A DNA stretch of 64,000 bases from Candidatus Zixiibacteriota bacterium (GTDB lineage Bacteria; Zixibacteria; MSB-5A5; GN15; FEB-12). The position numbers were made by a program, and so were the translations under genes. This document shows, piece by piece, positions 1 through 64,000 of this stretch; the first letter of the stretch is position 1; every line of letters begins with the position of its first letter. The stretch spans positions 248,001-312,000 of the forward strand of contig JAOUBJ010000002.1 of assembly GCA_029860345.1 (NCBI GenBank), in the 5' to 3' direction. The notes under the pieces were generated by a model. The model saw only the letters and a list, made by a program, of their open reading frames with translations. It was not told where the DNA came from and did not search any database.

Positions 1-126
1 AAACGTCAAGAGGCGCGCCAGAGCAAAGACTTCGCGATGGCCGACAAGATTCGCGACGACTTGCTGGCCCAGGGGATTGTCCTTGAGGATACGCCGCAGG
101 GGGTCCGTTATAAGCGTAAAGTGTAA
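1..126 (+). CDS. cysS: Cysteinyl-tRNA synthetase, C-terminal fragment
   Basis: Only the last 41 residues lie in the window; the gene enters from the left edge. CysRS charges tRNA-Cys with cysteine in the cytoplasm. The visible tail contains [13 protein letters not shown] followed by [16 protein letters not shown], the usual C-terminal signature of bacterial CysRS (a helix, then the I-x-L-E-D-T-P-x-G motif). It ends with TAA 78 bases before a tRNA-Thr gene. The family assignment is secure for so short a piece because this motif is characteristic; nothing can be said about the start or regulation. Confidence 0.9.
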
Positions 127-203
127 AGCTGGTCTTCCGTTCCGGCCATAGTGTATACTTGACAACCGGCCACAAATCATTTTCTTGATCCACGCCAAGG
201 TCA

Positions 204-276
204 GCCAGCGTAGCTCAGTTGGTAGAGCAGCTGATTTGTAATCAGCAGGTCATCGGTTCGATCCCGGTCGCTGGCT
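204..276 (+). tRNA. tRNA-Thr (anticodon TGT)
   Basis: A full cloverleaf can be drawn. The 7-bp acceptor stem pairs GCCAGCG (204-210) with CGCTGGC (269-275), and the discriminator base is T276. The D-arm contains AGCTCAGTTGGTAGAGC, the anticodon stem GCTGA/TCAGC encloses the loop TTTGTAA with anticodon TGT (reads ACA, Thr), and the T-arm carries GGTTCGATCC. The 3' CCA is not encoded. The gene stands alone between cysS and an ABC transporter operon. Confidence 0.95.
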
Positions 277-870
277 AAATCTCACTTTTATACAACCTGA
301 TTACGTTGTGTTGGGTCTTAAGCACGCCAAAGCCGTAATTGTGATCCGACACATAACCTCAGGTCAGTCACGGACGGACTCACCCTTCGACTCCCAGGCT
401 GTGTCACAATAGGGTTTCGCAGGGTCCTGATCTCGACGCAGTCGGGATTGTGACCCTGCGATTCTCGGCATCGTGTTGTGAGAGAGCAACCTCAAGAACC
501 ACCGGTTCACACGCTCGCCTTCGGCAAACGCAGGAACCGATGGAGCAAACGATTGCGACACAGTCTGTCCGCTCAGGGTGGGGTTGTGAAGACTTAACGT
601 CGTGGCCACCCCGTCCGATGGGCTTGTCGATAAACTTTGGTCTACGTCGTTGCGAGGCACGCCTGGCGTGCCGTGGCAATCTCAATTCATTGCACACGTG
701 TCATGCCGAGCGGAGTCGAGGCATGAGATTGCCGCCCTACTCCGCCGGCGGCGGTCGGGGCGGTAAGAATGAGGGGCGCCAACTACCGGAATCACAGACT
801 TGCTTTCCAGACAGCAACCTCTTAGATTGACAGGCGTATTGATGGTATGAAACAGCGGATGATTTTATAA
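277..870. other. Intergenic region with an inverted repeat and one short palindromic repeat
   Basis: I find no convincing gene between the tRNA and the ABC transporter. The open frames on both strands give low-complexity, unrelated peptides. A 9-bp inverted repeat CGCAGGGTC / GACCCTGCG lies near 418-460, and one copy of the GAGCGGAGTCGA-centred palindromic repeat lies at 701-727. No clear promoter for the ABC operon could be picked. Confidence 0.6.
701..727. repeat. Family A palindromic repeat (GAGCG-AGTCGA core)
   Basis: Arms TCATGCC / GGCATGA enclose the core GAGCGGAGTCGA. The same core with variable but always self-complementary arms (TCACCCT/AGGGTGA, TCATGCT/AGCATGA and others) recurs at least twenty times in the window, for example at 18989-19014, 21281-21306, 24779-24804, 34876-34902, 36228-36252, 51273-51300, 53618-53643, 54520-54546, 58934-58960, 58978-59003 and 59096-59121. 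The arms vary by compensatory change, which points to a selected hairpin. Confidence 0.85.
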
Positions 871-1803
871 ATGGCCGTCATCGAAGTACAGGATCTGACC
901 AAAATATATCGCACCGGCATGCGCAAAGGGGATATTGTGGCCATCGACAACCTCACCCTGAATATCGGCATGGGGGAGATTTTCGGTCTGCTGGGTCCCA
1001 ACGGCGCAGGCAAGACAACACTATTCCGGGTTTTGTTGAGCCTTACGGCAGCCACTTCAGGTGGTGCCAAGATTTTCGGTCGCCCCTCTGTCGAGGCACG
1101 GTCGCGCAGTCAGATCGGATACCTGCCTGAAAACCATCGTTTTCCGTTTCACCTGACCGGGATGGGTCTGCTTGAATTCACAGCCCGGATGTATGGCATA
1201 CCGCCGTTGGAGTTCAAGCATCGCGCCGATGAGCTTCTGGAACTGGTCGGCATGACCAAATGGGCCGACACCAAAATCAGAAACTACTCCAAAGGTATGG
1301 GGCAACGCATCGGGCTGGCCCAGGCTATGATTTCCGACCCGGAGGTGCTGCTGTTGGATGAACCTACCGATGGCGTCGATCCCCTGGGAAAAATAGAACT
1401 GCGCAAAGTGCTCGAAAGGATTCGTGCCGGCGGCAAGTCAATCGTGCTGAACAGCCACCTGCTTTCGGAAGTTGAGTCGGTCGCCGACCGAGTGGCCATA
1501 TTGTCGCGCGGACGTCTGGTCAGGGTGGGGACAGTCGAAGAACTGACCAGCCGCAAGAGTCAGTATGACATTGAGGCCGACATGGGCAGTCGGTTGATCG
1601 AGATTCCTGAGGAGATCGGTAAAGTTGTCGTCGTAACGGCTCGCAGCATGACTGTCGAGTTGACTAAAAAAGAATACATAAACCACATCATCGACATGCT
1701 GAGGATGAAAAAGATTCCCATCTCCGCGGTCACACCGGTCAAGGTCAGCCTCGAGCAGTCATTTCTGGAGACAATCACCAGCGACCAGGAGAACCAGCCA
1801 TGA
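871..1803 (+). CDS. ABC transporter ATP-binding protein (ABC-2 exporter type)
   Basis: Cytoplasmic ATPase subunit of an exporter with the permease that follows. Walker A GPNGAGKTT is at about residues 42-50, the signature YSKGMGQ at about 139-145, Walker B VLLLDEP at about 159-165 with a D-loop, and the switch histidine in NSHLLSEV. The roughly 310-residue length includes the C-terminal extension of about 90 residues usual in this drug/ABC-2 group. The stop codon overlaps the start of the permease gene (ATGA), so the two are translationally coupled. The start at ATG 871 puts the first strand (IEVQDLTKIY) at the usual place, although no strong Shine-Dalgarno sequence precedes it. The substrate is unknown. 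Confidence 0.92.
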   Translation: MAVIEVQDLTKIYRTGMRKGDIVAIDNLTLNIGMGEIFGLLGPNGAGKTTLFRVLLSLTAATSGGAKIFGRPSVEARSRSQIGYLPENHRFPFHLTGMGLLEFTARMYGIPPLEFKHRADELLELVGMTKWADTKIRNYSKGMGQRIGLAQAMISDPEVLLLDEPTDGVDPLGKIELRKVLERIRAGGKSIVLNSHLLSEVESVADRVAILSRGRLVRVGTVEELTSRKSQYDIEADMGSRLIEIPEEIGKVVVVTARSMTVELTKKEYINHIIDMLRMKKIPISAVTPVKVSLEQSFLETITSDQENQP

Positions 1804-2582
1804 GAGGCATTCTGGCTGATACTGTTTCAGAGATGGTTGACCGTAAAATGGTCTGGGTCTACTCAGGTGTCGCCTTGCTGGGGCTGTTGGCCATTCTGGT
1901 AACACGCTCAGTCGAAATGCAGTTTCAGACCGAGGGTCTGAATATGCAGGCCATGAACGAGCTGTGGTCACCGCGCCTCTGGCTCTACAATAAGTTCATG
2001 TACTACATGGTCTTTTTGTCGGTCCTGGTGACGGCCGGACTGATTCCAAACATGTTATCCAAGGGGCGAGTTGACTTTTACCTATCGAAACCTCTGTCGA
2101 GACGACAACACCTTCTAACCAAGATGGCCGCGGTATGGATGGTGTACGGCGGCTTGATGGTCCTGATCATGATCCTGGTCGGCTCGGTGGGGGCGTGGGC
2201 CTTTGGCGCTGTCGATACCGGCCTTGGTTACATCGTGCTTTCGAATCTTCTAGCCTTCTTCATCTGGCTGGTCGTAACCACTTTCGCTGGTGTTTGGAGT
2301 TCTTCGGCGCCGATGAGTATTCTGGCGGTGTTTCTGATGTGGATACTGCAACAGATACTGTCCTGGCATGATGCTTTTAGTGAGCTCATCGACTCCCCGT
2401 TCTGGGGGAAGCTGGTCGATGTCTTCTACTACGTAGTTCCCAAGACCATTGAGATTTCCGAGGCAACTCTGCGCCTGGCCGGCGGCAATCCCGTGGACTG
2501 GATGCCGTTTTACACATCGGTAGCCTTTGCCCTGGTGCTGATGTACGTCACTGTGTTTATGTTCAACCGCAAAGACTATTAG
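1800..2582 (+). CDS. ABC-2 type transporter permease
   Basis: A 260-residue integral membrane protein starting four bases inside the preceding ATPase gene. About six hydrophobic segments are visible, beginning with VYSGVALLGLLAILV and followed by a large early loop containing SKGRVDFYLSKPLSRRQ. That phrase resembles the cytoplasmic coupling region (KPLSR) of ABC-2/NosY-type permeases. It should form the membrane channel of the exporter whose ATPase is encoded at 871-1803. The family is clear from architecture; the transported compound cannot be told. No terminator was recognised after the TAG-type end at 2582. Confidence 0.85.
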   Translation: MRGILADTVSEMVDRKMVWVYSGVALLGLLAILVTRSVEMQFQTEGLNMQAMNELWSPRLWLYNKFMYYMVFLSVLVTAGLIPNMLSKGRVDFYLSKPLSRRQHLLTKMAAVWMVYGGLMVLIMILVGSVGAWAFGAVDTGLGYIVLSNLLAFFIWLVVTTFAGVWSSSAPMSILAVFLMWILQQILSWHDAFSELIDSPFWGKLVDVFYYVVPKTIEISEATLRLAGGNPVDWMPFYTSVAFALVLMYVTVFMFNRKDY

Positions 2583-2684
2583 ATTACAATTTGCAAGGGG
2601 AAATCGTTATCGCCGCGCTTTACAGGTCGGTCGGTTCTGCCTATATTCCCCGAAGTGTGTTGAGGAGTCCTAAAGGAGTAAAAA

Positions 2685-4049
2685 ATGACACCATTTGATT
2701 ATTTGAAAAAAACAGAGAAGAAGCGCATGGACGACCTGTTTGCCTGGTTGCGCTTTGCTTCGGTTTCGGCCCGGTCCGAATACAAAAAAGAACTGGTGGC
2801 CTGTGCCGACTGGTTGAAGAAGCACCTGAGCGGCATCGGATTCAAGGCCAGAGTCTATCCCACCGCCGGACACTCCATTGTCTATGCCGAGTATATTGTC
2901 GACAAGAAACTCCCGACCGTGCTCTACTATGGTCACTACGACGTGCAACCGGTGGAACCGCTCAACCTGTGGAAGTCGTCCCCATTCAAACCGGAGATTC
3001 GCGCGGGATATATCTATGCCCGCGGTGCGGTCGATGACAAAGGGCAGACCTTCGCTCAGATCAAAGGAGTCGAAGCAGTACTGAAAGCGACCGGTACGCT
3101 GCCGGTGAATGTCAAGATGGTCATCGAAGGCGAAGAGGAAACCCATCCCTCACATCTACCGGCCTTCTTGAAGAAACACAAGAAGATGCTCAGAGCGGAT
3201 ATCGTGGTCGTCTCCGACACCGCTCAGTTTTCCAAGACACTACCGGCAGTGACATTTGGACTGCGCGGCATTGCGGCGGTGGAAGTGTTTGTGAAGGGAC
3301 CCAATCGCGATCTGCATTCCGGATCATTCGGCGGCGCAGTTGCCAATCCGGCGACCGTGCTGTGTAATATGGTGGCGCAGTTGCACGACAAAAATGGTCG
3401 GGTCAGCATTCCCGGGTTCTACACCGGAGTCAAACCGCCGAACAAGTGGATGAAAGCCCAGTTCAAAAAGCTCCCCTTTAACCAGGCTGCTCACATGAAA
3501 TCGATCGGGGTCAAGGCTCTCGGCGGTGAGAGTGGATTCACACCTTTTGAGAGAACCTGGGCGAGACCGACCTGCGAAATCAATGGTATCACCAGCGGCT
3601 ACCAGGGGGAAGGACACAAGACGATTATCCCCTCACTCGCCTCGTGCAAAGTAACCATGCGGCTGGTTCCGGGGCAAGACCCCCATGATATTTGTGATAA
3701 AATTGAAAAATACCTGAAGAAGATCGCGCCTCGCTCGGTCGAGGTGTCGGTCTCCAAACAGGGTGGCGCCAAGGCGGTGGTTGTCCCCACCGACAGTCGC
3801 TGGCTCGATGGAGCGACAGCGGCTATCAAGAAGGGCTTCGGCAAGGAGCCGGTCTTCATGATGGAGGGTGGGTCTATTCCGATAGTAAACGATTTCAAAC
3901 AGACGCTCGGTTTGGATACTCTCTTGATCGGTTTTGCCCAACACGACGATAACACGCATTCGCCCAACGAACGATTTCGGATCGTCGATTTTGAACGTGG
4001 ATGCAAAACTGCGGCGGCATTGCCGGATGCCCTGGCCGCGGTAAAATAA
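2685..4049 (+). CDS. M20 family metallo-dipeptidase
   Basis: A cytoplasmic zinc exopeptidase of 454 residues, the usual length for the M20 dipeptidase group. Metal-site motifs appear in order: GHYDVQP (about 83-89, His84 ligand), GAVDDKG (about 114-120, bridging Asp), EGEEE (about 148-152, general base and Zn ligand), VVSDTA (Asp ligand) and a C-terminal HSPNERF (His ligand). The lid/dimerisation domain lies between, with the typical DLHSGSFGGAVANP segment. Start ATG 2685 is set by a good Shine-Dalgarno sequence (AAGGAGT at 2671-2677). It probably trims small peptides for amino-acid recovery. The SDR gene follows after two bases. Confidence 0.95.
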   Translation: MTPFDYLKKTEKKRMDDLFAWLRFASVSARSEYKKELVACADWLKKHLSGIGFKARVYPTAGHSIVYAEYIVDKKLPTVLYYGHYDVQPVEPLNLWKSSPFKPEIRAGYIYARGAVDDKGQTFAQIKGVEAVLKATGTLPVNVKMVIEGEEETHPSHLPAFLKKHKKMLRADIVVVSDTAQFSKTLPAVTFGLRGIAAVEVFVKGPNRDLHSGSFGGAVANPATVLCNMVAQLHDKNGRVSIPGFYTGVKPPNKWMKAQFKKLPFNQAAHMKSIGVKALGGESGFTPFERTWARPTCEINGITSGYQGEGHKTIIPSLASCKVTMRLVPGQDPHDICDKIEKYLKKIAPRSVEVSVSKQGGAKAVVVPTDSRWLDGATAAIKKGFGKEPVFMMEGGSIPIVNDFKQTLGLDTLLIGFAQHDDNTHSPNERFRIVDFERGCKTAAALPDALAAVK

Positions 4050-4051
4050 CG

Positions 4052-4831
4052 ATGGATCTCAACCTGAACGACAGACGTGTGCTCGTCACCGGCGCTTCAA
4101 CCGGTCTCGGCGCAGCGGCGGCACAGCAGCTTGCCCTGGAGGGAGCCACAGTCTATATCAACGGGCGCGATCAGGCCCGACTTGACAAGGCAGCGGAGAC
4201 AATTGCCGAGGCCACTACGGTTAAACCGCATACCTTGATCGGGGACATGTCAAAGCCCGACGATGTCGAACGTGTTGTCGCTGGTGTCGGCGATGTTGAC
4301 ATACTGGTGTGCAACACCGGCGGACCTCCTCCGGGTCAGTTTCTTGACATGTCGGCTAAGCAGTGGAATGAAGCCCACGATTTGCTGCTTGGTTCTGCCA
4401 CCCACCTTACCCGCGCCGCCTTGCCGTCGATGATCAAGAATGAGTGGGGCCGCGTGATTTATATCACCTCGGTTGCCGTTTTGCAGCCTATCGACAATTT
4501 GATACTGTCGAACAGTTACCGGTCCGCAGTGACCGGTTTGTGCAAGACTCTCTCCAACAACTATGCCGGGCACGGTGTAACCTTTAACACCGTTTGCCCC
4601 GGCTACACAGCAACTGAACGGCTGAGTAGCCTGGCCGATTCTATCGCCGCCGAACAGAATTTGTCCAGGCATGACGTCTTTCAGCAGTTTGCCGACAATG
4701 CACCCAGCGGTCGCCTGGGCCAACCCGACGAATTGGCGGCTCTGATCACCTTTCTGGCCAGCGATAGAGCCGCCTACATAACGGGCGCCAGTATCCCCGT
4801 CGATGGCGGTTTGCATCGCGGCTTGTTATAG
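4052..4831 (+). CDS. SDR family oxidoreductase (3-oxoacyl-ACP-reductase-like)
   Basis: A 259-residue Rossmann-fold dehydrogenase. GASTGLG binds the dinucleotide, CNTGGPPPG is the NAG-type motif, and VCPGYTATERL and the terminal ITGASIPVDGGLHRG match the BKR_3-like branch of short-chain reductases. The catalytic YxxxK is not canonical: the segment reads SNSYRSAVTGLCK, with the lysine displaced, which is a known peculiarity of this branch. I chose ATG 4052, two bases after the M20 stop, because an upstream ATG at 4001 would overlap the M20 gene by 49 bases and add a non-conserved leader. The substrate is not predictable. Confidence 0.88.
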   Translation: MDLNLNDRRVLVTGASTGLGAAAAQQLALEGATVYINGRDQARLDKAAETIAEATTVKPHTLIGDMSKPDDVERVVAGVGDVDILVCNTGGPPPGQFLDMSAKQWNEAHDLLLGSATHLTRAALPSMIKNEWGRVIYITSVAVLQPIDNLILSNSYRSAVTGLCKTLSNNYAGHGVTFNTVCPGYTATERLSSLADSIAAEQNLSRHDVFQQFADNAPSGRLGQPDELAALITFLASDRAAYITGASIPVDGGLHRGLL

Positions 4832-5759
4832 GTGTTTGTTAATTTCGAAAGCGGGTGATCGGATCAACGGCGCTTCAAGACCTTCCACAGTTCGTCTTAT
4901 TGCTGCTATTGGCATCTTGCAGGCTGTGGCATCGTTCGCCTATCCCATTGCCAAATACGGCCTGGCCATTATTGAGCCGTTCACCTTTGCCTTCTACCGA
5001 TTCGTGCTGTCATCTTCCTTGTTGCTCTTACTGACGCGCCTGAAGAAGCACGACAGGCCGATTGACAAACGAGACTACAAGCATGTCTTCCTGTTGGGTG
5101 TTCTCATAATACCGCTCAACCAGACTCTCTTTCTGCTGGGGCAATCGATGACCGCCGCCGGACATGGCGCTTTCATTTTTGCCACCACACCGATGTTTAT
5201 CTTCATACTGGCCATGATCCACCTGCGTGAACGCTACACCCACCGTCGACTGATCGGTGTGATTGCCGCTTTGGCCGGCGTTGCCACAATCATGCTGTCG
5301 GGCGATATCGAGGTAAGGCGACAGTATTTGGTTGGTGATCTGATCATTTTGGTGTCGGTGGTGGCTTGGGCATACTACACGATTATCGGCAAGCGGTTGG
5401 TGCGCAGATACGGCGCGCTACGTATAACGGCATACGCCCTTGCTTCCGGGTCGGCGCTCTACTTTCCATTTGGTCTCTATCATGCCCTTCGCTTCGACTA
5501 TAGTGTCGCTACGCTCGAAGCATGGGCCGCCGTTGTCTACATGGCCGTGGGCTTGTCGTTGGTGGTCTATGTGCTATGGTACTGGGTGCTGAAATACATG
5601 GAGGCGTCGCGCATAGCCATCTTCCATAATGTGCAGCCGGTACTGGCCACCCTTATTGCGGCCCTCTGGCTGGGTGAACAGTTGACCGGAACATTCCTGG
5701 TGGGTGGACTGATCGTTCTGACAGGTGTTCTCATCGCCGAAAGCAAACAGACGGGCTGA
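4803..5759 (+). CDS. EamA/DMT family permease
   Basis: An inner-membrane transporter with ten predicted helices arranged as two EamA repeats. The first begins near residue 30 (TVRLIAAIGILQAVASFAYPIAKYG) and the second after GDLIILVSVVAWAYYTIIGKRL. The C-terminal half carries the family phrase YMEASRIAIFHNVQPVLATLIAALWLGEQL. It probably exports amino acids, metabolites or drugs. The true start is uncertain: ATG 4803 overlaps the SDR gene by 29 bases and has no Shine-Dalgarno sequence, while a TTG at 4836 would begin just after the SDR stop. A terminator hairpin follows directly. Confidence 0.88.
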   Translation: MAVCIAACYRCLLISKAGDRINGASRPSTVRLIAAIGILQAVASFAYPIAKYGLAIIEPFTFAFYRFVLSSSLLLLLTRLKKHDRPIDKRDYKHVFLLGVLIIPLNQTLFLLGQSMTAAGHGAFIFATTPMFIFILAMIHLRERYTHRRLIGVIAALAGVATIMLSGDIEVRRQYLVGDLIILVSVVAWAYYTIIGKRLVRRYGALRITAYALASGSALYFPFGLYHALRFDYSVATLEAWAAVVYMAVGLSLVVYVLWYWVLKYMEASRIAIFHNVQPVLATLIAALWLGEQLTGTFLVGGLIVLTGVLIAESKQTG

Positions 5760-5776
5760 TCCTGATACAACACACA

Positions 5777-5808
5777 AAAAAAACCGGATGCACGAAGCAC
5801 CCGGTTTT
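5777..5808. terminator. Bidirectional rho-independent terminator
   Basis: The hairpin AAAACCGG-ATGCACGAAGCAC-CCGGTTTT, with A-runs on the left and T-rich sequence on the right, lies between two convergent genes (the DMT permease on plus, the PorV-like gene on minus). It can therefore end both transcripts. Confidence 0.85.
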
Positions 5809-5829
5809 CCTGCTTTATCGAAGCCGTTT

Positions 5830-6819
5830 TTAGAAGTTGGCTTTCAATGTCCAGTATTGGTTGGCATCGAAGACTTCAGTTTGAGTCCAGCAATACTCAA
5901 TAGCCAAATCGGTATTGCCCAAAGCAAACTTGACGCCTGCGCCCACCGAAGCACCATACAGCCACTCATCCTGTTCGGCGTAGTTGTATCCGGCCCGCAG
6001 TGAGTACTTGCCGTCGTACACATACTCCACACCACCCTGATAGTAGTCATCAGAGAAGTTGTTTGAACGGAAGTTAGCCGAGGCCGTGGCCAGGTTTGGT
6101 CCGTCATCCAGGAAATCGTAGGCCATGCCCATATTGAGTGAGCTGGGAAGCTCAAACGGTTTGGACTCAGCCGATCCGGGACGGCCCTCCAGGTCGACAT
6201 CGAAGCCACGTCCCGAGAATGACATCTGCGGACCGTAGTTCTTGATAGCCAGGCCCAGAGTGAATCCACGCCAGCGTGGATCGTACATAAACCCGATATC
6301 AAAAGCCATACCCGATGCCTGGACTTCAAAAATGTCCTCTCGGATATACATACCTGTAAGGCCCAGCGATACGTTGGAGGTCAGAACCTTGGCGTATGAA
6401 AAGCCCAGAACGGCCAGTGTGGGGGAGAAGACCCGCCCGGTACCGTTCGGGAAGTCTTCGGTCGTTTCCTCCATGTCGCCGATTGAAACCACTTTGGCCG
6501 ACAGACCAATGGTGCCGAATCCGTCGATAAAAGTGGCCACACCGCCAAAGTTTACGTCGACATCCGCCAGGTAGGGTTGATGCGTAAACATCACCTCAGT
6601 CCCCTCAAGCGATGCCAGCCCGGCCGGATTCCAGAATACGGATTCAAGTCCGGACACATTGGCCACCACCGCACCGCCCATAGCGGTGCCGCGTGAGCCA
6701 ATAGGTATCAGAAGCTCAACTGCTCCTGCCGTTCCCATCCGCCTGGAGTTTCCCGCATAAGCCGAAGTGAGGCTTACGGCGAGGATAACCAGCACAAGCA
6801 GAATATATTTCGTTTTCAT
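5830..6819 (-). CDS. PorV/PorQ family outer-membrane beta-barrel protein
   Basis: A 329-residue secreted protein with a signal peptide (KYILLVLVILAVSLTSAYA). The mature start resembles PorV/UPF0164 proteins: SRGTAMGGAVVANVSGLESVFWNPAGLASL, with the family's NPAGL motif. The remainder alternates short beta-strands and turns and ends in a terminal Phe, as expected for an outer-membrane barrel. It is the last gene of a three-gene minus-strand operon, 18 bases after the large secreted protein. A Shine-Dalgarno GAAAGGA precedes the ATG. In Bacteroidetes, PorV shuttles cargo from the type IX translocon; here only membership of the broad family is claimed. Confidence 0.85.
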   Translation of the reverse strand: MKTKYILLVLVILAVSLTSAYAGNSRRMGTAGAVELLIPIGSRGTAMGGAVVANVSGLESVFWNPAGLASLEGTEVMFTHQPYLADVDVNFGGVATFIDGFGTIGLSAKVVSIGDMEETTEDFPNGTGRVFSPTLAVLGFSYAKVLTSNVSLGLTGMYIREDIFEVQASGMAFDIGFMYDPRWRGFTLGLAIKNYGPQMSFSGRGFDVDLEGRPGSAESKPFELPSSLNMGMAYDFLDDGPNLATASANFRSNNFSDDYYQGGVEYVYDGKYSLRAGYNYAEQDEWLYGASVGAGVKFALGNTDLAIEYCWTQTEVFDANQYWTLKANF

Positions 6820-6837
6820 CAGTTTGTGTCCTTTCGC

Positions 6838-9800
6838 CTAGTAAGTCTTCAGAACTTCGACTTCTGTGAAGACTGCCATTTTACCGATCTTTTGTCCGAA
6901 CCCGGGTGCATCGACCACCCACAGGTAGATACCCGACGCCACAGGTAGTTCGTTCTGTGTCAGAGCGTCCCACGTGGCGAAGTTGGTAGCTGCGTCGTCC
7001 TTCTCCAGGGTCTGGATATACTCACCAGCCAAATTGTATATGGTGATTGTGCACTCAGCCGGCAGGTTATGGAACCTGATTTCGTAAGCGCCAACCGCCT
7101 GATCGTAGGGACCGAACAGGTAGAACGGGTTCGGCACGACCTTGATGTTATCCAGTTCGGATTCCGCTGCAACCATCGTCGGCGCCGAAGCGACGAACGT
7201 GAAGGTATCCAGAGGTGTGTTCGGCTTGGTTGTCGTTAAGCGGAACACAGTGCCTTGTTCGGGCAGATCCTGCGTGAATGGCGGCGCATCGCCACCGTTC
7301 CAACTGACCAGGACGGTCCGAGCCAGGACTTCGTCAGCCAAGAAATTGTACGTTTTCGCACCGAGAAAATCGGCTTCGTTTTCCAGGTATCCGGCTTCAC
7401 CCGGTGACATGTCGGTCGGGGTATACCAATAGACCCAATCGGTGAACGGATCGTTGTCAGCGCCCGACACCGAGTGCTCAAGATCACCGCCACCGTTGGC
7501 GGCAGTTCCCCATGATTCGAGGTTATAGGTGTTGTCATCGCCATCGTCGATTATAAGCGGGAACAGGCGGACGTCGTCACTGGGGTCATCGGGTGTGTCC
7601 ATACCGATGTTCCACAATTCAAACGGTACCCAAAAGACATTGTCATCATTGAAGGCTTCAATGGCGTAACTGCCGCCGGTGCCCGGCGTGGCGTTGTCGC
7701 CGGTGAAGCGCATTTCATAGTCGAAAGAGCCGATGACATCAAAATTGGCGCCGTCACGAGTGGCGCGAGACAGGAAGGCGGAATAACCACCCCGCTCTCC
7801 GCCGCCGGACGAACCGCCGTTGTCAGCCGTGTGGAAGCCCCACATACCGTCGCCGACCTGCTGAGTCTCATCAGGTCGGAGGGCTACGCCGTCGGCATCG
7901 ACGCCGGTCGGGAAGCCGCCGAAATCAAGTGCGCCGGCCACCGGCGGGTCGAGGTCACCGGCGCCGTTCGCCACCACCTGGAAACTCAGGAAGTCGACCG
8001 CTGCACCCAGAACATCGAGGTACATGCCGTCAACGATGCGCAAACCCGGAGCGCCGGACTGGTCAAACATGCTGTCCATGACCACCTCGCCCAAGGTAGC
8101 ATCCACCAGGTTCCAGAAGGGGGTACCGTCAGCCAGGGTGTCAAAGACCACCTGGTAGGTATGCCCGGTGAGATTTCTGGGATCGGTAACGATTGGATAT
8201 ACTCTACCCTGAGACGGTCCCGTTGTGTGGACCACAGGAAGAGTATCCACCGGCCCGAAGTCGGTATGCTCTCCGGCCGGCGGCGGTTGCGGAATGATAG
8301 CCATTACAGTCTGGCTTTCGAGCAATCTGTCCGCATTGGGGACACGGGCGCTGTCGCCGTTCTCGAAGAACTGCCAGAAACTGAAAGAGAAAGCAGTCAC
8401 CCGGAAATAGTAGGTCTTCTGCTCTCTCAAGGGGCCACCGTTGACCTTGTCCTCAGTAATGTGGTACTTATACTCCAGTCCCTGGTTGGTCAGGGCTCTT
8501 CTGATCCACGGAATAACCAGACCGGCATCGGGATCACGAACGGAGTCGATCAAGGCCAACTCAGTAGTTGAGGCCAGGTCGAAGGTCTTCAACAGCGTCC
8601 ATGGGCCGGTAGGACCATCACCCTGCCAGACCGAGTAACCTTCAAAGGCGAAATCGCCCGGTTCACGTTCGGAAATGTCGTCCCAGGTCAGGACGATTTC
8701 TTCCGGCCAATGGGTAGGCGCTACAATCGGTTTGGCCGGTGGGCGTGGCGGGTTGAAGTTGTTCTCGTATACCCGCTGCGCGAAATCGTCAAGTTCCTTG
8801 GTGACGGTAATCGACTCGAAGCGGTTGCCACCCTGACCGACAATGATCGCCGCGAGAATCTCGGTCGAATCGCCGGGCGCGAAGGTGATAGGACCAGTCG
8901 ACTGCATCCAGCGACGGTCGGCCGGATCGATGTCTAAGTCACCGGTTCCTTCCACCGGGTCACCGCTGTGCATATAAAGCAGAGTGTCGCCGGCGTACAC
9001 ATAAGGTTCGCCACTGGCGTCGAGACCCTGCTGGTAGTTGTAGGTCTCGTTGAAGTCGTTCGGGTCGGTACCGTTGATGTACTTATTGAACGAAACCATA
9101 CCCATGTTGGTATAGCCGGGCCACAACTCACCCCACATGCGGCCGGTGTCGGCATTGTTACCGGTTTCAATGAGAGGACCCTGGAAGAAGTCGTAACCGG
9201 TACAAGGAGCCTTGTCCTCGTAGAATCCGGCGTCGTCGTCATCCGAGTTGTACACGTAACCGAGTGACAGGTTGGTGTCGCAACCCACGAAGTCGTCTGT
9301 GTATTCACCCAAATCCGGGTCGGACCAGAGCGAAATGTAACAATTATTGATAGTGTTCGCGCCTTTGTTGTAGACGCGGTACCGAACGAAGATGATGTTA
9401 CCCAAGGCACCTTGACGGTCAAAGCCGAAGGTGGTCTGACGAATCTCCAATCCCAGCGGTTCTGTTTCGCCGGCATCGTTATTGTGTTCGTCGGGGTCGG
9501 CATCGTTGCAGACCGACCAAAGCATCTGATCACCGATCATGTCGGGGATCTGATTGCCATCACCGTCCGTAGTGGCCGGTGCGCCCTGATCATAAGGCCA
9601 GTTCAGGTAGTCCTGGTTCGGGTTGTCGGCCAGGCTGTCTCGATACAACTTGTACACCTTGTATTCCGCTTTATCGGGCGAGAAGGTGCCGTTTTGCATC
9701 GGGCCGGGTACATATTCGGAGCTATACTCCGATATGGCGACGCGTGTTTGCCCCTGAACCTTACCGCCAATCCAAAGTCCACTTGCATACAGACAGTAAT

Positions 9801-10062
9801 TGGCGCTGAGACCGCTTTGAATGGCCTCGTTGGTGCTGTAGGGGAAGAACGTCCCGGCATCAAGCCCAAAGACGCCCGAGAGGTCGCGCCCGAAATTACC
9901 ATGGTTTGTGACGAACATCAGTATCCGGTTTACATTGATATAAGTATCATTGTCAACCGATGCCGACATATAACCAGGCGTTTGTTTCTTGTATGGCGGA
10001 GCCGCGGACAACGGCAGTGCCACAATGAACATCAGCAAAAATGCTAGTAGTTTTGTTTTCAT
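6838..10062 (-). CDS. Large secreted protein with Fn3-like region and T9SS-type C-terminal domain
   Basis: About 1074 residues with an N-terminal signal peptide (TKLLAFLLMFIVALPLSA). The first half is an acidic region rich in Asp/Asn with no recognised enzyme motif. The middle has an Fn3-like stretch (KPIVAPTHWPEEIVLTWDD). The final 90 residues read ELDNIKVVPNPF, then FHNLPAECTITIYNLAGE, then WDALTQNELPVASGIYLWVV, the FlgD/type-A sorting-domain pattern used by type IX secretion and seen widely in FCB bacteria. I prefer ATG 10062, with GAGGT upstream, over the in-frame ATG at 10077. It sits between a TonB receptor and a PorV-like protein in one operon, so it is probably a surface-displayed partner of that system. 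Confidence 0.8.
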   Translation of the reverse strand: MKTKLLAFLLMFIVALPLSAAPPYKKQTPGYMSASVDNDTYINVNRILMFVTNHGNFGRDLSGVFGLDAGTFFPYSTNEAIQSGLSANYCLYASGLWIGGKVQGQTRVAISEYSSEYVPGPMQNGTFSPDKAEYKVYKLYRDSLADNPNQDYLNWPYDQGAPATTDGDGNQIPDMIGDQMLWSVCNDADPDEHNNDAGETEPLGLEIRQTTFGFDRQGALGNIIFVRYRVYNKGANTINNCYISLWSDPDLGEYTDDFVGCDTNLSLGYVYNSDDDDAGFYEDKAPCTGYDFFQGPLIETGNNADTGRMWGELWPGYTNMGMVSFNKYINGTDPNDFNETYNYQQGLDASGEPYVYAGDTLLYMHSGDPVEGTGDLDIDPADRRWMQSTGPITFAPGDSTEILAAIIVGQGGNRFESITVTKELDDFAQRVYENNFNPPRPPAKPIVAPTHWPEEIVLTWDDISEREPGDFAFEGYSVWQGDGPTGPWTLLKTFDLASTTELALIDSVRDPDAGLVIPWIRRALTNQGLEYKYHITEDKVNGGPLREQKTYYFRVTAFSFSFWQFFENGDSARVPNADRLLESQTVMAIIPQPPPAGEHTDFGPVDTLPVVHTTGPSQGRVYPIVTDPRNLTGHTYQVVFDTLADGTPFWNLVDATLGEVVMDSMFDQSGAPGLRIVDGMYLDVLGAAVDFLSFQVVANGAGDLDPPVAGALDFGGFPTGVDADGVALRPDETQQVGDGMWGFHTADNGGSSGGGERGGYSAFLSRATRDGANFDVIGSFDYEMRFTGDNATPGTGGSYAIEAFNDDNVFWVPFELWNIGMDTPDDPSDDVRLFPLIIDDGDDNTYNLESWGTAANGGGDLEHSVSGADNDPFTDWVYWYTPTDMSPGEAGYLENEADFLGAKTYNFLADEVLARTVLVSWNGGDAPPFTQDLPEQGTVFRLTTTKPNTPLDTFTFVASAPTMVAAESELDNIKVVPNPFYLFGPYDQAVGAYEIRFHNLPAECTITIYNLAGEYIQTLEKDDAATNFATWDALTQNELPVASGIYLWVVDAPGFGQKIGKMAVFTEVEVLKTY

Positions 10063-10080
10063 TGTCCAATACCTCATTCG

Positions 10081-13008
10081 TTAAAAGGACGCACGCATGC
10101 CAACAAAGACCATACGCGGATTGGACCAGTTGGTGGCGTTGAATTGCTTCAACTCATATCTCTCTTGATAATCTCCGGAGGCGGCAGCCGTCTGGCCGGC
10201 CGGTGTCCCGAGATATCCTGTCGTTCCCGGTTCTCCGGTGCCTTCGTATACACCTATGACGTTTTCGCGGTCGAACAGGTTCTTGACCCAGACGTATGGG
10301 ATCAAGTCGTAATTGCCTATCCTGAACGAACGTTCGAGCTTAACGTCAAGCTGGAAGATCCAAGGCTTGGTGGCCGAGTTGACTCCAGCGCGAGGCGTAG
10401 GTTTGAAAGCAGCTTCCGTGACTTCATCATCGATCAACAGCGGAGTGTACGGGGTGCCGCTGCCGGCATAGAGGATGAAGTTCAGATTGGTGTTCTCAAG
10501 CGGGAAAACATCACCGACCTGCGGACCCTCCTGGCGACCCAGGCGCATATCGAAGAGACCCGTGAAGTTGTGACGCTGATCGTAAGCCAACGGGTTGGTG
10601 GTCTTAGGCGTGCCCTTCGGGTTCGACCAGTTGATGACGTACCCGGTTTGAGCATAAGAACCGGTACCGGTGGCATAGCTGAGAGTGTATTTCAGGTCCA
10701 GACGCACATTGCGTGTCCGACGCATCGTCATCGACACATCAAGTCCCTTGATTGTGCCATAGTCGATGTTGTCGAAGATCGAGTAAGTCTGGAGATTTCC
10801 GCCGACACTGTCCACGGTATGAATCTGGGTCAGGTCCTGGATATCCTTGTAGTAAGCGCCGATAGTAAAGGCCAGATTCTCCGCCAGTTGATGCGTCACA
10901 CCAACTTCGTACTGAGTCGTTTTCTCCGGCTTGAGGCCTGGATTGGCAAATGGGAAGTAAGAACCGGCTCCCACTCGCTCACCCCAGAAATCGTAACCGA
11001 CATACAGCTTGTCCAGGTCAGGGCGCTGGTAGAACTTGCCGAAGTTCATGTACATCTGTGTCACGTCTGAGACCGGGAAGGAGACTCCCAACCTCGGCGA
11101 CACCCGATAGAACTTCTCGCTGTCCTCCAGGTCTTCTTCGTCGATCTTCTTCTCATCATCTCCCAGAATCATAGGATTGATGGAGTCTTTGATGCGCTTC
11201 GTTTTGTAATCGAAGTAGTCAAAGCGCAGACCGGCGTTGATAATAACGCCACGCCATTCAAAACGATCCTGAATATAGGTGCCCAGGTTGATCGGATGTT
11301 TAGTATCGTTGAAGATACCTTCATCATCCGACTCATTGCCCAGGCTGTCAAAACCGTAGCGATTGACGCGGTTTTCATGAAAACCCTTGGTGGCGTCGAG
11401 ATTCCGGAAATAGCGGAGTGTGTGCCGCTGGAAATCGAAACCGAACTTCAGAGTGTTGCGCTCATCAACCTGGCTGTTCCAGTCACCTTTGACACCGATA
11501 TAGGCCGACTTGCGATGCAGATATCCGCCGTAGTATGAATCTCGGTTTACAACCGTCGTGTCAATAGTGATCACGGTGTCGGTACCGGTGATCGTGGTGT
11601 CAGGACGTGAAAAGACGTTGAGGTCCTCGTCGGTAATCCAGAATAGATCGTACTCATCGTATTCAGGGTTGCTAACGTCGGAGACCCATCCGTCATCCCA
11701 GATATACTGGCGCTCGTAAGCTTCATAGTCGTCGAACACGACGCCGTCTCCACGAAGACGTTCGGTCATGAAGTAAGATCCGCTCAGATTGAAAAACGTA
11801 TTGGCATTCAAAGTGTGCACGATCTTGGCATTCAGGCCGATGTTCTTGTCTTCAAATCGCGGCATGTGTTCGGTATTGAGGGCCCACTGCTGACGGTACT
11901 CGCGCCAGAAGTCCTGTGAGCCGGTGCCCGAAAACTGCAACTTGGTGTTAGGTCCCATGCGATAGTCGATCTTACCCTGGTAGGACCAACCGCTGTGGCT
12001 GTTGGCCGGCAGCCGTTGCGGATCGTCTTCGTACAGAGTGTCAAGTCCGAATTCCATGCCCTGCGCTTCGTGCATGTCCTTAGTCATAGAGGACGGTGTC
12101 CTGTCGCGCAGGAAACGGCGCTCGCCCGAGAGGAAGAAGAAGGCATTCTCCAAGCCAGGCACGGGGCCGCCAATGTCGGCGGTGTAGTAGTTGTGATCGT
12201 AGTTTTCACTCAGGACGTTGTCGGTCACCACTTCCACGTTGCCGTGGTAGTCGGAGGAACCGGAGTTGGTGACGACGTTGACGATGCCTGAGGAAACATG
12301 GCCATACTCAGCCGAGAAGGCGCCCGAAGTGACCGAGATTTCCTTAATGGCGTTCTGGTTGATCTTGGCCGTTGAAGCACCGGTCAGCGGGTCCTGCTGG
12401 GAGAATCCGTCAACGTAGTAGGCCACTTCAGAGGGCCGGCCACCGCGCAAGTTCAGTTCCTGACCGGTTGCCGACTCGGCGCCCGGACGCTGACCTCTGT
12501 TGCGAGTAGTGAAACTGCCGGAGTTGGCCCGCACCACACTGTTTTGAATACCCACTACCTGCTCCATGCCACGGGTCGGCATAGATAGTAGTTCATCACG
12601 TTTGATGATGTTCACTGTGGTGGTTTTGTCTTTGATCACCATCGGACGTTCGGCAGTTACTTTGATCGTAGTGCCGAGATCAGCCGCTTTGGAACTCATA
12701 GCCATGTCGTGGTAGCTGGCCAGATCGGCCGACACTTCGACATTGCTGATTTCCACATTGGCAAAACCAACGGCGGTGATTACCAGTGTGTAAGCTCCCA
12801 CTGGTACGTTGTGAATAGTATAGACACCGTCCTGATCGGCGACCCCTCCCAGGTCGGTGCCCTGCACCGCTACCGTTGCACCAACAACGGGCTGATCACT
12901 ATCGCCGTCTGTGATCTCACCAGTGATCTTGCCGACCACCGATCCGAACACAAGACTGCCCGACAGAAACAGCAAAAGAACGGTAATCGGGATTAGTTTC
13001 AGTCTCAT
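10081..13008 (-). CDS. TonB-dependent receptor with N-terminal carboxypeptidase-regulatory-like domain
   Basis: A 975-residue outer-membrane receptor and first gene of the operon. It has a signal peptide (residues about 1-22). Next comes a CarbopepD-like beta-sandwich (about 24-110: GKITGEITDGDSDQPVVGAT ... GVYTIHNVPVGAYTLVI). A plug domain contains ELNLRGGRPSEVAYYVDGFS and IKEISVTSGAFSAEYGHVSSGIVNVVT. The long barrel includes LGVSFPVSDVTQMYMNFGKFYQRP and YEVGVTHQLAENLAFTIGAYYKDI and ends in an aromatic-rich strand. These are the features of SusC/OmpA-like TonB receptors of FCB bacteria. No SusD homologue is adjacent. ATG 13008 is preceded by AGGAGC. Confidence 0.93.
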   Translation of the reverse strand: MRLKLIPITVLLLFLSGSLVFGSVVGKITGEITDGDSDQPVVGATVAVQGTDLGGVADQDGVYTIHNVPVGAYTLVITAVGFANVEISNVEVSADLASYHDMAMSSKAADLGTTIKVTAERPMVIKDKTTTVNIIKRDELLSMPTRGMEQVVGIQNSVVRANSGSFTTRNRGQRPGAESATGQELNLRGGRPSEVAYYVDGFSQQDPLTGASTAKINQNAIKEISVTSGAFSAEYGHVSSGIVNVVTNSGSSDYHGNVEVVTDNVLSENYDHNYYTADIGGPVPGLENAFFFLSGERRFLRDRTPSSMTKDMHEAQGMEFGLDTLYEDDPQRLPANSHSGWSYQGKIDYRMGPNTKLQFSGTGSQDFWREYRQQWALNTEHMPRFEDKNIGLNAKIVHTLNANTFFNLSGSYFMTERLRGDGVVFDDYEAYERQYIWDDGWVSDVSNPEYDEYDLFWITDEDLNVFSRPDTTITGTDTVITIDTTVVNRDSYYGGYLHRKSAYIGVKGDWNSQVDERNTLKFGFDFQRHTLRYFRNLDATKGFHENRVNRYGFDSLGNESDDEGIFNDTKHPINLGTYIQDRFEWRGVIINAGLRFDYFDYKTKRIKDSINPMILGDDEKKIDEEDLEDSEKFYRVSPRLGVSFPVSDVTQMYMNFGKFYQRPDLDKLYVGYDFWGERVGAGSYFPFANPGLKPEKTTQYEVGVTHQLAENLAFTIGAYYKDIQDLTQIHTVDSVGGNLQTYSIFDNIDYGTIKGLDVSMTMRRTRNVRLDLKYTLSYATGTGSYAQTGYVINWSNPKGTPKTTNPLAYDQRHNFTGLFDMRLGRQEGPQVGDVFPLENTNLNFILYAGSGTPYTPLLIDDEVTEAAFKPTPRAGVNSATKPWIFQLDVKLERSFRIGNYDLIPYVWVKNLFDRENVIGVYEGTGEPGTTGYLGTPAGQTAAASGDYQERYELKQFNATNWSNPRMVFVGMRASF

Positions 13009-13669
13009 TACATTGCTCCTATTGTATTGTGTGTGATTCTAATATTCCGTACGCTCCTGTTACGGACAATTAGCTACTTCCTTATGTGTTCTTCCTCCTT
13101 TGAAAATATGTCCAACATCCATGCGGTCGTAAATATCCACAAGTAAGTTTTCGCACATATAAGGGTGCGCTATACGGCCAACCCTTGTCAATCAAAAAAA
13201 GCCTAAAATTTCCCCCTTTAACTACTCTAATTTCGCTAAGATTCATCTTTCCCAACCACGATCAGGAACTCACGTCACGCCCCCCACGCCCTTTTGGGCA
13301 ACCGGTGACGCGAAGCTCCGTTAAGTTCCTACCATATAAACAGACTTACGGGTCGCTTTGTTTTAAGAAAAAAGCCCTCCTGGCGTGGTTTTTCAGACCA
13401 ACCTGAAAACCATTCCACACAGAATTCGAAGCCCAACCACCGTAGGCAACGAAAACCCCGGACGGCGATCACCGTTTATCACACTCTGACGCCGTTAATC
13501 GCAAAAAAGACAACCGGACGGCCGGAAAGCCGTCAAACAAATAAAGCGGACCGGGCAACGTCTTTTGGGCAGTACCGGCTATCCCTGCCTCGCTCTTATA
13601 CGGACTTGCCCGCAGATGCCTCATCCGGTATCTTGAGGCTGTGAACGAAAAACCTGAGGAAAAAACGAC
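13009..13669. other. 660-bp divergent intergenic region with a long hairpin
   Basis: The region between the TonB-receptor operon (leftward) and the lar operon (rightward) must hold both promoters. It is AT-richer than its flanks. A TTGACA-like hexamer for the leftward transcript is visible at 13186-13191 on the minus strand. A long interrupted hairpin lies at 13265-13329 and a second near 13386-13412 (TGGTTTTTCAG / CTGAAAACCA). I see no protein-coding gene. Confidence 0.6.
13265..13329. repeat. Long interrupted inverted repeat (possible structured RNA or mobile palindromic element)
   Basis: Three nested stems can be drawn: GGAACTCA (13265-13272) with TAAGTTCC (13322-13329, one wobble), CGTCAC (13273-13278) with GTGACG (13305-13310), and GCCC (13288-13291) with GGGC (13296-13299) around a TTTT loop. 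It lies 257 bases upstream of the TonB receptor and 341 bases upstream of larE. The function is unknown. Confidence 0.55.
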
Positions 13670-14539
13670 ATGACGCAACAGCGAACCGATAGACCGAGCA
13701 ACCAGATCAGTAGTGAGTTGATGGACAAGCTGGAAAGACTGAAATCGATTTTGGCCGATCATGGGTCGGTAATTGTCGCCTTTTCCGGCGGCGTGGACAG
13801 CACATTCCTCTTAAAAGTCGCGTCCGAAGTGCTCGGTAGTCAGGTCATTGCCGTGACCGCAGAGTCAGACACACTGGCTTCGTCGGAACTGGAGATCGCT
13901 TCTGCATCTGCTTTAGCCTTCGGCGTTCGTCACCTGGTTGTACGAACCGATGAAATGTGCGACCCTGAATTCGTGGCCAATCCGCCGGATCGCTGCTACC
14001 ATTGCAAGAAAACGCTGTTTGGTCGGCTAACGGAACTGGCCGAAGAACTCGGTGTGGCCAATGTGGTCGAAGGATCGAATTTTGACGACCTCAGTGATTA
14101 CCGTCCGGGCTTCAGGGCGGTCGATGAATTCTCAGTCAGCAGCCCGCTCAAAGAGGCTCGGTTGACCAAAGAAGATATCCGCGCCCTGTCCAGGCAGATA
14201 AACCTGACCACCTGGGACAAGCCGGCGGCGCCATGTCTGTCGTCGCGCATTCCGTATGGCTCACCCATCACCAAAGAAAAGCTGACCCGTATCGAACAAG
14301 GTGAAAACTACCTGCGCACACTGGGCTTTTCGGTCCTGCGCGTGCGCGACCACGACGAGGTCGCGCGCATCGAAGTTCCGGTCGAGGATATCGGCAGGCT
14401 GTTTGCAGGCGCCAGAGCGGGCGAAATCACTGAGAAATTCAAGTCATTCGGATATGGCTACGTAGCGGTTGATCTGCTCGGTTTTCGGAGCGGCAGCCTG
14501 AACGAATCTTTGCCGAAAGAGCGACATGGACAAGAATAA
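13670..14539 (+). CDS. larE: LarE, ATP-dependent pyridinium-3,5-biscarboxylate sulfur transferase
   Basis: LarE makes the thiocarboxylates of the nickel-pincer nucleotide by adenylating the biscarboxylate mononucleotide and donating sulfur. The 289-residue sequence has the PP-loop FSGGVDST at about 38-45, a DRCYHCKKTLF motif at about 107-117, and PCLSSRIPYG, where Cys189 aligns with the sulfur-donating Cys of the Lactobacillus plantarum enzyme. Two further cysteines (109, 112) sit in the middle motif. It heads the operon and overlaps larB by 14 bases. The start at ATG 13670 follows GAGGAAAAAACGAC. Confidence 0.93.
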   Translation: MTQQRTDRPSNQISSELMDKLERLKSILADHGSVIVAFSGGVDSTFLLKVASEVLGSQVIAVTAESDTLASSELEIASASALAFGVRHLVVRTDEMCDPEFVANPPDRCYHCKKTLFGRLTELAEELGVANVVEGSNFDDLSDYRPGFRAVDEFSVSSPLKEARLTKEDIRALSRQINLTTWDKPAAPCLSSRIPYGSPITKEKLTRIEQGENYLRTLGFSVLRVRDHDEVARIEVPVEDIGRLFAGARAGEITEKFKSFGYGYVAVDLLGFRSGSLNESLPKERHGQE

Positions 14540-15284
14540 GCTGCGCCACCTTCTGGAGAGCATCCGGGACCAGCGTTTGGACATAGATCAGGCTTTGGAG
14601 CAGCTAAAAGGTCTGCCCTATGAAGACATTGGCTTTGCCAAGCTTGACACCCACCGCGATCTTAGGCGCGGTTTTCCCGAAGTGATTTTTTGCAAAGGGA
14701 AGACCACCGAACAAGTAATCCAGATTATCGACAAGCTGTCCACCGGTGATCGCATTGTCATGGCCACCAAAGCCGAGCCCGATCTGTACGCGGCGGTCAA
14801 AACGGCTCATCCGAAGGCTCGGTATGAAGAATCGGCCGGGATTATTCTGACCGGCCCCTTGCCTAAGCCGCGCACCGAGAAGAAGATCGCGGTAGTAAGC
14901 GCCGGGACCTCAGATATCCCGGTGGCCGATGAGGCCGCCGTGACCGCTGAGGCCATGGGCAACCCGGTTGATCGGCTTTACGACATCGGCGTTGCCGGTA
15001 TTCATCGCCTGCTACACAATAAGGAAACTCTGTTTAAGGCCAATGTTGTCGTGGTAGTGGCTGGTATGGAGGGTGCGTTGGCCTCAGTGGTGGGCGGGAT
15101 GGTCGATTGCCCGGTGGTTGCTGTGCCGACATCGATTGGCTACGGGGCCAGTTTCAACGGACTGGCCGCCCTATTGTCAATGCTGAATAGTTGTTCGCCG
15201 GGCATCGCGGTGGTCAATATCGACAACGGATTCGGCGCCGGGTATTTCGCGGCAGTCACTAACCTGATGGGTGTCAAAAAGTGA
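14526..15284 (+). CDS. larB: LarB, nickel-pincer cofactor biosynthesis carboxylase
   Basis: LarB carboxylates the pyridinium ring of nicotinic acid adenine dinucleotide and hydrolyses the phosphoanhydride to give the biscarboxylate mononucleotide that LarE uses. The 252-residue protein has an N-terminal helical part and a C-terminal PurE-like domain. That domain is recognisable by KIAVVSAGTSDIPVADEAA, VVVVAGMEGALASVVGGMV and VPTSIGYGASFNGLAALLSML, all strongly conserved in LarB. It overlaps larE by 14 bases and larC by four bases (GTGA). Confidence 0.94.
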   Translation: MDKNKLRHLLESIRDQRLDIDQALEQLKGLPYEDIGFAKLDTHRDLRRGFPEVIFCKGKTTEQVIQIIDKLSTGDRIVMATKAEPDLYAAVKTAHPKARYEESAGIILTGPLPKPRTEKKIAVVSAGTSDIPVADEAAVTAEAMGNPVDRLYDIGVAGIHRLLHNKETLFKANVVVVVAGMEGALASVVGGMVDCPVVAVPTSIGYGASFNGLAALLSMLNSCSPGIAVVNIDNGFGAGYFAAVTNLMGVKK

Positions 15285-16462
15285 AATCGATCCACTTCGA
15301 CTGTTTCGCCGGTGTGGCCGGAGACATGATTCTCGGTGCCCTGGTCGATGCCGGCCTGAGTCTGGACCAACTCTCGGCCCAATTGGCCAAGCTCAAGGTG
15401 ACAGGCTTCAAACTTGAAGCGAACAAAGTGGTCAAGAACGGCATTTCGGGCACCAAGATCGAGGTTATTACCGAGGAACAAAAAGTTCATCGACATCTGA
15501 GAGATATTACCGAGATCATCGAGAAAAGTGATCTCACCGAAAACGTTAAGACCGGCAGCGCGGATATATTTCAGACATTAGCCGCTGCTGAAGCCAAAGT
15601 TCACAATACCACGCCCGACAAGATCCACTTCCACGAAGTAGGCGCTCTGGATGCCATCATTGACATTGTAGGATCGGTGACAGGGCTTGAGTTGTTGGGG
15701 GTCGACCAGGTGAGTGCTTCACCAATCCACGTCGGCACCGGTTTTGTGAAGTGTGAGCACGGCAAGATTCCGGTGCCGGCACCGGCCACGCTTGAGATTT
15801 TGCAGGGTGTACCGACTTTTTCTACCGGCATCAGGTCAGAATTGACCACCCCGACCGGTGCGGCCATACTCAAAACGTTGGTCCGGGAGTTCGGACCGAT
15901 GCCGCCAATGTTCATTGAGAATACCGGTTACGGCGCAGGCAGTCGCGATTTGGAAATACCGAATTTGCTGCGCGTAATCTGTGGGCGTCGGACACCTTCT
16001 TCCGCCCCTCTTGAAACCGATCAGGCAACGCTGGTTGAGTGCAACATCGACGATATGACCGGTGAGCATCTGGGCTATGTTTTCGAGCAACTATTGGATG
16101 CCGGCGCTCTCGATGTCTGGTTCACGCCCATTCAGATGAAGAAAAACCGCCCGGCCACTATGCTGTCAGTATTGGCGGCGGCCGACGATGCCGACCGTTT
16201 GATCGAGATCGTTCTGGCCCAGACAACCTCGCTGGGTGTGCGCGTTCAAAGGATGGAGCGTCGAAAGCTGGAGCGCGAGATCATCACGGTGTCCACAAGC
16301 TACGGCGATATTCGGGTCAAGGTGTGCCGGATGGGTGAACGAGTGAGAAACTATGCGCCGGAATACGATGATTGCCGCGATGCCGCCCGGCGTGCGGGCG
16401 TACCGCTTGATGTGGTCTATGACGACGTCAGACGTGTGGCCAATGATACGGAGAGAAACTAA
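15281..16462 (+). CDS. larC: LarC, nickel insertion protein for the pincer cofactor
   Basis: LarC inserts Ni into the bis-thiocarboxylate nucleotide in a CTP-dependent cyclometallation. The 393-residue single ORF contains FDCFAGVAGDMILGALVDAG at the N-terminus, the HFHEVGALDAIIDIVG motif, and the C-terminal ETNIDDMTGE-type motif (here ECNIDDMTGEHLGYVFEQLLDAGALDVWFTPIQMKKNRP). In lactobacilli larC is split and needs a frameshift; here it is continuous. Translation starts at GTG 15281, overlapping the larB stop, so the three lar genes form a tight operon. No larA-like racemase is present in the window. Confidence 0.95.
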   Translation: MKSIHFDCFAGVAGDMILGALVDAGLSLDQLSAQLAKLKVTGFKLEANKVVKNGISGTKIEVITEEQKVHRHLRDITEIIEKSDLTENVKTGSADIFQTLAAAEAKVHNTTPDKIHFHEVGALDAIIDIVGSVTGLELLGVDQVSASPIHVGTGFVKCEHGKIPVPAPATLEILQGVPTFSTGIRSELTTPTGAAILKTLVREFGPMPPMFIENTGYGAGSRDLEIPNLLRVICGRRTPSSAPLETDQATLVECNIDDMTGEHLGYVFEQLLDAGALDVWFTPIQMKKNRPATMLSVLAAADDADRLIEIVLAQTTSLGVRVQRMERRKLEREIITVSTSYGDIRVKVCRMGERVRNYAPEYDDCRDAARRAGVPLDVVYDDVRRVANDTERN

Positions 16463-16481
16463 AACGAGTGGTTATCAGTAT

Positions 16482-17867
16482 TCAGCGATCTCGGATTTCT
16501 GTGTTGTACCATTGTTCAAAGTCTTGCTGAGCCTCGTCAACAGATTGGTCTAGCGACTCCGACAATACACGGGCCACCAAATCTCCTGATGATTCATTGG
16601 GCCTCAACGAATCAGGTGTCTGGCGGAGTATCGCTTGATAGGTCGACCTCAGCTTTCCTCTTTCCTGAAGATACATCAGAAAATACCGCGCATACGCCTG
16701 GTTCAATGACGCAATGGATGCTTGTTCGGCCGCTCCTCTGGCGTCGAATCGATCCCAGTTCATGCGCACCAGAGCATTGAGGGGGGGACGGTCCTCCCAC
16801 CCATCGTTCAACACATTTTCACGCCACTCGTTTCGTCCACCTCTGATCACATCCCGGCCATCATACTCAGAAACTTCAAACAGTGAAGCAAGTCCTTCGT
16901 CCAACCAGGGGGGAACGTCGCCAAAGCTGGAACGAAGCATCAAGTGAAACAGTTCGTGCACAACTGTCCCAAGGTATTCTGTCTCGTACCCCACCGATGC
17001 CACCAGGCAAAGGTCATCTCGGAAGGAGTAACCGAGTGTTCCATTGCCCACTCTGAGACCGTGCAAGTCCCGGGCCAGTTGTACCACCATATCGGGGCCG
17101 GTCGCGAGATAGATGTTTATGTAGCTATCCAACTCAGAGACCTGGAATTGTCGGAGCAAGGTGACATACGCATGTTCGAAGACTTGGGCGACATGGGACT
17201 CGCTAATATGCCCCATTCCAATTGCCTTCACCAGAAAATGTTCGGTTTTGAAGCTCCCGGCCGCGTCCTGGCTGTCTCCCAGAACGGCATTCAATCGCTT
17301 GAGTGCATCGGCGGAGTCCCGAAGCGGCACAATCCGATCTCGAAGCTCTTCGAGCGATCTTGGGTCGACAAACTCGGGTGGCGATCCACGAAGCGGAGAT
17401 ACGCCCGGCTTGAAGAATGTCTTTCCTCTATAGTCGATCCCTGCGGCGCGGCCACCCGCAATGTGTGCAATTATCTTGCGGACGTGTCGACCTCTGAATC
17501 GGCCCTGAGTGCTTTTTCCACACTCCTCCATCTCACTTTCGATTATCTCTTTTGTTGTGTTGTCGAGCGCGTACCTGTCAAGAATCCACTTAAACCACTC
17601 GATGCCAAGGTCCTTGGTGTCGGGTAATCTACAATAGCTCGTGGCAAGCATGTAATCGACGTCCAGATTTCGTCCGAATTCGTCTGCTCGACAATCTGCC
17701 AACAACTCCACAGTCTGTTTGTATTGCTCACCTTCCCACGCTTCATTGGCGCTTTTGGTACACGAATCTCCTCTTGCATGGTCGGCGTCTGCAATTACCG
17801 ATGCCAACAGAACTATGATAGCCACAAGACAATGAGTCGTAGATTTGGACTGCTTAAGTAAAACCAT
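16482..17867 (-). CDS. Secreted gluzincin-like metallopeptidase, uncharacterised
   Basis: About 461 residues with an N-terminal hydrophobic export segment (CLVAIIVLLASVIADA). The centre carries HELFH in VVHELFHLML (about residues 305-309), followed 16 residues later by WLDEGLASLFE. This HExxH-plus-E spacing is that of the peptidase-MA/gluzincin clan, so a Zn site is likely. Cysteines near residues 37, 60, 80 and 117 could form disulfides. The specific family is not recognised. ATG 17867, with AAAGGAG upstream, is preferred over a GTG three bases earlier. It lies nine bases downstream of the membrane protein at 17880 and probably shares its transcript. Confidence 0.72.
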   Translation of the reverse strand: MVLLKQSKSTTHCLVAIIVLLASVIADADHARGDSCTKSANEAWEGEQYKQTVELLADCRADEFGRNLDVDYMLATSYCRLPDTKDLGIEWFKWILDRYALDNTTKEIIESEMEECGKSTQGRFRGRHVRKIIAHIAGGRAAGIDYRGKTFFKPGVSPLRGSPPEFVDPRSLEELRDRIVPLRDSADALKRLNAVLGDSQDAAGSFKTEHFLVKAIGMGHISESHVAQVFEHAYVTLLRQFQVSELDSYINIYLATGPDMVVQLARDLHGLRVGNGTLGYSFRDDLCLVASVGYETEYLGTVVHELFHLMLRSSFGDVPPWLDEGLASLFEVSEYDGRDVIRGGRNEWRENVLNDGWEDRPPLNALVRMNWDRFDARGAAEQASIASLNQAYARYFLMYLQERGKLRSTYQAILRQTPDSLRPNESSGDLVARVLSESLDQSVDEAQQDFEQWYNTEIRDR

Positions 17868-17879
17868 CACGATTCTCCT

Positions 17880-18542
17880 TTATTCACCATCCTTTGACAG
17901 GGCCGCCGGCGGGCGGATAATAGGTACGGAATCAGCTTCTTCAATAACGATGCTCTGGTCACCGACAAAGAGCGGCAGGTCGGTGACCTGTATCTCAAAC
18001 TCCTTGACAATTGTCGTGAGCATAAGCACGGTTCCAAGCACAGCCATGATAATACCCGGAGAGCCTTGCGCCATGGCCTTACCAAAAGCTCCCTCGACTT
18101 CGATTTCTGAGCCGGAATCTTCGATTTTGCCAAGTACGAATAACGTCCCCACCAGGGCAAGGATCATGCCCGTATAAAAACCCAGGAATCGCGTATAGAT
18201 GCTGAACAAAAGGACCGAGCGTGCCTGGTCGTATCGCTTCGTTAATGCCTGTTCTTCAAGGGCCACGCGCGTGTACCAGTTCATGGCCTCGGCCGATTGG
18301 AGTTGCCGACCTTTCGTGAAAAGACTGTCGAGCGCCGCGAGTGACTCCGGCAGTGATTGCGCATTGTTGTTGTATATGTGTTTCTTCAGGGTGTACGTTT
18401 CAATGGCGGAAACCACCAGGAAGGCAAGGATTAGCAGTAGTACCACGCGCTGGAGAAAAGGCAGAAGATTCTCCTGCCATTTCGTTGAGCCCTTCGGGCT
18501 TTCGGGATCAGTGGCGCCTTGCTTGTTCTTCGGGTTGTTCAT
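17880..18542 (-). CDS. Hypothetical three-helix membrane protein
   Basis: I do not recognise this 220-residue protein. It begins with a polar, Lys-rich cytoplasmic tail of about 28 residues. One membrane helix follows (VVLLLILAFLVVSAIETY), then a charged segment of about 70 residues that looks helical (possible coiled coil). Two further helices are FYTGMILALVGTLFVLG and PGIIMAVLGTVLMLTTIV. The C-terminal tail is acidic. It begins after a GGAG Shine-Dalgarno sequence and is followed after nine bases by the secreted peptidase-like gene, so the two may act together. Confidence 0.65.
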   Translation of the reverse strand: MNNPKNKQGATDPESPKGSTKWQENLLPFLQRVVLLLILAFLVVSAIETYTLKKHIYNNNAQSLPESLAALDSLFTKGRQLQSAEAMNWYTRVALEEQALTKRYDQARSVLLFSIYTRFLGFYTGMILALVGTLFVLGKIEDSGSEIEVEGAFGKAMAQGSPGIIMAVLGTVLMLTTIVKEFEIQVTDLPLFVGDQSIVIEEADSVPIIRPPAALSKDGE

Positions 18543-19069
18543 TACACATCTCCCAGCGTTCTTCGTTTGCTTGCCACTTTAAGGCCATGCTGTAACATAA
18601 ACCAAGGTTGTTGCTTGCTCCACGGGTACGGCTCACCCTCGAGGCTCGTGGCTGTTTGGCCTGCATCTATCGCGTCTGAACTCGAATAGCCATGTCCGAA
18701 TGATCGACAAGGTCATCTCCACATTGACAAAAAACTTTCAATGTTTTGACTGTCGCAAGTTCCTAACATGTCCTCTTGAACCTCACAAACATACCAGAAG
18801 CGCTTTGAGTTGTCAAGGAGTCCCTATTTCAACCGTTTGCTCAGCTCGACCAGGGCAATTGCCGCATCTTTTGCACTACCCAGCCCTCCGAATAGCATTA
18901 CGCGCAGATAGTAGGTCACGACCCTTGTGGTCCTGACATGGTGTCAGGTCCGGAAAGGACCTGACCTACAAGACCGCGCCTTGCCACCTCACCCTGAGCG
19001 GAGTCGAAGGGTGAAGTCCTGGCATCATTTATTGTAGCCGTTTTGTCGCAACTCCCGTAATATACTATA
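18543..19069. other. Repeat-bearing intergenic region
   Basis: There are no credible genes between the divergent membrane-protein and ABC-transporter genes. A hairpin-forming block with GGTGTCAGGTCC / GGACCTGACC symmetry lies around 18940-18967. One Family A palindromic repeat occupies 18989-19014. The remaining sequence would have to hold the promoters for both neighbours, but none was clear. Confidence 0.55.
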
Positions 19070-19798
19070 ATGTCCAACGACACTACCAAATCGAGCAACA
19101 CTGTGTTCGTCCGCACCGTCGACCTCTGTCGCTACTATCGACCCGGCCCGCACGAAGTACGGGCTGTGGACAACGTGAACATTTCGATTAATCGCGGCGA
19201 ATTCGTCGGTATTGTCGGCGCCTCAGGTTCCGGCAAGTCGACAGTTTTGAATCTGATGGCCGGGCTGGACACGCCGACATCGGGTTCGGTCGTGGTCGAC
19301 AAAGCCACCCTGGAATCTCTCAACCGCCGCGAACTGTCGGAGTATCGTGCTCAACGAGTGGGCATGGTCTTTCAAACATTCAACCTGATCGGACATCGCA
19401 CAGCTCTTGGCAATGTCGAACTGGCTCTGTATTTCGACGATACGCCACGCCGTGCTCGGCAACAAAAAGCCACCGAGATACTCGAACGGCTCGGTTTGAG
19501 TGACCGGCTGGACCACCGACCGGCCGATCTTTCCGGTGGCGAACAGCAGCGCGTGGCTATCGCGCGCGCTCTGGTCAAGCAACCGCAACTACTCTTTGCC
19601 GACGAACCGACCGGCAATCTCGATTTTGAAAACAGCCGCGATATCGTTGCCCTCCTGACCGAACTTAACAAAGATGGGTTGACCGTGGTCATGGTCACGC
19701 ACGATCTCGAACTGGCCAGGAAGCATGCCCACCAGATATACCGAATGCAGTACGGCCGCGTCGTGCCGCCTGAGTCGGAGGCGGGGGAGACAGCATGA
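19070..19798 (+). CDS. ABC transporter ATP-binding protein, MacB/LolD type
   Basis: A 242-residue ATPase with Walker A GASGSGKST (about 50-58), Q-loop FQTFNLI, signature LSGGEQ (about 154-159), Walker B LLFADEP (about 174-180) and switch His in VMVTHD. The phrase FADEPTGNLD is typical of the LolD/MacB/FtsE branch, which works with FtsX-like permeases as mechanotransducers rather than channels. It overlaps the permease gene by four bases (ATGA). The likely role is export or outer-membrane trafficking; the cargo is unknown. Confidence 0.93.
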   Translation: MSNDTTKSSNTVFVRTVDLCRYYRPGPHEVRAVDNVNISINRGEFVGIVGASGSGKSTVLNLMAGLDTPTSGSVVVDKATLESLNRRELSEYRAQRVGMVFQTFNLIGHRTALGNVELALYFDDTPRRARQQKATEILERLGLSDRLDHRPADLSGGEQQRVAIARALVKQPQLLFADEPTGNLDFENSRDIVALLTELNKDGLTVVMVTHDLELARKHAHQIYRMQYGRVVPPESEAGETA

Positions 19799-21255
19799 CG
19801 ACTTATGACAGGTTGGCTATCTCGCTGGGCAATCTGTGGCGGATGAAACTCCGGTCGTTTTTGACTGTCTCGGGTGTAGTGATCGCCATAGCAGCTTTTG
19901 TGTCGATGCTTTCGTTCGGGGCCGGCAATCAGAAACTGGTCACCGAGCAGTTTGAAAAACTGGGGCTGCTCTCCACGGTCATCGTCTATCCGCAGCGTCA
20001 AACCGAGTCCAACGGCGACACGTCCAAAGTGGTGCTGGACCAAACCGTTGTAACCAGGCTATCGAAAGTCCCGGGCGTCAAGCTTGCCTATCCGCTGGAG
20101 GCGTTTGGATTAACGGTACAAATAGGGGATAGTTCAGCCCAAACCAAAGCACAAACTCTGCCGGTCGCCGCCTTGCAAACGAAGCTGCTCTCGCAGTTGG
20201 TGGCCGGCCATTCAATCGAGTCCGACTCGACAGATCAAGCTCTCGTGACCGAAGAACTGCTCGAACAGGTCGGCATCGAACATGCCGATTCGGCAATCGG
20301 CCTACCGATTGTGCTGTCGATCTCCCTGTCGAGTCTCGACAGTGGGCTGGCCCATATTTTCTACGACAAAGGCGGCAAAGTCAGAGAGCGGCTGCGCGGC
20401 TTGAGATTCGATTCACTCATGAACGGCGAATTCGTTGAACGATTGGCCCGGCAGGAGTTCAGCGCCGCCGCCCAGCGGTTTTTCGACGGTTATATGAACG
20501 CCCAGGAAACGATCAGCGACACACTGACGATAAGTGGCGTCCTCAAGGAGCGCCGCCACGGCCGCACCAGTATAGAACCTTTGATTATTCCGTTGGCCAC
20601 TGCGCTCAAACTGGATGCCGGTGGCTTGACCGCCGATCCGATCGAACTGATCTCGGCCATCAGACGCGGTGCTTTTCTTGATGACAATAACGCCTCTGCC
20701 CGAAGCTACCCCCGCGTTACTCTCGATCTGGAACCTACCGCAGCCTACGAGCCGGTGCGCGATTCAGTCGAGGCGATGGGTTTTGAAGCCTTTAGCTACG
20801 CTGAAGAGTTTGCAGAGATTAGACGCATCTTTATTTACTTCAACATGGCCTTGGCCATGATTGGATTGATCGCACTCACGACCGCGTCGTTGGGCATTGT
20901 CAACACTATGGTTATGTCGATCATGGAACGCACCCGCGAGATCGGTGTGCTCAAATCGCTCGGTGCCGACGAGCGCGATATCCGGCTGTTGTTCCTGGTC
21001 GAATCCGGTGTCATCGGTTTGGTCGGCGCCGGGGCGGGAATTGTTTTCGGCTGGTTGATTGCACGGCTGGCGTCATATATCGCGCGGACGATAATGGAAC
21101 GTGAGGGTGTCGACCCGGTCGAGTTGTTTGCCATGCCGCTCTGGTTGATTCTGGCTGCATTGACCGTTGGTGTTGTAGTCGCCGTGCTGGCCGGTCTGTA
21201 CCCATCCGGTCGCGCCGCCCGAGTCGACCCGGTGACAGCGTTAAGGCATGAATGA
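19795..21255 (+). CDS. MacB/FtsX-family ABC transporter permease
   Basis: A 486-residue protein with the four-helix layout of the family. One helix lies near the N-terminus (residues about 15-40, LRSFLTVSGVVIAIAAFVSMLSFGAG). A periplasmic domain of about 300 residues follows, then three C-terminal helices (MALAMIGLIALTTASLGIVNTMVMSIMERTREIG, VIGLVGAGAGIVFGWLIARLA and LWLILAALTVGVVVAVLAGLYPSGRAA). The ERTREIGVLKSLGA segment is the conserved FtsX coupling motif and YPSGRAARVDPVTALRHE the conserved end. It functions with the ATPase at 19070. No MacA-like adaptor gene is adjacent. Confidence 0.92.
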   Translation: MTTYDRLAISLGNLWRMKLRSFLTVSGVVIAIAAFVSMLSFGAGNQKLVTEQFEKLGLLSTVIVYPQRQTESNGDTSKVVLDQTVVTRLSKVPGVKLAYPLEAFGLTVQIGDSSAQTKAQTLPVAALQTKLLSQLVAGHSIESDSTDQALVTEELLEQVGIEHADSAIGLPIVLSISLSSLDSGLAHIFYDKGGKVRERLRGLRFDSLMNGEFVERLARQEFSAAAQRFFDGYMNAQETISDTLTISGVLKERRHGRTSIEPLIIPLATALKLDAGGLTADPIELISAIRRGAFLDDNNASARSYPRVTLDLEPTAAYEPVRDSVEAMGFEAFSYAEEFAEIRRIFIYFNMALAMIGLIALTTASLGIVNTMVMSIMERTREIGVLKSLGADERDIRLLFLVESGVIGLVGAGAGIVFGWLIARLASYIARTIMEREGVDPVELFAMPLWLILAALTVGVVVAVLAGLYPSGRAARVDPVTALRHE

Positions 21256-21688
21256 CCCATAAATGGGCGGCTTGACCGTGTCATGGTGAGCGGAGTCGAA
21301 CCATGAAACCACGGCAGATGTGGACATCTGCCAGGCACTATATCTGGGGCAGACGAGGACGGCCACAAGTGGCTTCCACTTGCCGACCACACAAAGTCGA
21401 AGCATGAATCTGGTGCAGAGGAGGACGTCGGTCAGGCGCTATGTCATACCCGCGTCCCTCCGTCATTCCCGCGTCCCTCCGTCATTCCCGCGCAGGCGGG
21501 AATCCATCTTCCGTGTAAAACGGGCGAAGAAGGTCTGCCTGTGACGGGCGGGGTCGCCCAACACCACTCAAGTCAAAGACTGGATGCCGGATCAAGTCCG
21601 GCATGACAGAATGCGGACCGCCCACACAAAACAGGCAGGAGCCTGAGACTCCTGCCTTTGAATTATCAACGATGGTGTCGTCAATTCC
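21256..21688. other. Repeat-rich intergenic region between convergent genes
   Basis: It contains a Family A palindrome (21281-21306), then three successive GTCATTCCCGCG-type units around 21444-21512 ending in a GCAGGCGGGAATCC hairpin repeat, then a CCGGATCAAGTCCGG palindrome near 21585-21600. The terminator at 21633-21657 closes the region. No gene is apparent. Confidence 0.65.
21633..21657. terminator. Bidirectional hairpin terminator
   Basis: The perfect stem AGGCAGGAG / CTCCTGCCT with a seven-base loop is followed by TTTG on plus and, on minus, by TGTTTTGTG. It lies between the convergent MacB-type permease and aldo/keto reductase genes. Confidence 0.8.
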
Positions 21689-22912
21689 CTACGCGTAAAT
21701 CTCTTTCAACTGCTCGATCTTTTTCGGAATGTCCACCGAGTTCGCGCATGACGCCGTGCACGATGGACAAGAAGCGCAGGCATCCAGTCCCAATCCGTTT
21801 GGGATTGTCTTGAGAGTTCTCTTCGCCTTGGCGAAGTCGGCATATTGCGTGGCATACATGTGTGTCCGCATCAGATCAGGTATCTCACTGTTCTTTGGAC
21901 AACTGGCCAGGCATTGGCGGCATTGACTACAGAAACCCATGCTGAGAATAATACTGTTGTCGGCGAGGAACTTCGATTCCTCGGCTGTCATATCGAGATC
22001 GGCTGCATAGCCGGTGTTGAACCGCATGTGGTCATGATTGCTGATACCGGTGATAGCGGTGCAGATGTTCTCGTTGCGCATGGCCCACTTAAAGGCAGCC
22101 GAGTTGATCACTTCGCCCGAATAGTCCCGCTGTGTGTCCGGGTTGGGGAAGTTACCGCCACCGGCTTGTGTCTTCATGCCGATAACACCGAGCCCTTTGT
22201 CGGCCGCTTTCTTGATGGCATTCAAGAGAGCGGTGTCGTTGACCATGGTAAAGTTGATCGATGTCAGAACAACATCATAGATACCTGCGTCGGTGGTGGC
22301 GTTGACTACATTGGCCATGTCGGAATGGGTGGAGATACCTATGAACCGCGCCTTGCCCTGCTTTTTGATCTCCGCTAAGCCTTCCATGATAGCTTCGTCG
22401 GTGCAGGTGGCGGCGTCGCGAACGTCATGGATGTACAGGATGTCAACGTAGTCTGTCTTGAGACGCTTGAGCGATGCCTCCATTGTGGAGGCCATCATCT
22501 TTTTCGATTGGGCAGGCGAGGTGATCGAGGCTCGTTGGGCGGTGGTGTGCAGTTTGGTGGCGATGACGGACTGCTTGCGCACGCCCATCTTAGCCAATGC
22601 CTGTCCGACCATCTGCTCGTTGCGCCCGTATGCATACGACACGGCGGTGTCGAAGTGGCGCATCCCGGCTTCGTAGCAGGCAACCACCAGTCCGGGGTCG
22701 TTGGCGGCGCCGGCACCCATCGAAACTATCGGCAGGGTCAAGCCGGTCTTGCCCAGTTTGCGTTCGACCATTTTGCCTTTGGTCGCTGTGCTCTTTTTGT
22801 CCTCGGCGGTGGCTACACCGGGCGCGACGCCGGCCAGAGACGCGGCGGCCAGGCAGCCGACAGAGGTCGCAATGAATTTCCTCCGGGTGAAGTCTGAGTT
22901 TTGCTCACTCAT
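21689..22912 (-). CDS. Tat-exported aldo/keto reductase with C-terminal ferredoxin-like Fe-S domain
   Basis: 407 residues. The N-terminus has a twin-arginine signal (TRRKFIATSVGCLAAASLAG, residues about 9-28). The AKR barrel starts at VERKLGKTGLTLPIVSMGAG and shows DTAVSYAYGRNE (catalytic Asp/Tyr region) and YIHD. The last 90 residues contain CSQCRQCLASCP and, about 45 residues later, CASCPSCTASC, consistent with two cysteine-ligated Fe-S clusters. This architecture matches Tat-secreted AKR-ferredoxin fusions found in many anaerobes. The Tat signal fits cofactor loading before export. The substrate is unknown; the likely electron donor would be a membrane or periplasmic redox partner. Confidence 0.9.
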   Translation of the reverse strand: MSEQNSDFTRRKFIATSVGCLAAASLAGVAPGVATAEDKKSTATKGKMVERKLGKTGLTLPIVSMGAGAANDPGLVVACYEAGMRHFDTAVSYAYGRNEQMVGQALAKMGVRKQSVIATKLHTTAQRASITSPAQSKKMMASTMEASLKRLKTDYVDILYIHDVRDAATCTDEAIMEGLAEIKKQGKARFIGISTHSDMANVVNATTDAGIYDVVLTSINFTMVNDTALLNAIKKAADKGLGVIGMKTQAGGGNFPNPDTQRDYSGEVINSAAFKWAMRNENICTAITGISNHDHMRFNTGYAADLDMTAEESKFLADNSIILSMGFCSQCRQCLASCPKNSEIPDLMRTHMYATQYADFAKAKRTLKTIPNGLGLDACASCPSCTASCANSVDIPKKIEQLKEIYA

Positions 22913-22974
22913 GGTGTTTCTCCAGGGTATCTCGGATATTACTCTTTATTCTCGTAATCATAACCAAGCCGGTG

Positions 22975-24597
22975 CTATTGGTTGGCATCCTGCTCGGCGA
23001 TGCGTTCTTTTAGGCGTGCGATGATCTGAGGCGCATTGGTGTTTATTGCATCTCGCAACCCCGGAGTAATCCGAGGGTCGGAATCTAAAAGTGACAGCGC
23101 TTTCTCATAGCAGGTGACAGCCTGATGCAACTCGCCGTTTGCCGAGTTGGCCTCACCATAGCTGTCCCAGGCGTTTGCCGAGTTGGGATAGGCCGTGACA
23201 CCCATTTTGAATACTTTCAAAGCAGGCTCGGTCCGGCCGGATTGCAGATACTCGTAGCCGAGGCCCGTGAAATTCGGCCCCGGCAGTATAGGATGCTCCG
23301 GATTGCAGAGGTCAAACTTCTCGACCAATTCAGCAGCCACATCGGGACCATTCTCCCGAACAATCCGGGTGAACTGCACGGCGGTGGGCGGCACAGGATC
23401 GCCGGGGCGATGGGACACCGTGGGCGGGTTCTCCATCTTGCTGAATCTATCCATCGTGCTTTGGATAAACTTGGGACCATGCTCCGGATCGTCCGCCTTC
23501 TCGTTGCCGTCCACGTGCGCTTTGAAAAAACTGTTGAGAGCGGTGCAAGCTGCCTCGTAAGTATTACGCGTAACCGCAGGCGGCGGTCCGGTGCTGTCGC
23601 GCACGGTCAAGGCCAATAGACCATACGAAGTCATGTCCAGGGCGGTGGGTCCGTCAAGCTGAATCAGATGGTGATGCGCATATTGGAGCGTGTCAATGTA
23701 GTCGTGAAAATCTTCCGGAGTGCTCCCGACGTGGATATGCAAAAGTGGTCTGCCGGCCGCCAACGGATCCATGGACGGATTGACCAATCCCTGGTCGCTT
23801 GCTGCATCGGGCGCAAAGTCTCCCTGCATGATAGCCACCGCAGCTATACCCGGGTTGCGCATCTGATGGATCAACGCACCCAGTCCGCCGGTGGCAAATC
23901 CGAGCGTACCGATACGGCTGAGATCGGCGCCCGGGCGCTGAGTGAGCAGGCTGACCGCGAATTCTTTATCACGCACACTGGTTTCCAGATCGCGTAGATC
24001 GGCTGCGGCGTCGTTGACCGTGGTCCCCAGCGGGTGCGTCGTTATCACGACGAAACCGTGACTGGCCAGATACTCGCACAGAACAACGTTCTGACAGTAG
24101 GCGCCACGAAATCCGGGATGGAATACAATCACCGGGAAAGAGCCATCGGCCCACGCGGCATCTCGTACCCCCATCAGGGTAAGGTCCATCGCCTTCAGCA
24201 TGTTGGCATTGCCGCGCAAAAACATGCCTACCGTGCGGAGTTCACGATTATGCATGGCCGAGGCCAGATTGAAAAACTCGCCGTCGGACGGATACGGGAA
24301 AGCATACTCGCCGTAGACCATGGGTAGCTGGCCGTCCGACGCCTGAGCCGGGTACCAAATACAGGCCTGGATCGGCCGAGCTGTCTGACCATCCTGCGGG
24401 TTACCGAAATAGTCGGTGGGACTGCGGAACGTGCGTGACCGGTCGTACTGTTCGAGGGTCTCGAAACCGACACCGTACTGGCCCGGTTCAAGGTTGCCCC
24501 AAAGCGTGAATTCCTGTGAAAAAGTGCTGCCGGCAGCGATAACAACGGCCAGCGCAACCAACGTTATGGTTCTGGTTAAAGTTTGCGGTGAAGGCAT
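22975..24597 (-). CDS. Secreted alpha/beta-hydrolase-like protein with C-terminal TPR repeats
   Basis: 540 residues beginning with a signal peptide (TITLVALAVVIAAGSTFS). The first 370 residues resemble the platelet-activating-factor acetylhydrolase/dienelactone-hydrolase fold, with IWYPA, FPVIVFHPGFRG (oxyanion region) and a nucleophile-elbow position reading GFATGG. The expected Ser of GxSxGG is Ala, so hydrolase activity is doubtful. The C-terminal 110 residues contain TPR-like helices (LGYEYLQSGRTEPALKVFKMGVTAYPNSANAWDSYGEANSANGE). It begins 62 bases upstream of the aldo/keto reductase and is probably cotranscribed with it. Confidence 0.8.
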   Translation of the reverse strand: MPSPQTLTRTITLVALAVVIAAGSTFSQEFTLWGNLEPGQYGVGFETLEQYDRSRTFRSPTDYFGNPQDGQTARPIQACIWYPAQASDGQLPMVYGEYAFPYPSDGEFFNLASAMHNRELRTVGMFLRGNANMLKAMDLTLMGVRDAAWADGSFPVIVFHPGFRGAYCQNVVLCEYLASHGFVVITTHPLGTTVNDAAADLRDLETSVRDKEFAVSLLTQRPGADLSRIGTLGFATGGLGALIHQMRNPGIAAVAIMQGDFAPDAASDQGLVNPSMDPLAAGRPLLHIHVGSTPEDFHDYIDTLQYAHHHLIQLDGPTALDMTSYGLLALTVRDSTGPPPAVTRNTYEAACTALNSFFKAHVDGNEKADDPEHGPKFIQSTMDRFSKMENPPTVSHRPGDPVPPTAVQFTRIVRENGPDVAAELVEKFDLCNPEHPILPGPNFTGLGYEYLQSGRTEPALKVFKMGVTAYPNSANAWDSYGEANSANGELHQAVTCYEKALSLLDSDPRITPGLRDAINTNAPQIIARLKERIAEQDANQ

Positions 24598-25118
24598 ACT
24601 GACCCCGCGAATGAGGTGAACACTCTATCTGTCTTTGTGTCTATTGACGATCTAACACCAATGCTTGTTCAATGTCAACTAATTCTTGTCACCTGCGGGG
24701 CTTACATGGTTCTACGGGCGGCACTTATGGAAGTTTCAGCAGAGGATGTCTTATTTTCAAAGCGAGATTTGAGGCTGTTCACCCCTCGACTCCGCTCGGG
24801 GTGACGAGATGGCCCACAGCTTGCTATAGGATTTTTCAAGAGTGCCTACATTTGCAGCTTCATGCCGAGCGCTTGGTGGCCGCCTCAAACCTTGTCTGGG
24901 CCGGGAGACGAGCAAGAGTCACCCCCAAAGAAGCTTTGAGGGTGCCACCCAATAGCGCGGGTCACGATACACGGTGGCGGGTCCCGAGCTACTATCTTGC
25001 ATCGGATGTCGAAACCCGCCTGCGGCGGTCCTTCGGACCAGGGGTCTCGACCTACCTGCGCATAAAAAAAAAGAGCGCCCACCAGGGCGCTCTTTGGAAG
25101 TATCTACGTTGTTCGGAC
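24598..25118. other. Repeat-rich intergenic region
   Basis: It holds a Family A palindrome (24779-24804), a diverged block around 24860-24960, a Family D repeat around 25003-25056 (GTCGAAACC ... CTTCGGACCAGGGG ... TCGACCTAC), and the terminator of the protease gene. Open frames crossing it are made of repeat sequence and are not considered genes. Confidence 0.65.
25063..25095 (-). terminator. Rho-independent terminator of the S41 protease gene
   Basis: On the minus strand the stem AAGAGCGCCC / GGGCGCTCTT is followed by an unbroken run of T residues. It lies 24 bases beyond the stop codon of the gene at 25119-26930. Confidence 0.9.
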
Positions 25119-26930
25119 TCAGTTAAGCTCGGCCTTGGTCTGACCGCGTTTGATCATATCCGAATACTGGCCCGGGGTCGAGAGGATTTCAACCGCTTTG
25201 AGCACCGTCTTGTCGGTTTTGAGAATCAGTTCATCATAGACACCACGCTGACCCACAATTGAGGAGAGAATCTCTCGTTTGATCGAGCGTTTGATGTACT
25301 CTCTGGACCGTTCGAAATCTTCACTCTTTTCCTGCTCAACCAGCTTGTCCATGTCGGCCAGGCTGCCCGCAAACAATTCTTCTGACTCTTCTTCCGCCAC
25401 CGTTTCGCGAAGGTCCTCCAAAGCAACCTGCAGCGAGGTCTTATACTCGAACTCGTTTTCCACCGTGAAATCACGAAACTGACTGACCATCGCGTCGGTG
25501 ACTTCAAATCCCGGTTTGATGTCAGGATGCTCGGCCACATACTTGATGGCGAAATCAAAGAACAAAGACTTACGTTCCAGGTTTATCTCGATCGGTTTGT
25601 ACAGGTCCGACTCAATCTCGGTGTCCGGAATGATCCCCCCACCGCCATAGACGATCCGACCGCCGTTGGTATAGAAAACATCTTCTTCTTCGGTAACGGC
25701 CAGCGTATCGCCTTCTTTCTCAGCTTCCTCAGCCAGCATCTGGTCGGCATGCGAACCGCGCTTGGCCTGTTTCTCCGGCTTCTGAATGCAGCGTCCCGAC
25801 GGCACATAGTATTTGGCTGTGGTGAGCTTGAGGGCCATCGAGCCGTCGTTGGCAATCTGGAATATTTGCTGAACCAGCCCCTTGCCGTAGGTCGGCGCGC
25901 CTACAATCAGCCCGCGATCCCAGTCCTGCACGGCCCCGGCAACAATCTCACTGGCCGAGGCGGTACCTTCGTTGACCAGAACCACCAGCGGTTTGTCGGC
26001 GAAGAGTGGCGCTCGTTCGGAGTAGAAATGCCGTTCGCTGGATTCATAACGACCTTTGGTGTAAACGATCTCACGGCCTTCCTGCAGGAACAGTTCGGCC
26101 GTTTCTTTGGCCTGATCCAGAAGCCCGCCGCCGTTGCTGCGCAGGTCGAAGATCAAACCTGAGACGTTCTGATCGCTCAGGTCGGCTAATGCTTCTCTCA
26201 ATTCATGCGATGTCTCTTCGGCAAACCGCGACAGACGAACATACCCGATAGTGGTCCCTGGAATCACTCCGGCGTAGGGCACCGACTTCAATTCAATCAC
26301 GGCCCGATCAACTTCAAACTCCATCATGTCGGCGATGCCCGCCCTCTTAATCGTCAAAATGACCGATGTCCCGGCCTGACCACGCATCAGTTTGGCGCCA
26401 TCGGATGTTTTCATCCCTTCGGTGGACTTGCCGTCGATTTCCCAAATTATGTCACCGGCCCGCAGACCTTTGCGGTAGGCCGGCGTCCCTTCGATGGGAG
26501 TGATGATGATGATTCGGTTCTCACGAGAATCGATCTGCATACCCAGACCTTCGTACTTGCCGTGAGTGGATTCCATCAGGGCTTCATACGACGACTGCTC
26601 CAGCAAGACAGAGTACCTGTCCAGGTCGGTCATCATGCCACGAATCCCGGCCTTGATAATCTCGTCGGTGTCGACCTCTTCCATGTACTGATTCCGGATG
26701 TTGAAGGCAGTCGATGAGAGCTTTTTCACTTCTTTGAGAAAGCTGTCTCGTTTTTTTCGGGGTGACTCCTTGGGATTGTCGCTGCCGGACTCTATTTTGA
26801 TATGAGATGTATCTGCCCACAGCACCGATTCGTCGTTACTTGACTGAGAGGCTTCGATGGACCCAATCTGCCAAATAGCTACGAGGGCGAAAACCGTAAT
26901 TCCGAACAAAATGACGCTATAACGAATCAT
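25119..26930 (-). CDS. Carboxyl-terminal processing protease (S41A, CtpA-like)
   Basis: A 603-residue periplasmic protease. The N-terminal hydrophobic anchor is YSVILFGITVFALVAIWQIG. A PDZ domain spans about 123-205 (KYEGLGMQI ... AYRKGLRAGDIIWEIDG). The S41 catalytic core spans about 215-390 with FDLRSNGGG. The nucleophile is probably Ser325 in EGTASASE, with the general base Lys350 in YGKGLVQQ exactly 25 residues later, the spacing of E. coli Prc. A charged C-terminal extension of about 200 residues is unusual but known in this clade. ATG 26930 has a strong GGAGG upstream; the TTG at 26942 is rejected. It probably trims or degrades envelope proteins. Confidence 0.93.
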   Translation of the reverse strand: MIRYSVILFGITVFALVAIWQIGSIEASQSSNDESVLWADTSHIKIESGSDNPKESPRKKRDSFLKEVKKLSSTAFNIRNQYMEEVDTDEIIKAGIRGMMTDLDRYSVLLEQSSYEALMESTHGKYEGLGMQIDSRENRIIIITPIEGTPAYRKGLRAGDIIWEIDGKSTEGMKTSDGAKLMRGQAGTSVILTIKRAGIADMMEFEVDRAVIELKSVPYAGVIPGTTIGYVRLSRFAEETSHELREALADLSDQNVSGLIFDLRSNGGGLLDQAKETAELFLQEGREIVYTKGRYESSERHFYSERAPLFADKPLVVLVNEGTASASEIVAGAVQDWDRGLIVGAPTYGKGLVQQIFQIANDGSMALKLTTAKYYVPSGRCIQKPEKQAKRGSHADQMLAEEAEKEGDTLAVTEEEDVFYTNGGRIVYGGGGIIPDTEIESDLYKPIEINLERKSLFFDFAIKYVAEHPDIKPGFEVTDAMVSQFRDFTVENEFEYKTSLQVALEDLRETVAEEESEELFAGSLADMDKLVEQEKSEDFERSREYIKRSIKREILSSIVGQRGVYDELILKTDKTVLKAVEILSTPGQYSDMIKRGQTKAELN

Positions 26931-27288
26931 CAAAACCTCCAAAACAGGGTGCTCGCTTCAACTCGACACCAAAATAACACTATGTTGTGCTTTGTCAAGA
27001 TAGACGCCGGTTGAGGACGATGTGTATCTCTTTGAACTTTATACGCTTATCACGCCGGTTTGGTTGCCGCCGTGTTTAATTGAGACGGTCGATTCCCGGC
27101 AATTCATTGCCTTTCAAATGTTTAACAAAGCGCTATACAAATCGCAACAAGTATCCGAGGGGCCGTTTTCGACTCCGAAAAGGACCAACGGGACTAAGCT
27201 ACTTAAGTCTATCGGTTTATCCTGATTGACGGCAACCTCGGCAAAAAAGAATGTCCATTCCGTGAACAATCCCGTATGATAAAAGCGT
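26931..27288. other. Intergenic region, no gene seen
   Basis: This divergent spacer lies between the protease (leftward) and the signal-peptidase-like gene (rightward). It is AT-richer than the flanking genes, as expected for promoters. I recognise no repeat of the common families and no RNA gene. Confidence 0.5.
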
Positions 27289-28068
27289 ATGCGGTTCCCA
27301 AGTAGTCTCATTCTTGCCTGGTTGTTGAATCTCCTCTTACCGGGGCTGGGCCATTTCTATTGGCGGGAGTTCTCATTCGGGCTGTTCATTTATCTGATTG
27401 CACTGCTGGCATCGGTTTTATATGTGGCCGTGTTTTTTGTTCCTTTGCCTTGGTATGCCGAGTTCCTGATATTGTGGCTACCCATTCTTTTCTATGCCTT
27501 CACCTTTGTGGACCTGGCTCGCACGGTCAAGCTGAAACGTCCCTCGTTGAATCGCTCCGCTCGCTCGATGATTATCATGCTGTTAGTCGGCTTGGTTTAT
27601 CAGGTCGTGTCGCCGGCAGCGATGCTCAATTTTGGATGGCGCAACAGACCGGAAATCTATACCATGCAGAACAACCGGCTCAACCCCAGATTCGCCACCG
27701 GCGACATTCTCAAGGCGGACAGGCTGGACTACACGGTCAATATAGCTTTTGTCGACCTGCCCATACTGCACAGTTTCCCGGAGCGATTCGATATTGTGCG
27801 CTTTGTCGATGACGGCGGCCGTCGTCGCACCGGACTCATCGTCGGATTACCCGCGGAGGAGGTGGTGATCGCCGACGGATTGCTGGTGGTCGATGGCGTT
27901 CCGGATGTGCGTGATGGTCCGCTGGGTATCAGTCTGCGGGGAGATTGGCCGTTGACCCTGGCCGGGCGATACTCTATCTTGGTGGCAACGGTCAACCTGG
28001 GATCGGTTGAAAACGTGTACGAGGTCCAGTTGACGCAACTGCTCGGCAAAGTAGACAAGCTGTTTTGA
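27289..28068 (+). CDS. Signal-peptidase-I-like membrane protein lacking the catalytic serine
   Basis: 259 residues. The first 130 form four or five hydrophobic segments, starting with SLILAWLLNLLLPGLGHFYW, which resembles TM2-type proteins. The second half looks like a signal peptidase S26 domain: NNRLNPRFATGDILKADRL matches the box-B region (PSxSMxPTLxxGDxILVxK), and IVGLPAEEVVIADGLLVVDG matches the GLPGExVxIxxGxLxVNG box E. The nucleophilic Ser is absent from box B and no obvious general-base Lys follows, so it is probably not an active peptidase. It ends one base before the HAD phosphatase gene. The start at ATG 27289 is the only one giving the full first helix. Confidence 0.7.
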   Translation: MRFPSSLILAWLLNLLLPGLGHFYWREFSFGLFIYLIALLASVLYVAVFFVPLPWYAEFLILWLPILFYAFTFVDLARTVKLKRPSLNRSARSMIIMLLVGLVYQVVSPAAMLNFGWRNRPEIYTMQNNRLNPRFATGDILKADRLDYTVNIAFVDLPILHSFPERFDIVRFVDDGGRRRTGLIVGLPAEEVVIADGLLVVDGVPDVRDGPLGISLRGDWPLTLAGRYSILVATVNLGSVENVYEVQLTQLLGKVDKLF

Positions 28069-28069
28069 T

Positions 28070-28723
28070 ATGTACAAACATCTGATCTTTGATCTCGACG
28101 GTACCCTCATTGATTCATCCGATGGAGTCGTCGAAGCGGTTAACTATTCGCTCATCCGAATGGGCGAGACTGAGCAACCTCCCGAAGTCATCAAGCCCTA
28201 TATCGGCTTTCCACTTGAACAGATGTATCCCGATTTCACCGAGGCCCCATATCAAGAACTCTACGCGCACTTCAAAGTGAAGGCGGCCGAGACAGTGGTG
28301 GCCTCGACCACAGCTTTGCCTCATGTTGAGGAACTGTTGGCGCAGTTGCATGAAACTGATTTCAAGTTGGCAGTGGCTACCACCAAGATCAAAGTGCATG
28401 TCGATGGCATCGTGGAGAAACTGGGGTGGCAGAACTATTTCGATGTATCGGTCGGAGGGGACGAAGCTGTTCGATTCAAACCGGACCCGGCCATATTTCA
28501 CATTGCTCTTAAGCGCTTGAACGCTCATCCGTCCGAGTCTATGGTAGTCGGCGACACCATCAACGACGTCCTGGCAGCCAGGGCGGTGCCGATGGCCGTT
28601 ACGGCGGTGGCATCTCCATACGGCAAGAGCGATCAACTGGTTGCATCTCGACCGGATCACTATATCGAAGACATTAGGCAGTTACCCCAGTTGTTGGGGC
28701 TGGATCAAAACAAGGGAGGATGA
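28070..28723 (+). CDS. HAD-superfamily hydrolase (phosphoglycolate-phosphatase-like)
   Basis: 217 residues, the usual length for the Gph/PpaX group. Motif I is FDLDGTLIDSS (about 7-17, nucleophile Asp), a four-helix cap follows, motif II is VATTK, motif III Lys lies in RFKPDPAIF, and motif IV is VVGDTINDVLAARA. It should dephosphorylate a small phosphometabolite such as 2-phosphoglycolate or pyrophosphate. It starts one base after the preceding stop codon and is therefore in the same operon. Confidence 0.9.
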   Translation: MYKHLIFDLDGTLIDSSDGVVEAVNYSLIRMGETEQPPEVIKPYIGFPLEQMYPDFTEAPYQELYAHFKVKAAETVVASTTALPHVEELLAQLHETDFKLAVATTKIKVHVDGIVEKLGWQNYFDVSVGGDEAVRFKPDPAIFHIALKRLNAHPSESMVVGDTINDVLAARAVPMAVTAVASPYGKSDQLVASRPDHYIEDIRQLPQLLGLDQNKGG

Positions 28724-28909
28724 AAAAGAAGTGAACGCACAACTTGTGATTGGGCTGGACCGAAAACTTGTGCCTGGTGTACGTCCTCAGAGTCAGGCGC
28801 ATGTCACCCTGAGCGCAGTCGAAGGGTAAGCGCAGTCGAAACAGGAGCCGATGAGGACATCTGCCGCCCACAGACTTGTGTGTGGAAGTTTGCTTTTTCG
28901 GAGGTCGTC

Positions 28910-29410
28910 ATGAAGAGGTTGTATCTAAACTCGTTCAAAACAAGTGTAGGCACTGTGCGTACCGCTGCCACCGCCGGACAATTGGTCTTGATCACACTGC
29001 CAAGTGAGTCCCGCAAGTACTACGAAGACAGAATCGCAACCCTGTTCGGTGATCACACGCTGGCTCAGGGCGGCAAGATCAATCGGAAGGCCGAAAAGCA
29101 AATCACTGCCTACCTTGATGGTAAACTGGCCGAATTCGATCTGCCCCTGGAAATCATCGGCACCAGCTTCCAGAAGAAGGCGCTCAAGCAGGTGTCACGG
29201 ATTCCTTACGGCAAGACCTGCACCTATGGTGAGATTGCCCATGCAATAGGCAGCCCTGGTGCGGCTCGCGCCGTCGGCAGTGCCAATGCAAAAAACAACC
29301 TGCCGCTGGTAATTCCGTGCCACCGAGTAGTGGCATCCAACGGTCTGGGTGGTTACGGTGGCGGTCTACCGCTGAAAAAGAAACTGTTGAAACTGGAAGG
29401 AAGCATGTAA
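28910..29410 (+). CDS. ogt: Methylated-DNA--protein-cysteine methyltransferase
   Basis: A 166-residue suicide repair protein that transfers the alkyl group from O6-alkylguanine to its own cysteine. The acceptor is Cys137 in the PCHRV motif (LVIPCHRVVASNGLGGYGGG). The DNA-binding helix region has YGKTCTYGEIAHAIGSPGAARAVGSANAKN, fully typical. I moved the start to ATG 28910, which has GGAGGT at the right distance; an upstream ATG would add ten residues with no Shine-Dalgarno sequence. Palindromic repeats separate it from the HAD gene, so it probably has its own promoter. Confidence 0.95.
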   Translation: MKRLYLNSFKTSVGTVRTAATAGQLVLITLPSESRKYYEDRIATLFGDHTLAQGGKINRKAEKQITAYLDGKLAEFDLPLEIIGTSFQKKALKQVSRIPYGKTCTYGEIAHAIGSPGAARAVGSANAKNNLPLVIPCHRVVASNGLGGYGGGLPLKKKLLKLEGSM

Positions 29411-29429
29411 ACGGGTAACCCCGTTTTCG
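29411..29429 (+). terminator. Possible short terminator after ogt
   Basis: The stem ACGGG / CCCGT with the four-base loop TAAC is followed by TTTCG, starting at the base after the ogt stop codon. The stem is short and the T-run interrupted, so termination is only possible. Confidence 0.4.
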
Positions 29430-29479
29430 TGTATCGTTCTCAACGCAAATAGAACCTGATTGTGAACTGGAGATTGTAG

Positions 29480-30580
29480 ATGGATCCGCGCATTGAAAAA
29501 CTGGCGAAAGTACTGGTACACTATTCTATCGCCTTGAAAAAGGGACAGTTGGTCAAAATCGTCGGTGAAACGGCCGGGCTGCCCTTAATCAAGGCTGTGT
29601 TCAAAGAAGCAGTCAAAGTGGGCGCGCACCCGATCACTCAGATCAGAGTGTCGGACAACGAAGAGACCTTGATGAAATTGGGCAGCGATGCGCAGTTGAA
29701 GTATCTGCCGCCGATGGCCAGTATGGAGATCAAGAAGATTGATGCTTATGTAGGCATCTGGGGTTCGGAAAACACGCGGAACATGTCCGGAGTCGACCCC
29801 AAACGTCAGGCGCTTTACCGCCTGTCCTCCAAGTCGATCATGCAGACATTCTTCAAGCGGTTTGCCGCCGGTGAACTGCGCTGGGTGGGTACGCAGTTTC
29901 CCACTTTGGCCGACGCGCAGGAAGCCGAGATGTCGCTGTCGGATTACGAAGATTTCGTCTATGGCGCAGGGCATATAACTGCCAAGGACCCGGTGGCCCA
30001 TTGGAAGAAAGTGGCCAAAGAGCAGGCCCGTTTGATTAAGATTCTCAACCGATGCGGCAAGATTCATGTGCAGGCCAAAGACACCGACCTGAGACTCGAC
30101 GTCAAAGGTCGCAAATGGATCAACTGTGCCGGGACCGAAAATTTCCCGGATGGCGAAGTGTTTACCAGCCCGATTGAGAACACTGCCGAGGGGTACATCC
30201 ACTACAGCTTCCCGGCCGTTTACGGCGGACGCGAAGTCGAAGATGTACGGCTTGAGTTCAAGAAAGGCAAAGTGATCGCCGAGTCGGCCGGAAAAAACCA
30301 GGCCTACTTGACCGCCATGCTCAACATGGATAAAGGTGCGCGCTTCCTCGGCGAGTTTGCCATCGGGACCAACTACCAGATCAAACGGTTCTCGAAGAAC
30401 ATTCTTTTTGATGAAAAGATTGGCGGCACTTGTCACCTGGCGGTTGGCCAGGGTATCCCTGAGGCCGGCGGCAAGAACCAAAGTGCCTTACACTGGGACA
30501 TGGTTTGCGATCTGAAGAAGAACAGCCAGATCACCGCCGACGGCAAGGTGATCTACAAGAACGGCAAGTTCACCATATAG
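29480..30580 (+). CDS. M29 family aminopeptidase
   Basis: A 366-residue metal-dependent aminopeptidase (thermophilic aminopeptidase/AmpS group). Conserved family landmarks are LVHYSIALKKGQLVKIVGE at the N-terminus, CAGTENFPDGEVFTSPIENTAEG and GRKWINCAG in the centre, and LGEFAIGTNYQIKRF with GGTCHLAVGQGIPEAGGKNQSALHWDMVCDL at the C-terminus. Together these contain the Glu, His, Tyr and Asp metal ligands. It is cytoplasmic, releases N-terminal amino acids, and has no signal peptide. The start ATG 29480 follows CTGGAG. It stands alone between repeats. Confidence 0.93.
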   Translation: MDPRIEKLAKVLVHYSIALKKGQLVKIVGETAGLPLIKAVFKEAVKVGAHPITQIRVSDNEETLMKLGSDAQLKYLPPMASMEIKKIDAYVGIWGSENTRNMSGVDPKRQALYRLSSKSIMQTFFKRFAAGELRWVGTQFPTLADAQEAEMSLSDYEDFVYGAGHITAKDPVAHWKKVAKEQARLIKILNRCGKIHVQAKDTDLRLDVKGRKWINCAGTENFPDGEVFTSPIENTAEGYIHYSFPAVYGGREVEDVRLEFKKGKVIAESAGKNQAYLTAMLNMDKGARFLGEFAIGTNYQIKRFSKNILFDEKIGGTCHLAVGQGIPEAGGKNQSALHWDMVCDLKKNSQITADGKVIYKNGKFTI

Positions 30581-30703
30581 CCGGTCGCAGACTATTCAGA
30601 CACGCGATGCGCATGAAACCCGTTTATGGGCGGCTTGATCGTGTCACCCTGAGCGCCGTCGAGCGGCAAAAAGTCTTAATGAGCGAGGCAGGCAGGTAGT
30701 AGT

Positions 30704-31882
30704 GTGAAGTATTGTAGAACAGGTCTAAGTCGAGATACTATCACTCTGATGTTGGTGTCGTTGAGTGTGATCCTGATTAGATGCGGCGATGAGGACACAT
30801 CTCCAACCAACTCAACCAACCCGGGCGACACCATCGCGGCCGACACTCTGCTCACCGTATCACCACTGTCCATTGACTCCGTTACCGGTTTTGTCCCCTT
30901 GGGCAATCTCAATCCCAGTGGACACGTTTTCCCTACCGACCACTGTTACATGTACCTGCCCACCGACCCTGGCGCTTACAGATCCCACGTGGTGACTTTA
31001 TATTGCCCCGGAAATCTGCGGCTAACTGAAATCAACGCCTTTGAACACGTTGGCGCCAACATCACCGATTACCGAATTGGCTTTGAGTTGCAGTCTGGCG
31101 TAACACTTGAGTTCTCTCATGCTTCATCTCTCGAACAATCGGTTTTTGGCGATGTTACCGGTTTCGCCGGTTTTACCTTATTGCAGGAATATACAACCGG
31201 GGGAGAGACCTATCGAATGTGGCGCAAACCGGCCGACACAGTCCTTTCGGCCGGCACGATTCTCGGAACAGCGGGAGGAAATCCTCGTCAAGGAGCGCTG
31301 GACATCGGAGTCTATGACACCCGTGTGACTCATGCTACCGCGGCGGCGGCCGGGACCTGGACAAACAGCAACTACCTCCACGCCGTCTGTCCGCTTGAGT
31401 ATTATGCACCCGGCGCCGTCAAAGAATCACTCTACGCCATCATGCAGCGCGACACCGTCCACGGAGACAACTATCCATGTGGATGGATCGCCCAGGATGT
31501 TGCCGGGACCGCCCAGGGAATCTGGTTCAATCCGGATTCACCTCGTCCTTACCCGGAGGATCCGCATTTGGCCTTGGTCTGGCACAACCAGGAAGCCGCC
31601 AGGCAGGTGATATCGATGGGGACGTCGGTACATGCTCTTCCAGCCGGAACTTACAAATTCACGCCGGTCACCGATGGTGCTTTGAACCGCCGGTTTGATC
31701 AGATAGAACCCGACGGGCAGGTGCATGGATATCATCTGATGGATCACCATGACCTTTTGCTCAAGACGGCAATTGTTCAAATGACCGACGCAACCACACT
31801 CAGGTTCGATGCTTTGGTAGGGCACATATCCGACAGCAGTTTATGGATATTTACCGACTCGGCAATGACGTTTACTCGATAG
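30704..31882 (+). CDS. Secreted protein or lipoprotein, possible degenerate M23-like domain
   Basis: 392 residues from GTG 30704. The hydrophobic N-terminus TLMLVSLSVILIRCGDED resembles a lipoprotein signal with Cys27, although the Arg before Cys is atypical. The segment FVPLGNLNPSGHVFPTDHCYMYL resembles the start of LytM/M23-like domains (G-H-x-x-P-T-D-H) found in secreted proteins of FCB bacteria. The rest is beta-rich with no other recognised motif. I infer an envelope protein of unknown function. It is preceded by a partial Family A repeat (30644-30664) and followed by a Family B repeat. Confidence 0.6.
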   Translation: MKYCRTGLSRDTITLMLVSLSVILIRCGDEDTSPTNSTNPGDTIAADTLLTVSPLSIDSVTGFVPLGNLNPSGHVFPTDHCYMYLPTDPGAYRSHVVTLYCPGNLRLTEINAFEHVGANITDYRIGFELQSGVTLEFSHASSLEQSVFGDVTGFAGFTLLQEYTTGGETYRMWRKPADTVLSAGTILGTAGGNPRQGALDIGVYDTRVTHATAAAAGTWTNSNYLHAVCPLEYYAPGAVKESLYAIMQRDTVHGDNYPCGWIAQDVAGTAQGIWFNPDSPRPYPEDPHLALVWHNQEAARQVISMGTSVHALPAGTYKFTPVTDGALNRRFDQIEPDGQVHGYHLMDHHDLLLKTAIVQMTDATTLRFDALVGHISDSSLWIFTDSAMTFTR

Positions 31883-31924
31883 TCCGGCAGGGTGGGCCTC
31901 GAACCCGCCAAAGACCCTGATCCT

Positions 31925-31970
31925 GTAGGGCGGGTCCGTCTTCGCCTGCGCGCCGCGGCGTGAACCCGCC
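31925..31970. repeat. Family B repeat (GTAGGGCGGGTCC ... GGACCCGCC-like)
   Basis: A 46-base unit beginning GTAGGGCGGGTCCGTCTTCG and ending GCGTGAACCCGCC, with a CGCGCCGCGGCG centre. Near-identical copies occur at 32545-32590, 47012-47057 and 54415-54460, and in reverse inside imuA at 53518-53562. The outer arms GGCGGGT / ACCCGCC are complementary. Confidence 0.85.
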
Positions 31971-32017
31971 AAAAACTGAAAACATGAAGCAGTCGCCAAT
32001 AGACAGAGAGGAATACA

Positions 32018-32539
32018 ATGAGCAAGACAGAGGAAAACTTAAAAGCCGCCTTCGCCGGTGAATCGCAGGCCCGTAACAAGTACCAATTCTGGGCGAAAGT
32101 AGCCAAGAAAGAGGGCTACCACTATATCGCCAAGATTTTTGAAGAAACAGCGGCCAACGAGATGCGTCACGCCAAAGACGAATTCGCCCTGCTCGACGGA
32201 ATCGGCGACACTGCCGCCAACCTGCAGGCAGCCGCCGAGGGTGAACATTACGAGACAGTCGAGATGTATCCGACTTTCGCCAAGGAAGCAGCCGAAGAGG
32301 GCAACAAGAAAGCGGCGGCGCTATTCAAACTGATCGCCAAGATCGAAGCCCACCATCGAGACCGGTACCGAAAGCTTCTTGAGATGGTCAAGACCGGGAC
32401 GGTGTACAAGCGCGACGAGCCGATCAAGTGGAAATGTTCGGTCTGCGGATACATTCATGAAGGCACCGAGCCACCGGGCAAGTGTCCCTGCTGCGCTCAT
32501 GGACTTGAGCATTTCGAGCCAGCCAATATGGATTTTTAG
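32018..32539 (+). CDS. rbr: Rubrerythrin
   Basis: A 173-residue cytoplasmic non-heme iron peroxidase that reduces hydrogen peroxide in anaerobes. The N-terminal four-helix domain has the two diiron motifs (FAGESQARNKYQFWA; EETAANEMRHAKDEFALL; and later EAAEEGNKKAAALFKLIAKIEAHHRDRY). The C-terminal rubredoxin-like domain has CSVCGY and CPCCAHG, four Cys for a mononuclear Fe. Order and length are canonical. A clear GAGAGGAA precedes ATG 32018. It is flanked on both sides by Family B repeats and seems monocistronic. Its presence supports an anaerobic or microaerophilic lifestyle. Confidence 0.96.
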   Translation: MSKTEENLKAAFAGESQARNKYQFWAKVAKKEGYHYIAKIFEETAANEMRHAKDEFALLDGIGDTAANLQAAAEGEHYETVEMYPTFAKEAAEEGNKKAAALFKLIAKIEAHHRDRYRKLLEMVKTGTVYKRDEPIKWKCSVCGYIHEGTEPPGKCPCCAHGLEHFEPANMDF

Positions 32540-32544
32540 TCTTC

Positions 32545-32590
32545 GTAGGGCGGGTCCGTCTTCGCCTGCGCGCCGCGGCGTGAACCCGCC
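32545..32590. repeat. Family B repeat
   Basis: Second copy, nearly identical to that at 31925-31970. The two copies bracket the rubrerythrin gene in direct orientation. The rest of the 32540-32782 gap contains no gene. Confidence 0.85.
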
Positions 32591-32782
32591 AATGGGCGTG
32601 GCCCGGACTTTGGGGCAGGTTGATTAAGTCGCTTTTCTTTGGTGGCGTTGGGCGACCCCGCCCGACGCCTCCCGTGCAAACACCACCCAAATCTCCCACC
32701 GCAAGCGGATGGGGCACCCCTCCTGCGGCGGACCTTCGGCGCAGAGATGCGACCCTGGCGCTACCGGGTTCTCGTGCCGCAT

Positions 32783-34726
32783 CTACGGACAATCCACAGG
32801 CGGTGGACCACCGGTGAACATGAAGTCTACAAGAGTGACCAGGTCGGCGATATCAATGTCGGACAGGCTTTCAGCCGTCCCGACGGCACAACAACTACCG
32901 TCGATGTTGGCCTCTTCGGTGCACGGCGGAACCGGCCCTCCTGTGAACATGTAGTCGACTAACCAAACCAGATCGCCGATGTCGATGTCGACATTGCCGT
33001 CGATGATGCCGTCCACGTTACCACGCCTGTCTTCGCAGCAAGTCTCACTCGGCGGTGTGACCAGCAAGCTATCGAACAGCATGACCTCCGGCGCCGACAT
33101 ACCAAACGTCGACCAGAGGCTGTACAGAGTATCACCCCAGTCATCGGTCACGTTCTCGTCGCGCAGGAACTCGATGTATTCCTTGCTCGTAGTCTGATAC
33201 AGAAGCTTCGCGAATATCCTGACTGCGCCTGGAGAAATCATATAGTCGGTGTCGTCCCAGAATTGTCCATCGGCATAACTATAGGCTACCGGAGGAGATT
33301 GTATTGTGGTGTAGTCGACATTGGTAAACCCGCGCGGTGGAATGCGGTTGTCGCTATACACGGTGTCATTCAGCACAAAGTGAAATGACGGACCTGCGGG
33401 CAAGCCGATGATGCCGCTTAGACTGTTTGAGATACCCGGTTTGATCTCGTAAACTTTGGCCGCGGCATCGTGGGTCAGAACTGCCGTGGTGCTGTCGTAG
33501 GCGCCTGACTCATAGATCAACTGGTCGCTGCTGTCGAAGACCTGGATGTTGAGCCAGATACGTCTCCCTTCCGGATAGCCCGATGGCAGTTTGTGACCGG
33601 TTTCATTCACAACACGAACTGTCAAGGCGAGACTGTCGCCTGATTCCGTAACTGTCAGTTGCATACTGGCTGCTTTCTGAAGCATACCCCGCGCTCGCGC
33701 AATACCAGCATCCAATGCCGCCGGGTCTGTCTCACCGGGAAAGACAGACTCAATGATGAGAGGCACGAAAGTATTGCCGCCGGTCATGTCATGCAGCGGG
33801 AGATCGTCGCGCTCCGGCGCGCCGTTCTTGTTGCAGCCAACGCCGGTGACATCTTTAAGATGACAATCCTGGCACGTCCTCACCGTGTCTTTGTTACCGC
33901 CGAACTGTGGGGCATAGACTCCTTCGGGCGTGTTGTAGGCGCTGTGTAGCCATTCGCTGTAGGTGCGCTCAACCGGGAACATACTGCGTGGATCAAAATC
34001 AGGTGCGGGTGAACCGAAAGTGTTGGGAACGTAAGCGCCACTACTGTCCCGCGTGAAGGCAGGATTACTGACATCGTGGCAGGTTCCGCATAATGCCGAC
34101 GAAGGATGCAGGGGAGAGTAAAGATACTGATGCCGTGCCTCAGCCTCGACATACGGGCCGCGTTTGGAATTGTCGGAATCTGTGATGTACATGCCGTTGG
34201 CAGCATGCGTCGGGATGGTACTCATGGTGGCCAGGTAGTTTTGATCTGCGGCGAATGTTTCTGCGTTATAGGCGGAATCGTTGGGGTACGGATTCACGCC
34301 CACCGGCGACGGTGTCACCAGCTTGTGGCAGAAATCGCATGTAACTCCTTCCCGGTCGCTTGCAGTAAGAGCCGATCCATCGGTGGGTATCGAGCGACCC
34401 TCCAGCCAACCTTGAGGTGTGTGACAGCGAATACACAGATCGCCGCTTTCCGGAGCATCCTGATTGGCGATCGTCATCGTGGCCAGAAACAGCGGGTCTC
34501 GCATAGCTTGCGACATCATGCTGCCGCGCCAGACGAAGGCCTGTTCTACGGTCGGGTCATAACCGCCGTGACAGTTATCGCATTTGTCCGGTGTTTCAAG
34601 ATTGCCAGTCTCACCCGGCTGTGATCCCGGCAAGAAGAAATCGTCTATGGTGGTAGGCACTTGTGCCCACGCCATCAGCGCTCCCCCGACGATCAGTAGT
34701 GCTATTGTCTTGGCAACTACACGCAC
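32783..34726 (-). CDS. Secreted pentaheme cytochrome c with C-terminal dockerin-like repeats
   Basis: About 647 residues with a signal peptide (TIALLIVGGALMAWA). Five CxxCH heme sites are visible: CDNCH (about 51), CIRCH (100), CDFCH (132), CGTCH (215) and CQDCH (287). The middle 300 residues are beta-rich. The last 80 hold CCEDRRGNVDG, then two dockerin-like Ca-binding repeats (DIDIGDLVWLVDYMFTGG; DIDIADLVTLVDFMFTGG). It is an extracytoplasmic electron carrier or redox enzyme of unknown specificity. GTG 34726, with GAGAGG upstream, is preferred over GTG 34732. The dockerin on a multiheme cytochrome suggests attachment to a surface assembly. Confidence 0.88.
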   Translation of the reverse strand: MRVVAKTIALLIVGGALMAWAQVPTTIDDFFLPGSQPGETGNLETPDKCDNCHGGYDPTVEQAFVWRGSMMSQAMRDPLFLATMTIANQDAPESGDLCIRCHTPQGWLEGRSIPTDGSALTASDREGVTCDFCHKLVTPSPVGVNPYPNDSAYNAETFAADQNYLATMSTIPTHAANGMYITDSDNSKRGPYVEAEARHQYLYSPLHPSSALCGTCHDVSNPAFTRDSSGAYVPNTFGSPAPDFDPRSMFPVERTYSEWLHSAYNTPEGVYAPQFGGNKDTVRTCQDCHLKDVTGVGCNKNGAPERDDLPLHDMTGGNTFVPLIIESVFPGETDPAALDAGIARARGMLQKAASMQLTVTESGDSLALTVRVVNETGHKLPSGYPEGRRIWLNIQVFDSSDQLIYESGAYDSTTAVLTHDAAAKVYEIKPGISNSLSGIIGLPAGPSFHFVLNDTVYSDNRIPPRGFTNVDYTTIQSPPVAYSYADGQFWDDTDYMISPGAVRIFAKLLYQTTSKEYIEFLRDENVTDDWGDTLYSLWSTFGMSAPEVMLFDSLLVTPPSETCCEDRRGNVDGIIDGNVDIDIGDLVWLVDYMFTGGPVPPCTEEANIDGSCCAVGTAESLSDIDIADLVTLVDFMFTGGPPPVDCP

Positions 34727-35035
34727 AGGCACCTCTCAGCTTAATATCGCGCAGCAAAACCAAACTCCCCGAGCTACTCGAAACAGTGTCTCGGGCGACT
34801 GTTCTTCATCCTGTTAATATAGGGGAAAAGCCAGAAAAGGCAATGTCATTGTCGGTCAGGCAAGGCGGCACAACCTCATGCTGAGCGGAGTCGAAGCATG
34901 AACCCAGTTTAGTTATCTGCGAAGGTGGGAATCCATCTTCTCTCTACTTAGTCATTCTGGCGAAGGCCAGAGTCCATCTTCTCTCTACTTAGTCATTCTG
35001 GCGAAGGCCAGAAACCAGCCTTCGCCTACGCCAGT
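34727..35035. other. Repeat-rich gap with a 41-bp direct duplication
   Basis: It holds a Family A palindrome (34876-34902). It also contains two direct copies of a unit running from TCTTCTCTCTACTTAGTCAT to GGCGAAGGCCAGA (about 34937-35010), derived from the common CATTC-CGCGAAGGCGGGAATCC repeat. No gene is present. Confidence 0.6.
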
Positions 35036-35749
35036 TCAGGACTCCTGTGGCCCCGGCCACCCCCGTAACCCATAAGGACGATTCATGGATGTCACCCTGA
35101 GCGCAGTCGAAGGGTCCCCCTCATCACTTTTCACCCCGAGCGGAGTCGAGGGGTGACCTGCACCGGAATCCATCTTCTCCGTCTCTGTCATTCCGGGCTT
35201 TGACCCGGAATCCATCTTCTCCTGCAACCGTTGCAGCAGCCGAATCGCCCGCGTCAATTGCCGATCAAGACGCATCTCATAGAACATCAGACTCTTGCGA
35301 AACGACTCCCCCGGCACAGACTTGGAACCGACAAGATTCGCGTTATGTTGCGCGACAGTTTCATCATCGATCTCATCGGCATCGCCCTGGAATCCGAAAA
35401 AGTTGCCACGTTCGATATCATCGGCGGCATCTTCCAACTGACGGTTGATACGTGAGGTTTCGGCATTGATAACACGTCGATAACGCCACATCGCGTTGAT
35501 GATTTTCAGCACGAGATGTTCCTGAAGGATACCTACCGGTTTAAGCTCCTCCACCAGCGAGTCAACTAGTACTTCATACTGTTCTCTATCCTCGGTCAGG
35601 TGAGCCGATTTGAGAATCGCATCACAGGCATGAAGCCCGTGCTTGATTGCGTTTCGACTGGCCACCAACTTCCCTTCGGGCGTGACCGGCCCGGTCGATT
35701 TTTGAGCATTCCGCCTGTTGGACGCAATTTGTCTCTTACTCGCCGCCAT
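35036..35749 (-). CDS. Hypothetical protein with NRRNAQKSTGP domain and repeat-derived C-terminus
   Basis: 237 residues. The N-terminus contains SNRRNAQKSTGPVTPEGK and RNAIKHGLHA, a short domain of unknown function common in Planctomycetes, Acidobacteria and related genomes. A helical middle follows (about 60-170), with a long Arg/Leu-rich helix. The last 60 residues are translated intergenic repeats: MDSGSKPGMT (Family E), then HPSTPLGV and [10 protein letters not shown] (two Family A units). The original gene probably ended near residue 175 and was extended by repeat insertion. ATG 35749 follows a Shine-Dalgarno-like AAAGGATAGGT. No function is assigned. Confidence 0.65.
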   Translation of the reverse strand: MAASKRQIASNRRNAQKSTGPVTPEGKLVASRNAIKHGLHACDAILKSAHLTEDREQYEVLVDSLVEELKPVGILQEHLVLKIINAMWRYRRVINAETSRINRQLEDAADDIERGNFFGFQGDADEIDDETVAQHNANLVGSKSVPGESFRKSLMFYEMRLDRQLTRAIRLLQRLQEKMDSGSKPGMTETEKMDSGAGHPSTPLGVKSDEGDPSTALRVTSMNRPYGLRGWPGPQES

Positions 35750-36774
35750 AGACCTATCCTTTTCAGAACAGTCTGCAGATACATTCTACACCAAAGTTGT
35801 GGGGGAAATGTGGGAGCGGGCTGGCGGTCGTCATTGCCAGGAGCGAAGCGACGCGGCAATCTCGTCTTCTCTTGTGGCCTCTTCTATATCGTAGGTCAGG
35901 ACTCCTGTCCCGAAGGGGTCGTCCTGAGCGCAGTCGAAGGACGAGGTTTCGACAATTGAGGTCACCAGAGCAAAGAATCCCGCGAAGCGCGGGATGTCGA
36001 AACCACAGGGGTTTCGACCTACTTTTCCCCTCAAGCCTATCCCAAGTGACTCTGCCAAAGCACCGCTGCGCGAGCCCCGCCCACAATTGCCTTATTAGGT
36101 CCTCTATCTGCCACTTATGTAGAACTCCCTTGGATTAGTTGCAAAGTCGCATCCCAATGTCGTTCGTACTACAGGGTTGTACTATAAGATGTTGTGGTCT
36201 CTTCTGTCAAGTATTAGTGGTAAGCGCCCCTCGACTCCGCTCGGGGTGACTGTGCTTGCTATTTCCCGGCAATTCCTGCGCAAAACCATGACCGTCTCGG
36301 TAAGGGTAAGGTCCCAGATTCGCAAAGCACGAGGAGGTCACTTAGCACAAAAAACAAAAGTACCCAAAACGAACCCAATCTGCCATAACCCTAAACGCGC
36401 AAACCTGCTACGGCGAATCCTTTCCGGGGGTGGCAGCTGGCCCCGTCTGCACCCTGTACCGTTGTGTCGGGTCTTGGACTCGCCGAAGGCGTGGGTGTGA
36501 CCCGACACCGCCCCGCGTGGCGCACGAGGACGTACACCACGCACCAAATGTGTTAGAGTGGCACCCTCAAGCCTTGCTTGGGGGTGAATCCGGCAGTAAC
36601 CCGACCCAAACAAGGTTTGAGTCGGCCACCCAAAGCAAAGAGTGTATGGCGTGTGCACCCCTCGACTCCGCTCGGGGTGACAGTCCGGCGCTATTCCAAC
36701 CGTAGATCGGCGGTTCTAGTTGACAGATGGTCAATTCTTTTTATCTTAGCTGCCGTGAAACGAAGGATTGACAG
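35750..36774. other. 1-kb repeat island without genes
   Basis: It contains a GCGAAGCGACGCGGCAAT block near 35840, a Family D/A composite (35885-35960), a GCGAAGCGCGGGA palindrome with Family D remnants (35975-36022), Family A copies at 36228-36252 and 36657-36683, and a Family C copy at about 36515-36544 (GCGTGGCGCACGAGGACGTA). An imperfect palindrome sits around 36465-36508 (GTGTCGGGTC ... GACCCGACAC). Every open frame here is repeat sequence. Confidence 0.7.
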
Positions 36775-37863
36775 ATGAAAACGGAGACTGACTGTAGATT
36801 CCAGTCGCTCAGCCATCTGGTAGGCAACACTCCACTTCTGGAGATTTCCTTCGAGTTCAAAGGCAGCCGTCGTCGCCTTTTTGTCAAGGCCGAGCACATG
36901 AACATGACCGGCAGCATCAAGGACAGGATGGCGTTGCATATTCTCAAGCGAGCCTATGAGAAGGGGAAGCTGCGAAAGGGACAGACGATCATCGAAGCGA
37001 CCTCTGGCAATACCGGAATATCGTTTGCGGGAATCGGTCGGGCGCTGGGCCATCCGGTGACGATTTTCATGCCCGATTGGATGAGCCGTGAGAGGGTGGC
37101 CTTGATCGAAAGCCTTGGCGCTGTTATTCGTCCGGTCACCCGGCAGGAGGGTGGCTTTCTGGGGAGTATTGAGATGGCCGAGAAGCTGGCCCAAGAGAAT
37201 CCGGACAGTTTTCTTCCCTGTCAGTTTTCAAACAAGGACAATATCGAAGCGCACGCTGAGACGACCGGTCCGGAACTATGGTGGCAACTTCATTTCATGC
37301 AGCTTAAACCGGACGCCTTCGTGGCCGGCGTGGGGACGGGTGGCAGTATTATGGGGGTGGGCAGTTTCCTGAAGGCGCAATCGGAAGATATCAAAGCTCA
37401 CCCGATGGAACCGGCTGAATCACCTACTTTGCGCACCGGTCACAAGATTGGACAGCATCGAATTCAAGGCATCTCAGATGAATTCATTCCCTCGATTCTG
37501 GATTTGGATTTTCTCGATGAGATCATAGACGTTCACGACGGTGATGCCATTATCATGGCTCAGAAACTGGCTGCGCAGTTAGGGCTGGCCGTGGGTATCT
37601 CGTCCGGGGCGAATTTCATCGCGGCGCTCAAAGTGCAGGAACGAATGTCGCCCGAAACGATCGTAGTCACGCTTTTTGCCGACAGCAACAAGAAGTATCT
37701 CAGCACTGATCTTCTTCGCAAAGAACCGGTGCGTGACGGCTACCTGGCCCCGGAGATCGAACTGCTCGGCTTCGATTCACACAAGCGAGTGTGTAATACC
37801 TGCTGCGATTATCCCGACTGCAACCAGATGCTGGCACAGCCCCGGTTCGCTTCTTCAAATTAA
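36775..37863 (+). CDS. PLP-dependent cysteine-synthase-family enzyme
   Basis: 362 residues of fold-type II. The PLP lysine is Lys49 in [19 protein letters not shown] binds the substrate carboxylate and [12 protein letters not shown] the cofactor phosphate. The family includes O-acetylserine sulfhydrylase and cystathionine beta-synthase; the protein is longer than plain CysK. Its C-terminal tail contains [12 protein letters not shown], a Cys cluster not found in CysK, which may bind a metal or act in sulfur handling. There is no CBS domain. Start ATG 36775 is assigned from the conserved [10 protein letters not shown] position. Confidence 0.88.
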
Positions 37864-38071
37864 CTTACCTGTACCGCCGGGTACTTTGCATGACCTAAAG
37901 TCATTGTTCGGCTTAGGCTTGTAACATATTTTAGTGCAGTCGGTTAGCGTAATTGCAGCGCGTCGCAATTCATGGCGATTGTGGGTCGATTCGTCCCTTT
38001 AGGAATACGACTTTCTGCCGATTTTGATATGGTAGGATGCTCTGTGACTTTAAGCCCCCAGGAGGGTAATT

Positions 38072-38437
38072 ATGTCCGAAACGCGAAAATACCCCAGATA
38101 CGAAACCGAGGACCTGCTGATGGTCTTCAATCGGGAAACAGATGAACACATCGGTGGACTGGCCAACCTGACGCCGGAAGGCGCCATGATAATCACCAGG
38201 GAACCAGTCGAGATATCAACAACTGCAAAGTGCCGTGTTGAATTGCCCCGAGTTATTCTCGATTGCGATGAATTCGTTTTTGACGCTGAATGCGTTTGGT
38301 GCAAGAAAGACACTACCCGCGGTTGGTATGAATCTGGATACAGGCTAAGAAATATCTCGGAACAAGACCAGGATCTTTTGACTTATGTTATGCTTCAGCT
38401 AATGTCCGAGCAGAAGGTCGCGCACAACACGCCTTAG
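38072..38437 (+). CDS. PilZ domain protein
   Basis: A 121-residue single-domain protein. RKYPRY at residues 5-10 corresponds to the RxxxR c-di-GMP motif and ANLTPEGAMI (about 28-37) to the D/NxSxxG motif, with Thr at the Ser position. The remaining beta-strands and terminal helix fit a PilZ barrel. It probably acts as a c-di-GMP effector that regulates a nearby or distant partner. A strong Shine-Dalgarno sequence (CAGGAGGG) precedes ATG 38072. The neighbours do not suggest its partner. Confidence 0.85.
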   Translation: MSETRKYPRYETEDLLMVFNRETDEHIGGLANLTPEGAMIITREPVEISTTAKCRVELPRVILDCDEFVFDAECVWCKKDTTRGWYESGYRLRNISEQDQDLLTYVMLQLMSEQKVAHNTP

Positions 38438-38527
38438 TTCGATCGACCTCCGCCGACCACCAATCAGAGCGCACTCACATCACGTTTTCAGCCGTCTGAG
38501 CGATATCGCTTTGACAGCTGCTGCCTA

Positions 38528-39934
38528 TTGACTACCTTTGCCTCCGTGACAAAAGTCAACCTGACCGACACCGCAAAGAAGAAGCGGGCCGATTACACCG
38601 AAGGCTCCATAATAGGGTCCATCCTCAAAATGGGGTTGCCGTCGATGTTCGGTTTTTTGAGCCAGAACGTTTATTCGTTGGTGGACACCTATTGGGTTTC
38701 CAAGTTACCCATAAAAGAGACAGGGGTGGCGGCGGTCACTTTTTTTGCCACCATACTCTGGTTCTTTTTTTCGTTCAACCAATTGGTCGGACCCGGCTCG
38801 GTGGCGATTATTTCGCGGCGCTATGGTGAACAAGCGTATCACCGTACCGAGAAAGCGATCAAGGAAACGCTGTTGCTCAAGCTCTTTTTTGGGTTGATCT
38901 TTGGTGTTGTCGGCTTTTTCACGGTTCATTACATGCTCTATCTTCTGGGTGCACGAGGGGAAGCGCTCGCAGCCGGGACCGTCTATGGGCGGATCATGTT
39001 TCTGGGGATGGGCATCATGTATGCCACTTTTTCATGTTACACCGCCATGCGCTCGGTGGCCAACCCGGCCATGGCGATGATCCTCATGGTGGCCTCCAAC
39101 GGACTCAACATGGTGCTCGATCCGATTATGATGTTCGGTTGGTTCGGACTGCCGGCGATGGGTATTGAGGGTGCAGCGTGGGCTTCGGTAATCGCATACT
39201 CCATTACTTTTGCCGTCGGTCTGTTTTTGATGTATGGGGGTCACACCAATGTGAGGCTGACCCTGAGCGGCAGAGTCCCGGTGTCATTTGAGTCGATGTG
39301 GAAGATGCTTAAAATAGGTATTCCGGCCTGGCTGGGGTCGATGTCGTTCTCCAGCGCCCGGCTGGTGATCACGCCGTTGATCGCGGTGTTCGGCACCGAG
39401 GTGGTCGCGGCCTATGGGGTAGGCAACCAGGTTACCCATTTCGGTATCATGATCCTTGTGGGCATCGGTCTGGGTTTGTCGGCCTTGATAGGCCACAACA
39501 TGGGTGGCGGAAAGCTAAAGCGGGCCAAGAAAACGGCCGACCAGGCGGTGCTGTTGGGGATCGGCACCATGGTGTTTTTCGGCGCCGTATCGTTTCTGTT
39601 TGCCCGTCCTATTATGCAAATGTTCTTCGAAAACGAAGTGACCATCAGTTACGGAGTCACCATGCTGAAAATCATGGCGCTCGGCCTGCCGTTCTTCGGC
39701 GGCTATATGATGATCGAGGAGATTCATCTCGGCGTCGGACTCAACACCCCGGCTATGGTCATGGACATCATTCACGCCTGGGTGTTTCAGGTTGGTCCTA
39801 TTCTTTTGTTTACCAACATTTTGGGATTTGATCAAAGAGCTATATGGTGGACGATCAGTATTGCCGGCGCCCTTATCTCGGTAGTTTTCTACATTTATTA
39901 CCGGCGGGGACGCTGGCTGACAGTTAAGGTGTAG
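38528..39934 (+). CDS. MATE family efflux transporter
   Basis: 468 residues with twelve predicted membrane helices in two pseudo-symmetric bundles. MATE-type features are FGFLSQNVYSLVDTYWVSKL in helix 1, VGPGSVAIISRRYG, AWASVIAYSITFAVGLFLMY, and the second half beginning WKMLKIGIPAWLGSMSFS and ending LGVGLNTPAMVMD. It is predicted to export cationic drugs or metabolites using Na+ or H+. The start is uncertain: TTG 38528 and GTG 38546 are both possible and neither has a good Shine-Dalgarno sequence. The MBL-fold gene begins five bases after its stop. Confidence 0.92.
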   Translation: MTTFASVTKVNLTDTAKKKRADYTEGSIIGSILKMGLPSMFGFLSQNVYSLVDTYWVSKLPIKETGVAAVTFFATILWFFFSFNQLVGPGSVAIISRRYGEQAYHRTEKAIKETLLLKLFFGLIFGVVGFFTVHYMLYLLGARGEALAAGTVYGRIMFLGMGIMYATFSCYTAMRSVANPAMAMILMVASNGLNMVLDPIMMFGWFGLPAMGIEGAAWASVIAYSITFAVGLFLMYGGHTNVRLTLSGRVPVSFESMWKMLKIGIPAWLGSMSFSSARLVITPLIAVFGTEVVAAYGVGNQVTHFGIMILVGIGLGLSALIGHNMGGGKLKRAKKTADQAVLLGIGTMVFFGAVSFLFARPIMQMFFENEVTISYGVTMLKIMALGLPFFGGYMMIEEIHLGVGLNTPAMVMDIIHAWVFQVGPILLFTNILGFDQRAIWWTISIAGALISVVFYIYYRRGRWLTVKV

Positions 39935-39939
39935 GGGGT

Positions 39940-40680
39940 ATGAACAGGATGTCAGACAACCCCGATACCCACTGGCGCGGGAACGACCTCTCGGTACAAG
40001 TCCTCTTTACCGCCGCGGGGGTGGCACAGCAAATCTGGATAGATAGCGGAAGCGGCGGTTTGCTGGTGGATGTCGGCGATGGAACACTGCGTGATATGCT
40101 GACCGAAGGGCTGAATCCACGAGGCGTTACGGGAGTTGTTATCACACACGGCCACTTCGATCATGTCGGAGGTTTGCACTCGCTTTTGGGATACCTGCGT
40201 ATGGTGGGACGTGACCAACCGCTTGAAGTGATCGCACCAAAGAACTGTACGGAGATGCTCGGAATCGTCGAAAACTTCCACCGCAGTTACCCCGACTCAA
40301 TTCCCTTTCGTGTGAACATCCACGAACTTGGCGACCGCGAGACATTTGGCTGCGCAGGTATGACTATCGAAGCATTCGATGTCATCCACTGTGGAAGCGT
40401 CTCTGGCTCCGGCGTAATGGCGCCAATCCCGGCCAATGGCTACCGAATATCGTCCGCCGACGAGACAGTAGCGATCAGCGGTGACACCGGCAGCAATGCC
40501 GACCTGGAAGCATTGGTTAAAGATGCCGACCTGGCTATAATCGAAGCAACTTACAGCGATGGTTACGATGTGGCCCAGGAAGCGTTGCGAAATGTCCACC
40601 TGTCGGAACGGCTGGCTTCAGAGCTGGGGAAACTGGCCAAGCACCATATACTGGTACATCGGATCAGGAAATATCCGTAG
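39940..40680 (+). CDS. MBL-fold metallo-hydrolase (RNase Z/arylsulfatase-like group)
   Basis: 246 residues. The metal-binding motif THGHFDHVGG begins at about 69 (His70, His72, Asp74, His75). A distal His is in DVIHCGS, the bridging Asp in ISGDTG, and ADLAIIEATYSD is typical of the ElaC/AtsA-like branch. The final His normally seen near the end may be the one in HHILVHRI. The substrate is unknown. It follows the MATE gene closely and precedes a tautomerase gene by about 85 bases. Confidence 0.88.
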   Translation: MNRMSDNPDTHWRGNDLSVQVLFTAAGVAQQIWIDSGSGGLLVDVGDGTLRDMLTEGLNPRGVTGVVITHGHFDHVGGLHSLLGYLRMVGRDQPLEVIAPKNCTEMLGIVENFHRSYPDSIPFRVNIHELGDRETFGCAGMTIEAFDVIHCGSVSGSGVMAPIPANGYRISSADETVAISGDTGSNADLEALVKDADLAIIEATYSDGYDVAQEALRNVHLSERLASELGKLAKHHILVHRIRKYP

Positions 40681-40764
40681 CCTGGGCAACGGCCTCGATC
40701 ATTTCACTTCCATTTGTTACGACAGCCTGTATATTGCACCCAACCATTGAATGGAGTGATCAAT

Positions 40765-41187
40765 ATGCCTTGTCTTGAGATAGCAATGCCGAAGGTCGAC
40801 AGGGAGACGAAGGTGCAACTGGCCGACAAGCTGACGGAAGCCTTCGCGGCAGCCTCCGGCTTTCCGGCTGAGATATTCGGCGTTCATTTTCGCGAATACG
40901 AACCGGGCACGGCATCCGCAGGCGGCACGCTGTGGGACGGCGGAGACACGCGACCGTATCTGCACTTTCTGCTGTACAGCCCGCGATTGAAACGATCCGT
41001 CAAACAGAAACTGGCAGCAACTCTGTCTCAGGCGTTCACCCAATGTGTCGGACATACGCACTGGTTACCGGTCATCCATCTGTGTGAGCATCCCTATGAT
41101 AATGTGGGCGTTGAAGGCAAGCTCTTATCCGACAGCTATGAAGAGTGCGCCAAGAGTCGCTTTTATTATGAAACGCCGAAGGACTGA
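40765..41187 (+). CDS. Tautomerase-superfamily protein, fused double domain
   Basis: A 140-residue protein whose start at ATG 40765 gives Met-Pro, so Pro1 becomes the N-terminal catalytic base after Met removal. A Shine-Dalgarno GGAGTG supports this start; the longer frame from 40714 is rejected. Two 4-oxalocrotonate-tautomerase-like halves are visible, PCLEIAMPKVDRETKVQLADKLTEAF and PYLHFLLYSPRLKRSVKQKLAATLSQAF. It therefore looks like a tandem fusion, with only the first half having a free Pro. The substrate is unknown. Confidence 0.82.
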   Translation: MPCLEIAMPKVDRETKVQLADKLTEAFAAASGFPAEIFGVHFREYEPGTASAGGTLWDGGDTRPYLHFLLYSPRLKRSVKQKLAATLSQAFTQCVGHTHWLPVIHLCEHPYDNVGVEGKLLSDSYEECAKSRFYYETPKD

Positions 41188-41191
41188 CACC

Positions 41192-41980
41192 GTGAACGAG
41201 CGCGATGACATAGCCCAGGTTAACAAGGCGTTGTGGAAGAGTTGGGCCGGCGACAACGACCAATACACAACTCCCTGGCTGGACCTGAAAAGGGACCTGC
41301 TGGAGGACTTCGTTGAAGGGCGTATCGAAGTACTGCCAAGGCCGTACATGTATGTGTATCCACGCCGAGTGTTGGAAGCGGTTGCAGGGAAGAAAGTTCT
41401 TTGTCTGGCTACCGGTGGCGGTCAGCAGTCGGCTGTGTTCGGATTGCTGGGTGCCGATGTGACAATACTTGATTTGACCGATGAGCAGTTGGCCGCCGAT
41501 CGGGAAGCGGCTTCCCATCACGGCTACCATGCCACGACAATCCAGGGGGACATGCGTGATTTGTCAGCGTTCGAGGACGTTTCATTCGACCTGGTCTATC
41601 AAGCGATCTCAATCGTATTCGTGCCTGATGTTCGCGAAGTCTACCGTGAGGTTAGTCGCGTTCTGAAACCGGGCGGTTGCTATCGAGTCGGCCATTGCCT
41701 GGCAGCAACGCAGGTTGTGGATGATACAACTGTGTGCGATGACGGTTACGTTGTCAAGGGCATCTATTTCGGTGGCGAGATGGTGGAGGCTGATGGAAGA
41801 GAGTTCCGCCATCACCTATCCGATGTGTTCAACGGTCTTTGTGAACTTGGATTCAGAATTGACGGTGTCTGGGAGGACCCGCGACACCATTATCATCTGT
41901 CAAACCCGGAACCGGGGACCGAGGAGCACATGGTAAAGCATGTTCAGAAGTACTTTGCGATTATGGCACAGAAGGAATAG
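41192..41980 (+). CDS. SAM-dependent class I methyltransferase
   Basis: 262 residues from GTG 41192, which lies four bases after the tautomerase stop with AAGGA upstream; longer in-frame starts overlap the previous gene. Motif I is VLCLATGGGQQS, motif II TILDLTDEQL, and motif IV FDLVYQAISIVFVPD, followed by VLKPGGCYRVGH. The N-terminus (NKALWKSWAGDND) is common in uncharacterised small-molecule methyltransferases. It belongs to a closely spaced run with the tautomerase and 2H phosphoesterase genes. The substrate cannot be told. Confidence 0.9.
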   Translation: MNERDDIAQVNKALWKSWAGDNDQYTTPWLDLKRDLLEDFVEGRIEVLPRPYMYVYPRRVLEAVAGKKVLCLATGGGQQSAVFGLLGADVTILDLTDEQLAADREAASHHGYHATTIQGDMRDLSAFEDVSFDLVYQAISIVFVPDVREVYREVSRVLKPGGCYRVGHCLAATQVVDDTTVCDDGYVVKGIYFGGEMVEADGREFRHHLSDVFNGLCELGFRIDGVWEDPRHHYHLSNPEPGTEEHMVKHVQKYFAIMAQKE

Positions 41981-41991
41981 GAGCGGGCACG

Positions 41992-42531
41992 ATGCACGGA
42001 CTGGTCACATTGTTGCCGGATCCATTCTACGAACAGGTCGAAGCGATCTGGGATCGCCTTGAACAACGGTGCGGACTGAACGGGATTCGAGTTACGCCGT
42101 ACCCGCACTTTTCCTGGAATATTGCCGAACATTATGACTTCGAGCGGTTGGAAGATTTGGTCCGGCAGCTATCCACGGATATAGCTCCCTTTCCAGCAAG
42201 CACAGCCGGGCTGGGGCTGTTCACCGGCGAGAATCCGGTGGTGTACATGGTGGTTGTCCGAAATGAGGCTCTATCCGGTCTGCATAAACAGCTTTGGCAA
42301 ACGGTCGCAGGGGCATGCGATGACCTAAGCCTGTTGTACGCTCCCGAAGTATGGGTGCCCCACATTAGTCTTGCCTACGAGGATGTAGACAGAGAGAATC
42401 TTCGGCAGGCTATGAGCGAACTGGCTTTTGAGACCTACAACTGGAGGTTTGTCGTTGACCACATAGCGTTTATTCGTGAGAGTGAGGGACAGGTAGGTGA
42501 ACTTAAATGGAAGATACCTCTGGGTCGATGA
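41992..42531 (+). CDS. 2H phosphoesterase / 2'-5' RNA-ligase-like protein
   Basis: 179 residues with the two histidine motifs of the superfamily: PHFSW (about 38-42, HxS) and PHISLAYE (about 122-129, HxS). They lie symmetrically around the beta-sheet core as expected. Such proteins hydrolyse cyclic phosphodiesters of nucleotides or RNA. The gene begins 11 bases after the methyltransferase with GGAGCG upstream. The family is clear from the paired motifs; the substrate is unknown. Confidence 0.82.
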   Translation: MHGLVTLLPDPFYEQVEAIWDRLEQRCGLNGIRVTPYPHFSWNIAEHYDFERLEDLVRQLSTDIAPFPASTAGLGLFTGENPVVYMVVVRNEALSGLHKQLWQTVAGACDDLSLLYAPEVWVPHISLAYEDVDRENLRQAMSELAFETYNWRFVVDHIAFIRESEGQVGELKWKIPLGR

Positions 42532-42585
42532 TCATTGCATCTGGTCGCGGGGCATCCGGCCGGAGGTGTATCTAAGGGCAGTAGA

Positions 42586-43536
42586 ATGAACATGAATGGT
42601 GATAACATGATGATCTTTGCGGGCAGCGGCAGTCGTAAGCTCACCAGGGCGATCTGCACCTGGCTCGGCGTGCCGATGGGGAATGGTGAAGCGATTCAGT
42701 TCTCCGAAGGTAACACTTTTGTGCGCATACTTGAAAACGTGCGCGGACGAGATGTCTTCATCGTACAGTCAACGGTTTTCCCGGCCAATGATAACCTGGT
42801 TGAACTGCTGTTCTGGATAGATGCCTTCAAACGGGCCAGTGCCGAGTCGGTGACGGCGGTGATACCGTATTTCAGCTACGGCAAAGGTGACAAAAAAGAC
42901 GAGCCGCGCGTTTCGATCCGAGCGCGCGTCGTGGCCGATGCAATCGAAGCGGCCGGCGTCGATCGGGTTGTGACGATGGACCTGCACGCCCCGCAGATTC
43001 AAGGGTTCTTTCGTGTCCCTGTCGACAATCTGTACGCGCTACCGGCGCTGTGTGACCGCGTGGAAAAACTCGGGCTGGACAATTTGGTGGTTGTCTCTCC
43101 GGACTCAGGTTTCGTTAAGCAGGCGCGCAAGTACGCCCGGCATCTCGGGGTCTCGTTGACCATCGCCGACAAAGAACGGACCGCCCACGATGAGACGGCC
43201 GCGGTGATGGCGGTCATCGGCGATGTCCGGGACAAGACCGCCTTGATCGTGGATGACTTCACTATATCCGGCGGCACATTGACGGCTGTGGCGGAGCAGC
43301 TTATCAAGCATGGCGCGCGCGGCGTGTATGCGATGGTGGCTCATGGTGTACTGGGGGCTGGGTCCATCGAGCGAATTCACGAAAGCCCCATCACCAAGCT
43401 ATTGATTACTGATAGTATTGAGAATCAGCCGGTGACCTTTTCAGACAAAATTGAGACGGTGTCGGTGGCGCCGCTATTCGGTGATGCTATGAAACGTATT
43501 TACAACCGCGAAAGTGTCAGCGAGATGTTCGGATGA
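42586..43536 (+). CDS. prs: Ribose-phosphate pyrophosphokinase
   Basis: 316 residues, the normal length. It makes PRPP from ribose 5-phosphate and ATP for nucleotide and histidine synthesis. Recognised are the duplicated phosphoribosyltransferase fold, the divalent-metal motif DLHAPQIQGFF, and the PRPP-binding loop ALIVDDFTISGGTL. The flexible loop after PYFSY reads GKGDKKDEPR rather than the common ARQDRK, so this may be a diverged class or paralogue. Several Met codons follow the start; ATG 42586 has AAGGG upstream and the longer frame from 42535 lacks support. Confidence 0.88.
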   Translation: MNMNGDNMMIFAGSGSRKLTRAICTWLGVPMGNGEAIQFSEGNTFVRILENVRGRDVFIVQSTVFPANDNLVELLFWIDAFKRASAESVTAVIPYFSYGKGDKKDEPRVSIRARVVADAIEAAGVDRVVTMDLHAPQIQGFFRVPVDNLYALPALCDRVEKLGLDNLVVVSPDSGFVKQARKYARHLGVSLTIADKERTAHDETAAVMAVIGDVRDKTALIVDDFTISGGTLTAVAEQLIKHGARGVYAMVAHGVLGAGSIERIHESPITKLLITDSIENQPVTFSDKIETVSVAPLFGDAMKRIYNRESVSEMFG

Positions 43537-43603
43537 TGTGCCGCCGATCTGTTCGTTCACATAGGATATCTCGCCATCCCCAACAACTTCAACTGAGAGA
43601 AAA

Positions 43604-44389
43604 GTGAAAACCAAAGCTGTGATTTTCGATCTGGACGACACGCTGATTCCCAGTGTGCGAGATGTCCTCAGAGCACTAAGCGCAACGCTGACGCCGGTGG
43701 CTGAGCGCTATGACAAAGCGCCGGATGAACTGGTGGTGACCATGCGAAGTACGGCTCGCGAAATATGGCGCGCATCGGACCTACACCCATACTGCGAACG
43801 GGTAGGCATAGCCTCGTATGAAGGACTATGGGCCACGCCTGTGGCAAACAGTGATGAAGCTCGACAGCTAAGCGAATGGTTGCCTGAGTATCGCCTTCAT
43901 GCCTGGCGTTCGGCGCTGAAACGACAGGGGATCGAAGAAGAAGGTCTTGCCGAACATCTGGCGGCGACCTTTCCAACCGAACGAAGAAGGCGAGCCGGTC
44001 CATTTCCGGAGATTGAAACTGTTCTGAATCACCTCAAGGAATCGTACCGCCTGGCTCTACTTACCAACGGCGAAGTCGGTCTTCAAAACGAGAAGCTGGA
44101 CCTGTCCGGATTGCGACACCACTTCGAAGTGGTTACAGTATCAGGTGAAATCGGCATCGGCAAACCTGATCGACAAGTATTCGACCTGACGTTGAAACGA
44201 TTGGGTCTGACGGTCGATGCTGCGGTCATGGTCGGTGACAATCTCAGAACGGATATCTCAGGGGCGTTGGGAATCGGGATGTTCTCAGCGTGGATCAACC
44301 GCGACGGCAGGACAGGCGATGACACCATCCGACCGGACGCAGAGCTGGCCGACCTCACCGAACTTGCCGGTGCCATTCCCAACATTTGA
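43604..44389 (+). CDS. HAD-superfamily hydrolase
   Basis: 261 residues from GTG 43604. Motif I is FDLDDTLIPS (nucleophile and acid Asp). A helical cap of about 90 residues follows, then motif II LLTNGE, motif III Lys in IGIGKPDRQVF, and motif IV VMVGDNLRTDISGA. This pattern fits the YjjG/haloacid-dehalogenase-like class with a C1 cap. It is probably a nucleotide or sugar phosphatase. It begins 67 bases after prs; an operon with prs is possible but not shown. Confidence 0.88.
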   Translation: MKTKAVIFDLDDTLIPSVRDVLRALSATLTPVAERYDKAPDELVVTMRSTAREIWRASDLHPYCERVGIASYEGLWATPVANSDEARQLSEWLPEYRLHAWRSALKRQGIEEEGLAEHLAATFPTERRRRAGPFPEIETVLNHLKESYRLALLTNGEVGLQNEKLDLSGLRHHFEVVTVSGEIGIGKPDRQVFDLTLKRLGLTVDAAVMVGDNLRTDISGALGIGMFSAWINRDGRTGDDTIRPDAELADLTELAGAIPNI

Positions 44390-44500
44390 GAAGACACCAG
44401 CTGCTCGTCCCATCAGTCGAACCGCCAACCAATGGTTGCATGATAACGTACCAACTGTAGCAACAGAGTATACGCTCACCAGCAACAAGGAACGTGCATC

Positions 44501-45865
44501 ATGAGCGACCGAGCTACTTTGGGTGGGAAAGATAAATCTTCATTGGCAGGGTCTTCCGGGGTGTTCGTGGCTATCTTGTCGTTGGCCGTGTTCTGCTGGG
44601 CAGCCTCTGCCTGCCAGTCGGCGTCCGCGTCCGAATCCAACTACCAGGTAGTTCGCACCGATGAACCGATTTCATGGCTCGTAGCGCGCGACTCGGCCCT
44701 CGCGCTGGGGGGACAGCTTGCGGCCATCACATCTCAGGCCGAGCAGGATTTGGTCTTAGCTTTGCTGGCCTCCGAGGATACGGCTTGGATAGGTGGCTCC
44801 GATGTTGTCGTTGAAGGCAGATGGGCCTGGTACTCGGGCGAACGATGGAGCTATGCGCAATGGGCGGCTGATCAGCCGGAATCGTTGGTAACTTTCGATT
44901 ACCTGCAGATGCTGGCGCCGGAGGGCGGAGACTGGCAGGCCGGAGCGGAGCATACCGATGTGTTCGTTGTGGAGTATCCCTGTTGTGGGGGATCAACGGG
45001 GAATGTCGATGGGGATACTGCCGAGAGCGTCGACATTGCAGACCTGGTCTTTCTGGTCGACTTTGTTTTCACAGGAGGAGCCCATCCATTCTGCACCAAC
45101 GAAGCCGATCTGGACGCCAGCGGACGTATCGACATTGCCGATTTGGTGTTCCTGGTCGACTTCATGATGCGCAACGGTTCGCCGCCCCCGGCGTGTGCAC
45201 CGGCACGAATCGACGTGTACGACACGGTGGTCATAGTCGACAATACCGGCAAGCCATGGGACATTTCATACGGTGTACATTATTACGGTATGGATGTGCA
45301 CGATTTCCATGGTGGTTACGGGCCGTTCTCGTTGGAACCGATCATAGACCCGGTGTTTTCCTCGCCCGGTGACGGCGATTATCCGGAACCGGACGAGGAC
45401 TTTCCCATGCTTGGTATCACTCTGCTGGGTGAGAGCCGAGCCTATAAGCTCAAGGACATGCTGTCGCGTGAAATCGTCGATGACGACTTTTTCGACAGCA
45501 TCTTCGTTGCCGCCACCTACTGACCGATAGCCGGGCAGGCCGTCGTGTACGGCCGCGAGATAGACGGTAATGTCCTCACTCTGTCGGCCAGCGGGTGGCT
45601 GTATGACGATCTGTTTGTCCTCTATGATTACGAGACCGAGACAATATGGTATCCGGTCAATCTGGGTCAGGCCGGGTTCGGTTGCGGTTGCGTACTATGG
45701 GGGATCGCCGGTCAGTACGCCGGACGTATGGTGCAACCAATGCCGTTTCTCAACACCACCTGGAACATCTGGTTTGGTGGTCATCCGGACAGCAAATTGA
45801 TGGAAGAGTACCAACCCGGCGACGGTATTGCAAGTGACACCAGTTTGCCCGGCGACTCACGATAG
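44501..45865 (+). CDS. Probable selenoprotein: secreted C-type-lectin / dockerin / DUF3179 protein with in-frame TGA
   Basis: Read through the TGA at 45521-45523, the frame encodes 454 residues. In order they are: signal peptide (VFVAILSLAVFCWAASA), C-type lectin-like domain (about 48-162, with LGGQLAAITSQAEQD and WIGGSDVVVEGRWAW), two dockerin-like repeats (about 170-230), and a DUF3179 domain (about 240-454). DUF3179 proteins have a conserved V-x-x-TYCP motif followed by VVxxRxVDG. Here the sequence is VAATY-TGA-PIAGQAVVYGREIDG, so codon 341 replaces the invariant Cys. The frame continues without further stops through FVLYDYETETIWY to TAG at 45863. A stem-loop at 45538-45554 follows the TGA. 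The simplest reading is selenocysteine; a Cys-to-stop mutation (TGC/TGT to TGA) is the alternative. The end overlaps the convergent DinB gene by nine bases. Confidence 0.78.
45521..45554 (+). promoter_or_regulatory. Putative bacterial SECIS element after in-frame TGA
   Basis: The TGA at 45521-45523 is followed by 14 bases and then a perfect six-bp stem GGCCGT (45538-45543) / ACGGCC (45549-45554) around the loop CGTGT. Twenty bases separate the TGA from the apical loop, and G is the second loop base. Both fit the bacterial SECIS pattern (16-37 bases; G in the first two loop positions). Confidence 0.65.
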
Positions 45866-46381
45866 GCTTCGAATCAGTCTTGTTGTTTCCGCCAGATGTT
45901 GGTCGTCGTGTTCACCGATGAACCAGGCCAGGTCCAAAAGCCGCATGGTCATCTTAATGTCGGGAAGTTCGATGGACTTCAGCACCTGGGCCTCGTCGAG
46001 TTTTTCCAACCTGCGCACGAAGGCCTCGCGCTGCCGTCGGAACTCGGTTAACAATTCAGTCGTCGCATCGTCGCGGTAATCAGCAACCTCTTTCAACGCT
46101 TTGATTACGTCGATGAGACTCTCCGGCTGGGCTGCTTCCAGGTACATGTCAAGGCGCCGGTTGAACACGACATCGGCATTGATCAGGTGGCCGAGCTGCT
46201 CGTTGAGGCACCAGCCACCGACCGGTCTTCTGGTCATTGAAGTCTTAGGACAAAAGTGCACCAGAGTTTCCAGACGGACCGGAGTACCGCGCAGTCGCTC
46301 GACAAAGCCGGGGAACAATCCCGCGGGAGCTTCAAACGTGAAGGCTCGGTCACGCCATTTGATAACCGTCGCCATGGTCAC
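45857..46381 (-). CDS. DinB/DfsB-family protein (second of a tandem pair)
   Basis: 174 residues from GTG 46381, or 172 from ATG 46375. A four-helix bundle with metal-ligand motifs LGHLINAD (about 63-70) and GEHDDQHLAE near the C-terminus is typical of DinB-like metal-dependent enzymes, many of which use bacillithiol or mycothiol or have unknown substrates. It overlaps the end of the upstream paralogue by four bases, so the two are cotranscribed. The pair share LRGxPxRLE and EHDDQH and evidently arose by duplication. Confidence 0.85.
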   Translation of the reverse strand: MTMATVIKWRDRAFTFEAPAGLFPGFVERLRGTPVRLETLVHFCPKTSMTRRPVGGWCLNEQLGHLINADVVFNRRLDMYLEAAQPESLIDVIKALKEVADYRDDATTELLTEFRRQREAFVRRLEKLDEAQVLKSIELPDIKMTMRLLDLAWFIGEHDDQHLAETTRLIRSLS

Positions 46382-46908
46382 TTCGTTCCACCGGGCAGGG
46401 CTTTGATTAACTGTGTGATCAGGGCGGCATGCTGGTCGTCATGTTCGGCGGCGAAGAAGGCGAGGTCGACGATTCGCATCGGTTGACTCAACCGCGGATG
46501 CATGGCCGAGCGGGCGGCATCGTCATCCGATAACCGCTCCAGCCGGGCCACAAAGTTCAAACGCAACCGACCGAAGTCGGCCAACAGGTCCGGCAGCGCA
46601 CGCGCGTTGTGATCGGCTTCTTGTGTTTTGCGGTTTGACATGTCAGCCGCGACCAATTCGTCGACACCCGACAATAGCTGCTCAAGGCGTGCGTCCCACA
46701 ACGGATGTACATCGGACAGATGCCCGATGTGCTCTTTGATCGACCAGCCGTTGTCAATATGCCGCCCCAGAGCTTCCTCCGACAGTGATTGCGTCATCTC
46801 TTCCAACCTGAACGGCATGCCACGCAATCGTTCAACTATGCAGGGGAGCATCCCGACCGGGAAATCAAAGTTGAACTTGCGGTCAATCCATCGCATCAGT
46901 GTTACCAT
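46378..46908 (-). CDS. DinB/DfsB-family protein (first of a tandem pair)
   Basis: 176 residues from ATG 46908. Ligand motifs are IGHLSDVH and AEHDDQHAALI. An in-frame start 75 bases upstream would add [14 protein letters not shown], which is translated Family E repeat sequence, so I reject it. An AAGGA sequence lies upstream of the chosen ATG. It is a paralogue of the next gene and overlaps it. The likely role is metal-dependent thiol transfer or hydrolysis, unproven. Confidence 0.86.
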   Translation of the reverse strand: MVTLMRWIDRKFNFDFPVGMLPCIVERLRGMPFRLEEMTQSLSEEALGRHIDNGWSIKEHIGHLSDVHPLWDARLEQLLSGVDELVAADMSNRKTQEADHNARALPDLLADFGRLRLNFVARLERLSDDDAARSAMHPRLSQPMRIVDLAFFAAEHDDQHAALITQLIKALPGGTK

Positions 46909-47383
46909 AAAACGTTCCTTCTTGACGTGTGTCATTCCTGCGAAAGCAGGAATCCAATCTTTGATCTCGTACAATGAAACCATCTCAGCGGTTTCACCAT
47001 CGGCGGTCCAAGTAGGGCGGGTCCGTCTTAGCCTGCGCGCCGCGGCGTGAATCCGCCATGGAGGAACAGCAGAACCAGAAACGGTTCTGCCCTACTTCTG
47101 CGCACAAGTTACGACCTGCGAAGCCTTCGGTCAACCTGAGTGTGCGGGCTATGAATCGGGTACCCGGCCTTAACAGTTGTTAGGTGCAGTCAGGCGACGT
47201 GCCTGCCTTTCTCGGTGTAGCACGGTAGCTATCGGGCGGGGTCGCCCAACAGCACCTGAATGCTGGTGCAAAAAATGTGATAGACTTCCTGCTCCCCTGT
47301 ACGTATACTTGCTGACATCACTAACCAATCGTGTAGGTCGAAGCTCAGTCGGTTTCGGCTTGGCAATTTGAAAGGAGTAATTA
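46909..47383. other. Repeat-bearing divergent intergenic region
   Basis: It contains a Family E palindrome (TTCCTGCGAAAGCAGGAA, about 46935-46953) directly upstream of the DinB gene, a Family B copy at 47012-47057, and a GGCGGGGTCGCCC block near 47235-47250. The promoters of both divergent neighbours must lie here. No RNA gene or small protein was recognised. Confidence 0.6.
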
Positions 47384-47776
47384 ATGTCAGAAGGAAAACC
47401 TACCGCCGGTATGTTCTGTTGGAACGAATTGATGACCCGCGACACCGAAGGCGCTTCCAAGTTCTACTCCGAGTTGTTGGGCTGGAGCCCGACCGACTCA
47501 GGCATGCCCGGCATGAAATACACGCTGATGAAAGTCGGTGACAAAGATGCCGGTGGCATGATGACGATGCCGCCGGAAGTCCCGGAACAAGTACCAGCGC
47601 ACTGGATGTCATATGTTACCGTAGACGATGTTGATGCGGCTGCGGCCAAAGCGCCGGAACTGGGCGGCCAGGTCATGCACGGACCGGCGGACATTCCGGG
47701 TGTTGGTCGTTTTTGTGTCGTTCAGGACCCGGGCGGCGCGACGTTCGGCATGATCACTTTCCCGAAGGGTGAGTAG
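47384..47776 (+). CDS. VOC family (glyoxalase-like) protein
   Basis: A 130-residue cytoplasmic protein with the paired beta-alpha-beta-beta-beta modules of the vicinal oxygen chelate fold. FCWNELMTRDTEGASKFYSELLGW begins the first half and WMSYVTVDDVDAAAAKAPELGG the second. QDPGGATFGMITF is the typical end. Such proteins include glyoxalases, dioxygenases and antibiotic-binding proteins; the reaction here is unknown. The start follows an excellent AAAGGAG. Confidence 0.9.
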   Translation: MSEGKPTAGMFCWNELMTRDTEGASKFYSELLGWSPTDSGMPGMKYTLMKVGDKDAGGMMTMPPEVPEQVPAHWMSYVTVDDVDAAAAKAPELGGQVMHGPADIPGVGRFCVVQDPGGATFGMITFPKGE

Positions 47777-48132
47777 CCGACCGGATTCTTATGTAGGTCG
47801 AAACCCCTGGTCCGAAGGACGGCCGGAGGCGGGTTTCGACATCCGGAGATCCCACAGCAAGCTGTGGGGCACCCGGCAGACCTGCCACACGCGGCAGGAG
47901 TGAGGGCACTCCTGTCCTCGAAGACTGATGGATGATTGGACGGCAGCATCTCTATGGTGCTGCCGTTGTTTTGGTGGGGGGGTGACCCGGACTTTAGTCC
48001 GGGTTTCGAGATGATGAGATATCAGCAGACTTGTCGGTTTCTGTCATGCCGGACTTGATCCGGCATCCAGTTGTCTGTGCGAAGACTGGATTCCGGGTCA
48101 AAGCCCGGAATGACAAGGCGTTTTACTCGATG
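47777..48132. other. Repeat-rich region between convergent genes
   Basis: A Family D repeat lies at about 47801-47840. It is followed by GCAAGCTGTGGGG and CTGCC-GGCAG-type hairpins, a terminator-like stem at 47941-47965, then two CCGGACTTGATCCGG / CCGGGTCAAAGCCCGG palindromes (48050-48118). No gene is apparent. Confidence 0.6.
47941..47972 (+). terminator. Likely terminator hairpin
   Basis: The stem CGGCAGCA / TGCTGCCG with a nine-base loop is followed by TTGTTTT, 165 bases downstream of the VOC gene. It could end that transcript. Confidence 0.6.
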
Positions 48133-51100
48133 TCACCGAAAGTCCCTGCTCTTTAACTTGATTCTTTCACCGTTCAAGGTCATTGGTTCGAAGTGGACGC
48201 CGATCACGTTGGCTACGCCGTCCTTTTTTTCAAGTGTTCCTTTTACCAAAAGTGCCCGCGAACGCACAATCACCTTGCGGAAACGAGTCAGCATGTTCGG
48301 CTTGACCACGATATTGGCAAACCCGGTCTCGTCCTCAAGTGTGATGAACATAAACCCCTTGGCCGTCATCGGACGTTGACGGATTATTACCACCCCGGCC
48401 GTTCGAACGATCTTCCTTGTCGACATCTCAAAAAGATCAGCCGCCGAAGCAATACCGCGCGCTTTAAGCGATGGACGCATCATGCTCATCAGATGCGGCA
48501 GGGTCGACAAGTCCAGTCCCTTGAAGTCGGCGACCAATGTTTCCATCGTGGTCATCTCATCAAGCAGTTTGTCACCCCGCTCATCGGTATCCATCGACAA
48601 AGCGCCCTGTTCCTGGTGCACCAGTGAGAGTATTTGCCAAAGCGCCTGACGGCGGCTGTATCCGAAACAATCAAAAGCGCCGGTCATAGCCAGTTGTTCC
48701 AGCGCGCCCTGGTTGAGTTTGGTGCGGTGCATAAAATCCTCGATCGAGGCAAACGGCCCGGCGTCAAGCTCCCGCTCGATCAGATCCCTGGCCGCCTCGC
48801 CCAAACTCTTCACCTGGCAAAACCCGAGGCGAATCGATTTGCCTTCCACGGTACAATCCCATCGGCTTATCGCAACATCGACCGGCAAGAATTCCAAACC
48901 GCGTCGTTGCGCCTCGTAGACCACGGTCGACGGATTGTAGAAGCCCATCGGTTGCGAGTTCAAAAGCGAACAATAGAATTCCTGCGGGTAGTACACTTTG
49001 AGATAAGCCGAGACATAAACCAAAAGAGCGAACGAGGCAGCGTGCGATTCGGCGAATCCGAAATCGGCAAAGGCGGACAGTTGATCGAAAATGCGCAGGG
49101 CGGCTTCGTGGGGGATACCTTTGTTTTTCATGCCGTTGATCAACCGTTCACCCAAGGCTCGCATCTTTTCGTGCGAACGTTTGTGCCCCATGGCGCGGCG
49201 CAGTTCATCCGCCTCGCTGGGTGTGAATCCGGCCGCGGCCACAGCAACCTGCATCCCCTGTTCCTGAAACAGGGGGATACCCAAAGTCCGTTCGAGAATC
49301 GGTTCGAGGCAGGGATGCGGGTAGGTGATTGCTTCCTCGCCGTTGCGTCGCCTGAGATAGGGATGCACCATGTCACCCTGGATAGGTCCCGGTCGGATCA
49401 GGGCGACCTCGACGACCAGGTCATAGAACCTTCGCGGTTTGTGGCGGGGCAGGGGGTTCATCTGGGCGCGCGATTCCACCTGAAACACTCCAACCGTGTC
49501 GGCGGCGCAAATCAGATCGTACACCCGTGGATCATCGTAGGACAGTTTGGCCGGGTCTATAGTGACGCCGCGTTGCTCTTTGATCAGTGTGAACGCTTCG
49601 TCCAAAAGCGAAAGCATGCCCAGTCCGAGTAGATCGATCTTCACGCAGCGGGTTGCCTCGGCATCGTCTTTGTCCCATTGGATAACGGACCGCTCCGGCA
49701 TGGTGGCATTCTCGATCGGCACCACCTCCCACAACGGTTGTTTGGTAATAATCATACCGCCGACATGGATACCCAGGTGACGCGGGAAGCGGGCGATCTC
49801 GGCGCAGAGATGCACCAGGAGTTGTACGCGACGGTCGCGGCGGTTGAAACCGGCGTCGATAATCTGTTCATCCATATCATCGCCGCTCGAAAAATGATCC
49901 AGCAGCTTGGCCAGCTTGTCGACTTCGTCCAGAGAGAACCCGAGCGCCTTGCCGACATCGCGCACCGCCGAGCGTCCACGATAGCTGATTACTTCACAGA
50001 CCATAGCGGCATGACGACGACCGTACTTGTTGTAAACATACTGGATGACTTCTTCACGCCGGTTGTTGGCGATGTCGATATCGATATCGGGTGGTTCGGT
50101 GCGCTCCTCGGAGACGAATCGCTCGAACAAAAGTTTTAGCTTGATCGGATCGACCGCGGTTATCTCAAGACAATAGCAAACGGCCGAGTTGGCCGCCGAG
50201 CCGCGTCCCTGGCAGAGAATACCGTTCTCATTGCAGAAACGAGCGATGTCCCAGACGATCAAAAAGTATCCGGACAATTGGAGTTTCTCAATTATGTGCA
50301 GTTCATGTTCCAGTTGTGTGAATACCTGCGGCGTCATCTGGTCGTAGCGGCGGTCGGCGCCCAGGTAAGTGAGGCGTCTGAGATAGCTGTGTGTAGTTTC
50401 ATGCGGCGGCACTTCAAAGTCGGGTAACGTCGTGTTCAACTCTTCCAGAGAAAAGTTGCAGCGCTCGGCGATAGCAACGCTGTTGGCGATTGCCTCGGGG
50501 TAGCGTCGGAACAGCCGTACCATTTGCGATGGTGCTTTCAGGTATCTTTCGGCATTGGGATACAGCAAGTCATTGGCCGCGTCGAGCGTGGTGTGGTTCT
50601 TGATACAGGTAAGCACATCCTGCAAGCGGCGTCCGTCGCGAGTGGCGTGATGGACATTGTTGGTCGCCACGGTTGGAATCGACAAAGTGTGTCCGAGTTG
50701 TGTCAGTTGGTCGCACAGGGTTTCATGTGTTGGTAGATTATGGTGTTGTAGTTCCAGGTAGAAATTGTTCAGCCCGAACAGGTCGCGATATTGTGCGGCT
50801 ATACGTCGTGCTTCGGTATAATCATCGTTCAATAGGGCCGTCGGTATTTCTCCCAGGATACAACCGGAGAGCGCGATCAATCCTTCAGAGTGTCGCGCCA
50901 AAATGTCGCGAGTGATTGTTGCTTCGTTCTTTTTGTTTTGCAAATGGGCTTCTGAGAGCAATTGCGATAGGTTGGCATAGCCGACTGAGTTCTTGACCAA
51001 CAGCACAAGATGGTGTCCGTGGGTGAGTGTGATCTCGGCGCCGAAAATCGGTTTGATCCCATGTGCGACAGCAGCCTGGTGGAATCTGACGATACCATAT

Positions 51101-51231
51101 AAACCGTTGTGGTCGGTGATGGCCAGGGAGCCATAGCCCAACTCAGCGGCGCGCACGACAAGGTCTTCCGGGTGTACGGCGCCATCAAGGAAGGAGAAAT
51201 TGGTGTGGGCGTGTAGTTCAACGTAGTTCAT
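48133..51231 (-). CDS. dnaE2: Error-prone DNA polymerase III alpha subunit, DnaE2 type
   Basis: About 1032 residues, the usual length for DnaE2 (shorter than replicative DnaE1). The N-terminal PHP domain begins YVELHAHTNFSFLDGA. The palm catalytic motif is PPDIDIDIANNRREE, followed by the HAAMVCEVISYRGRSA segment; GRGSAANSAVCYCLEI and the C-terminal OB fold (VIIRQRPMTAKGFMFITLEDETG) are clear. It works with ImuA and ImuB in SOS-induced translesion synthesis. I place the start at ATG 51231. Fifty-five residues upstream in frame are translated Family A and D repeats. A GTGATAAATCAC inverted repeat sits three bases before the start codon. It is separated from imuB by 400 bases of repeats. Confidence 0.93.
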   Translation of the reverse strand: MNYVELHAHTNFSFLDGAVHPEDLVVRAAELGYGSLAITDHNGLYGIVRFHQAAVAHGIKPIFGAEITLTHGHHLVLLVKNSVGYANLSQLLSEAHLQNKKNEATITRDILARHSEGLIALSGCILGEIPTALLNDDYTEARRIAAQYRDLFGLNNFYLELQHHNLPTHETLCDQLTQLGHTLSIPTVATNNVHHATRDGRRLQDVLTCIKNHTTLDAANDLLYPNAERYLKAPSQMVRLFRRYPEAIANSVAIAERCNFSLEELNTTLPDFEVPPHETTHSYLRRLTYLGADRRYDQMTPQVFTQLEHELHIIEKLQLSGYFLIVWDIARFCNENGILCQGRGSAANSAVCYCLEITAVDPIKLKLLFERFVSEERTEPPDIDIDIANNRREEVIQYVYNKYGRRHAAMVCEVISYRGRSAVRDVGKALGFSLDEVDKLAKLLDHFSSGDDMDEQIIDAGFNRRDRRVQLLVHLCAEIARFPRHLGIHVGGMIITKQPLWEVVPIENATMPERSVIQWDKDDAEATRCVKIDLLGLGMLSLLDEAFTLIKEQRGVTIDPAKLSYDDPRVYDLICAADTVGVFQVESRAQMNPLPRHKPRRFYDLVVEVALIRPGPIQGDMVHPYLRRRNGEEAITYPHPCLEPILERTLGIPLFQEQGMQVAVAAAGFTPSEADELRRAMGHKRSHEKMRALGERLINGMKNKGIPHEAALRIFDQLSAFADFGFAESHAASFALLVYVSAYLKVYYPQEFYCSLLNSQPMGFYNPSTVVYEAQRRGLEFLPVDVAISRWDCTVEGKSIRLGFCQVKSLGEAARDLIERELDAGPFASIEDFMHRTKLNQGALEQLAMTGAFDCFGYSRRQALWQILSLVHQEQGALSMDTDERGDKLLDEMTTMETLVADFKGLDLSTLPHLMSMMRPSLKARGIASAADLFEMSTRKIVRTAGVVIIRQRPMTAKGFMFITLEDETGFANIVVKPNMLTRFRKVIVRSRALLVKGTLEKKDGVANVIGVHFEPMTLNGERIKLKSRDFR

Positions 51232-51631
51232 AGGTGATAAATCACTTTTTCGCGCTTGGCGGCGTTGTAGTGTCATGCTGAGCGCAGTCGAAGCATGAGG
51301 TTGCAACGCGCACGGTTTTGTAGGTCGAAACCCCTGGCCCGAAGGGTCGTCCTGAGCGCAGTCGAAGGACGGGTCTCGACAAACCAAAAACCCCACAGCA
51401 AGCTATGGGCCACCCATGACTCGTGGGCGGGTCCGTCTTCGAATCCGCCAACTTCGGCAGGATCACAGGGATCCTGCCCTACTGGTACCGTGGCGCATGA
51501 GGACGTACACCACGCACAGTAACACACTTGTTGTATAGTCCAAAGGCTGTCAGGCGAGTCACCTGACAGCACAGACAAATCCGCGTGGCGTATGAGGACG
51601 TACACCACGCACAGTAACACACTTGTGTGCA
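51232..51631. other. Repeat island splitting the imuB-dnaE2 cassette
   Basis: It contains one GTGATAAATCAC box (51234-51245), Family A at 51273-51300, a Family D/A composite (51321-51383), a partial Family B (51428-51450), and two Family C units (51489-51518 and 51583-51612). No gene is present. The cassette genes are normally adjacent, so this gap is likely due to repeat accumulation. Confidence 0.7.
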
Positions 51632-53182
51632 CTAGTCGAAAACACCTTGCAAAAACCATTGTGAACATGTGCGATCAAAAAAGAAAAGATACTGACGCCG
51701 GTCGTCGGTGTGTAGCTCATAGTAGAGACGGTCAAAACCACTCTGCCACCAACCTCCGGAAAGCCGCCAGGGACCGAACCATCGGTCGACCTTTTGTATG
51801 GCACCGTGACCATGTTTAATGGCCGACAGTCTACCGTTGCGAATGATCGCTTCAGTTTCTATCGGTGTCGGAAAAAGTCGCAGCCCGCCAATGTTATGAT
51901 TACAGTATGCAACCGTGGCCAAGGCGGAACAATTGTCTGTGGAGACAGAGCCTGAGCGCTTGCTGCGCCTGGTGTCATCAATGGGGGAGAGGCAATAATT
52001 CTGTTCCGGAAGCAGCGCCGGGTTAAGGGTTACGGTATACAGGTTGCGGTTTGGCAAGACAGTGTTCTTACCAGGGGGGCCGTCCTTTCGATGTTTATGC
52101 CGATGATCGAAACCAAGCTGTCGTGAAGGAAGCGGTGCGGTTGCATTTTGTGGGATAAGTACGATCAGGTCGGTGACACCGGAGGTGAGTTGCAAACGTT
52201 CCAGTTGGGAATGTAATTGTCGTGTGAGTTTCGTAAGGGAGAGAGTTGGTTTTTCAGTCGATACAATCACGGTTTCTTCGCGACGGTTGTCCAGAAACAG
52301 GGTCAGTGTGAGCCGACTTAAACCTTGCCCTGATTCTTTCAGATGGGCCAACAGGGGAGCCAGTAGTTTTTCGGTGTGATTTACAATGGCGGCTGTGTTG
52401 TAGATGCGATAGGTGAGATGCACCTTGTTCGAAATATCCATCCCCGGATGGATACGCACAAACTGTTGTCGATCATCGCCGCGCGACAGATGCGACAATG
52501 TTGCCCCTTCATGTCCGAAGCGCTGAGCCATTTCATTCGATGGAAACTCAGCCAGCCGTCCAATCGTTTTGAGACCCAAATTGCGTAATGATTCGAGAGT
52601 GTCCGAGGATAGCTGCAGTTGTGAAATATCCAGATTCCGTATAAACGTGTCACCACCGTTTTGCTTTACAATAGTGTGATGGTCGATCTCGGTTGTTTCT
52701 GCGGCAACCCTGGCGATGAATTTGTTGTCACCGATACCTACCTTTACCGGATAACCGAGTGCCTTGACAACAACGATTATCTTTTCAGCGATAGTAGTTT
52801 CATTTTGATAAAGTAGTATAAGCCCGCTTACCTCCAAAAAGATACCAAGCGCACCGGAGATGCCTTTTGTGTAAATGCCGTCCTCCACAAAGGGGCCGAC
52901 TGTGCGAAGCGCGTTTAACAATTTCTGTGATTCATCTGTTTCCTTCTCGGTGTTGCGCACTTTGACGATCAAGTCGGGGCAGATTACGTGCGCCTGTGGA
53001 GCGGTACTGCCTATGAGTACGCCATATTCCAGGGCCGGCTGGTTCATGGCGGCAATCGGCGCTGTTTTGTGCCTGCCTTCGATGAGCACGAACGGTTGTG
53101 CGGCCAGCGATGGTTCTTTTTGGTAAAACATCTCCAGTGAAAAGGTGTCGATCAGTATACAGGCGATACGTTTGTTATTCAT
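51632..53182 (-). CDS. imuB: ImuB, catalytically inactive Y-family polymerase-like protein
   Basis: 516 residues. The N-terminus ACILIDTFSLEMF and the thumb region (LKTIGRLAEFPSNEMAQRFGHEGATLSHLSRGDD) match the Y-family. The acidic pair of the SxDE catalytic motif is missing (the segment reads FLEVSGLILLYQNE), as in all ImuB proteins. The C-terminal VDRWFGPWRLSGGWWQSGFDRLYYELHTDD ... WFLQGVFD is the ImuB-specific tail that binds partners. ImuB bridges DnaE2 and the beta clamp. It starts inside the end of imuA (eight-base overlap), indicating translational coupling. Confidence 0.92.
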   Translation of the reverse strand: MNNKRIACILIDTFSLEMFYQKEPSLAAQPFVLIEGRHKTAPIAAMNQPALEYGVLIGSTAPQAHVICPDLIVKVRNTEKETDESQKLLNALRTVGPFVEDGIYTKGISGALGIFLEVSGLILLYQNETTIAEKIIVVVKALGYPVKVGIGDNKFIARVAAETTEIDHHTIVKQNGGDTFIRNLDISQLQLSSDTLESLRNLGLKTIGRLAEFPSNEMAQRFGHEGATLSHLSRGDDRQQFVRIHPGMDISNKVHLTYRIYNTAAIVNHTEKLLAPLLAHLKESGQGLSRLTLTLFLDNRREETVIVSTEKPTLSLTKLTRQLHSQLERLQLTSGVTDLIVLIPQNATAPLPSRQLGFDHRHKHRKDGPPGKNTVLPNRNLYTVTLNPALLPEQNYCLSPIDDTRRSKRSGSVSTDNCSALATVAYCNHNIGGLRLFPTPIETEAIIRNGRLSAIKHGHGAIQKVDRWFGPWRLSGGWWQSGFDRLYYELHTDDRRQYLFFFDRTCSQWFLQGVFD

Positions 53183-54365
53183 TCAGCAATACCTCGGCGT
53201 GGGCACCTTCTGCGGATATTCTGCTTTTGGTGACGGTGACATTTATTCGTGAGCAGGCAGTGTTTTCTTCGCGTAGGGTGCGGCCTTGTGTCGCACCTTC
53301 TGATCGGTCGGGGTCAAGCCCCGACCCCACGCGTTGAGATAATGTTGCGGAGTAAGAGTCTTTGGTTGTCACCAGACGCGACACTTCCAGCCGCAAGGCC
53401 ACCATGCTGGCCGGAAGGAACTGTCTTGAATCGCTTGAGTTGTCGGTTAAAAAGATCACCAACGCTTTTGAACGAGAGACTTGTTGCCTTAGCCGATGCA
53501 ACAGATTGGACGATGGTGGCGGGTTCACGCCGCGGCGCGCAGGCGAAGACGGACCCGCCTTACAAGAAAGATTCGTGGTTTTCACAGCGCGCAAAGCGCG
53601 AGAAACAGGCTTGCCTGTCACCCTGAGCGCAGTCGAAGGGTGAGCACAAGTCAGGTCAACGACGACACTATCGACCATCTGATGTGACAAAAGCAACTCC
53701 GCGCTACGCAGGCCCATAACGAAATTGTCCGGCTTGACGACGGAAAGTTTTTCAATATCAACTCCACACGAGGCCGCCGCGGCCGGAAAGAACGAACCGG
53801 AAAGATCAATGTAGGCCACAGTCCCCGATTTGGTCAGAGTGGCCAGCATCATAAAAAGCAAACTTGTCTTGCCACAGCCGACAGCGCCGGTGATCTCGAT
53901 CAGTTGACCATAGGGGATACCCTGCCGGGGGAAAAGCGCATCAAGGCGTGAGATACCGGTGTGGAAAATCGGCTCCGACAATCCGTCTTTCGACAAAACA
54001 GCCTCGGGCCATTTTTGGATTATCAACTGTCGCAGTTGTGATAAATCACGCTGTGATAAATCACGTGGTAATAAATCACGCTGTGATAAATCACCATCAC
54101 CCCCGCTTTTTCTGTCACCCCCGCCTTTTCTGTCACCCCCGCGAAGGCGGGGGTCCATCTTCTTTTTTGAACCGACGGAGGAACAGACTGGATTCCCGCC
54201 TTCGCGGGAATGACAAGAGGTGGACGGGACTGACGAAGAGGTGGACGGGACTGACGAAGAGGTGGCCGGGACTGACGAAGAGGTGGCCGGGACTGACGAA
54301 GAGGTGGCCGGGGATGACGAAGAGGTGGCCGGGAATGACGTGTGGGTGGAGTTGTCAGTGTTCAC
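53175..54365 (-). CDS. imuA: ImuA, RecA-like mutasome protein with in-frame repeat insertions
   Basis: The RecA-fold core is clear: [24 protein letters not shown], Walker [10 protein letters not shown], then [10 protein letters not shown] and the strand SVVVDLT. Directly after that strand lies an insertion of about 45 residues ([12 protein letters not shown] through ARRGVNPPP) that is translated Family A and Family B repeats (53518-53643). The core resumes at [22 protein letters not shown] second repeat-like stretch, [13 protein letters not shown], occurs near the C-terminus. The N-terminal 110 residues are also repeat-derived: PATSSSV units (21-bp repeat, 54211-54335), [15 protein letters not shown] (Family E), and LSQRD units (15-bp repeat). 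The GTG start at 54365 is therefore doubtful. It overlaps imuB by eight bases. Whether it remains functional is unknown, but the frame is intact. Confidence 0.8.
53518..53643. repeat. Family B + Family A repeats inserted in frame within imuA
   Basis: A reverse-orientation Family B unit (53518-53562), an ACAGGCTTGCCTGT palindrome (about 53605-53618) and a Family A unit (53618-53643) lie consecutively inside the imuA reading frame, without breaking it. Confidence 0.85.
54038..54094. repeat. Four tandem 15-bp units containing GTGATAAATCAC
   Basis: Units start at 54038, 54053, 54068 (diverged) and 54083. Each contains the inverted repeat GTGAT-AA-ATCAC. They lie within the N-terminal part of imuA. 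The same 12-mer is found at the dnaE2 ribosome-binding position (51234-51245). Confidence 0.8.
54211..54335. repeat. 21-bp tandem repeat (six copies) in the imuA 5' region
   Basis: The unit is TGACGAAGAGGTGGCCGGGAC, with two G/A variants; the first copy is 20 bp. It encodes PATSSSV repeats in the imuA frame and apparently grew from the end of an adjacent Family E palindrome (CGGGAATGAC). Confidence 0.85.
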
Positions 54366-55220
54366 AGAGTAGCAAACTACTTTCTGGTGCCTTGCACCTT
54401 GTTTATTTCATTTTGTAGGGCGGGTCCGTCTTCGCCTGCGCGCCGCGGCGTGAACCCGCTTTTGTTGGCAGGTCTCCAAGAAGAAGAGAGACCTGCCGTA
54501 CAAGACCGATCGTTCAATGTCTCACCCTTCGACTGCGCTCAGGGTGACACGGTCAAGCCGTGTTTCTACGGTCAAGCCGTGCTTCTACAGGCAAGCCGTG
54601 CTTCTACGGGCAAGCCGGGTTTCTACGGTCAAGCCGTGTTTCTACGGTCAAGCCGTGTTTCTACGGGCAAACCGTGCTTCTACGGTCAAGCCGTGTTTCT
54701 GAGGCTTCGCCTCCTTGTATGCACAGGGGGCGCGTAGCGCCAGAGACAGGCTTGCCTGTTTCGTTGTGGTGGCTGAGTCTTCAGACTCAGTCACAGAAAC
54801 AACTGCTGTTCACCCGCGCGATCTGAAGATCACACGGACACAAATGATAGACATCTGCTGTCGAAACCTGCCCTTCGACTGCGCTCAGGACAGTCCTTCG
54901 GACCAGGGGTTTCGACCTACAGAACTTGTCGCCAGAGACAGGCTTGCCTGTCGACTCTATATCCTATCGGTCGGCCTGCTCATTTGTGCAGTATATGGTA
55001 CGGAAAAATTCTGACTGTCCAATCACATATTTACCACTTCCATATCTCAAAAGGTATGCACCTGCCGGACAGGGTTTCCAGCTTGACCAATAGAAGACCG
55101 GAAGATAGATTGTACATATGCCCCGGCTACCAAATGGACAACAAAGCCCGTCCAGGCCAAACCACGCATTACTTGGATGGCCGTTAGGTATATGAAGGGA
55201 AAACGAGAAGGTAACTAATT
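54366..55220. other. Repeat island upstream of imuA
   Basis: It contains Family B (54415-54460), Family A (54520-54546), a 19-bp minisatellite (54549-54700), ACAGGCTTGCCTGT palindromes (54747-54760 and 54939-54952), and a Family A/D composite (54861-54922). The last 200 bases are AT-richer and unique and may carry the promoter of the small membrane protein. The open frames here are repeat translations. Confidence 0.7.
54549..54700. repeat. 19-bp hairpin minisatellite, eight copies
   Basis: The consensus unit is ACGGTCAAGCCGTGTTTCT, repeated head-to-tail eight times with a few substitutions. Each unit can fold as ACGG-TCAAG-CCGT. There are no unique spacers, so it is not a CRISPR array. Confidence 0.88.
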
Positions 55221-55583
55221 ATGTCAATACTACTGGAACTGATTATTTTTGGCGCAGTGGATTTATTGTTGGAATCATTAGCGTGGGGTACATGTGGGTA
55301 CATCTTTTTCCGGTTCATTGGAATCAACAAGAAGTACTGGTATTGGGATTGTCTTTTTGTTTTTGCTGTTTATTTACTTTGGTTGTTTTGGTCTAATGCC
55401 TTCGTTATGTCGCTGGATATATCGATCAGCAATCAGGAATTCCTGACTCTTATTGATAATGACGTTAGTGGTTTGTTCGAAACGGATTACTTCGATGTCG
55501 TTATCGGTGCGCTGGAGATATTCTTGGGATATCTGATTGGAAGGCACGTGTTGGGGAAACTGACACGCCGGCAGACTGCTTAA
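55221..55583 (+). CDS. Hypothetical small membrane protein
   Basis: 120 residues, not recognised. Three hydrophobic segments can be seen: LLELIIFGAVDLLLESLAWG, YWDCLFVFAVYLLWLFWSNAF and VVIGALEIFLGYLIGRHVLG. They are separated by an acidic loop and followed by a short basic tail (KLTRRQTA). The base composition is more AT-rich than that of the surrounding genes, consistent with recent acquisition. ATG 55221 follows GAAGGTAACT, a good Shine-Dalgarno sequence. The neighbours give no functional clue. Confidence 0.6.
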   Translation: MSILLELIIFGAVDLLLESLAWGTCGYIFFRFIGINKKYWYWDCLFVFAVYLLWLFWSNAFVMSLDISISNQEFLTLIDNDVSGLFETDYFDVVIGALEIFLGYLIGRHVLGKLTRRQTA

Positions 55584-55643
55584 AAAGATACAAAGAAACC
55601 CGCAGCAAGCGGATGGGTCTCTCACAAACAGGGCAATATTGCT

Positions 55644-56111
55644 ATGATCGAACAACTGCTTGAAGCCTGGCGCACCAACAACCGAATCAATCTGTTCCTG
55701 ATAGACAACATCTCAGGCGACGGCATGAAATGCACACTCTCCAAACGGGGCGGCCGCAACGTCGTCCGTCAGTTTGCCCACATGCACAACAACCGGGTGT
55801 GGCAGCTTGAAAGCCGGGCGCGTGATTTATCGAAGGACCTCTACAAGTTCGAGACCCACGAAGAACCGGACCGCACGAAGCTGAAAGAAAACTTCGAAGA
55901 TTCATGCGAGAGGGTAGAGGCGTTTCTGCACGATTGTCTGGCTCAGGTTCCCCGGCGCCGTTGTCTTAAGAAGGGTGTGATCTCGATGCTCAGTTACTTC
56001 ATCGCCCACGAGAGTCATCATCGTGGTAACATCCTGCTAACTCTCAAAGAGTGCGGGCACCCCCTGGATCAAGCCAGCCGCTACGCCATCTGGAGCTGGG
56101 ACAAGATGTAG
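55644..56111 (+). CDS. DinB-family protein
   Basis: 155 residues of the DinB four-helix metalloenzyme fold. Histidine motifs are FAHMHNNRVWQL (about 45-56) and FIAHESHHRGNILLTLKECGHPLD (about 118-141), followed by the typical ending ASRYAIWSWDKM. It belongs to a different subfamily from the tandem pair at 45857-46908. The function is not known. It is preceded by a spacer of 60 bases from the small membrane protein. Confidence 0.85.
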   Translation: MIEQLLEAWRTNNRINLFLIDNISGDGMKCTLSKRGGRNVVRQFAHMHNNRVWQLESRARDLSKDLYKFETHEEPDRTKLKENFEDSCERVEAFLHDCLAQVPRRRCLKKGVISMLSYFIAHESHHRGNILLTLKECGHPLDQASRYAIWSWDKM

Positions 56112-56151
56112 GTGGGCGGGTTTCAGATCAGAATCCTCCTATGGGGCATTG

Positions 56152-57366
56152 TTACTTTCGCCAGCTTCCTTTGTAATTGAGTTTGGACAAGAACTGATTC
56201 AAGGTCGCGTTCAGACTCCAACCTGTGACCACCGAGATTGTGATGGTGTGGCCCGACAGGTCAGTCCCGCCGGCATTAGAGTAGTCCACGAAATTGTGCC
56301 TGATCTGCGCGCCCAGGTACCAGCCTGTACGTCGGCTCAAGAACACACGTTGCCGCAGCCCAGCACTGGCGGCAAAGGATGAGTGCACTTTGACCGTCTC
56401 CGGGTCACCCGCCTTTTTCACACTTCTGATGGCGTTGTAACCCACGCCGACAAAGCAGTCGGTGCTGAATCTGCCATGGTCTATGAACTTAAGACCGAGA
56501 TCGAGACCGACCAGCCAACTGCCAAATCGATCCGTCTCCACAATGTGGCCCAGGCTATCGACCTGATACTTGTTTTTGGCCGACAGGAACCGGTAGTTCA
56601 ACACGAGATCACTGCGCCATCTATGTCCCTCGCCACCCATTTGTAGTCCGATTACCGGATGGTATCCCAGTATGCTGTTCTTCCCTTGCGGTCGCCAACT
56701 TCCAAGGACGATTCCAAAATGCCCGCGACCCGGAAAACGTTTCTTCGTCTGGACTACAAAGTCATCATACTCTTTGCGTAGCGCCGTCCCTTGCATTCCG
56801 TCCGCCTGGATGTTGGCGAAGGCGGAGTCAAACTCACCGGCGTAGAACTGTCCCAACGATTGTTCGGTTACAGAGGCCTCCGGTTTCAGCGAAATCTTTT
56901 CAGCCAGATCACTCCTGAAGCTGATGAAGCTGTCGTGAGTATTATCTGTGGGCTGATTGTGACCATAAAGCACACTCCACCATAGCCATCCGGCCATATA
57001 ATCTTGTTCGCTTCTGTACCACAGCATATTTGGTATTGTTGAGGAACCGACAAGAGAATCGTTGAAAAACCCATGATCGGTCAATACCAGCATCCGTGTG
57101 ACTTCGAGGCTACCCGCCGGACCACATTCTGAACGAATGTAGTCGATCACATCCAAAACCGAGTCCACCTGGTTGTCCTCATAAAGCCGCGGGGCCTGGC
57201 GTTCGAAATTGTAATGGTACTTCTTGCACGTGCCGGAGTCATCTTGGGTGAGGAAGTCGTGCATTCCTTCCAGTTCATTAGGCATGCGTTTAGTCACGGT
57301 AGCACAGGACATCAAGCAACTCAAGGTGGCGCAAAGGAGAACAGTTGGAATCGTTCGGTGTAACGT
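56152..57366 (-). CDS. Putative outer-membrane lipoprotein with non-standard start codon
   Basis: The body (about 390 residues) has a polar N-terminal half and a C-terminal half of alternating beta-strands (SDLVLNYRFLSAKNKYQ ... GSWLVGLDLGLKFID ... GWYLGAQIRHNFVDY) like a barrel. The family is not recognised. The conventional starts TTG 57324 and ATG 57312 fall inside a clear lipoprotein signal, HRTIPTVLLCATLSCLMSC, with lipobox LMSC. Extending upstream, the only position matching a Shine-Dalgarno sequence (GGGAGG, four bases away) is an ACG at 57364-57366, giving a signal peptide starting TLHRTIP. ACG may act as the start, or an ATG has mutated. It is convergent with the DinB gene. Confidence 0.6.
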   Translation of the reverse strand, partial: TLHRTIPTVLLCATLSCLMSCATVTKRMPNELEGMHDFLTQDDSGTCKKYHYNFERQAPRLYEDNQVDSVLDVIDYIRSECGPAGSLEVTRMLVLTDHGFFNDSLVGSSTIPNMLWYRSEQDYMAGWLWWSVLYGHNQPTDNTHDSFISFRSDLAEKISLKPEASVTEQSLGQFYAGEFDSAFANIQADGMQGTALRKEYDDFVVQTKKRFPGRGHFGIVLGSWRPQGKNSILGYHPVIGLQMGGEGHRWRSDLVLNYRFLSAKNKYQVDSLGHIVETDRFGSWLVGLDLGLKFIDHGRFSTDCFVGVGYNAIRSVKKAGDPETVKVHSSFAASAGLRQRVFLSRRTGWYLGAQIRHNFVDYSNAGGTDLSGHTITISVVTGWSLNATLNQFLSKLNYKGSWRK

Positions 57367-57550
57367 GGTTCCTCCCGGAAGCGAATTCGACTAATAGCAA
57401 GTTGCCTTTTTGCAGTGGGAGAAACATAGCACAGATTGGCCCGATTTGCAACCGGAACAACTCCCACCTTGACTTAGAATTGAAAACGGATATATTTGGT
57501 GTGTAATCACGCCCGTTACGTGAAAGGACAGTCGAGGTAAGGACACATCT

Positions 57551-58855
57551 ATGAAGACAATCATCGTTGGTCTGGCCGTTCTGCTGCTGGCATCGCTCGC
57601 CGCGCCGCCGCGTTTGGTGGCCGATGACTATTCCGGTACAATAAGAGTGTTCATCGTCGAGCCGGTTTCGCGCTGGGCCGACGGCAACGGCGCTGCCTAT
57701 GGTTTCGGTCTGCTTGACTTCGCACTGGTCGAAGATGTCGAAATCAAAGACTATGAAGCCTGGGAGCAGACGGTTGTGTTCAATCCCGGTGAGTCCGGAT
57801 TCACGGTGTCGCCCAGCAACGTTATGGCTCAGGCCGTATTGTTTAACGCCGATTTTATCGAGAAGGATTCTTACCCACCTTACGGATACCTGTTCGACGC
57901 ACATTATACCGACGCTGCCGCTCAGGTGCGACCGGGGCAAATAAGCGCTAACAGCACGGCGCTGGGATTTACCCACACCGCCTGGGTGGAGCAATCCGGC
58001 TCCGGCGGCTGAACGACTTGTCCTCAAGCGCGGGCCGCGCTTGCAACGGTTTACAACTCAGGGAGCTACAACTTTCTCTATTGCACGTTGGTCGGGGACC
58101 GCAATCCCAAAGCGTATGACCGGCTCGTATTCGGTTACAATTTCGCACTCTATCCCAGCACTTTTTTCGGTGGCGGATACCGCATCTACGCCGATGCGCC
58201 GGACAATTCACAGGAGTTTGCCGATCTGGTCGTCGACTGCGGCAATCGAGTGGTCCCGCCGATGGGTTTGATTCTCACTATGGAACCGGCCGAAGACAAC
58301 ACTTATGAGATACGGCTCAGAATCACCAACGGTATGCCGGCCAACGTTGCGCCGACCGATCCCAACGCACCTGTCGGCGAGTCGCAGGGTCTGGTTGATG
58401 TGGTGTATGAGTTCCGCGCCAGCACGTCCGACGGCGACAACGATCAACTGCTCTACCAGTGGGATTGGGGCGATGGCAATGTCTCGGGTTGGCTGGGACC
58501 GGTTGGTTCTGGGGAAAACTGTCTGGCCTCGCACAGTTGGCCGACCTTTGATACTTGCGGCATCAAAGTGCGCGTCAAGGATAGCTGGGAAGAGGTCTCC
58601 GATTGGTCACCGGAGCTAACTGTGGTGATCGGTCCGGAGTGTTGTCAGGTTCGTGGTGATGTTGACGACAGCGGTGGAGAGCCGGACATCTCGGATTTGG
58701 TCTACCTGGTCGACTTCATGTTCTCAGGCGGACCGGCTCCTCCATGCAACACTCAAGGTGATATTGATGCCAGCGGCGGTATTGATATTTCCGATTTGGT
58801 TTACCTGGTCGACTTCATGTTCACCGGTGGCCCACCGATTCCCGCTTGTCCCTGA
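57551..58855 (+). CDS. Probable selenoprotein: secreted thioredoxin-fold protein (UxxC) with PKD and dockerin-like domains
   Basis: Read through TGA 58010-58012, the frame encodes 434 residues. A signal peptide (IIVGLAVLLLASLAA) is followed by a beta-rich domain (about 27-140, SRWADGNGAAYGFGLLDFAL). Next is a thioredoxin-like domain (about 145-240): SGGUTTCPQARAALATVYNSG, FLYCTLVGDRNPKAYDRLV and the cis-Pro region LYPSTFFGGGYRIY. A PKD-like domain (LLYQWDWGDGN) and two dockerin-like repeats (DISDLVYLVDFMF) complete it. Codon 154 is TGA and Cys157 follows, so the CxxC site is UxxC. There is no other stop between the two halves, and codon use and domain order continue across the TGA. A perfect eight-bp hairpin begins 12 bases after it. 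A role in extracellular thiol-disulfide or peroxide chemistry is inferred. ATG 57551 has AAGGACA upstream. Confidence 0.82.
58010..58043 (+). promoter_or_regulatory. Putative bacterial SECIS element after in-frame TGA
   Basis: TGA 58010-58012 is followed by 12 bases, then CAAGCGCG (58025-58032), loop GGC (58033-58035) and CGCGCTTG (58036-58043), a perfect eight-bp stem. The apical loop starts after 20 bases and its first base is G. The distance is identical to that in the other candidate at 45521. Confidence 0.7.
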
Positions 58856-59288
58856 AGTTTTACTGGTAGCTATATCTGTGCGTGGTGTACGTCCTCGTGC
58901 GCCACGACCTTGTCACCCAGCGTTATGTCTTATGTCACCCTGAGCGCAGTCGAAGGGTGAATCCCATGACCATGGCTCATGCCTCGACTCCGCTCGGCAT
59001 GACAGGGCTCCGCGGGAAGCGCATCGGAGTCATCTCTTGTGCGTGGTGTACGTCCCCGTGCGCTACGACCGTGTCATCCAGCGTTACGTTCTATGTCACC
59101 CTGAGCGCAGTCGAAGGGTGAGCCTAGTCGAAGCAGGAACAGACGAAAACGTCCGCTGCCCACCGATTCCCGCTTGTCCCTGAAGTTTCACCGTTCGTCA
59201 CATTCGGATTGTCAGACAATCAAGACTATCGTATCTTCGTTGTGTAGCCCATACCTCAGATGCCCTTCAACGCACGAGGAGGTACAAA
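58856..59288. other. Repeat-rich spacer between two dockerin-protein genes
   Basis: Two Family C units (58879-58907, 59040-59068) alternate with Family A units (58934-58960, 58978-59003, 59096-59121), forming a duplicated C-A block of about 160 bases. Around 59159-59186 a 28-base copy of the end of the preceding gene (from GCCCACCGATTCCCGCTTG through the TGA and CCTGAAGTTT) is repeated, a sign of local duplication. No gene is present. Confidence 0.7.
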
Positions 59289-61787
59289 ATGCGTGAACGG
59301 GTCATCGCCATGACTGCGAAACTTCTTTGTTTCGCAATCGTCGTCGCAACAACACTGGGCAACGCCAAGACTGCAACCGACAAGGCCGCTGCTGAAGCCG
59401 GCTCCGGACAACCCTCACCGAGCCAGCTTGAGGCTCTGCCATGGCTGAAACTTCAGTTTGAACCGGATGTAGCCCCGCCGAACTACGTGGCCAAACAGCC
59501 GGGTCATTATTCGACCGATGATTGGGCAGCCGTGATAGATTCAACCTGGGGTCCGGGTGATCCTATGGAAGAGCAGTTTGATGTCTACCAGCGGTTCTGG
59601 AAACGCATCGACACTATCTGGCCATGCTTTCAGGACATGACACTGGACTGGGACTCAGTCTACACCACGAACATCATGGAAGTGATCTCCAATCCCAGCA
59701 AGGGTCGGTTTGGGGCCATGTTAAACCACAGCGGCATTGCGTTAATGGAGAGTCACACCTATTGTCAGCACAACGTGGTGGCCAATACCGCCAGACTGCC
59801 GGGAGTGCCTCTGATGTCAATCGTCGGATGGAATCGCAACCATCACTTCGGGGCTGCCCTCACGCCGCTTTCCGACAGTACGCTACTGGTATACCAGGTG
59901 ATTGAGAATCACCCGCTCGGGCTGGTGACTGGTGATCTCGTGCTGGGCTATGATGGAATACCCTGGACGGAGCTTTATCCGCAATTGCTGGAAGCACAAC
60001 TCCCGATTTACGACGAAGGTTGGTGGGGCAGTTCGACTCTTTCGTTCGCCCATTCGGTGATGATCTCGTGCGGTGCCAACTGGCACTTATATGACACCAT
60101 CGACATAGTAAAGTATGAGAGCGGGGATACGATGCACTTGCCGACCGGTTTACTGGCCGGGGAGAACATGGTCTGCTACGGCACGGAGATGATTCTGCCG
60201 ACCGGTATACCGACGCCCGATTGGAACCATCCGGTCTCATGGGGTATGATCCAAGGAACGCATATCGGATATGTTACCAGCTTGGTCTGGCTGGAACCGT
60301 CCGGCGTGGAATTCTTCAATGCTATCGATTCGCTTATGTTCCACCATGAGACCATCGGCCTGATTATCGATTGTCGGTTCAACTATGGGGGGAGCATATT
60401 CGAGGCGTACCCTGCGATGGAGCTCCTTTTCAACAGCTACACCGAGACGGTCGGCTTTGGCCAGCGTTGCGAACCCAACATCAGGGATTCGTTGTGCGTG
60501 ATTTTCCCGCCGATCAACTATGCAATCAACGCCGATCCCAATACCTACTATGACCGACCGATAGCTCTTCTGTGCGGTCCGGGCGGAGTAAGCGCGGGTG
60601 ATCAGACCCCGTTGGCCCTGTCGCTACATCCGGAAGCACGCACTTTCGGCAAGCCGACGGCGGCGGCCTTCAATGCTGCCACACAGTTTTCGCCCGGCAA
60701 CGGTTACACGATGCAACACTCCATCGGCGACGCATACTTGGCCAGTAATCCCGGACACTATTTGACCCACGACCCGCTACCGCTGATCGACGTTGATGTC
60801 TGGTTGACACAGGAGGGAGTGGCGGCGGGTGAAGATAATGTTATCAACTCGGCCATACAATGGATACACGATGAGACACCGGTCTGGTTCTTTGCCGATT
60901 CAAGTTTCGGGCAGGCGCCGCTCGATGTAGCCTTCAATGGGTGGTCCCCCGGCAGCGTGGACGCCTGGGTCTGGGAGTTCGGTGACGGTGACTCCGGTTT
61001 TGTCGTCGCTCCCATGCATACCTACACCGAACGCGGCATCTATGACGTTACCGTTACCGCCGACATCGATGGACAGATGCACGGCTACACCGACACCGCC
61101 GCAATCGTGGTGTTGGCCGATACACTCGTCACCGACACCGTGACAGTAACAGCGACCGACTCGACGGTGGAGGTGCATATCTTTGCCACCAATACGATCC
61201 CGCTCAACAGGCTCACAATTCCACTCGAATACGCGGGCGCTGTGGGCTTGGTTTACGATTCTTTCTCCACGGCCGGATGCCGCACCGAGTACTTTGGTAG
61301 CCAATCGCAGATTCACTACTCACCAGCGGGAAAACGAACGACGATCAAAATGCAAACTACGGTCCATTGGAGCCAGCACGACCTGTCGCCCGGTACCGGA
61401 GAAGTGTTGACGATATACCTGCACATCGAAGGCAATGCCTCTCCCGGCCAACAAACGATCCTCTCCCTTGACGGATACACCGGCCACGAACCGGTCTTTG
61501 CCCGCTCACAAACAGAGTACCTGGCCCTGGGCGTCGATGGGCTGGTGGCCTACACCACTTGCTGTCGCGGCATCAGGGGCAACGTTGATGACGATTCATC
61601 AGATGCTATTGACATAGCCGATCTGGTTTACCTGGTCGACTATATGTTCGCACAGGGAGTCCAGCCTCCGTGTGGTTATGAAGCGAATGTTGATGCTGAT
61701 ATTTTCAAGCGTGTCGACATTTCAGATTTGGTTTACCTGGTCGACTATATGTTCACCGGCGGCCCGCCACCGCCGGACTGTCCGTGA
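59289..61787 (+). CDS. Secreted S41-family peptidase with PKD and dockerin-like repeats
   Basis: 832 residues with a signal peptide (AKLLCFAIVVATTLGNA). The central part is an S41-like tail-specific-protease fold: IENHPLGLVTGDLVLGYDG is PDZ-like, and LIIDCRFNYGGSIFEAYPAMELLF matches the LDLRxNGGG region. ALLCGPGGVSAGD places the nucleophile Ser, and RTFGKPTAAAF the general-base Lys. A PKD domain (AWVWEFGDGDSGFVVAPMHTYTERG) follows, then a beta-sandwich resembling a cohesin-like or CBM fold (about 640-750), and two dockerin-like repeats (DIADLVYLVDYMF; DISDLVYLVDYMFTGG). The Shine-Dalgarno sequence is AGGAGGT. It probably cleaves extracellular proteins from a surface-associated position. Confidence 0.82.
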   Translation: MRERVIAMTAKLLCFAIVVATTLGNAKTATDKAAAEAGSGQPSPSQLEALPWLKLQFEPDVAPPNYVAKQPGHYSTDDWAAVIDSTWGPGDPMEEQFDVYQRFWKRIDTIWPCFQDMTLDWDSVYTTNIMEVISNPSKGRFGAMLNHSGIALMESHTYCQHNVVANTARLPGVPLMSIVGWNRNHHFGAALTPLSDSTLLVYQVIENHPLGLVTGDLVLGYDGIPWTELYPQLLEAQLPIYDEGWWGSSTLSFAHSVMISCGANWHLYDTIDIVKYESGDTMHLPTGLLAGENMVCYGTEMILPTGIPTPDWNHPVSWGMIQGTHIGYVTSLVWLEPSGVEFFNAIDSLMFHHETIGLIIDCRFNYGGSIFEAYPAMELLFNSYTETVGFGQRCEPNIRDSLCVIFPPINYAINADPNTYYDRPIALLCGPGGVSAGDQTPLALSLHPEARTFGKPTAAAFNAATQFSPGNGYTMQHSIGDAYLASNPGHYLTHDPLPLIDVDVWLTQEGVAAGEDNVINSAIQWIHDETPVWFFADSSFGQAPLDVAFNGWSPGSVDAWVWEFGDGDSGFVVAPMHTYTERGIYDVTVTADIDGQMHGYTDTAAIVVLADTLVTDTVTVTATDSTVEVHIFATNTIPLNRLTIPLEYAGAVGLVYDSFSTAGCRTEYFGSQSQIHYSPAGKRTTIKMQTTVHWSQHDLSPGTGEVLTIYLHIEGNASPGQQTILSLDGYTGHEPVFARSQTEYLALGVDGLVAYTTCCRGIRGNVDDDSSDAIDIADLVYLVDYMFAQGVQPPCGYEANVDADIFKRVDISDLVYLVDYMFTGGPPPPDCP

Positions 61788-62049
61788 GGGGCGCACTGTT
61801 TGTCACATTCGGATTGTCGTGCGTGGTGAGCATCCTCGTGCGCCCCGTTGTCCCGCGTAGGGGGCGGCCTTGTGTCGTCCCGATAGGCTGTCACCCTTCG
61901 GACCAGGCGCATCGACCTGCCTTAAAATGTGACAAGGGCGCGATGCGCCAAGAAACGCGGCTTGACCGGGTCATCCTGAGCGGAGTCGAAGGATGCGCCA
62001 TACGCGTCGTTTGCGCGTTGAGTACATCGGAGTGTGCTGCCGCATGGGA
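61788..62049. other. Repeat-bearing spacer between convergent genes
   Basis: A diverged Family C unit (about 61818-61848), a GGCCTTGTGTCGTCCC block and a Family A unit (about 61972-61995) are present. No gene or clear terminator was found. Confidence 0.55.
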
Positions 62050-63138
62050 CTATCCGGCAGCCCTCACGGCTATCCTCCGGCGCCAAATGTACAGGGCCAC
62101 CAGCAGCAATAGTATTCCCGCAAGAACCACAACCACCCATATTATTGTCCATTCCGGAGGAGGCGGGTCTTCCACCCCAATGAGCATCTGTCCTCTTAGG
62201 AAGCCATCGGGTGTTTCTATCTCCAGGTAGGTTCTCTCCGCGACCAAGCTGTCGACATACTCCAGAGGAAAGCTGCCGTCAGATATCGAGAGACTCACAC
62301 CGGTGGTATCAACAGCCTCAAACAACTCGGCGTCCACACTATAGATGACAGGGCCGGGTGCATCTGGCGAACCCACCCGCCAGTGAGCCGCAGAAATCTC
62401 GCCGAGCGTAACATTCATTATTGACATTCCCATTACCAAGTCACCGGTTGATGGACGAACGCACCAAGATGCTGCGCCAAAGGCGCTGTCGACCGGTTCC
62501 TCAGGATCGATCCCGCCGCCGCCCTTATAGGAATGCTTGCTATCTTTGGAGTGGTTGCCCGCGATGCTGATCACAAACCAGTGGATGTCTAAGTTGTTGT
62601 TTGCCACCCATACGTTTCCATGCAAAACCCCTTCGTCGTAATGCTCCCCGCCAATATGTATTGCCGTTGAGATAACAGGTCCGATCGCGTTGAGTCCTTT
62701 AGTATAGGAAGGACTCCCCGCGATTACGATCGGGATCCAAGCCAACGGGTTGAGATTCGGAGTTGCTTCCCCAGCATGTGGGCTAGTTTCATGGAGCGCA
62801 ACGAACTCGAACCAAACAACGTCACCTCCAGCAGGATTCTTCTCTAGCTCCGTTATCTCACCATCCCACTTCCAGTGTCCTTTATCTTTGAAATTACACG
62901 GTGCGTTGGCCGAGACAATATGACGTGTATTCCTCGTTACAGGTCCATGCTGCACGCTTGCGGTGAAGTCTTGCGGATTCATCTCCTTGTATTGCCCGGC
63001 TAACTTACCCGCACTGGCATCCGAACTCAGAACAACACAAACGGTGCCGAGTACAATGACAAACAGCAATCCGGATCGCAGCCGTACCAGAATCCTCCGG
63101 ACACAATGCACTAAAGTGTCAGTCAGGTCTCTTGACAT
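62050..63138 (-). CDS. CHRD-domain protein with C-terminal membrane anchor
   Basis: 362 residues from ATG 63138 (AAAGGA upstream; an in-frame TTG/GTG-type extension to 63210 lacks support). The N-terminal export signal is LLFVIVLGTVCVVLSSDASA. The middle is beta-rich, with several His-containing loops. About 225-320 matches the CHRD pattern: AAHWRVGSPDAPGPVIY corresponds to aHIHxGxxGxxGPVV, and YLEIETPDGFLRGQM to YvNvHTxxxPxGEiRGQ. A PPPPEW linker leads to a single helix (IIWVVVVLAGILLLLVALYIW) and RRR, so the protein is anchored with the CHRD part outside. The function is unknown. Confidence 0.75.
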   Translation of the reverse strand: MSRDLTDTLVHCVRRILVRLRSGLLFVIVLGTVCVVLSSDASAGKLAGQYKEMNPQDFTASVQHGPVTRNTRHIVSANAPCNFKDKGHWKWDGEITELEKNPAGGDVVWFEFVALHETSPHAGEATPNLNPLAWIPIVIAGSPSYTKGLNAIGPVISTAIHIGGEHYDEGVLHGNVWVANNNLDIHWFVISIAGNHSKDSKHSYKGGGGIDPEEPVDSAFGAASWCVRPSTGDLVMGMSIMNVTLGEISAAHWRVGSPDAPGPVIYSVDAELFEAVDTTGVSLSISDGSFPLEYVDSLVAERTYLEIETPDGFLRGQMLIGVEDPPPPEWTIIWVVVVLAGILLLLVALYIWRRRIAVRAAG

Positions 63139-63445
63139 TTCAGGGTATCCTTTCTCCTTACTTGTGATAGACAAAGCTAGTTCTGTCCAAGACGAGTCTT
63201 CCCACACCAAGATGTCAAAACACGGTCGCTCTTTGCCTGCTGAACGAATATGTGAAAATCTAACTCAGTCGGTCAAGATTATTATTGTAGACATGTGCCT
63301 GCATATTAGTCAAACTTTTACGGTTATTGGATTCGTTCCGTGAACTTTGTTTTTGGCCTGCGGTTGTAATTGGTGAACGATGTCTTAGGCTGAACAGACT
63401 TATGCCTGGCCGATAGATTCGGCTCAAAGCCTTCAGGAGTGACGC
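63139..63445. other. Divergent intergenic region, no gene seen
   Basis: This AT-rich spacer (about 63250-63350) lies between the CHRD gene and the oxidoreductase. It probably contains both promoters. None of the common repeat families is present. Confidence 0.5.
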
Positions 63446-64000
63446 TTGACCAAATCTAATCCAACTCGTTACGTCATCATCGGCAACGGCGTGGCCGGAA
63501 TCAACGCTGCGGGCGCGATCAGGCGCCGTGACGACAGCGCTGACATCATCGTAATCTCAAGTGAGTCCGATTACTTCTTCGCGCGTACCGCTCTGATGTA
63601 TGTTCATTGCGGCCAGATGAGCGAAGCGGATGTTCGTCCCTTCGGGCCGGATCACTATACCCGGATGCGATTCCATCGGGTCAGAGCGCGAGTAACTTCG
63701 CTCCTTGTCGATGAAAGAAAGCTGGTCCTGGACGACGGTCGCCTGTTTTCCTACGATCGGCTATTGATCGCCGCCGGTTCGGTACCACGTATGTTGGACT
63801 GGCCGGGTGCAGACCTGGACGGTGTCGGCAATTTTGTGACGTGGCAGAATCTCGAGTGGATGCGCGAGAAAGCTGCCACCTCCAGACGGGCTGTGATTGT
63901 CGGCGGCGGGTTGATCGGTGTCGAGGTGGCCGAGGTTTTGTTGCAGGCCGGGCTTGATGTCACGATGGTTATCCGCGAAAACTGGTATTGGCCGATAGCT
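63446..64000 (+). CDS. FAD/NAD(P)-dependent oxidoreductase, 5' part
   Basis: The first 185 codons of a gene that runs off the right edge. The start is TTG 63446 with AGGAGT five bases upstream. The N-terminal Rossmann motif YVIIGNGVAGINAAGAIR binds FAD. LLIAAGSVPR is the conserved ATG-type motif, and a second dinucleotide fold (RRAVIVGGGLIGVEVAEVL) binds NAD(P)H. This is the pyridine nucleotide-disulfide oxidoreductase class II layout, as in rubredoxin/ferredoxin reductases and the NirB N-terminus. The segment YFFARTALMYVHCGQM occupies the region where related enzymes have SRPAL. The specific partner is not visible because the C-terminus is missing. Confidence 0.9.
   Translation, partial: MTKSNPTRYVIIGNGVAGINAAGAIRRRDDSADIIVISSESDYFFARTALMYVHCGQMSEADVRPFGPDHYTRMRFHRVRARVTSLLVDERKLVLDDGRLFSYDRLLIAAGSVPRMLDWPGADLDGVGNFVTWQNLEWMREKAATSRRAVIVGGGLIGVEVAEVLLQAGLDVTMVIRENWYWPIA

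Follow-up and report, generated by a model that had tools for sequence, protein, structure and literature searches.

Two predicted exported selenoproteins of Candidatus Zixiibacteriota, one of them probably from an uncatalogued thioredoxin-fold family

The window, a 64,000-nucleotide stretch of a contig from an uncultured Candidatus Zixiibacteriota bacterium, contains two genes in which an in-frame TGA lies within an otherwise open frame and is followed by a hairpin. Gene 1 encodes a C-type lectin-like domain, two dockerin-like repeats and the N-terminal half of a DUF3179 domain. Gene 2 encodes, in order, a signal peptide, an N-terminal beta domain, a thioredoxin fold, a PKD domain and two dockerin-like repeats. 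The features are as follows.

44501-45865, + strand: gene 1, 454 aa with the TGA read as selenocysteine (Sec), ending at TAG; otherwise open frame
44642-44938, + strand: C-type lectin-like domain of gene 1 (Pfam PF00059, 2.9e-5; PDB C-type lectins)
44978-45199, + strand: dockerin-like repeat pair of gene 1, read from the sequence; the same repeats occur on many proteins of the genome
45341-45808, + strand: DUF3179 domain of gene 1, profile positions 7-149 of 292 (Pfam PF11376, 2.5e-24)
45521-45523, + strand: in-frame TGA of gene 1, read as Sec; UPIA at the CPLC/CPLT position of DUF3179 (homologue alignment)
45538-45554, + strand: SECIS hairpin 1, GGCCGU-CGUGU-ACGGCC, 6 bp, -8.9 kcal/mol (DUF3179 covariation)
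57551-58855, + strand: gene 2, 434 aa with the internal TGA read as Sec, ending at TGA; otherwise open frame
57980-58243, + strand: predicted thioredoxin-fold domain of gene 2, U129-T-T-C132 (mature numbering), invariant Pro177 (fold prediction, alignment)
58010-58012, + strand: in-frame TGA of gene 2, read as Sec in a UxxC motif; Cys in 18/47 homologues
58025-58043, + strand: SECIS hairpin 2, CAAGCGCG-GGC-CGCGCUUG, 8 bp, -11.3 kcal/mol (folding energy, model criteria)
58343-58615, + strand: PKD domain of gene 2 (4xed match; PF18911/PF00801 in 29/33 members)
58643-58840, + strand: dockerin-like repeat pair of gene 2 (Dockerin_1 in 17/33 family members; D7 repeat)

The original prediction gave both proteins signal peptides and dockerin-like repeats. 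The signal peptide of gene 2 is evident by eye; that of gene 1 is less clear, its hydrophobic stretch beginning about 20 residues past the chosen Met. The repeats are indeed paired in each protein, internally in gene 1 and as the C-terminus in gene 2, and the dockerin profile PF00404 matches 17 of 33 gene-2 homologues but not the window's own protein. Their proposed use as a mark of a selenoprotein set had to be abandoned, since very many dockerin-bearing proteins in these genomes have no TGA.

Coordinates and folding bear out the predicted hairpin geometry. The loops, CGUGU at 45544-45548 and GGC at 58033-58035, each begin 20 bases after the TGA and have a G in one of their first two positions, and both hairpins fit a published bacterial SECIS model, which asks for a loop 16-37 bases after the TGA, a G in either of the first two loop positions and -7.5 kcal/mol or lower. 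The exact 20 bases, first taken as a special shared feature, are normal SelB geometry, homologues having mostly 18-21 bases between TGA and loop. The shared geometry is real and uncommon, yet weak as evidence by itself, and the hairpin class alone is not specific: of the 2290 window TGAs on both strands, 7.8% satisfy the published model, which is loose, and 0.35% satisfy it while also having a spacing of 20 and -8.5 kcal/mol or lower. A stronger hairpin, at a spacing of 35, comes after the TGA that ends gene 2, and an Rfam search of the window at gathering thresholds returned tRNA only and no SECIS family. The case is decided by the homologues rather than by geometry.

Alignment of homologues confirms that both TGAs occupy a Cys codon. 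Across 47 gene-2 homologues the column holds TGA in 29, TGT or TGC in 18 and no other codon. Both gene-2 paralogues in the host genome have TGA, and all Thermoplasmatota homologues have TGT or TGC. The family is found in 51 of 132 Zixibacteriota genomes, and of its 70 matches in the phylum 44 have TGA; the one match with a TAG has it within a 5' fragment, ahead of the Sec position. DUF3179 behaves similarly, with TGA in four of the five host genes and in 24 of 28 genes from 61 related genomes; three of the four genes without TGA have Cys at the aligned position.

These patterns bear on the possibility that the genes are decaying, each TGA having arisen by nonsense mutation or through an assembly error. 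Each frame is, after all, interrupted by a TGA, and other same-strand pairs of frames joined by TGA in the window sit between long open reading frames, for example at 42529, an ordinary gene boundary. However, TGA recurs in the same column in tens of independent genomes, TAA and TAG never occur there, and the sole alternative is Cys. Strong purifying selection also continues past the TGA of gene 2: against a 77% identical homologue, dN/dS is about 0.10 after it and 0.06 before it. Decay or error is thus extremely improbable; a pseudogene reading is refuted by the homologue pattern, and a gene-boundary reading like that at 42529 was likewise considered and rejected.

The hairpins follow the TGA. 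Of the 35 Sec genes from both families, 33 have one of -4 kcal/mol or lower, as against 2 of 18 gene-2 Cys genes (Fisher 1.4e-9), and the mean z relative to synonymous recoding is -1.7 for gene-2 Sec genes and -1.9 for gene-1 Sec genes, as against +0.07 for Cys genes. In the DUF3179 stem, 98.6% of cells are paired, 24 cells are compensatory, and covariation is 0.605, falling to 0.24 or less when the stem is slid. Two DUF3179 subfamilies with different amino acids shape part of this covariation. Exceptions exist: two gene-2 homologues have no clear hairpin after the TGA, and that of L094, a DUF3179 paralogue in the host genome, is no better than synonymous recodings (p 0.435). Chance hairpins were considered and rejected as an explanation. 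Set against the consensus for fdhF-type SECIS/SelB recoding (PMC13188914), the elements show no difference of substance, their loops being CGUGU, GUU/GUC and GGC/GGU.

The original prediction was to be given up if the genome had no SelB or tRNA-Sec and no further examples. This is not the case, because the host encodes adjoining selA and selB genes, a tRNA-Sec with anticodon UCA, and a selD that has its own in-frame TGA at the known Sec site (CAG-U-ASK), with a hairpin at 20 bases. Family searches also uncovered further TGA genes in the same genome: three DUF3179 genes and one gene-2 paralogue, besides selD. All seven Sec TGAs found there have the loop at 20-21 bases. Formate dehydrogenase is usually the main selenoprotein; no match to it was over the cut-off, and its distant relatives have no TGA. 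SelB scores over the cut-off in 53 of 61 related genomes. In 16 of the 61, which are drafts searched with a strict filter, no tRNA-Sec was above the cut-off, and some of these 16 contain TGA genes. Use of Sec is broad in the phylum.

The same open frames would result if TGA were generally reassigned, or read by a near-cognate tRNA (as Trp, for example), with no role for SECIS. Such readthrough can be put aside with great assurance: TGA terminates gene 2 itself and other genes of the window, homologues have Cys and never Trp, the hairpins go with TGA and not with Cys, and there is a dedicated tRNA-Sec with anticodon UCA. General reassignment, already discounted in the original prediction, is therefore rejected.

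It is almost certain, then, that genes 1 and 2 both encode selenoproteins of the standard bacterial pathway, as proposed, with Sec insertion and export deduced from computational support that comprises the machinery, the additional examples, codon alignment with TGA/Cys exchange throughout the order, TGA-tracking hairpins, downstream selection and the predicted fold. SelD, itself a selenoprotein here, would supply selenophosphate, SelA would charge tRNA-Sec(UCA), and SelB, by binding the SECIS hairpin that lies some 20 bases further along within the coding region, would deliver the charged tRNA to the ribosome at UGA. The products would then be exported.

The alternative of partial or regulated recoding, in which the shortened protein, consisting of signal peptide and N-terminal domain, has a function of its own and selenium supply switches between products, draws on the general inefficiency of UGA recoding and on the complete N-terminal beta domain, about 128 mature residues, that a stop at the gene 2 TGA leaves. 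It is an unlikely one, however: the active site begins at the TGA, and what several genomes keep beside the Sec gene of the gene-2 family is a Cys paralogue, with no truncated form.

Gene 1 belongs clearly to DUF3179 (86.7 bits, gathering score 27). This is a catalogued selenoprotein family of UxxC/T type (PF11376; PMC9312934, PMC13188914 Table 1). Gene 1 and three of its paralogues share the domain and all place Sec where the family has its conserved Cys. In gene 1 the domain is reduced to its N-terminal half and fused to the C-type lectin and dockerin-like repeats, and the UPIA motif lacks the second redox residue, C or T. Sec relatives have UPLC in 17 of 23, and Q, K or A as the last residue in six (UPLQ and UPLK among them); the host paralogue L097 has a full-length domain with UPLC. 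Because the second Cys is absent, a UxxC dithiol cycle is less likely in gene 1 than selenol chemistry at the single residue that draws on an external thiol, or than a role for Sec as a ligand of a metal or a substrate.

Gene 2 is predicted with high confidence (pLDDT 94.7) to contain a thioredoxin fold, with thioredoxins among its PDB matches (2cvk, 1t7p_B, 3vfi; TMt about 0.6-0.68). It shares with these the active site before the first helix, here UxxC, and the invariant opposite Pro, but identity is 10-17% and the domain sits in a four-domain secreted protein. The product would thus be an extracytoplasmic thiol/selenol oxidoreductase, in which Sec would attack and C132 would be the resolving Cys, while the PKD and dockerin modules would keep the enzyme in an extracellular context.

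Among the closest known proteins is the Omp28-related selenoprotein NF045500, or GOS_C (PMC13188914), also thioredoxin-like with UxxC and similar C-terminal repeats. Around CxxC, some proteins of the gene-2 family score 15-18 bits against NF045500 or the Omp28 lipoprotein model, and gene 2 could be a divergent member of this Omp28-related family. This is doubtful: trimmed gene-2 family proteins reach at most 18.3 bits and the window's own trimmed protein has no match, the curated cut-off of 200 bits is reached by no sequence in the 61 Zixibacteriota genomes, and the genome-wide matches listed cover only the C-terminal repeat region. The gene-2 family also differs in its large N-terminal beta domain and PKD domain. 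No relevant paper linking Omp28 or Zixibacteria to selenoproteins emerged from a literature search.

Novelty is modest, the recoding mechanism being standard SECIS/SelB, and only gene 2 is a candidate for new ground, since DUF3179 is already listed. Gene 2 probably represents a selenoprotein family that is listed neither in NCBIfam or Pfam nor in the table of a 2026 review; this thioredoxin-like family is widespread, yet the catalogues consulted do not contain it. There is a reasonable case that gene 2 founds an uncatalogued family of secreted beta-domain/thioredoxin-fold (UxxC)/PKD/dockerin proteins, mostly with Sec, with Cys paralogues alongside and Cys-only relatives in archaea of the Thermoplasmatota.

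Standard gene callers stop at the TGA, after 340 residues in gene 1 and 153 in gene 2. In automatic annotations of Zixibacteriota, an exported oxidoreductase family is therefore likely to be missing its active site, and a DUF3179 protein to be cut by half. If the family assignment is true, the gene-2 family and DUF3179 would make up much of the extracellular selenoproteome of the phylum. The gene-2 family also offers a natural comparison, with Sec and Cys forms side by side in one genome, so that why extracellular redox proteins keep Sec becomes testable. Given the broad use of Sec in the phylum, selenium supply should influence its surface proteins.

Both genes are open throughout except for a single internal TGA, and each TGA is followed by a hairpin.

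44501-45865, plus strand: gene 1 (C-type lectin/dockerin-like/DUF3179), open throughout but for one internal TGA at 45521-45523
45538-45554, plus strand: hairpin 1, GGCCGU-CGUGU-ACGGCC, 3' of the gene 1 TGA
57551-58855, plus strand: gene 2 (thioredoxin-fold/PKD/dockerin-like), open throughout but for one internal TGA at 58010-58012
58025-58043, plus strand: hairpin 2, CAAGCGCG-GGC-CGCGCUUG, 3' of the gene 2 TGA

The original prediction took a shared hairpin geometry at the two TGAs as a sign of genuine recoding, and its description is accurate: in both hairpins the loop spacing is exactly 20 bases and a G lies within the first two loop positions. A lone SECIS-like hairpin beside a TGA proves little by itself, because the published bacterial SECIS model fits 7.8% of the window's 2290 TGAs (both strands counted) and the gene 2 stop codon also leads into a strong hairpin (spacing 35). 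Adding a spacing of 20 and an energy of -8.5 or below leaves 0.35% of these TGAs. Two hairpins at spacing 20 are suggestive of recoding, the case for which otherwise rests on genome content and on relatives.

The source genome (4.76 Mb, 99.3% complete) encodes SelB above the curated cut-off, with SelA immediately upstream on the same strand, and a tRNA-Sec with anticodon UCA. Its SelD reading frame carries a TGA at the CAG-U-ASK site, where Sec is known from many bacteria (PMC13188914), followed by a hairpin with its loop at 20 bases. Recoding was to be given up if the genome offered no other cases and lacked SelB or tRNA-Sec; further TGA examples and both components were found. The recoding system is the ordinary bacterial one. 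A tRNA-Sec above cut-off is missing from 16 of 61 related Zixibacteriota genomes, an absence not to be taken at face value in draft metagenome assemblies.

In the gene 2 product, a signal peptide leads into a beta-rich domain and a thioredoxin fold, with a PKD domain and a pair of dockerin-like repeats after them; among the PDB matches of the AlphaFold2 model (pLDDT 94.7) are a PKD domain from Thermoplasmatales (4xed) and many thioredoxins. The TGA corresponds to the U of a UxxC motif located where the first thioredoxin-fold helix begins, and the second Cys and a later Pro are invariant in the family. That this is a conserved Cys codon, as had been proposed, is borne out by 47 distinct homologues, with TGA in 29 and TGT or TGC in 18. 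The family occurs in 51 of 132 genomes of the phylum, with TGA in 44 of 70 matches; all Thermoplasmatota homologues have Cys. Sec and Cys homologues adjoin in several genomes (loci L105, L110 and L113), and one such pair, L021 and L077, shares a contig. Compared with a homologue of 77% identity, gene 2 has a dN/dS of 0.06 before the TGA and 0.10 after it, the latter value arguing that the downstream part is translated and of functional weight.

Some irregularities were seen in and around this family. The sole non-TGA stop seen before the Sec position is a TAG in a fragment (G005:C320:4795-4983) that may be a pseudogene or a contig-end error. In L024, a Cys-form homologue (G027:C268), an in-frame TAG separates the PKD domain from the dockerin repeats, which may therefore have been lost or be reached by readthrough. 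A 34-base stretch at the gene 2 3' end, stop codon included (58830-58863), recurs 328 bases downstream (59158-59191, 97%) in what looks like a local duplication, accompanied by dispersed repeats.

In gene 1, a C-type lectin-like domain and two dockerin-like repeats precede the first half of DUF3179 (PF11376, 2.5e-24), which two reviews (PMC9312934; PMC13188914) already count among the selenoprotein families, giving its motif as UxxC/T. Four of the five DUF3179 genes in the genome contain TGA, as do 24 of 28 internally across the 61 genomes. The readable column has TGA in 23 genes and a Cys codon in three, so the gene 1 TGA also stands at a conserved Cys codon, as predicted. The stem can be drawn in one register in all 23 Sec genes, with 98.6% of cells paired, 24 cells changed on both sides, and a covariation of 0.605 versus 0.01-0.24 with partners slid. 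The second thiol is missing from the gene 1 subfamily, whose motifs are UPIA, UPLQ or UPLK; given this absence, the most likely chemistry would be a single selenol working with an outside thiol or serving as a ligand. A cleaner DUF3179 example is the paralogue L097 (G000:C1:248443-249330), which is full-length, carries the motif UPLC and has a long hairpin following its TGA.

The hairpin follows Sec rather than the protein. One of -4 kcal/mol or below is present in 33 of 35 Sec homologues of both genes versus 2 of 18 Cys homologues of gene 2 (Fisher 1.4e-9), and the loop spacing in the Sec homologues is mostly 18-21 bases (20 in 17 cases). Relative to synonymous recoding, which keeps each protein unchanged, mean hairpin z is -1.7 for gene-2 Sec and -1.9 for gene-1 Sec homologues versus +0.07 for Cys homologues; the hairpin is thus under RNA-level selection where TGA is present. 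L094, another DUF3179 paralogue in the same genome, departs from this pattern (p 0.435).

Directly downstream of gene 1, and convergent with it, lie two adjacent DinB-superfamily genes (45857-46983, minus strand). Further along, the minus strand carries what looks like a mutagenesis cassette (48133-54365), with ImuA (RecA-like), ImuB (Y-family) and DnaE2-type genes as its three successive members. Short head-to-tail arrays of a 21-base unit (54194-54361) and a 19-base unit (54530-54719) are found at or just upstream of the RecA-like gene start, the former inside the reading frame, where it encodes a repeated serine-rich stretch. Dispersed repeats, CCCTGAGCGCAGTCGAAGGGTGA and the longer TGTGCGTGGTGTACGTCC...CGCCACGAC, occur at 51271, 51345, 53616, 54521, 58933, 59094 and elsewhere; they are intergenic, near gene ends, and some form inverted pairs.

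The genes for Sec synthesis and delivery, the codon position, the RNA hairpin, the conserved translation and the predicted fold are seen computationally, and on such evidence Sec would be inserted at both TGAs and both products would be exported, that of gene 2 probably acting as a selenol/thiol oxidoreductase with C132 resolving. Gene 2 has no NCBIfam or Pfam match above cut-off, while PKD and dockerin models pick up its relatives, and in the open-licence literature it is not evident in the 119-entry selenoprotein table of PMC13188914. The closest catalogued entry is the Omp28-related selenoprotein NF045500, whose cut-off gene 2 misses by a wide margin, though it may belong to the Omp28-like group as a distant branch. 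Gene 2 is best regarded as a new family of a familiar kind, and gene 1 belongs to a catalogued selenoprotein family but has an unusual domain combination.

Follow-up and report, generated by a model that had tools for sequence, protein, structure and literature searches.

A probable exported thioredoxin-like selenoprotein of Candidatus Zixiibacteriota, from a family that alternates between selenocysteine and cysteine

Does a TGA triplet within an otherwise open reading frame of a Candidatus Zixiibacteriota contig (JAOUBJ010000002.1) end a gene, or does it encode selenocysteine, and if so in what kind of protein? The frame lies at 57551-58855 of the window, by which we mean the whole stretch of 64,000 nucleotides that was analysed. 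Its sole internal stop is the TGA at 58010-58012 (codon 154) and its terminal stop is a TGA at 58853-58855; a mechanical listing of open reading frames breaks the gene into 57551-58012 and a 3' fragment. A first-pass annotation, made from the letters of the DNA, had read the frame as a single selenoprotein gene, and its coordinates were all found to be right. The analysis described here makes it highly likely that the product is an exported thioredoxin-like selenoprotein, in which UGA 154 would be decoded as selenocysteine (Sec) by means of a hairpin and which would carry out thiol-disulfide exchange, most of its relatives probably doing so together with a beta-barrel protein. The features of the locus are as follows.

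57534-57543, + strand: probable ribosome binding site, GAGGTAAGGA (from the sequence)
57551-58855, + strand: candidate selenoprotein gene, 434 amino acids, TGA codon 154 read as Sec (from the translation and the relatives)
57551-57622, + strand: probable Sec-type signal peptide, residues 1-24 (by eye; the N-termini of relatives are also hydrophobic)
57629-57940, + strand: N-terminal beta-rich domain, residues 27 to about 130 (low-confidence model)
57968-58258, + strand: thioredoxin-like domain, about residues 140-236 (PDB thioredoxins by profile; profile-profile match with Omp28-type proteins, 98%)
58010-58012, + strand: putative Sec codon TGA (U154), first position of U-x-x-C (aligned column with 44 TGA, 25 Cys and 0 other)
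58019-58021, + strand: second active-site cysteine, C157 (invariant in the 61-row alignment)
58025-58043, + strand: candidate bSECIS hairpin, CAAGCGCG-GGC-CGCGCTTG, apical loop at 58033-58035
58154-58156, + strand: cis-proline of the thioredoxin fold, P202, in the loop YPSTFF (invariant in the 61-row alignment)
58391-58603, + strand: PKD-like domain, about residues 281-351 (Pfam PF18911, E 9.5e-4; PF00801, E 0.004)
58637-58852, + strand: two dockerin-like repeats (repeat profile against the PDB)

The gene starts with an ATG at 57551, and the sequence GAGGTAAGGA upstream of it is probably a good ribosome-binding site. The leader is followed in order by the beta-rich domain, the thioredoxin-like domain, the PKD-like domain and the two dockerin-like repeats. 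The beta-rich and PKD-like domains had not featured in the first-pass annotation; both Pfam matches to the latter fall below the curated cut-off, and in some relatives the former comes after the thioredoxin domain. Structure models of the protein reached pLDDT values of 36 and 46, low because the alignments, of 3 and 4 sequences, were too shallow. An antisense open reading frame at 57290-58027 was considered as an alternative and rejected. Near the stop codon of the gene, two intergenic copies of an 84-nt direct repeat (58877-58960 and 59038-59121) are 92% alike, and the 34 nt that span the stop codon (58830-58863) recur 328 nt downstream (59158-59191, 97%), which suggests local duplication. 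Elsewhere in the window, at 48133-54365 on the - strand, genes for a RecA-like protein, a Y-family polymerase (IMS) and a DnaE-type polymerase III alpha subunit stand in tandem order and look like an imuA-imuB-dnaE2 mutagenesis cassette.

The internal TGA falls, as had been proposed, at the first active-site cysteine of the thioredoxin-like domain, giving the active-site sequence GSGG-U-TTCP, and the cis-Pro loop is likewise where it had been placed. Searched against the PDB, the family profile matched thioredoxin-fold chains with E values of 0.0014-0.005. The role of the selenoprotein is most likely that of an exported thiol-disulfide oxidoreductase, in which the U-x-x-C pair would undertake thiol-disulfide exchange, as suggested by the motif, the invariant cis-Pro and the kinship with thioredoxins. 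The selenolate of U154 would attack a disulfide in the substrate, or else a thiol would pass electrons to the oxidised pair, and C157 would resolve the intermediate. The alternative that survives best accepts an exported selenoprotein but gives it peroxide, methionine sulfoxide or metal(loid) chemistry as its main job. Sec does serve such enzymes in other families (PMC13188914), but the combination of U-x-x-C and cis-Pro and the resemblance to profiles of thioredoxin, glutaredoxin and PDI point to disulfide exchange, and one of these other chemistries would seem an improbable main function.

Export of the protein, which the signal peptide would carry over the inner membrane, is supported by the N-terminal signal sequence, claimed earlier and recognised again by eye, and by the dockerin-like repeats. 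The designation of these repeats as dockerins stood in part: a profile of 15 repeat sequences had seven matches in the PDB, every one of them a dockerin chain (best E 0.008), whereas Pfam gave no match at E <= 1. The repeats recur in many proteins of these genomes, and the downstream S41-peptidase-like gene at 59289-61787 shares them with the selenoprotein. Dockerin-like attachment at the cell surface is reasonable, and the C-terminal pair probably keeps the protein there or in an extracellular assembly. To call it attached to an assembly of cellulosome type was an overstatement, the cohesin-like matches in the genome being few and weak (five, just at or over the cut-off). The description of this as an unusual setting for Sec also went too far, since three types of extracytoplasmic selenoprotein have already been catalogued, namely the TonB-dependent-receptor type, the MtrB/PioB type and the Omp28-related type (NF045500/GOS_C).

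An initial scan returned one protein of 77% identity and two of 44-46%, each with a TGA at the same codon. A profile search then matched 52 of the 132 genomes of the phylum; one match, a fragment of 30 residues, was left out, which leaves clear relatives in 51. Cysteine at the TGA position in homologues had been named beforehand as support for Sec, and across 69 aligned rows this column holds TGA in 44, Cys (TGC or TGT) in 25 and no other codon, one Cys gene (L101/L125) being counted twice so that 24 are distinct. In the 61-row alignment four columns are invariant: a histidine, the Sec/Cys position, the second cysteine and the cis-Pro (the last three being C128, C131 and P176 in alignment numbering). 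On a tree built without the active-site column, well-supported branches force at least six changes from one of Sec and Cys to the other, and parsimony forces 11; L098, a Cys form (TGT), groups with the Sec forms L100 and L104 with full support. When the window gene is compared with its relative L009, substitutions fall mainly at third codon positions on either side of the TGA, and dN/dS is 0.058 before it and 0.102 after it, values that are rough because dS is high. Purifying selection is thus indicated both before and after the TGA, and the conserved codon with selection on both sides can be followed down to relatives of 40-45% identity.

Tandem pairs of family genes were seen on G066 C169, G067 C349, G069 C347, G081 C2 and G018 C268, the pairs in G066 and G081 each consisting of one Sec and one Cys copy. 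In L011 the frame changes upstream of the TGA, around position 5260, through either sequencing error or decay. Two genomes of Thermoplasmatota archaea contain homologues without the TGA, with Cys in the four loci read (L197-L200); one Krumholzibacteriota genome had no homologue, and viral contigs contained no relatives. A record labelled 'Calditrichaeota' and one further record are apparently phylum genomes already counted, their coordinates matching G056 and G052. In the Thermoplasmatota loci, and in L154, L155, L158 and L159 of the phylum, the thioredoxin domain stands ahead of the beta domain. The window protein has the opposite order, and the difference is an apparent circular permutation.

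The published criteria for a bSECIS element are a loop of 3-9 nt, a stem of 4-16 bp, a G in the first two loop positions, a spacing of 16-37 nt and a minimum free energy of -7.5 kcal/mol or lower (PMC13188914). The window hairpin, which the first-pass annotation had picked out as fitting the bacterial definition, lies within all of these limits, with eight perfect Watson-Crick pairs, a 3-nt loop that begins with GG 20 nt past the TGA and an energy of -11.3 kcal/mol when folded alone. Compared with shuffles, the 60-nt stretch that holds it has a stability ordinary for its composition (z 0.48), and the argument therefore rests on comparative evidence. Applied to perfect stems, the strict rule is satisfied by 25 of the 44 TGA forms as against none of the 25 Cys forms, and a looser hairpin score is higher in TGA than in Cys forms (p = 4e-9, the sequences being related and hence not fully independent). 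L098, the TGT form that groups with Sec forms, has no such hairpin. Among 18 TGA forms of the same hairpin geometry, pairing is kept by two-sided changes at most stem positions. As a measure of chance, 12 of 2290 TGA trinucleotides in the window (0.5%) are followed 17-24 nt later by a comparable stem, that is, one of at least 8 bp with a loop of 3-5 nt and a G in the loop's first two positions.

The components of Sec synthesis and decoding for which a search had been advised were all found in the source genome, a 4.76-Mb draft that is 99% complete. selB (307 bits) adjoins selA (506 bits), tRNA-Sec is present (69 bits; ARAGORN tRNA-SeC), and selD is a selenoprotein gene itself, with an in-frame TGA in SCAGUASKIPP (L092, around 1501-1560) at the known Sec position. 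Together these genes argue that the source cell very probably reads UGA as Sec. Across the phylum selA occurs in 117 of 132 genomes, so frequently that its presence or absence carries little statistical power. Two TGA-bearing genomes, G068 (93% complete) and G094 (79%), yielded no selA, no tRNA-Sec over the cut-off and no clear selB; in G097 an apparent end of selB lies at a contig edge, and in G078 selB and tRNA-Sec were found with no selA match. These missing genes are likely to be assembly gaps. With the exchange of TGA and Cys at one column, the hairpin that tracks the TGA and the selection on both sides of it, the machinery upholds the proposal of Sec at codon 154, where SelB and Sec-tRNA(Sec), brought by the hairpin immediately downstream, would decode the UGA.

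Directly 5' of most family genes is encoded a protein of about 400 amino acids with a leader, whose similarities are weak only and mostly to outer-membrane barrel models, and which is predicted to be an outer-membrane beta-barrel. Its gene is present in 47 of the 51 family genomes and in a further 12 genomes outside that set (Fisher p = 1e-19, a value inflated by shared ancestry, the sequences being related), and lies within 4 kb of the family gene in 41 of the 51. Since the two genes stand side by side in most relatives, what usually works at the outer membrane is probably a unit of the barrel and the exported redox protein. The source genome has one copy of the barrel gene, upstream of a second Sec-encoding paralogue (contig 15:78408-80646; L123, L201). 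No barrel gene is found near the window copy or its close relative L009. The window copy thus appears to be a duplicate retained under selection without a barrel neighbour, the absence of which means that its function may have drifted. A more tentative proposal, which we put somewhat short of even, is that the family forms half of a hitherto undescribed, phylum-wide two-part redox system of the outer membrane, in which the barrel and the exported UxxC/CxxC protein would act together, the barrel providing a passage, an anchor or a route for electron/thiol exchange across that membrane, and Sec and Cys being swapped repeatedly in the exported part.

That the window copy is an additional paralogue lacking the usual neighbour, and that the frame of a third relative of it (L134) is broken upstream, could be taken as signs of a decaying gene in which the TGA arose by nonsense mutation or sequencing error. 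However, the same TGA is present in 44 gene copies with purifying selection either side, the hairpin is conserved with compensatory change and the Sec machinery is complete; the pseudogene reading was rejected as extremely improbable. A reading of the TGA as Trp or another residue through a changed code or a suppressor, for which no support was found, was rejected with an equally slight probability, as the aligned column in relatives is Cys and never Trp, and TGA terminates the selenoprotein gene and 11 of the 31 long open frames that the window contains.

Read as an exported thioredoxin-like selenoprotein, the window protein represents a large additional subfamily of selenoproteins, one whose genes are split at the TGA by standard gene calling and which is missing from the catalogues consulted. 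On this reading Sec is used in a protein that is exported and of surface type, in a phylum with near-universal selA. The repeated switching between Sec and Cys, together with the absence of the hairpin from Cys forms, makes the family a good natural system for studying why Sec is retained in an exported protein, and the linked beta-barrel is a testable partner.

The window protein scores below the cut-off of every Pfam and NCBIfam model, Pfam giving it weak PKD matches only, and its family is absent from NCBIfam and from the 2026 selenoprotein catalogue. Family members match thioredoxin-like models, and they have weak matches to NF033782 (Omp28 lipoprotein) and NF045500 (Omp28-related selenoprotein). 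Judged by sequence similarity, the nearest known kin of the window protein are Omp28-type proteins and NF045500 (GOS_C), far below cut-off. GOS_C, a hypothetical protein, was first found in ocean metagenomes (PMC2398784) and is placed by the 2026 catalogue under NF045500. In common with NF045500 the window protein is thioredoxin-like with a UxxC site, has a Sec/Cys pair and is probably exported, and 17 of 61 family members match that model weakly. In contrast to NF045500, where the cut-off is 200 bits, the window protein scores 12.8 in a match confined to the C-terminal end, and its beta domain precedes the thioredoxin domain; the cut-off is passed by none of the genomes of the phylum.

With Omp28 (PF11551/NF033782) the window protein shares a homologous thioredoxin domain. 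A profile-profile comparison (hhalign) of the family with the phylum proteins that match PF11551 gave 98% and E 2.7e-13 over this domain, and the window family is therefore related to Omp28-type proteins, although the domain order differs and PF11551 is not matched by the window family (61 members, E <= 0.1). The C-terminal end is dockerin-like in the window protein and sorting-domain-like in the Omp28-type relatives. Other proteins in the phylum match Pfam Omp28 and are similar to NF045500. This second Omp28-like group has several members with one in-frame TGA, none above the NF045500 cut-off, and L173 is a TGA form with a sorting-like domain at its end. Among the papers searched, none treats Omp28 together with selenoproteins. 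Bacterial thioredoxin (PF00085) has the same CxxC/UxxC and cis-Pro arrangement, but the window protein would be exported, is multidomain and does not match the Pfam thioredoxin model on its own; the two repeats look calcium-loop-like, in the manner of type I dockerins, though Pfam does not recognise them. An exported thioredoxin-like UxxC protein is thus a kind already known, and what is new here is the subfamily, its repeated Sec/Cys switching and its linkage to a barrel gene.
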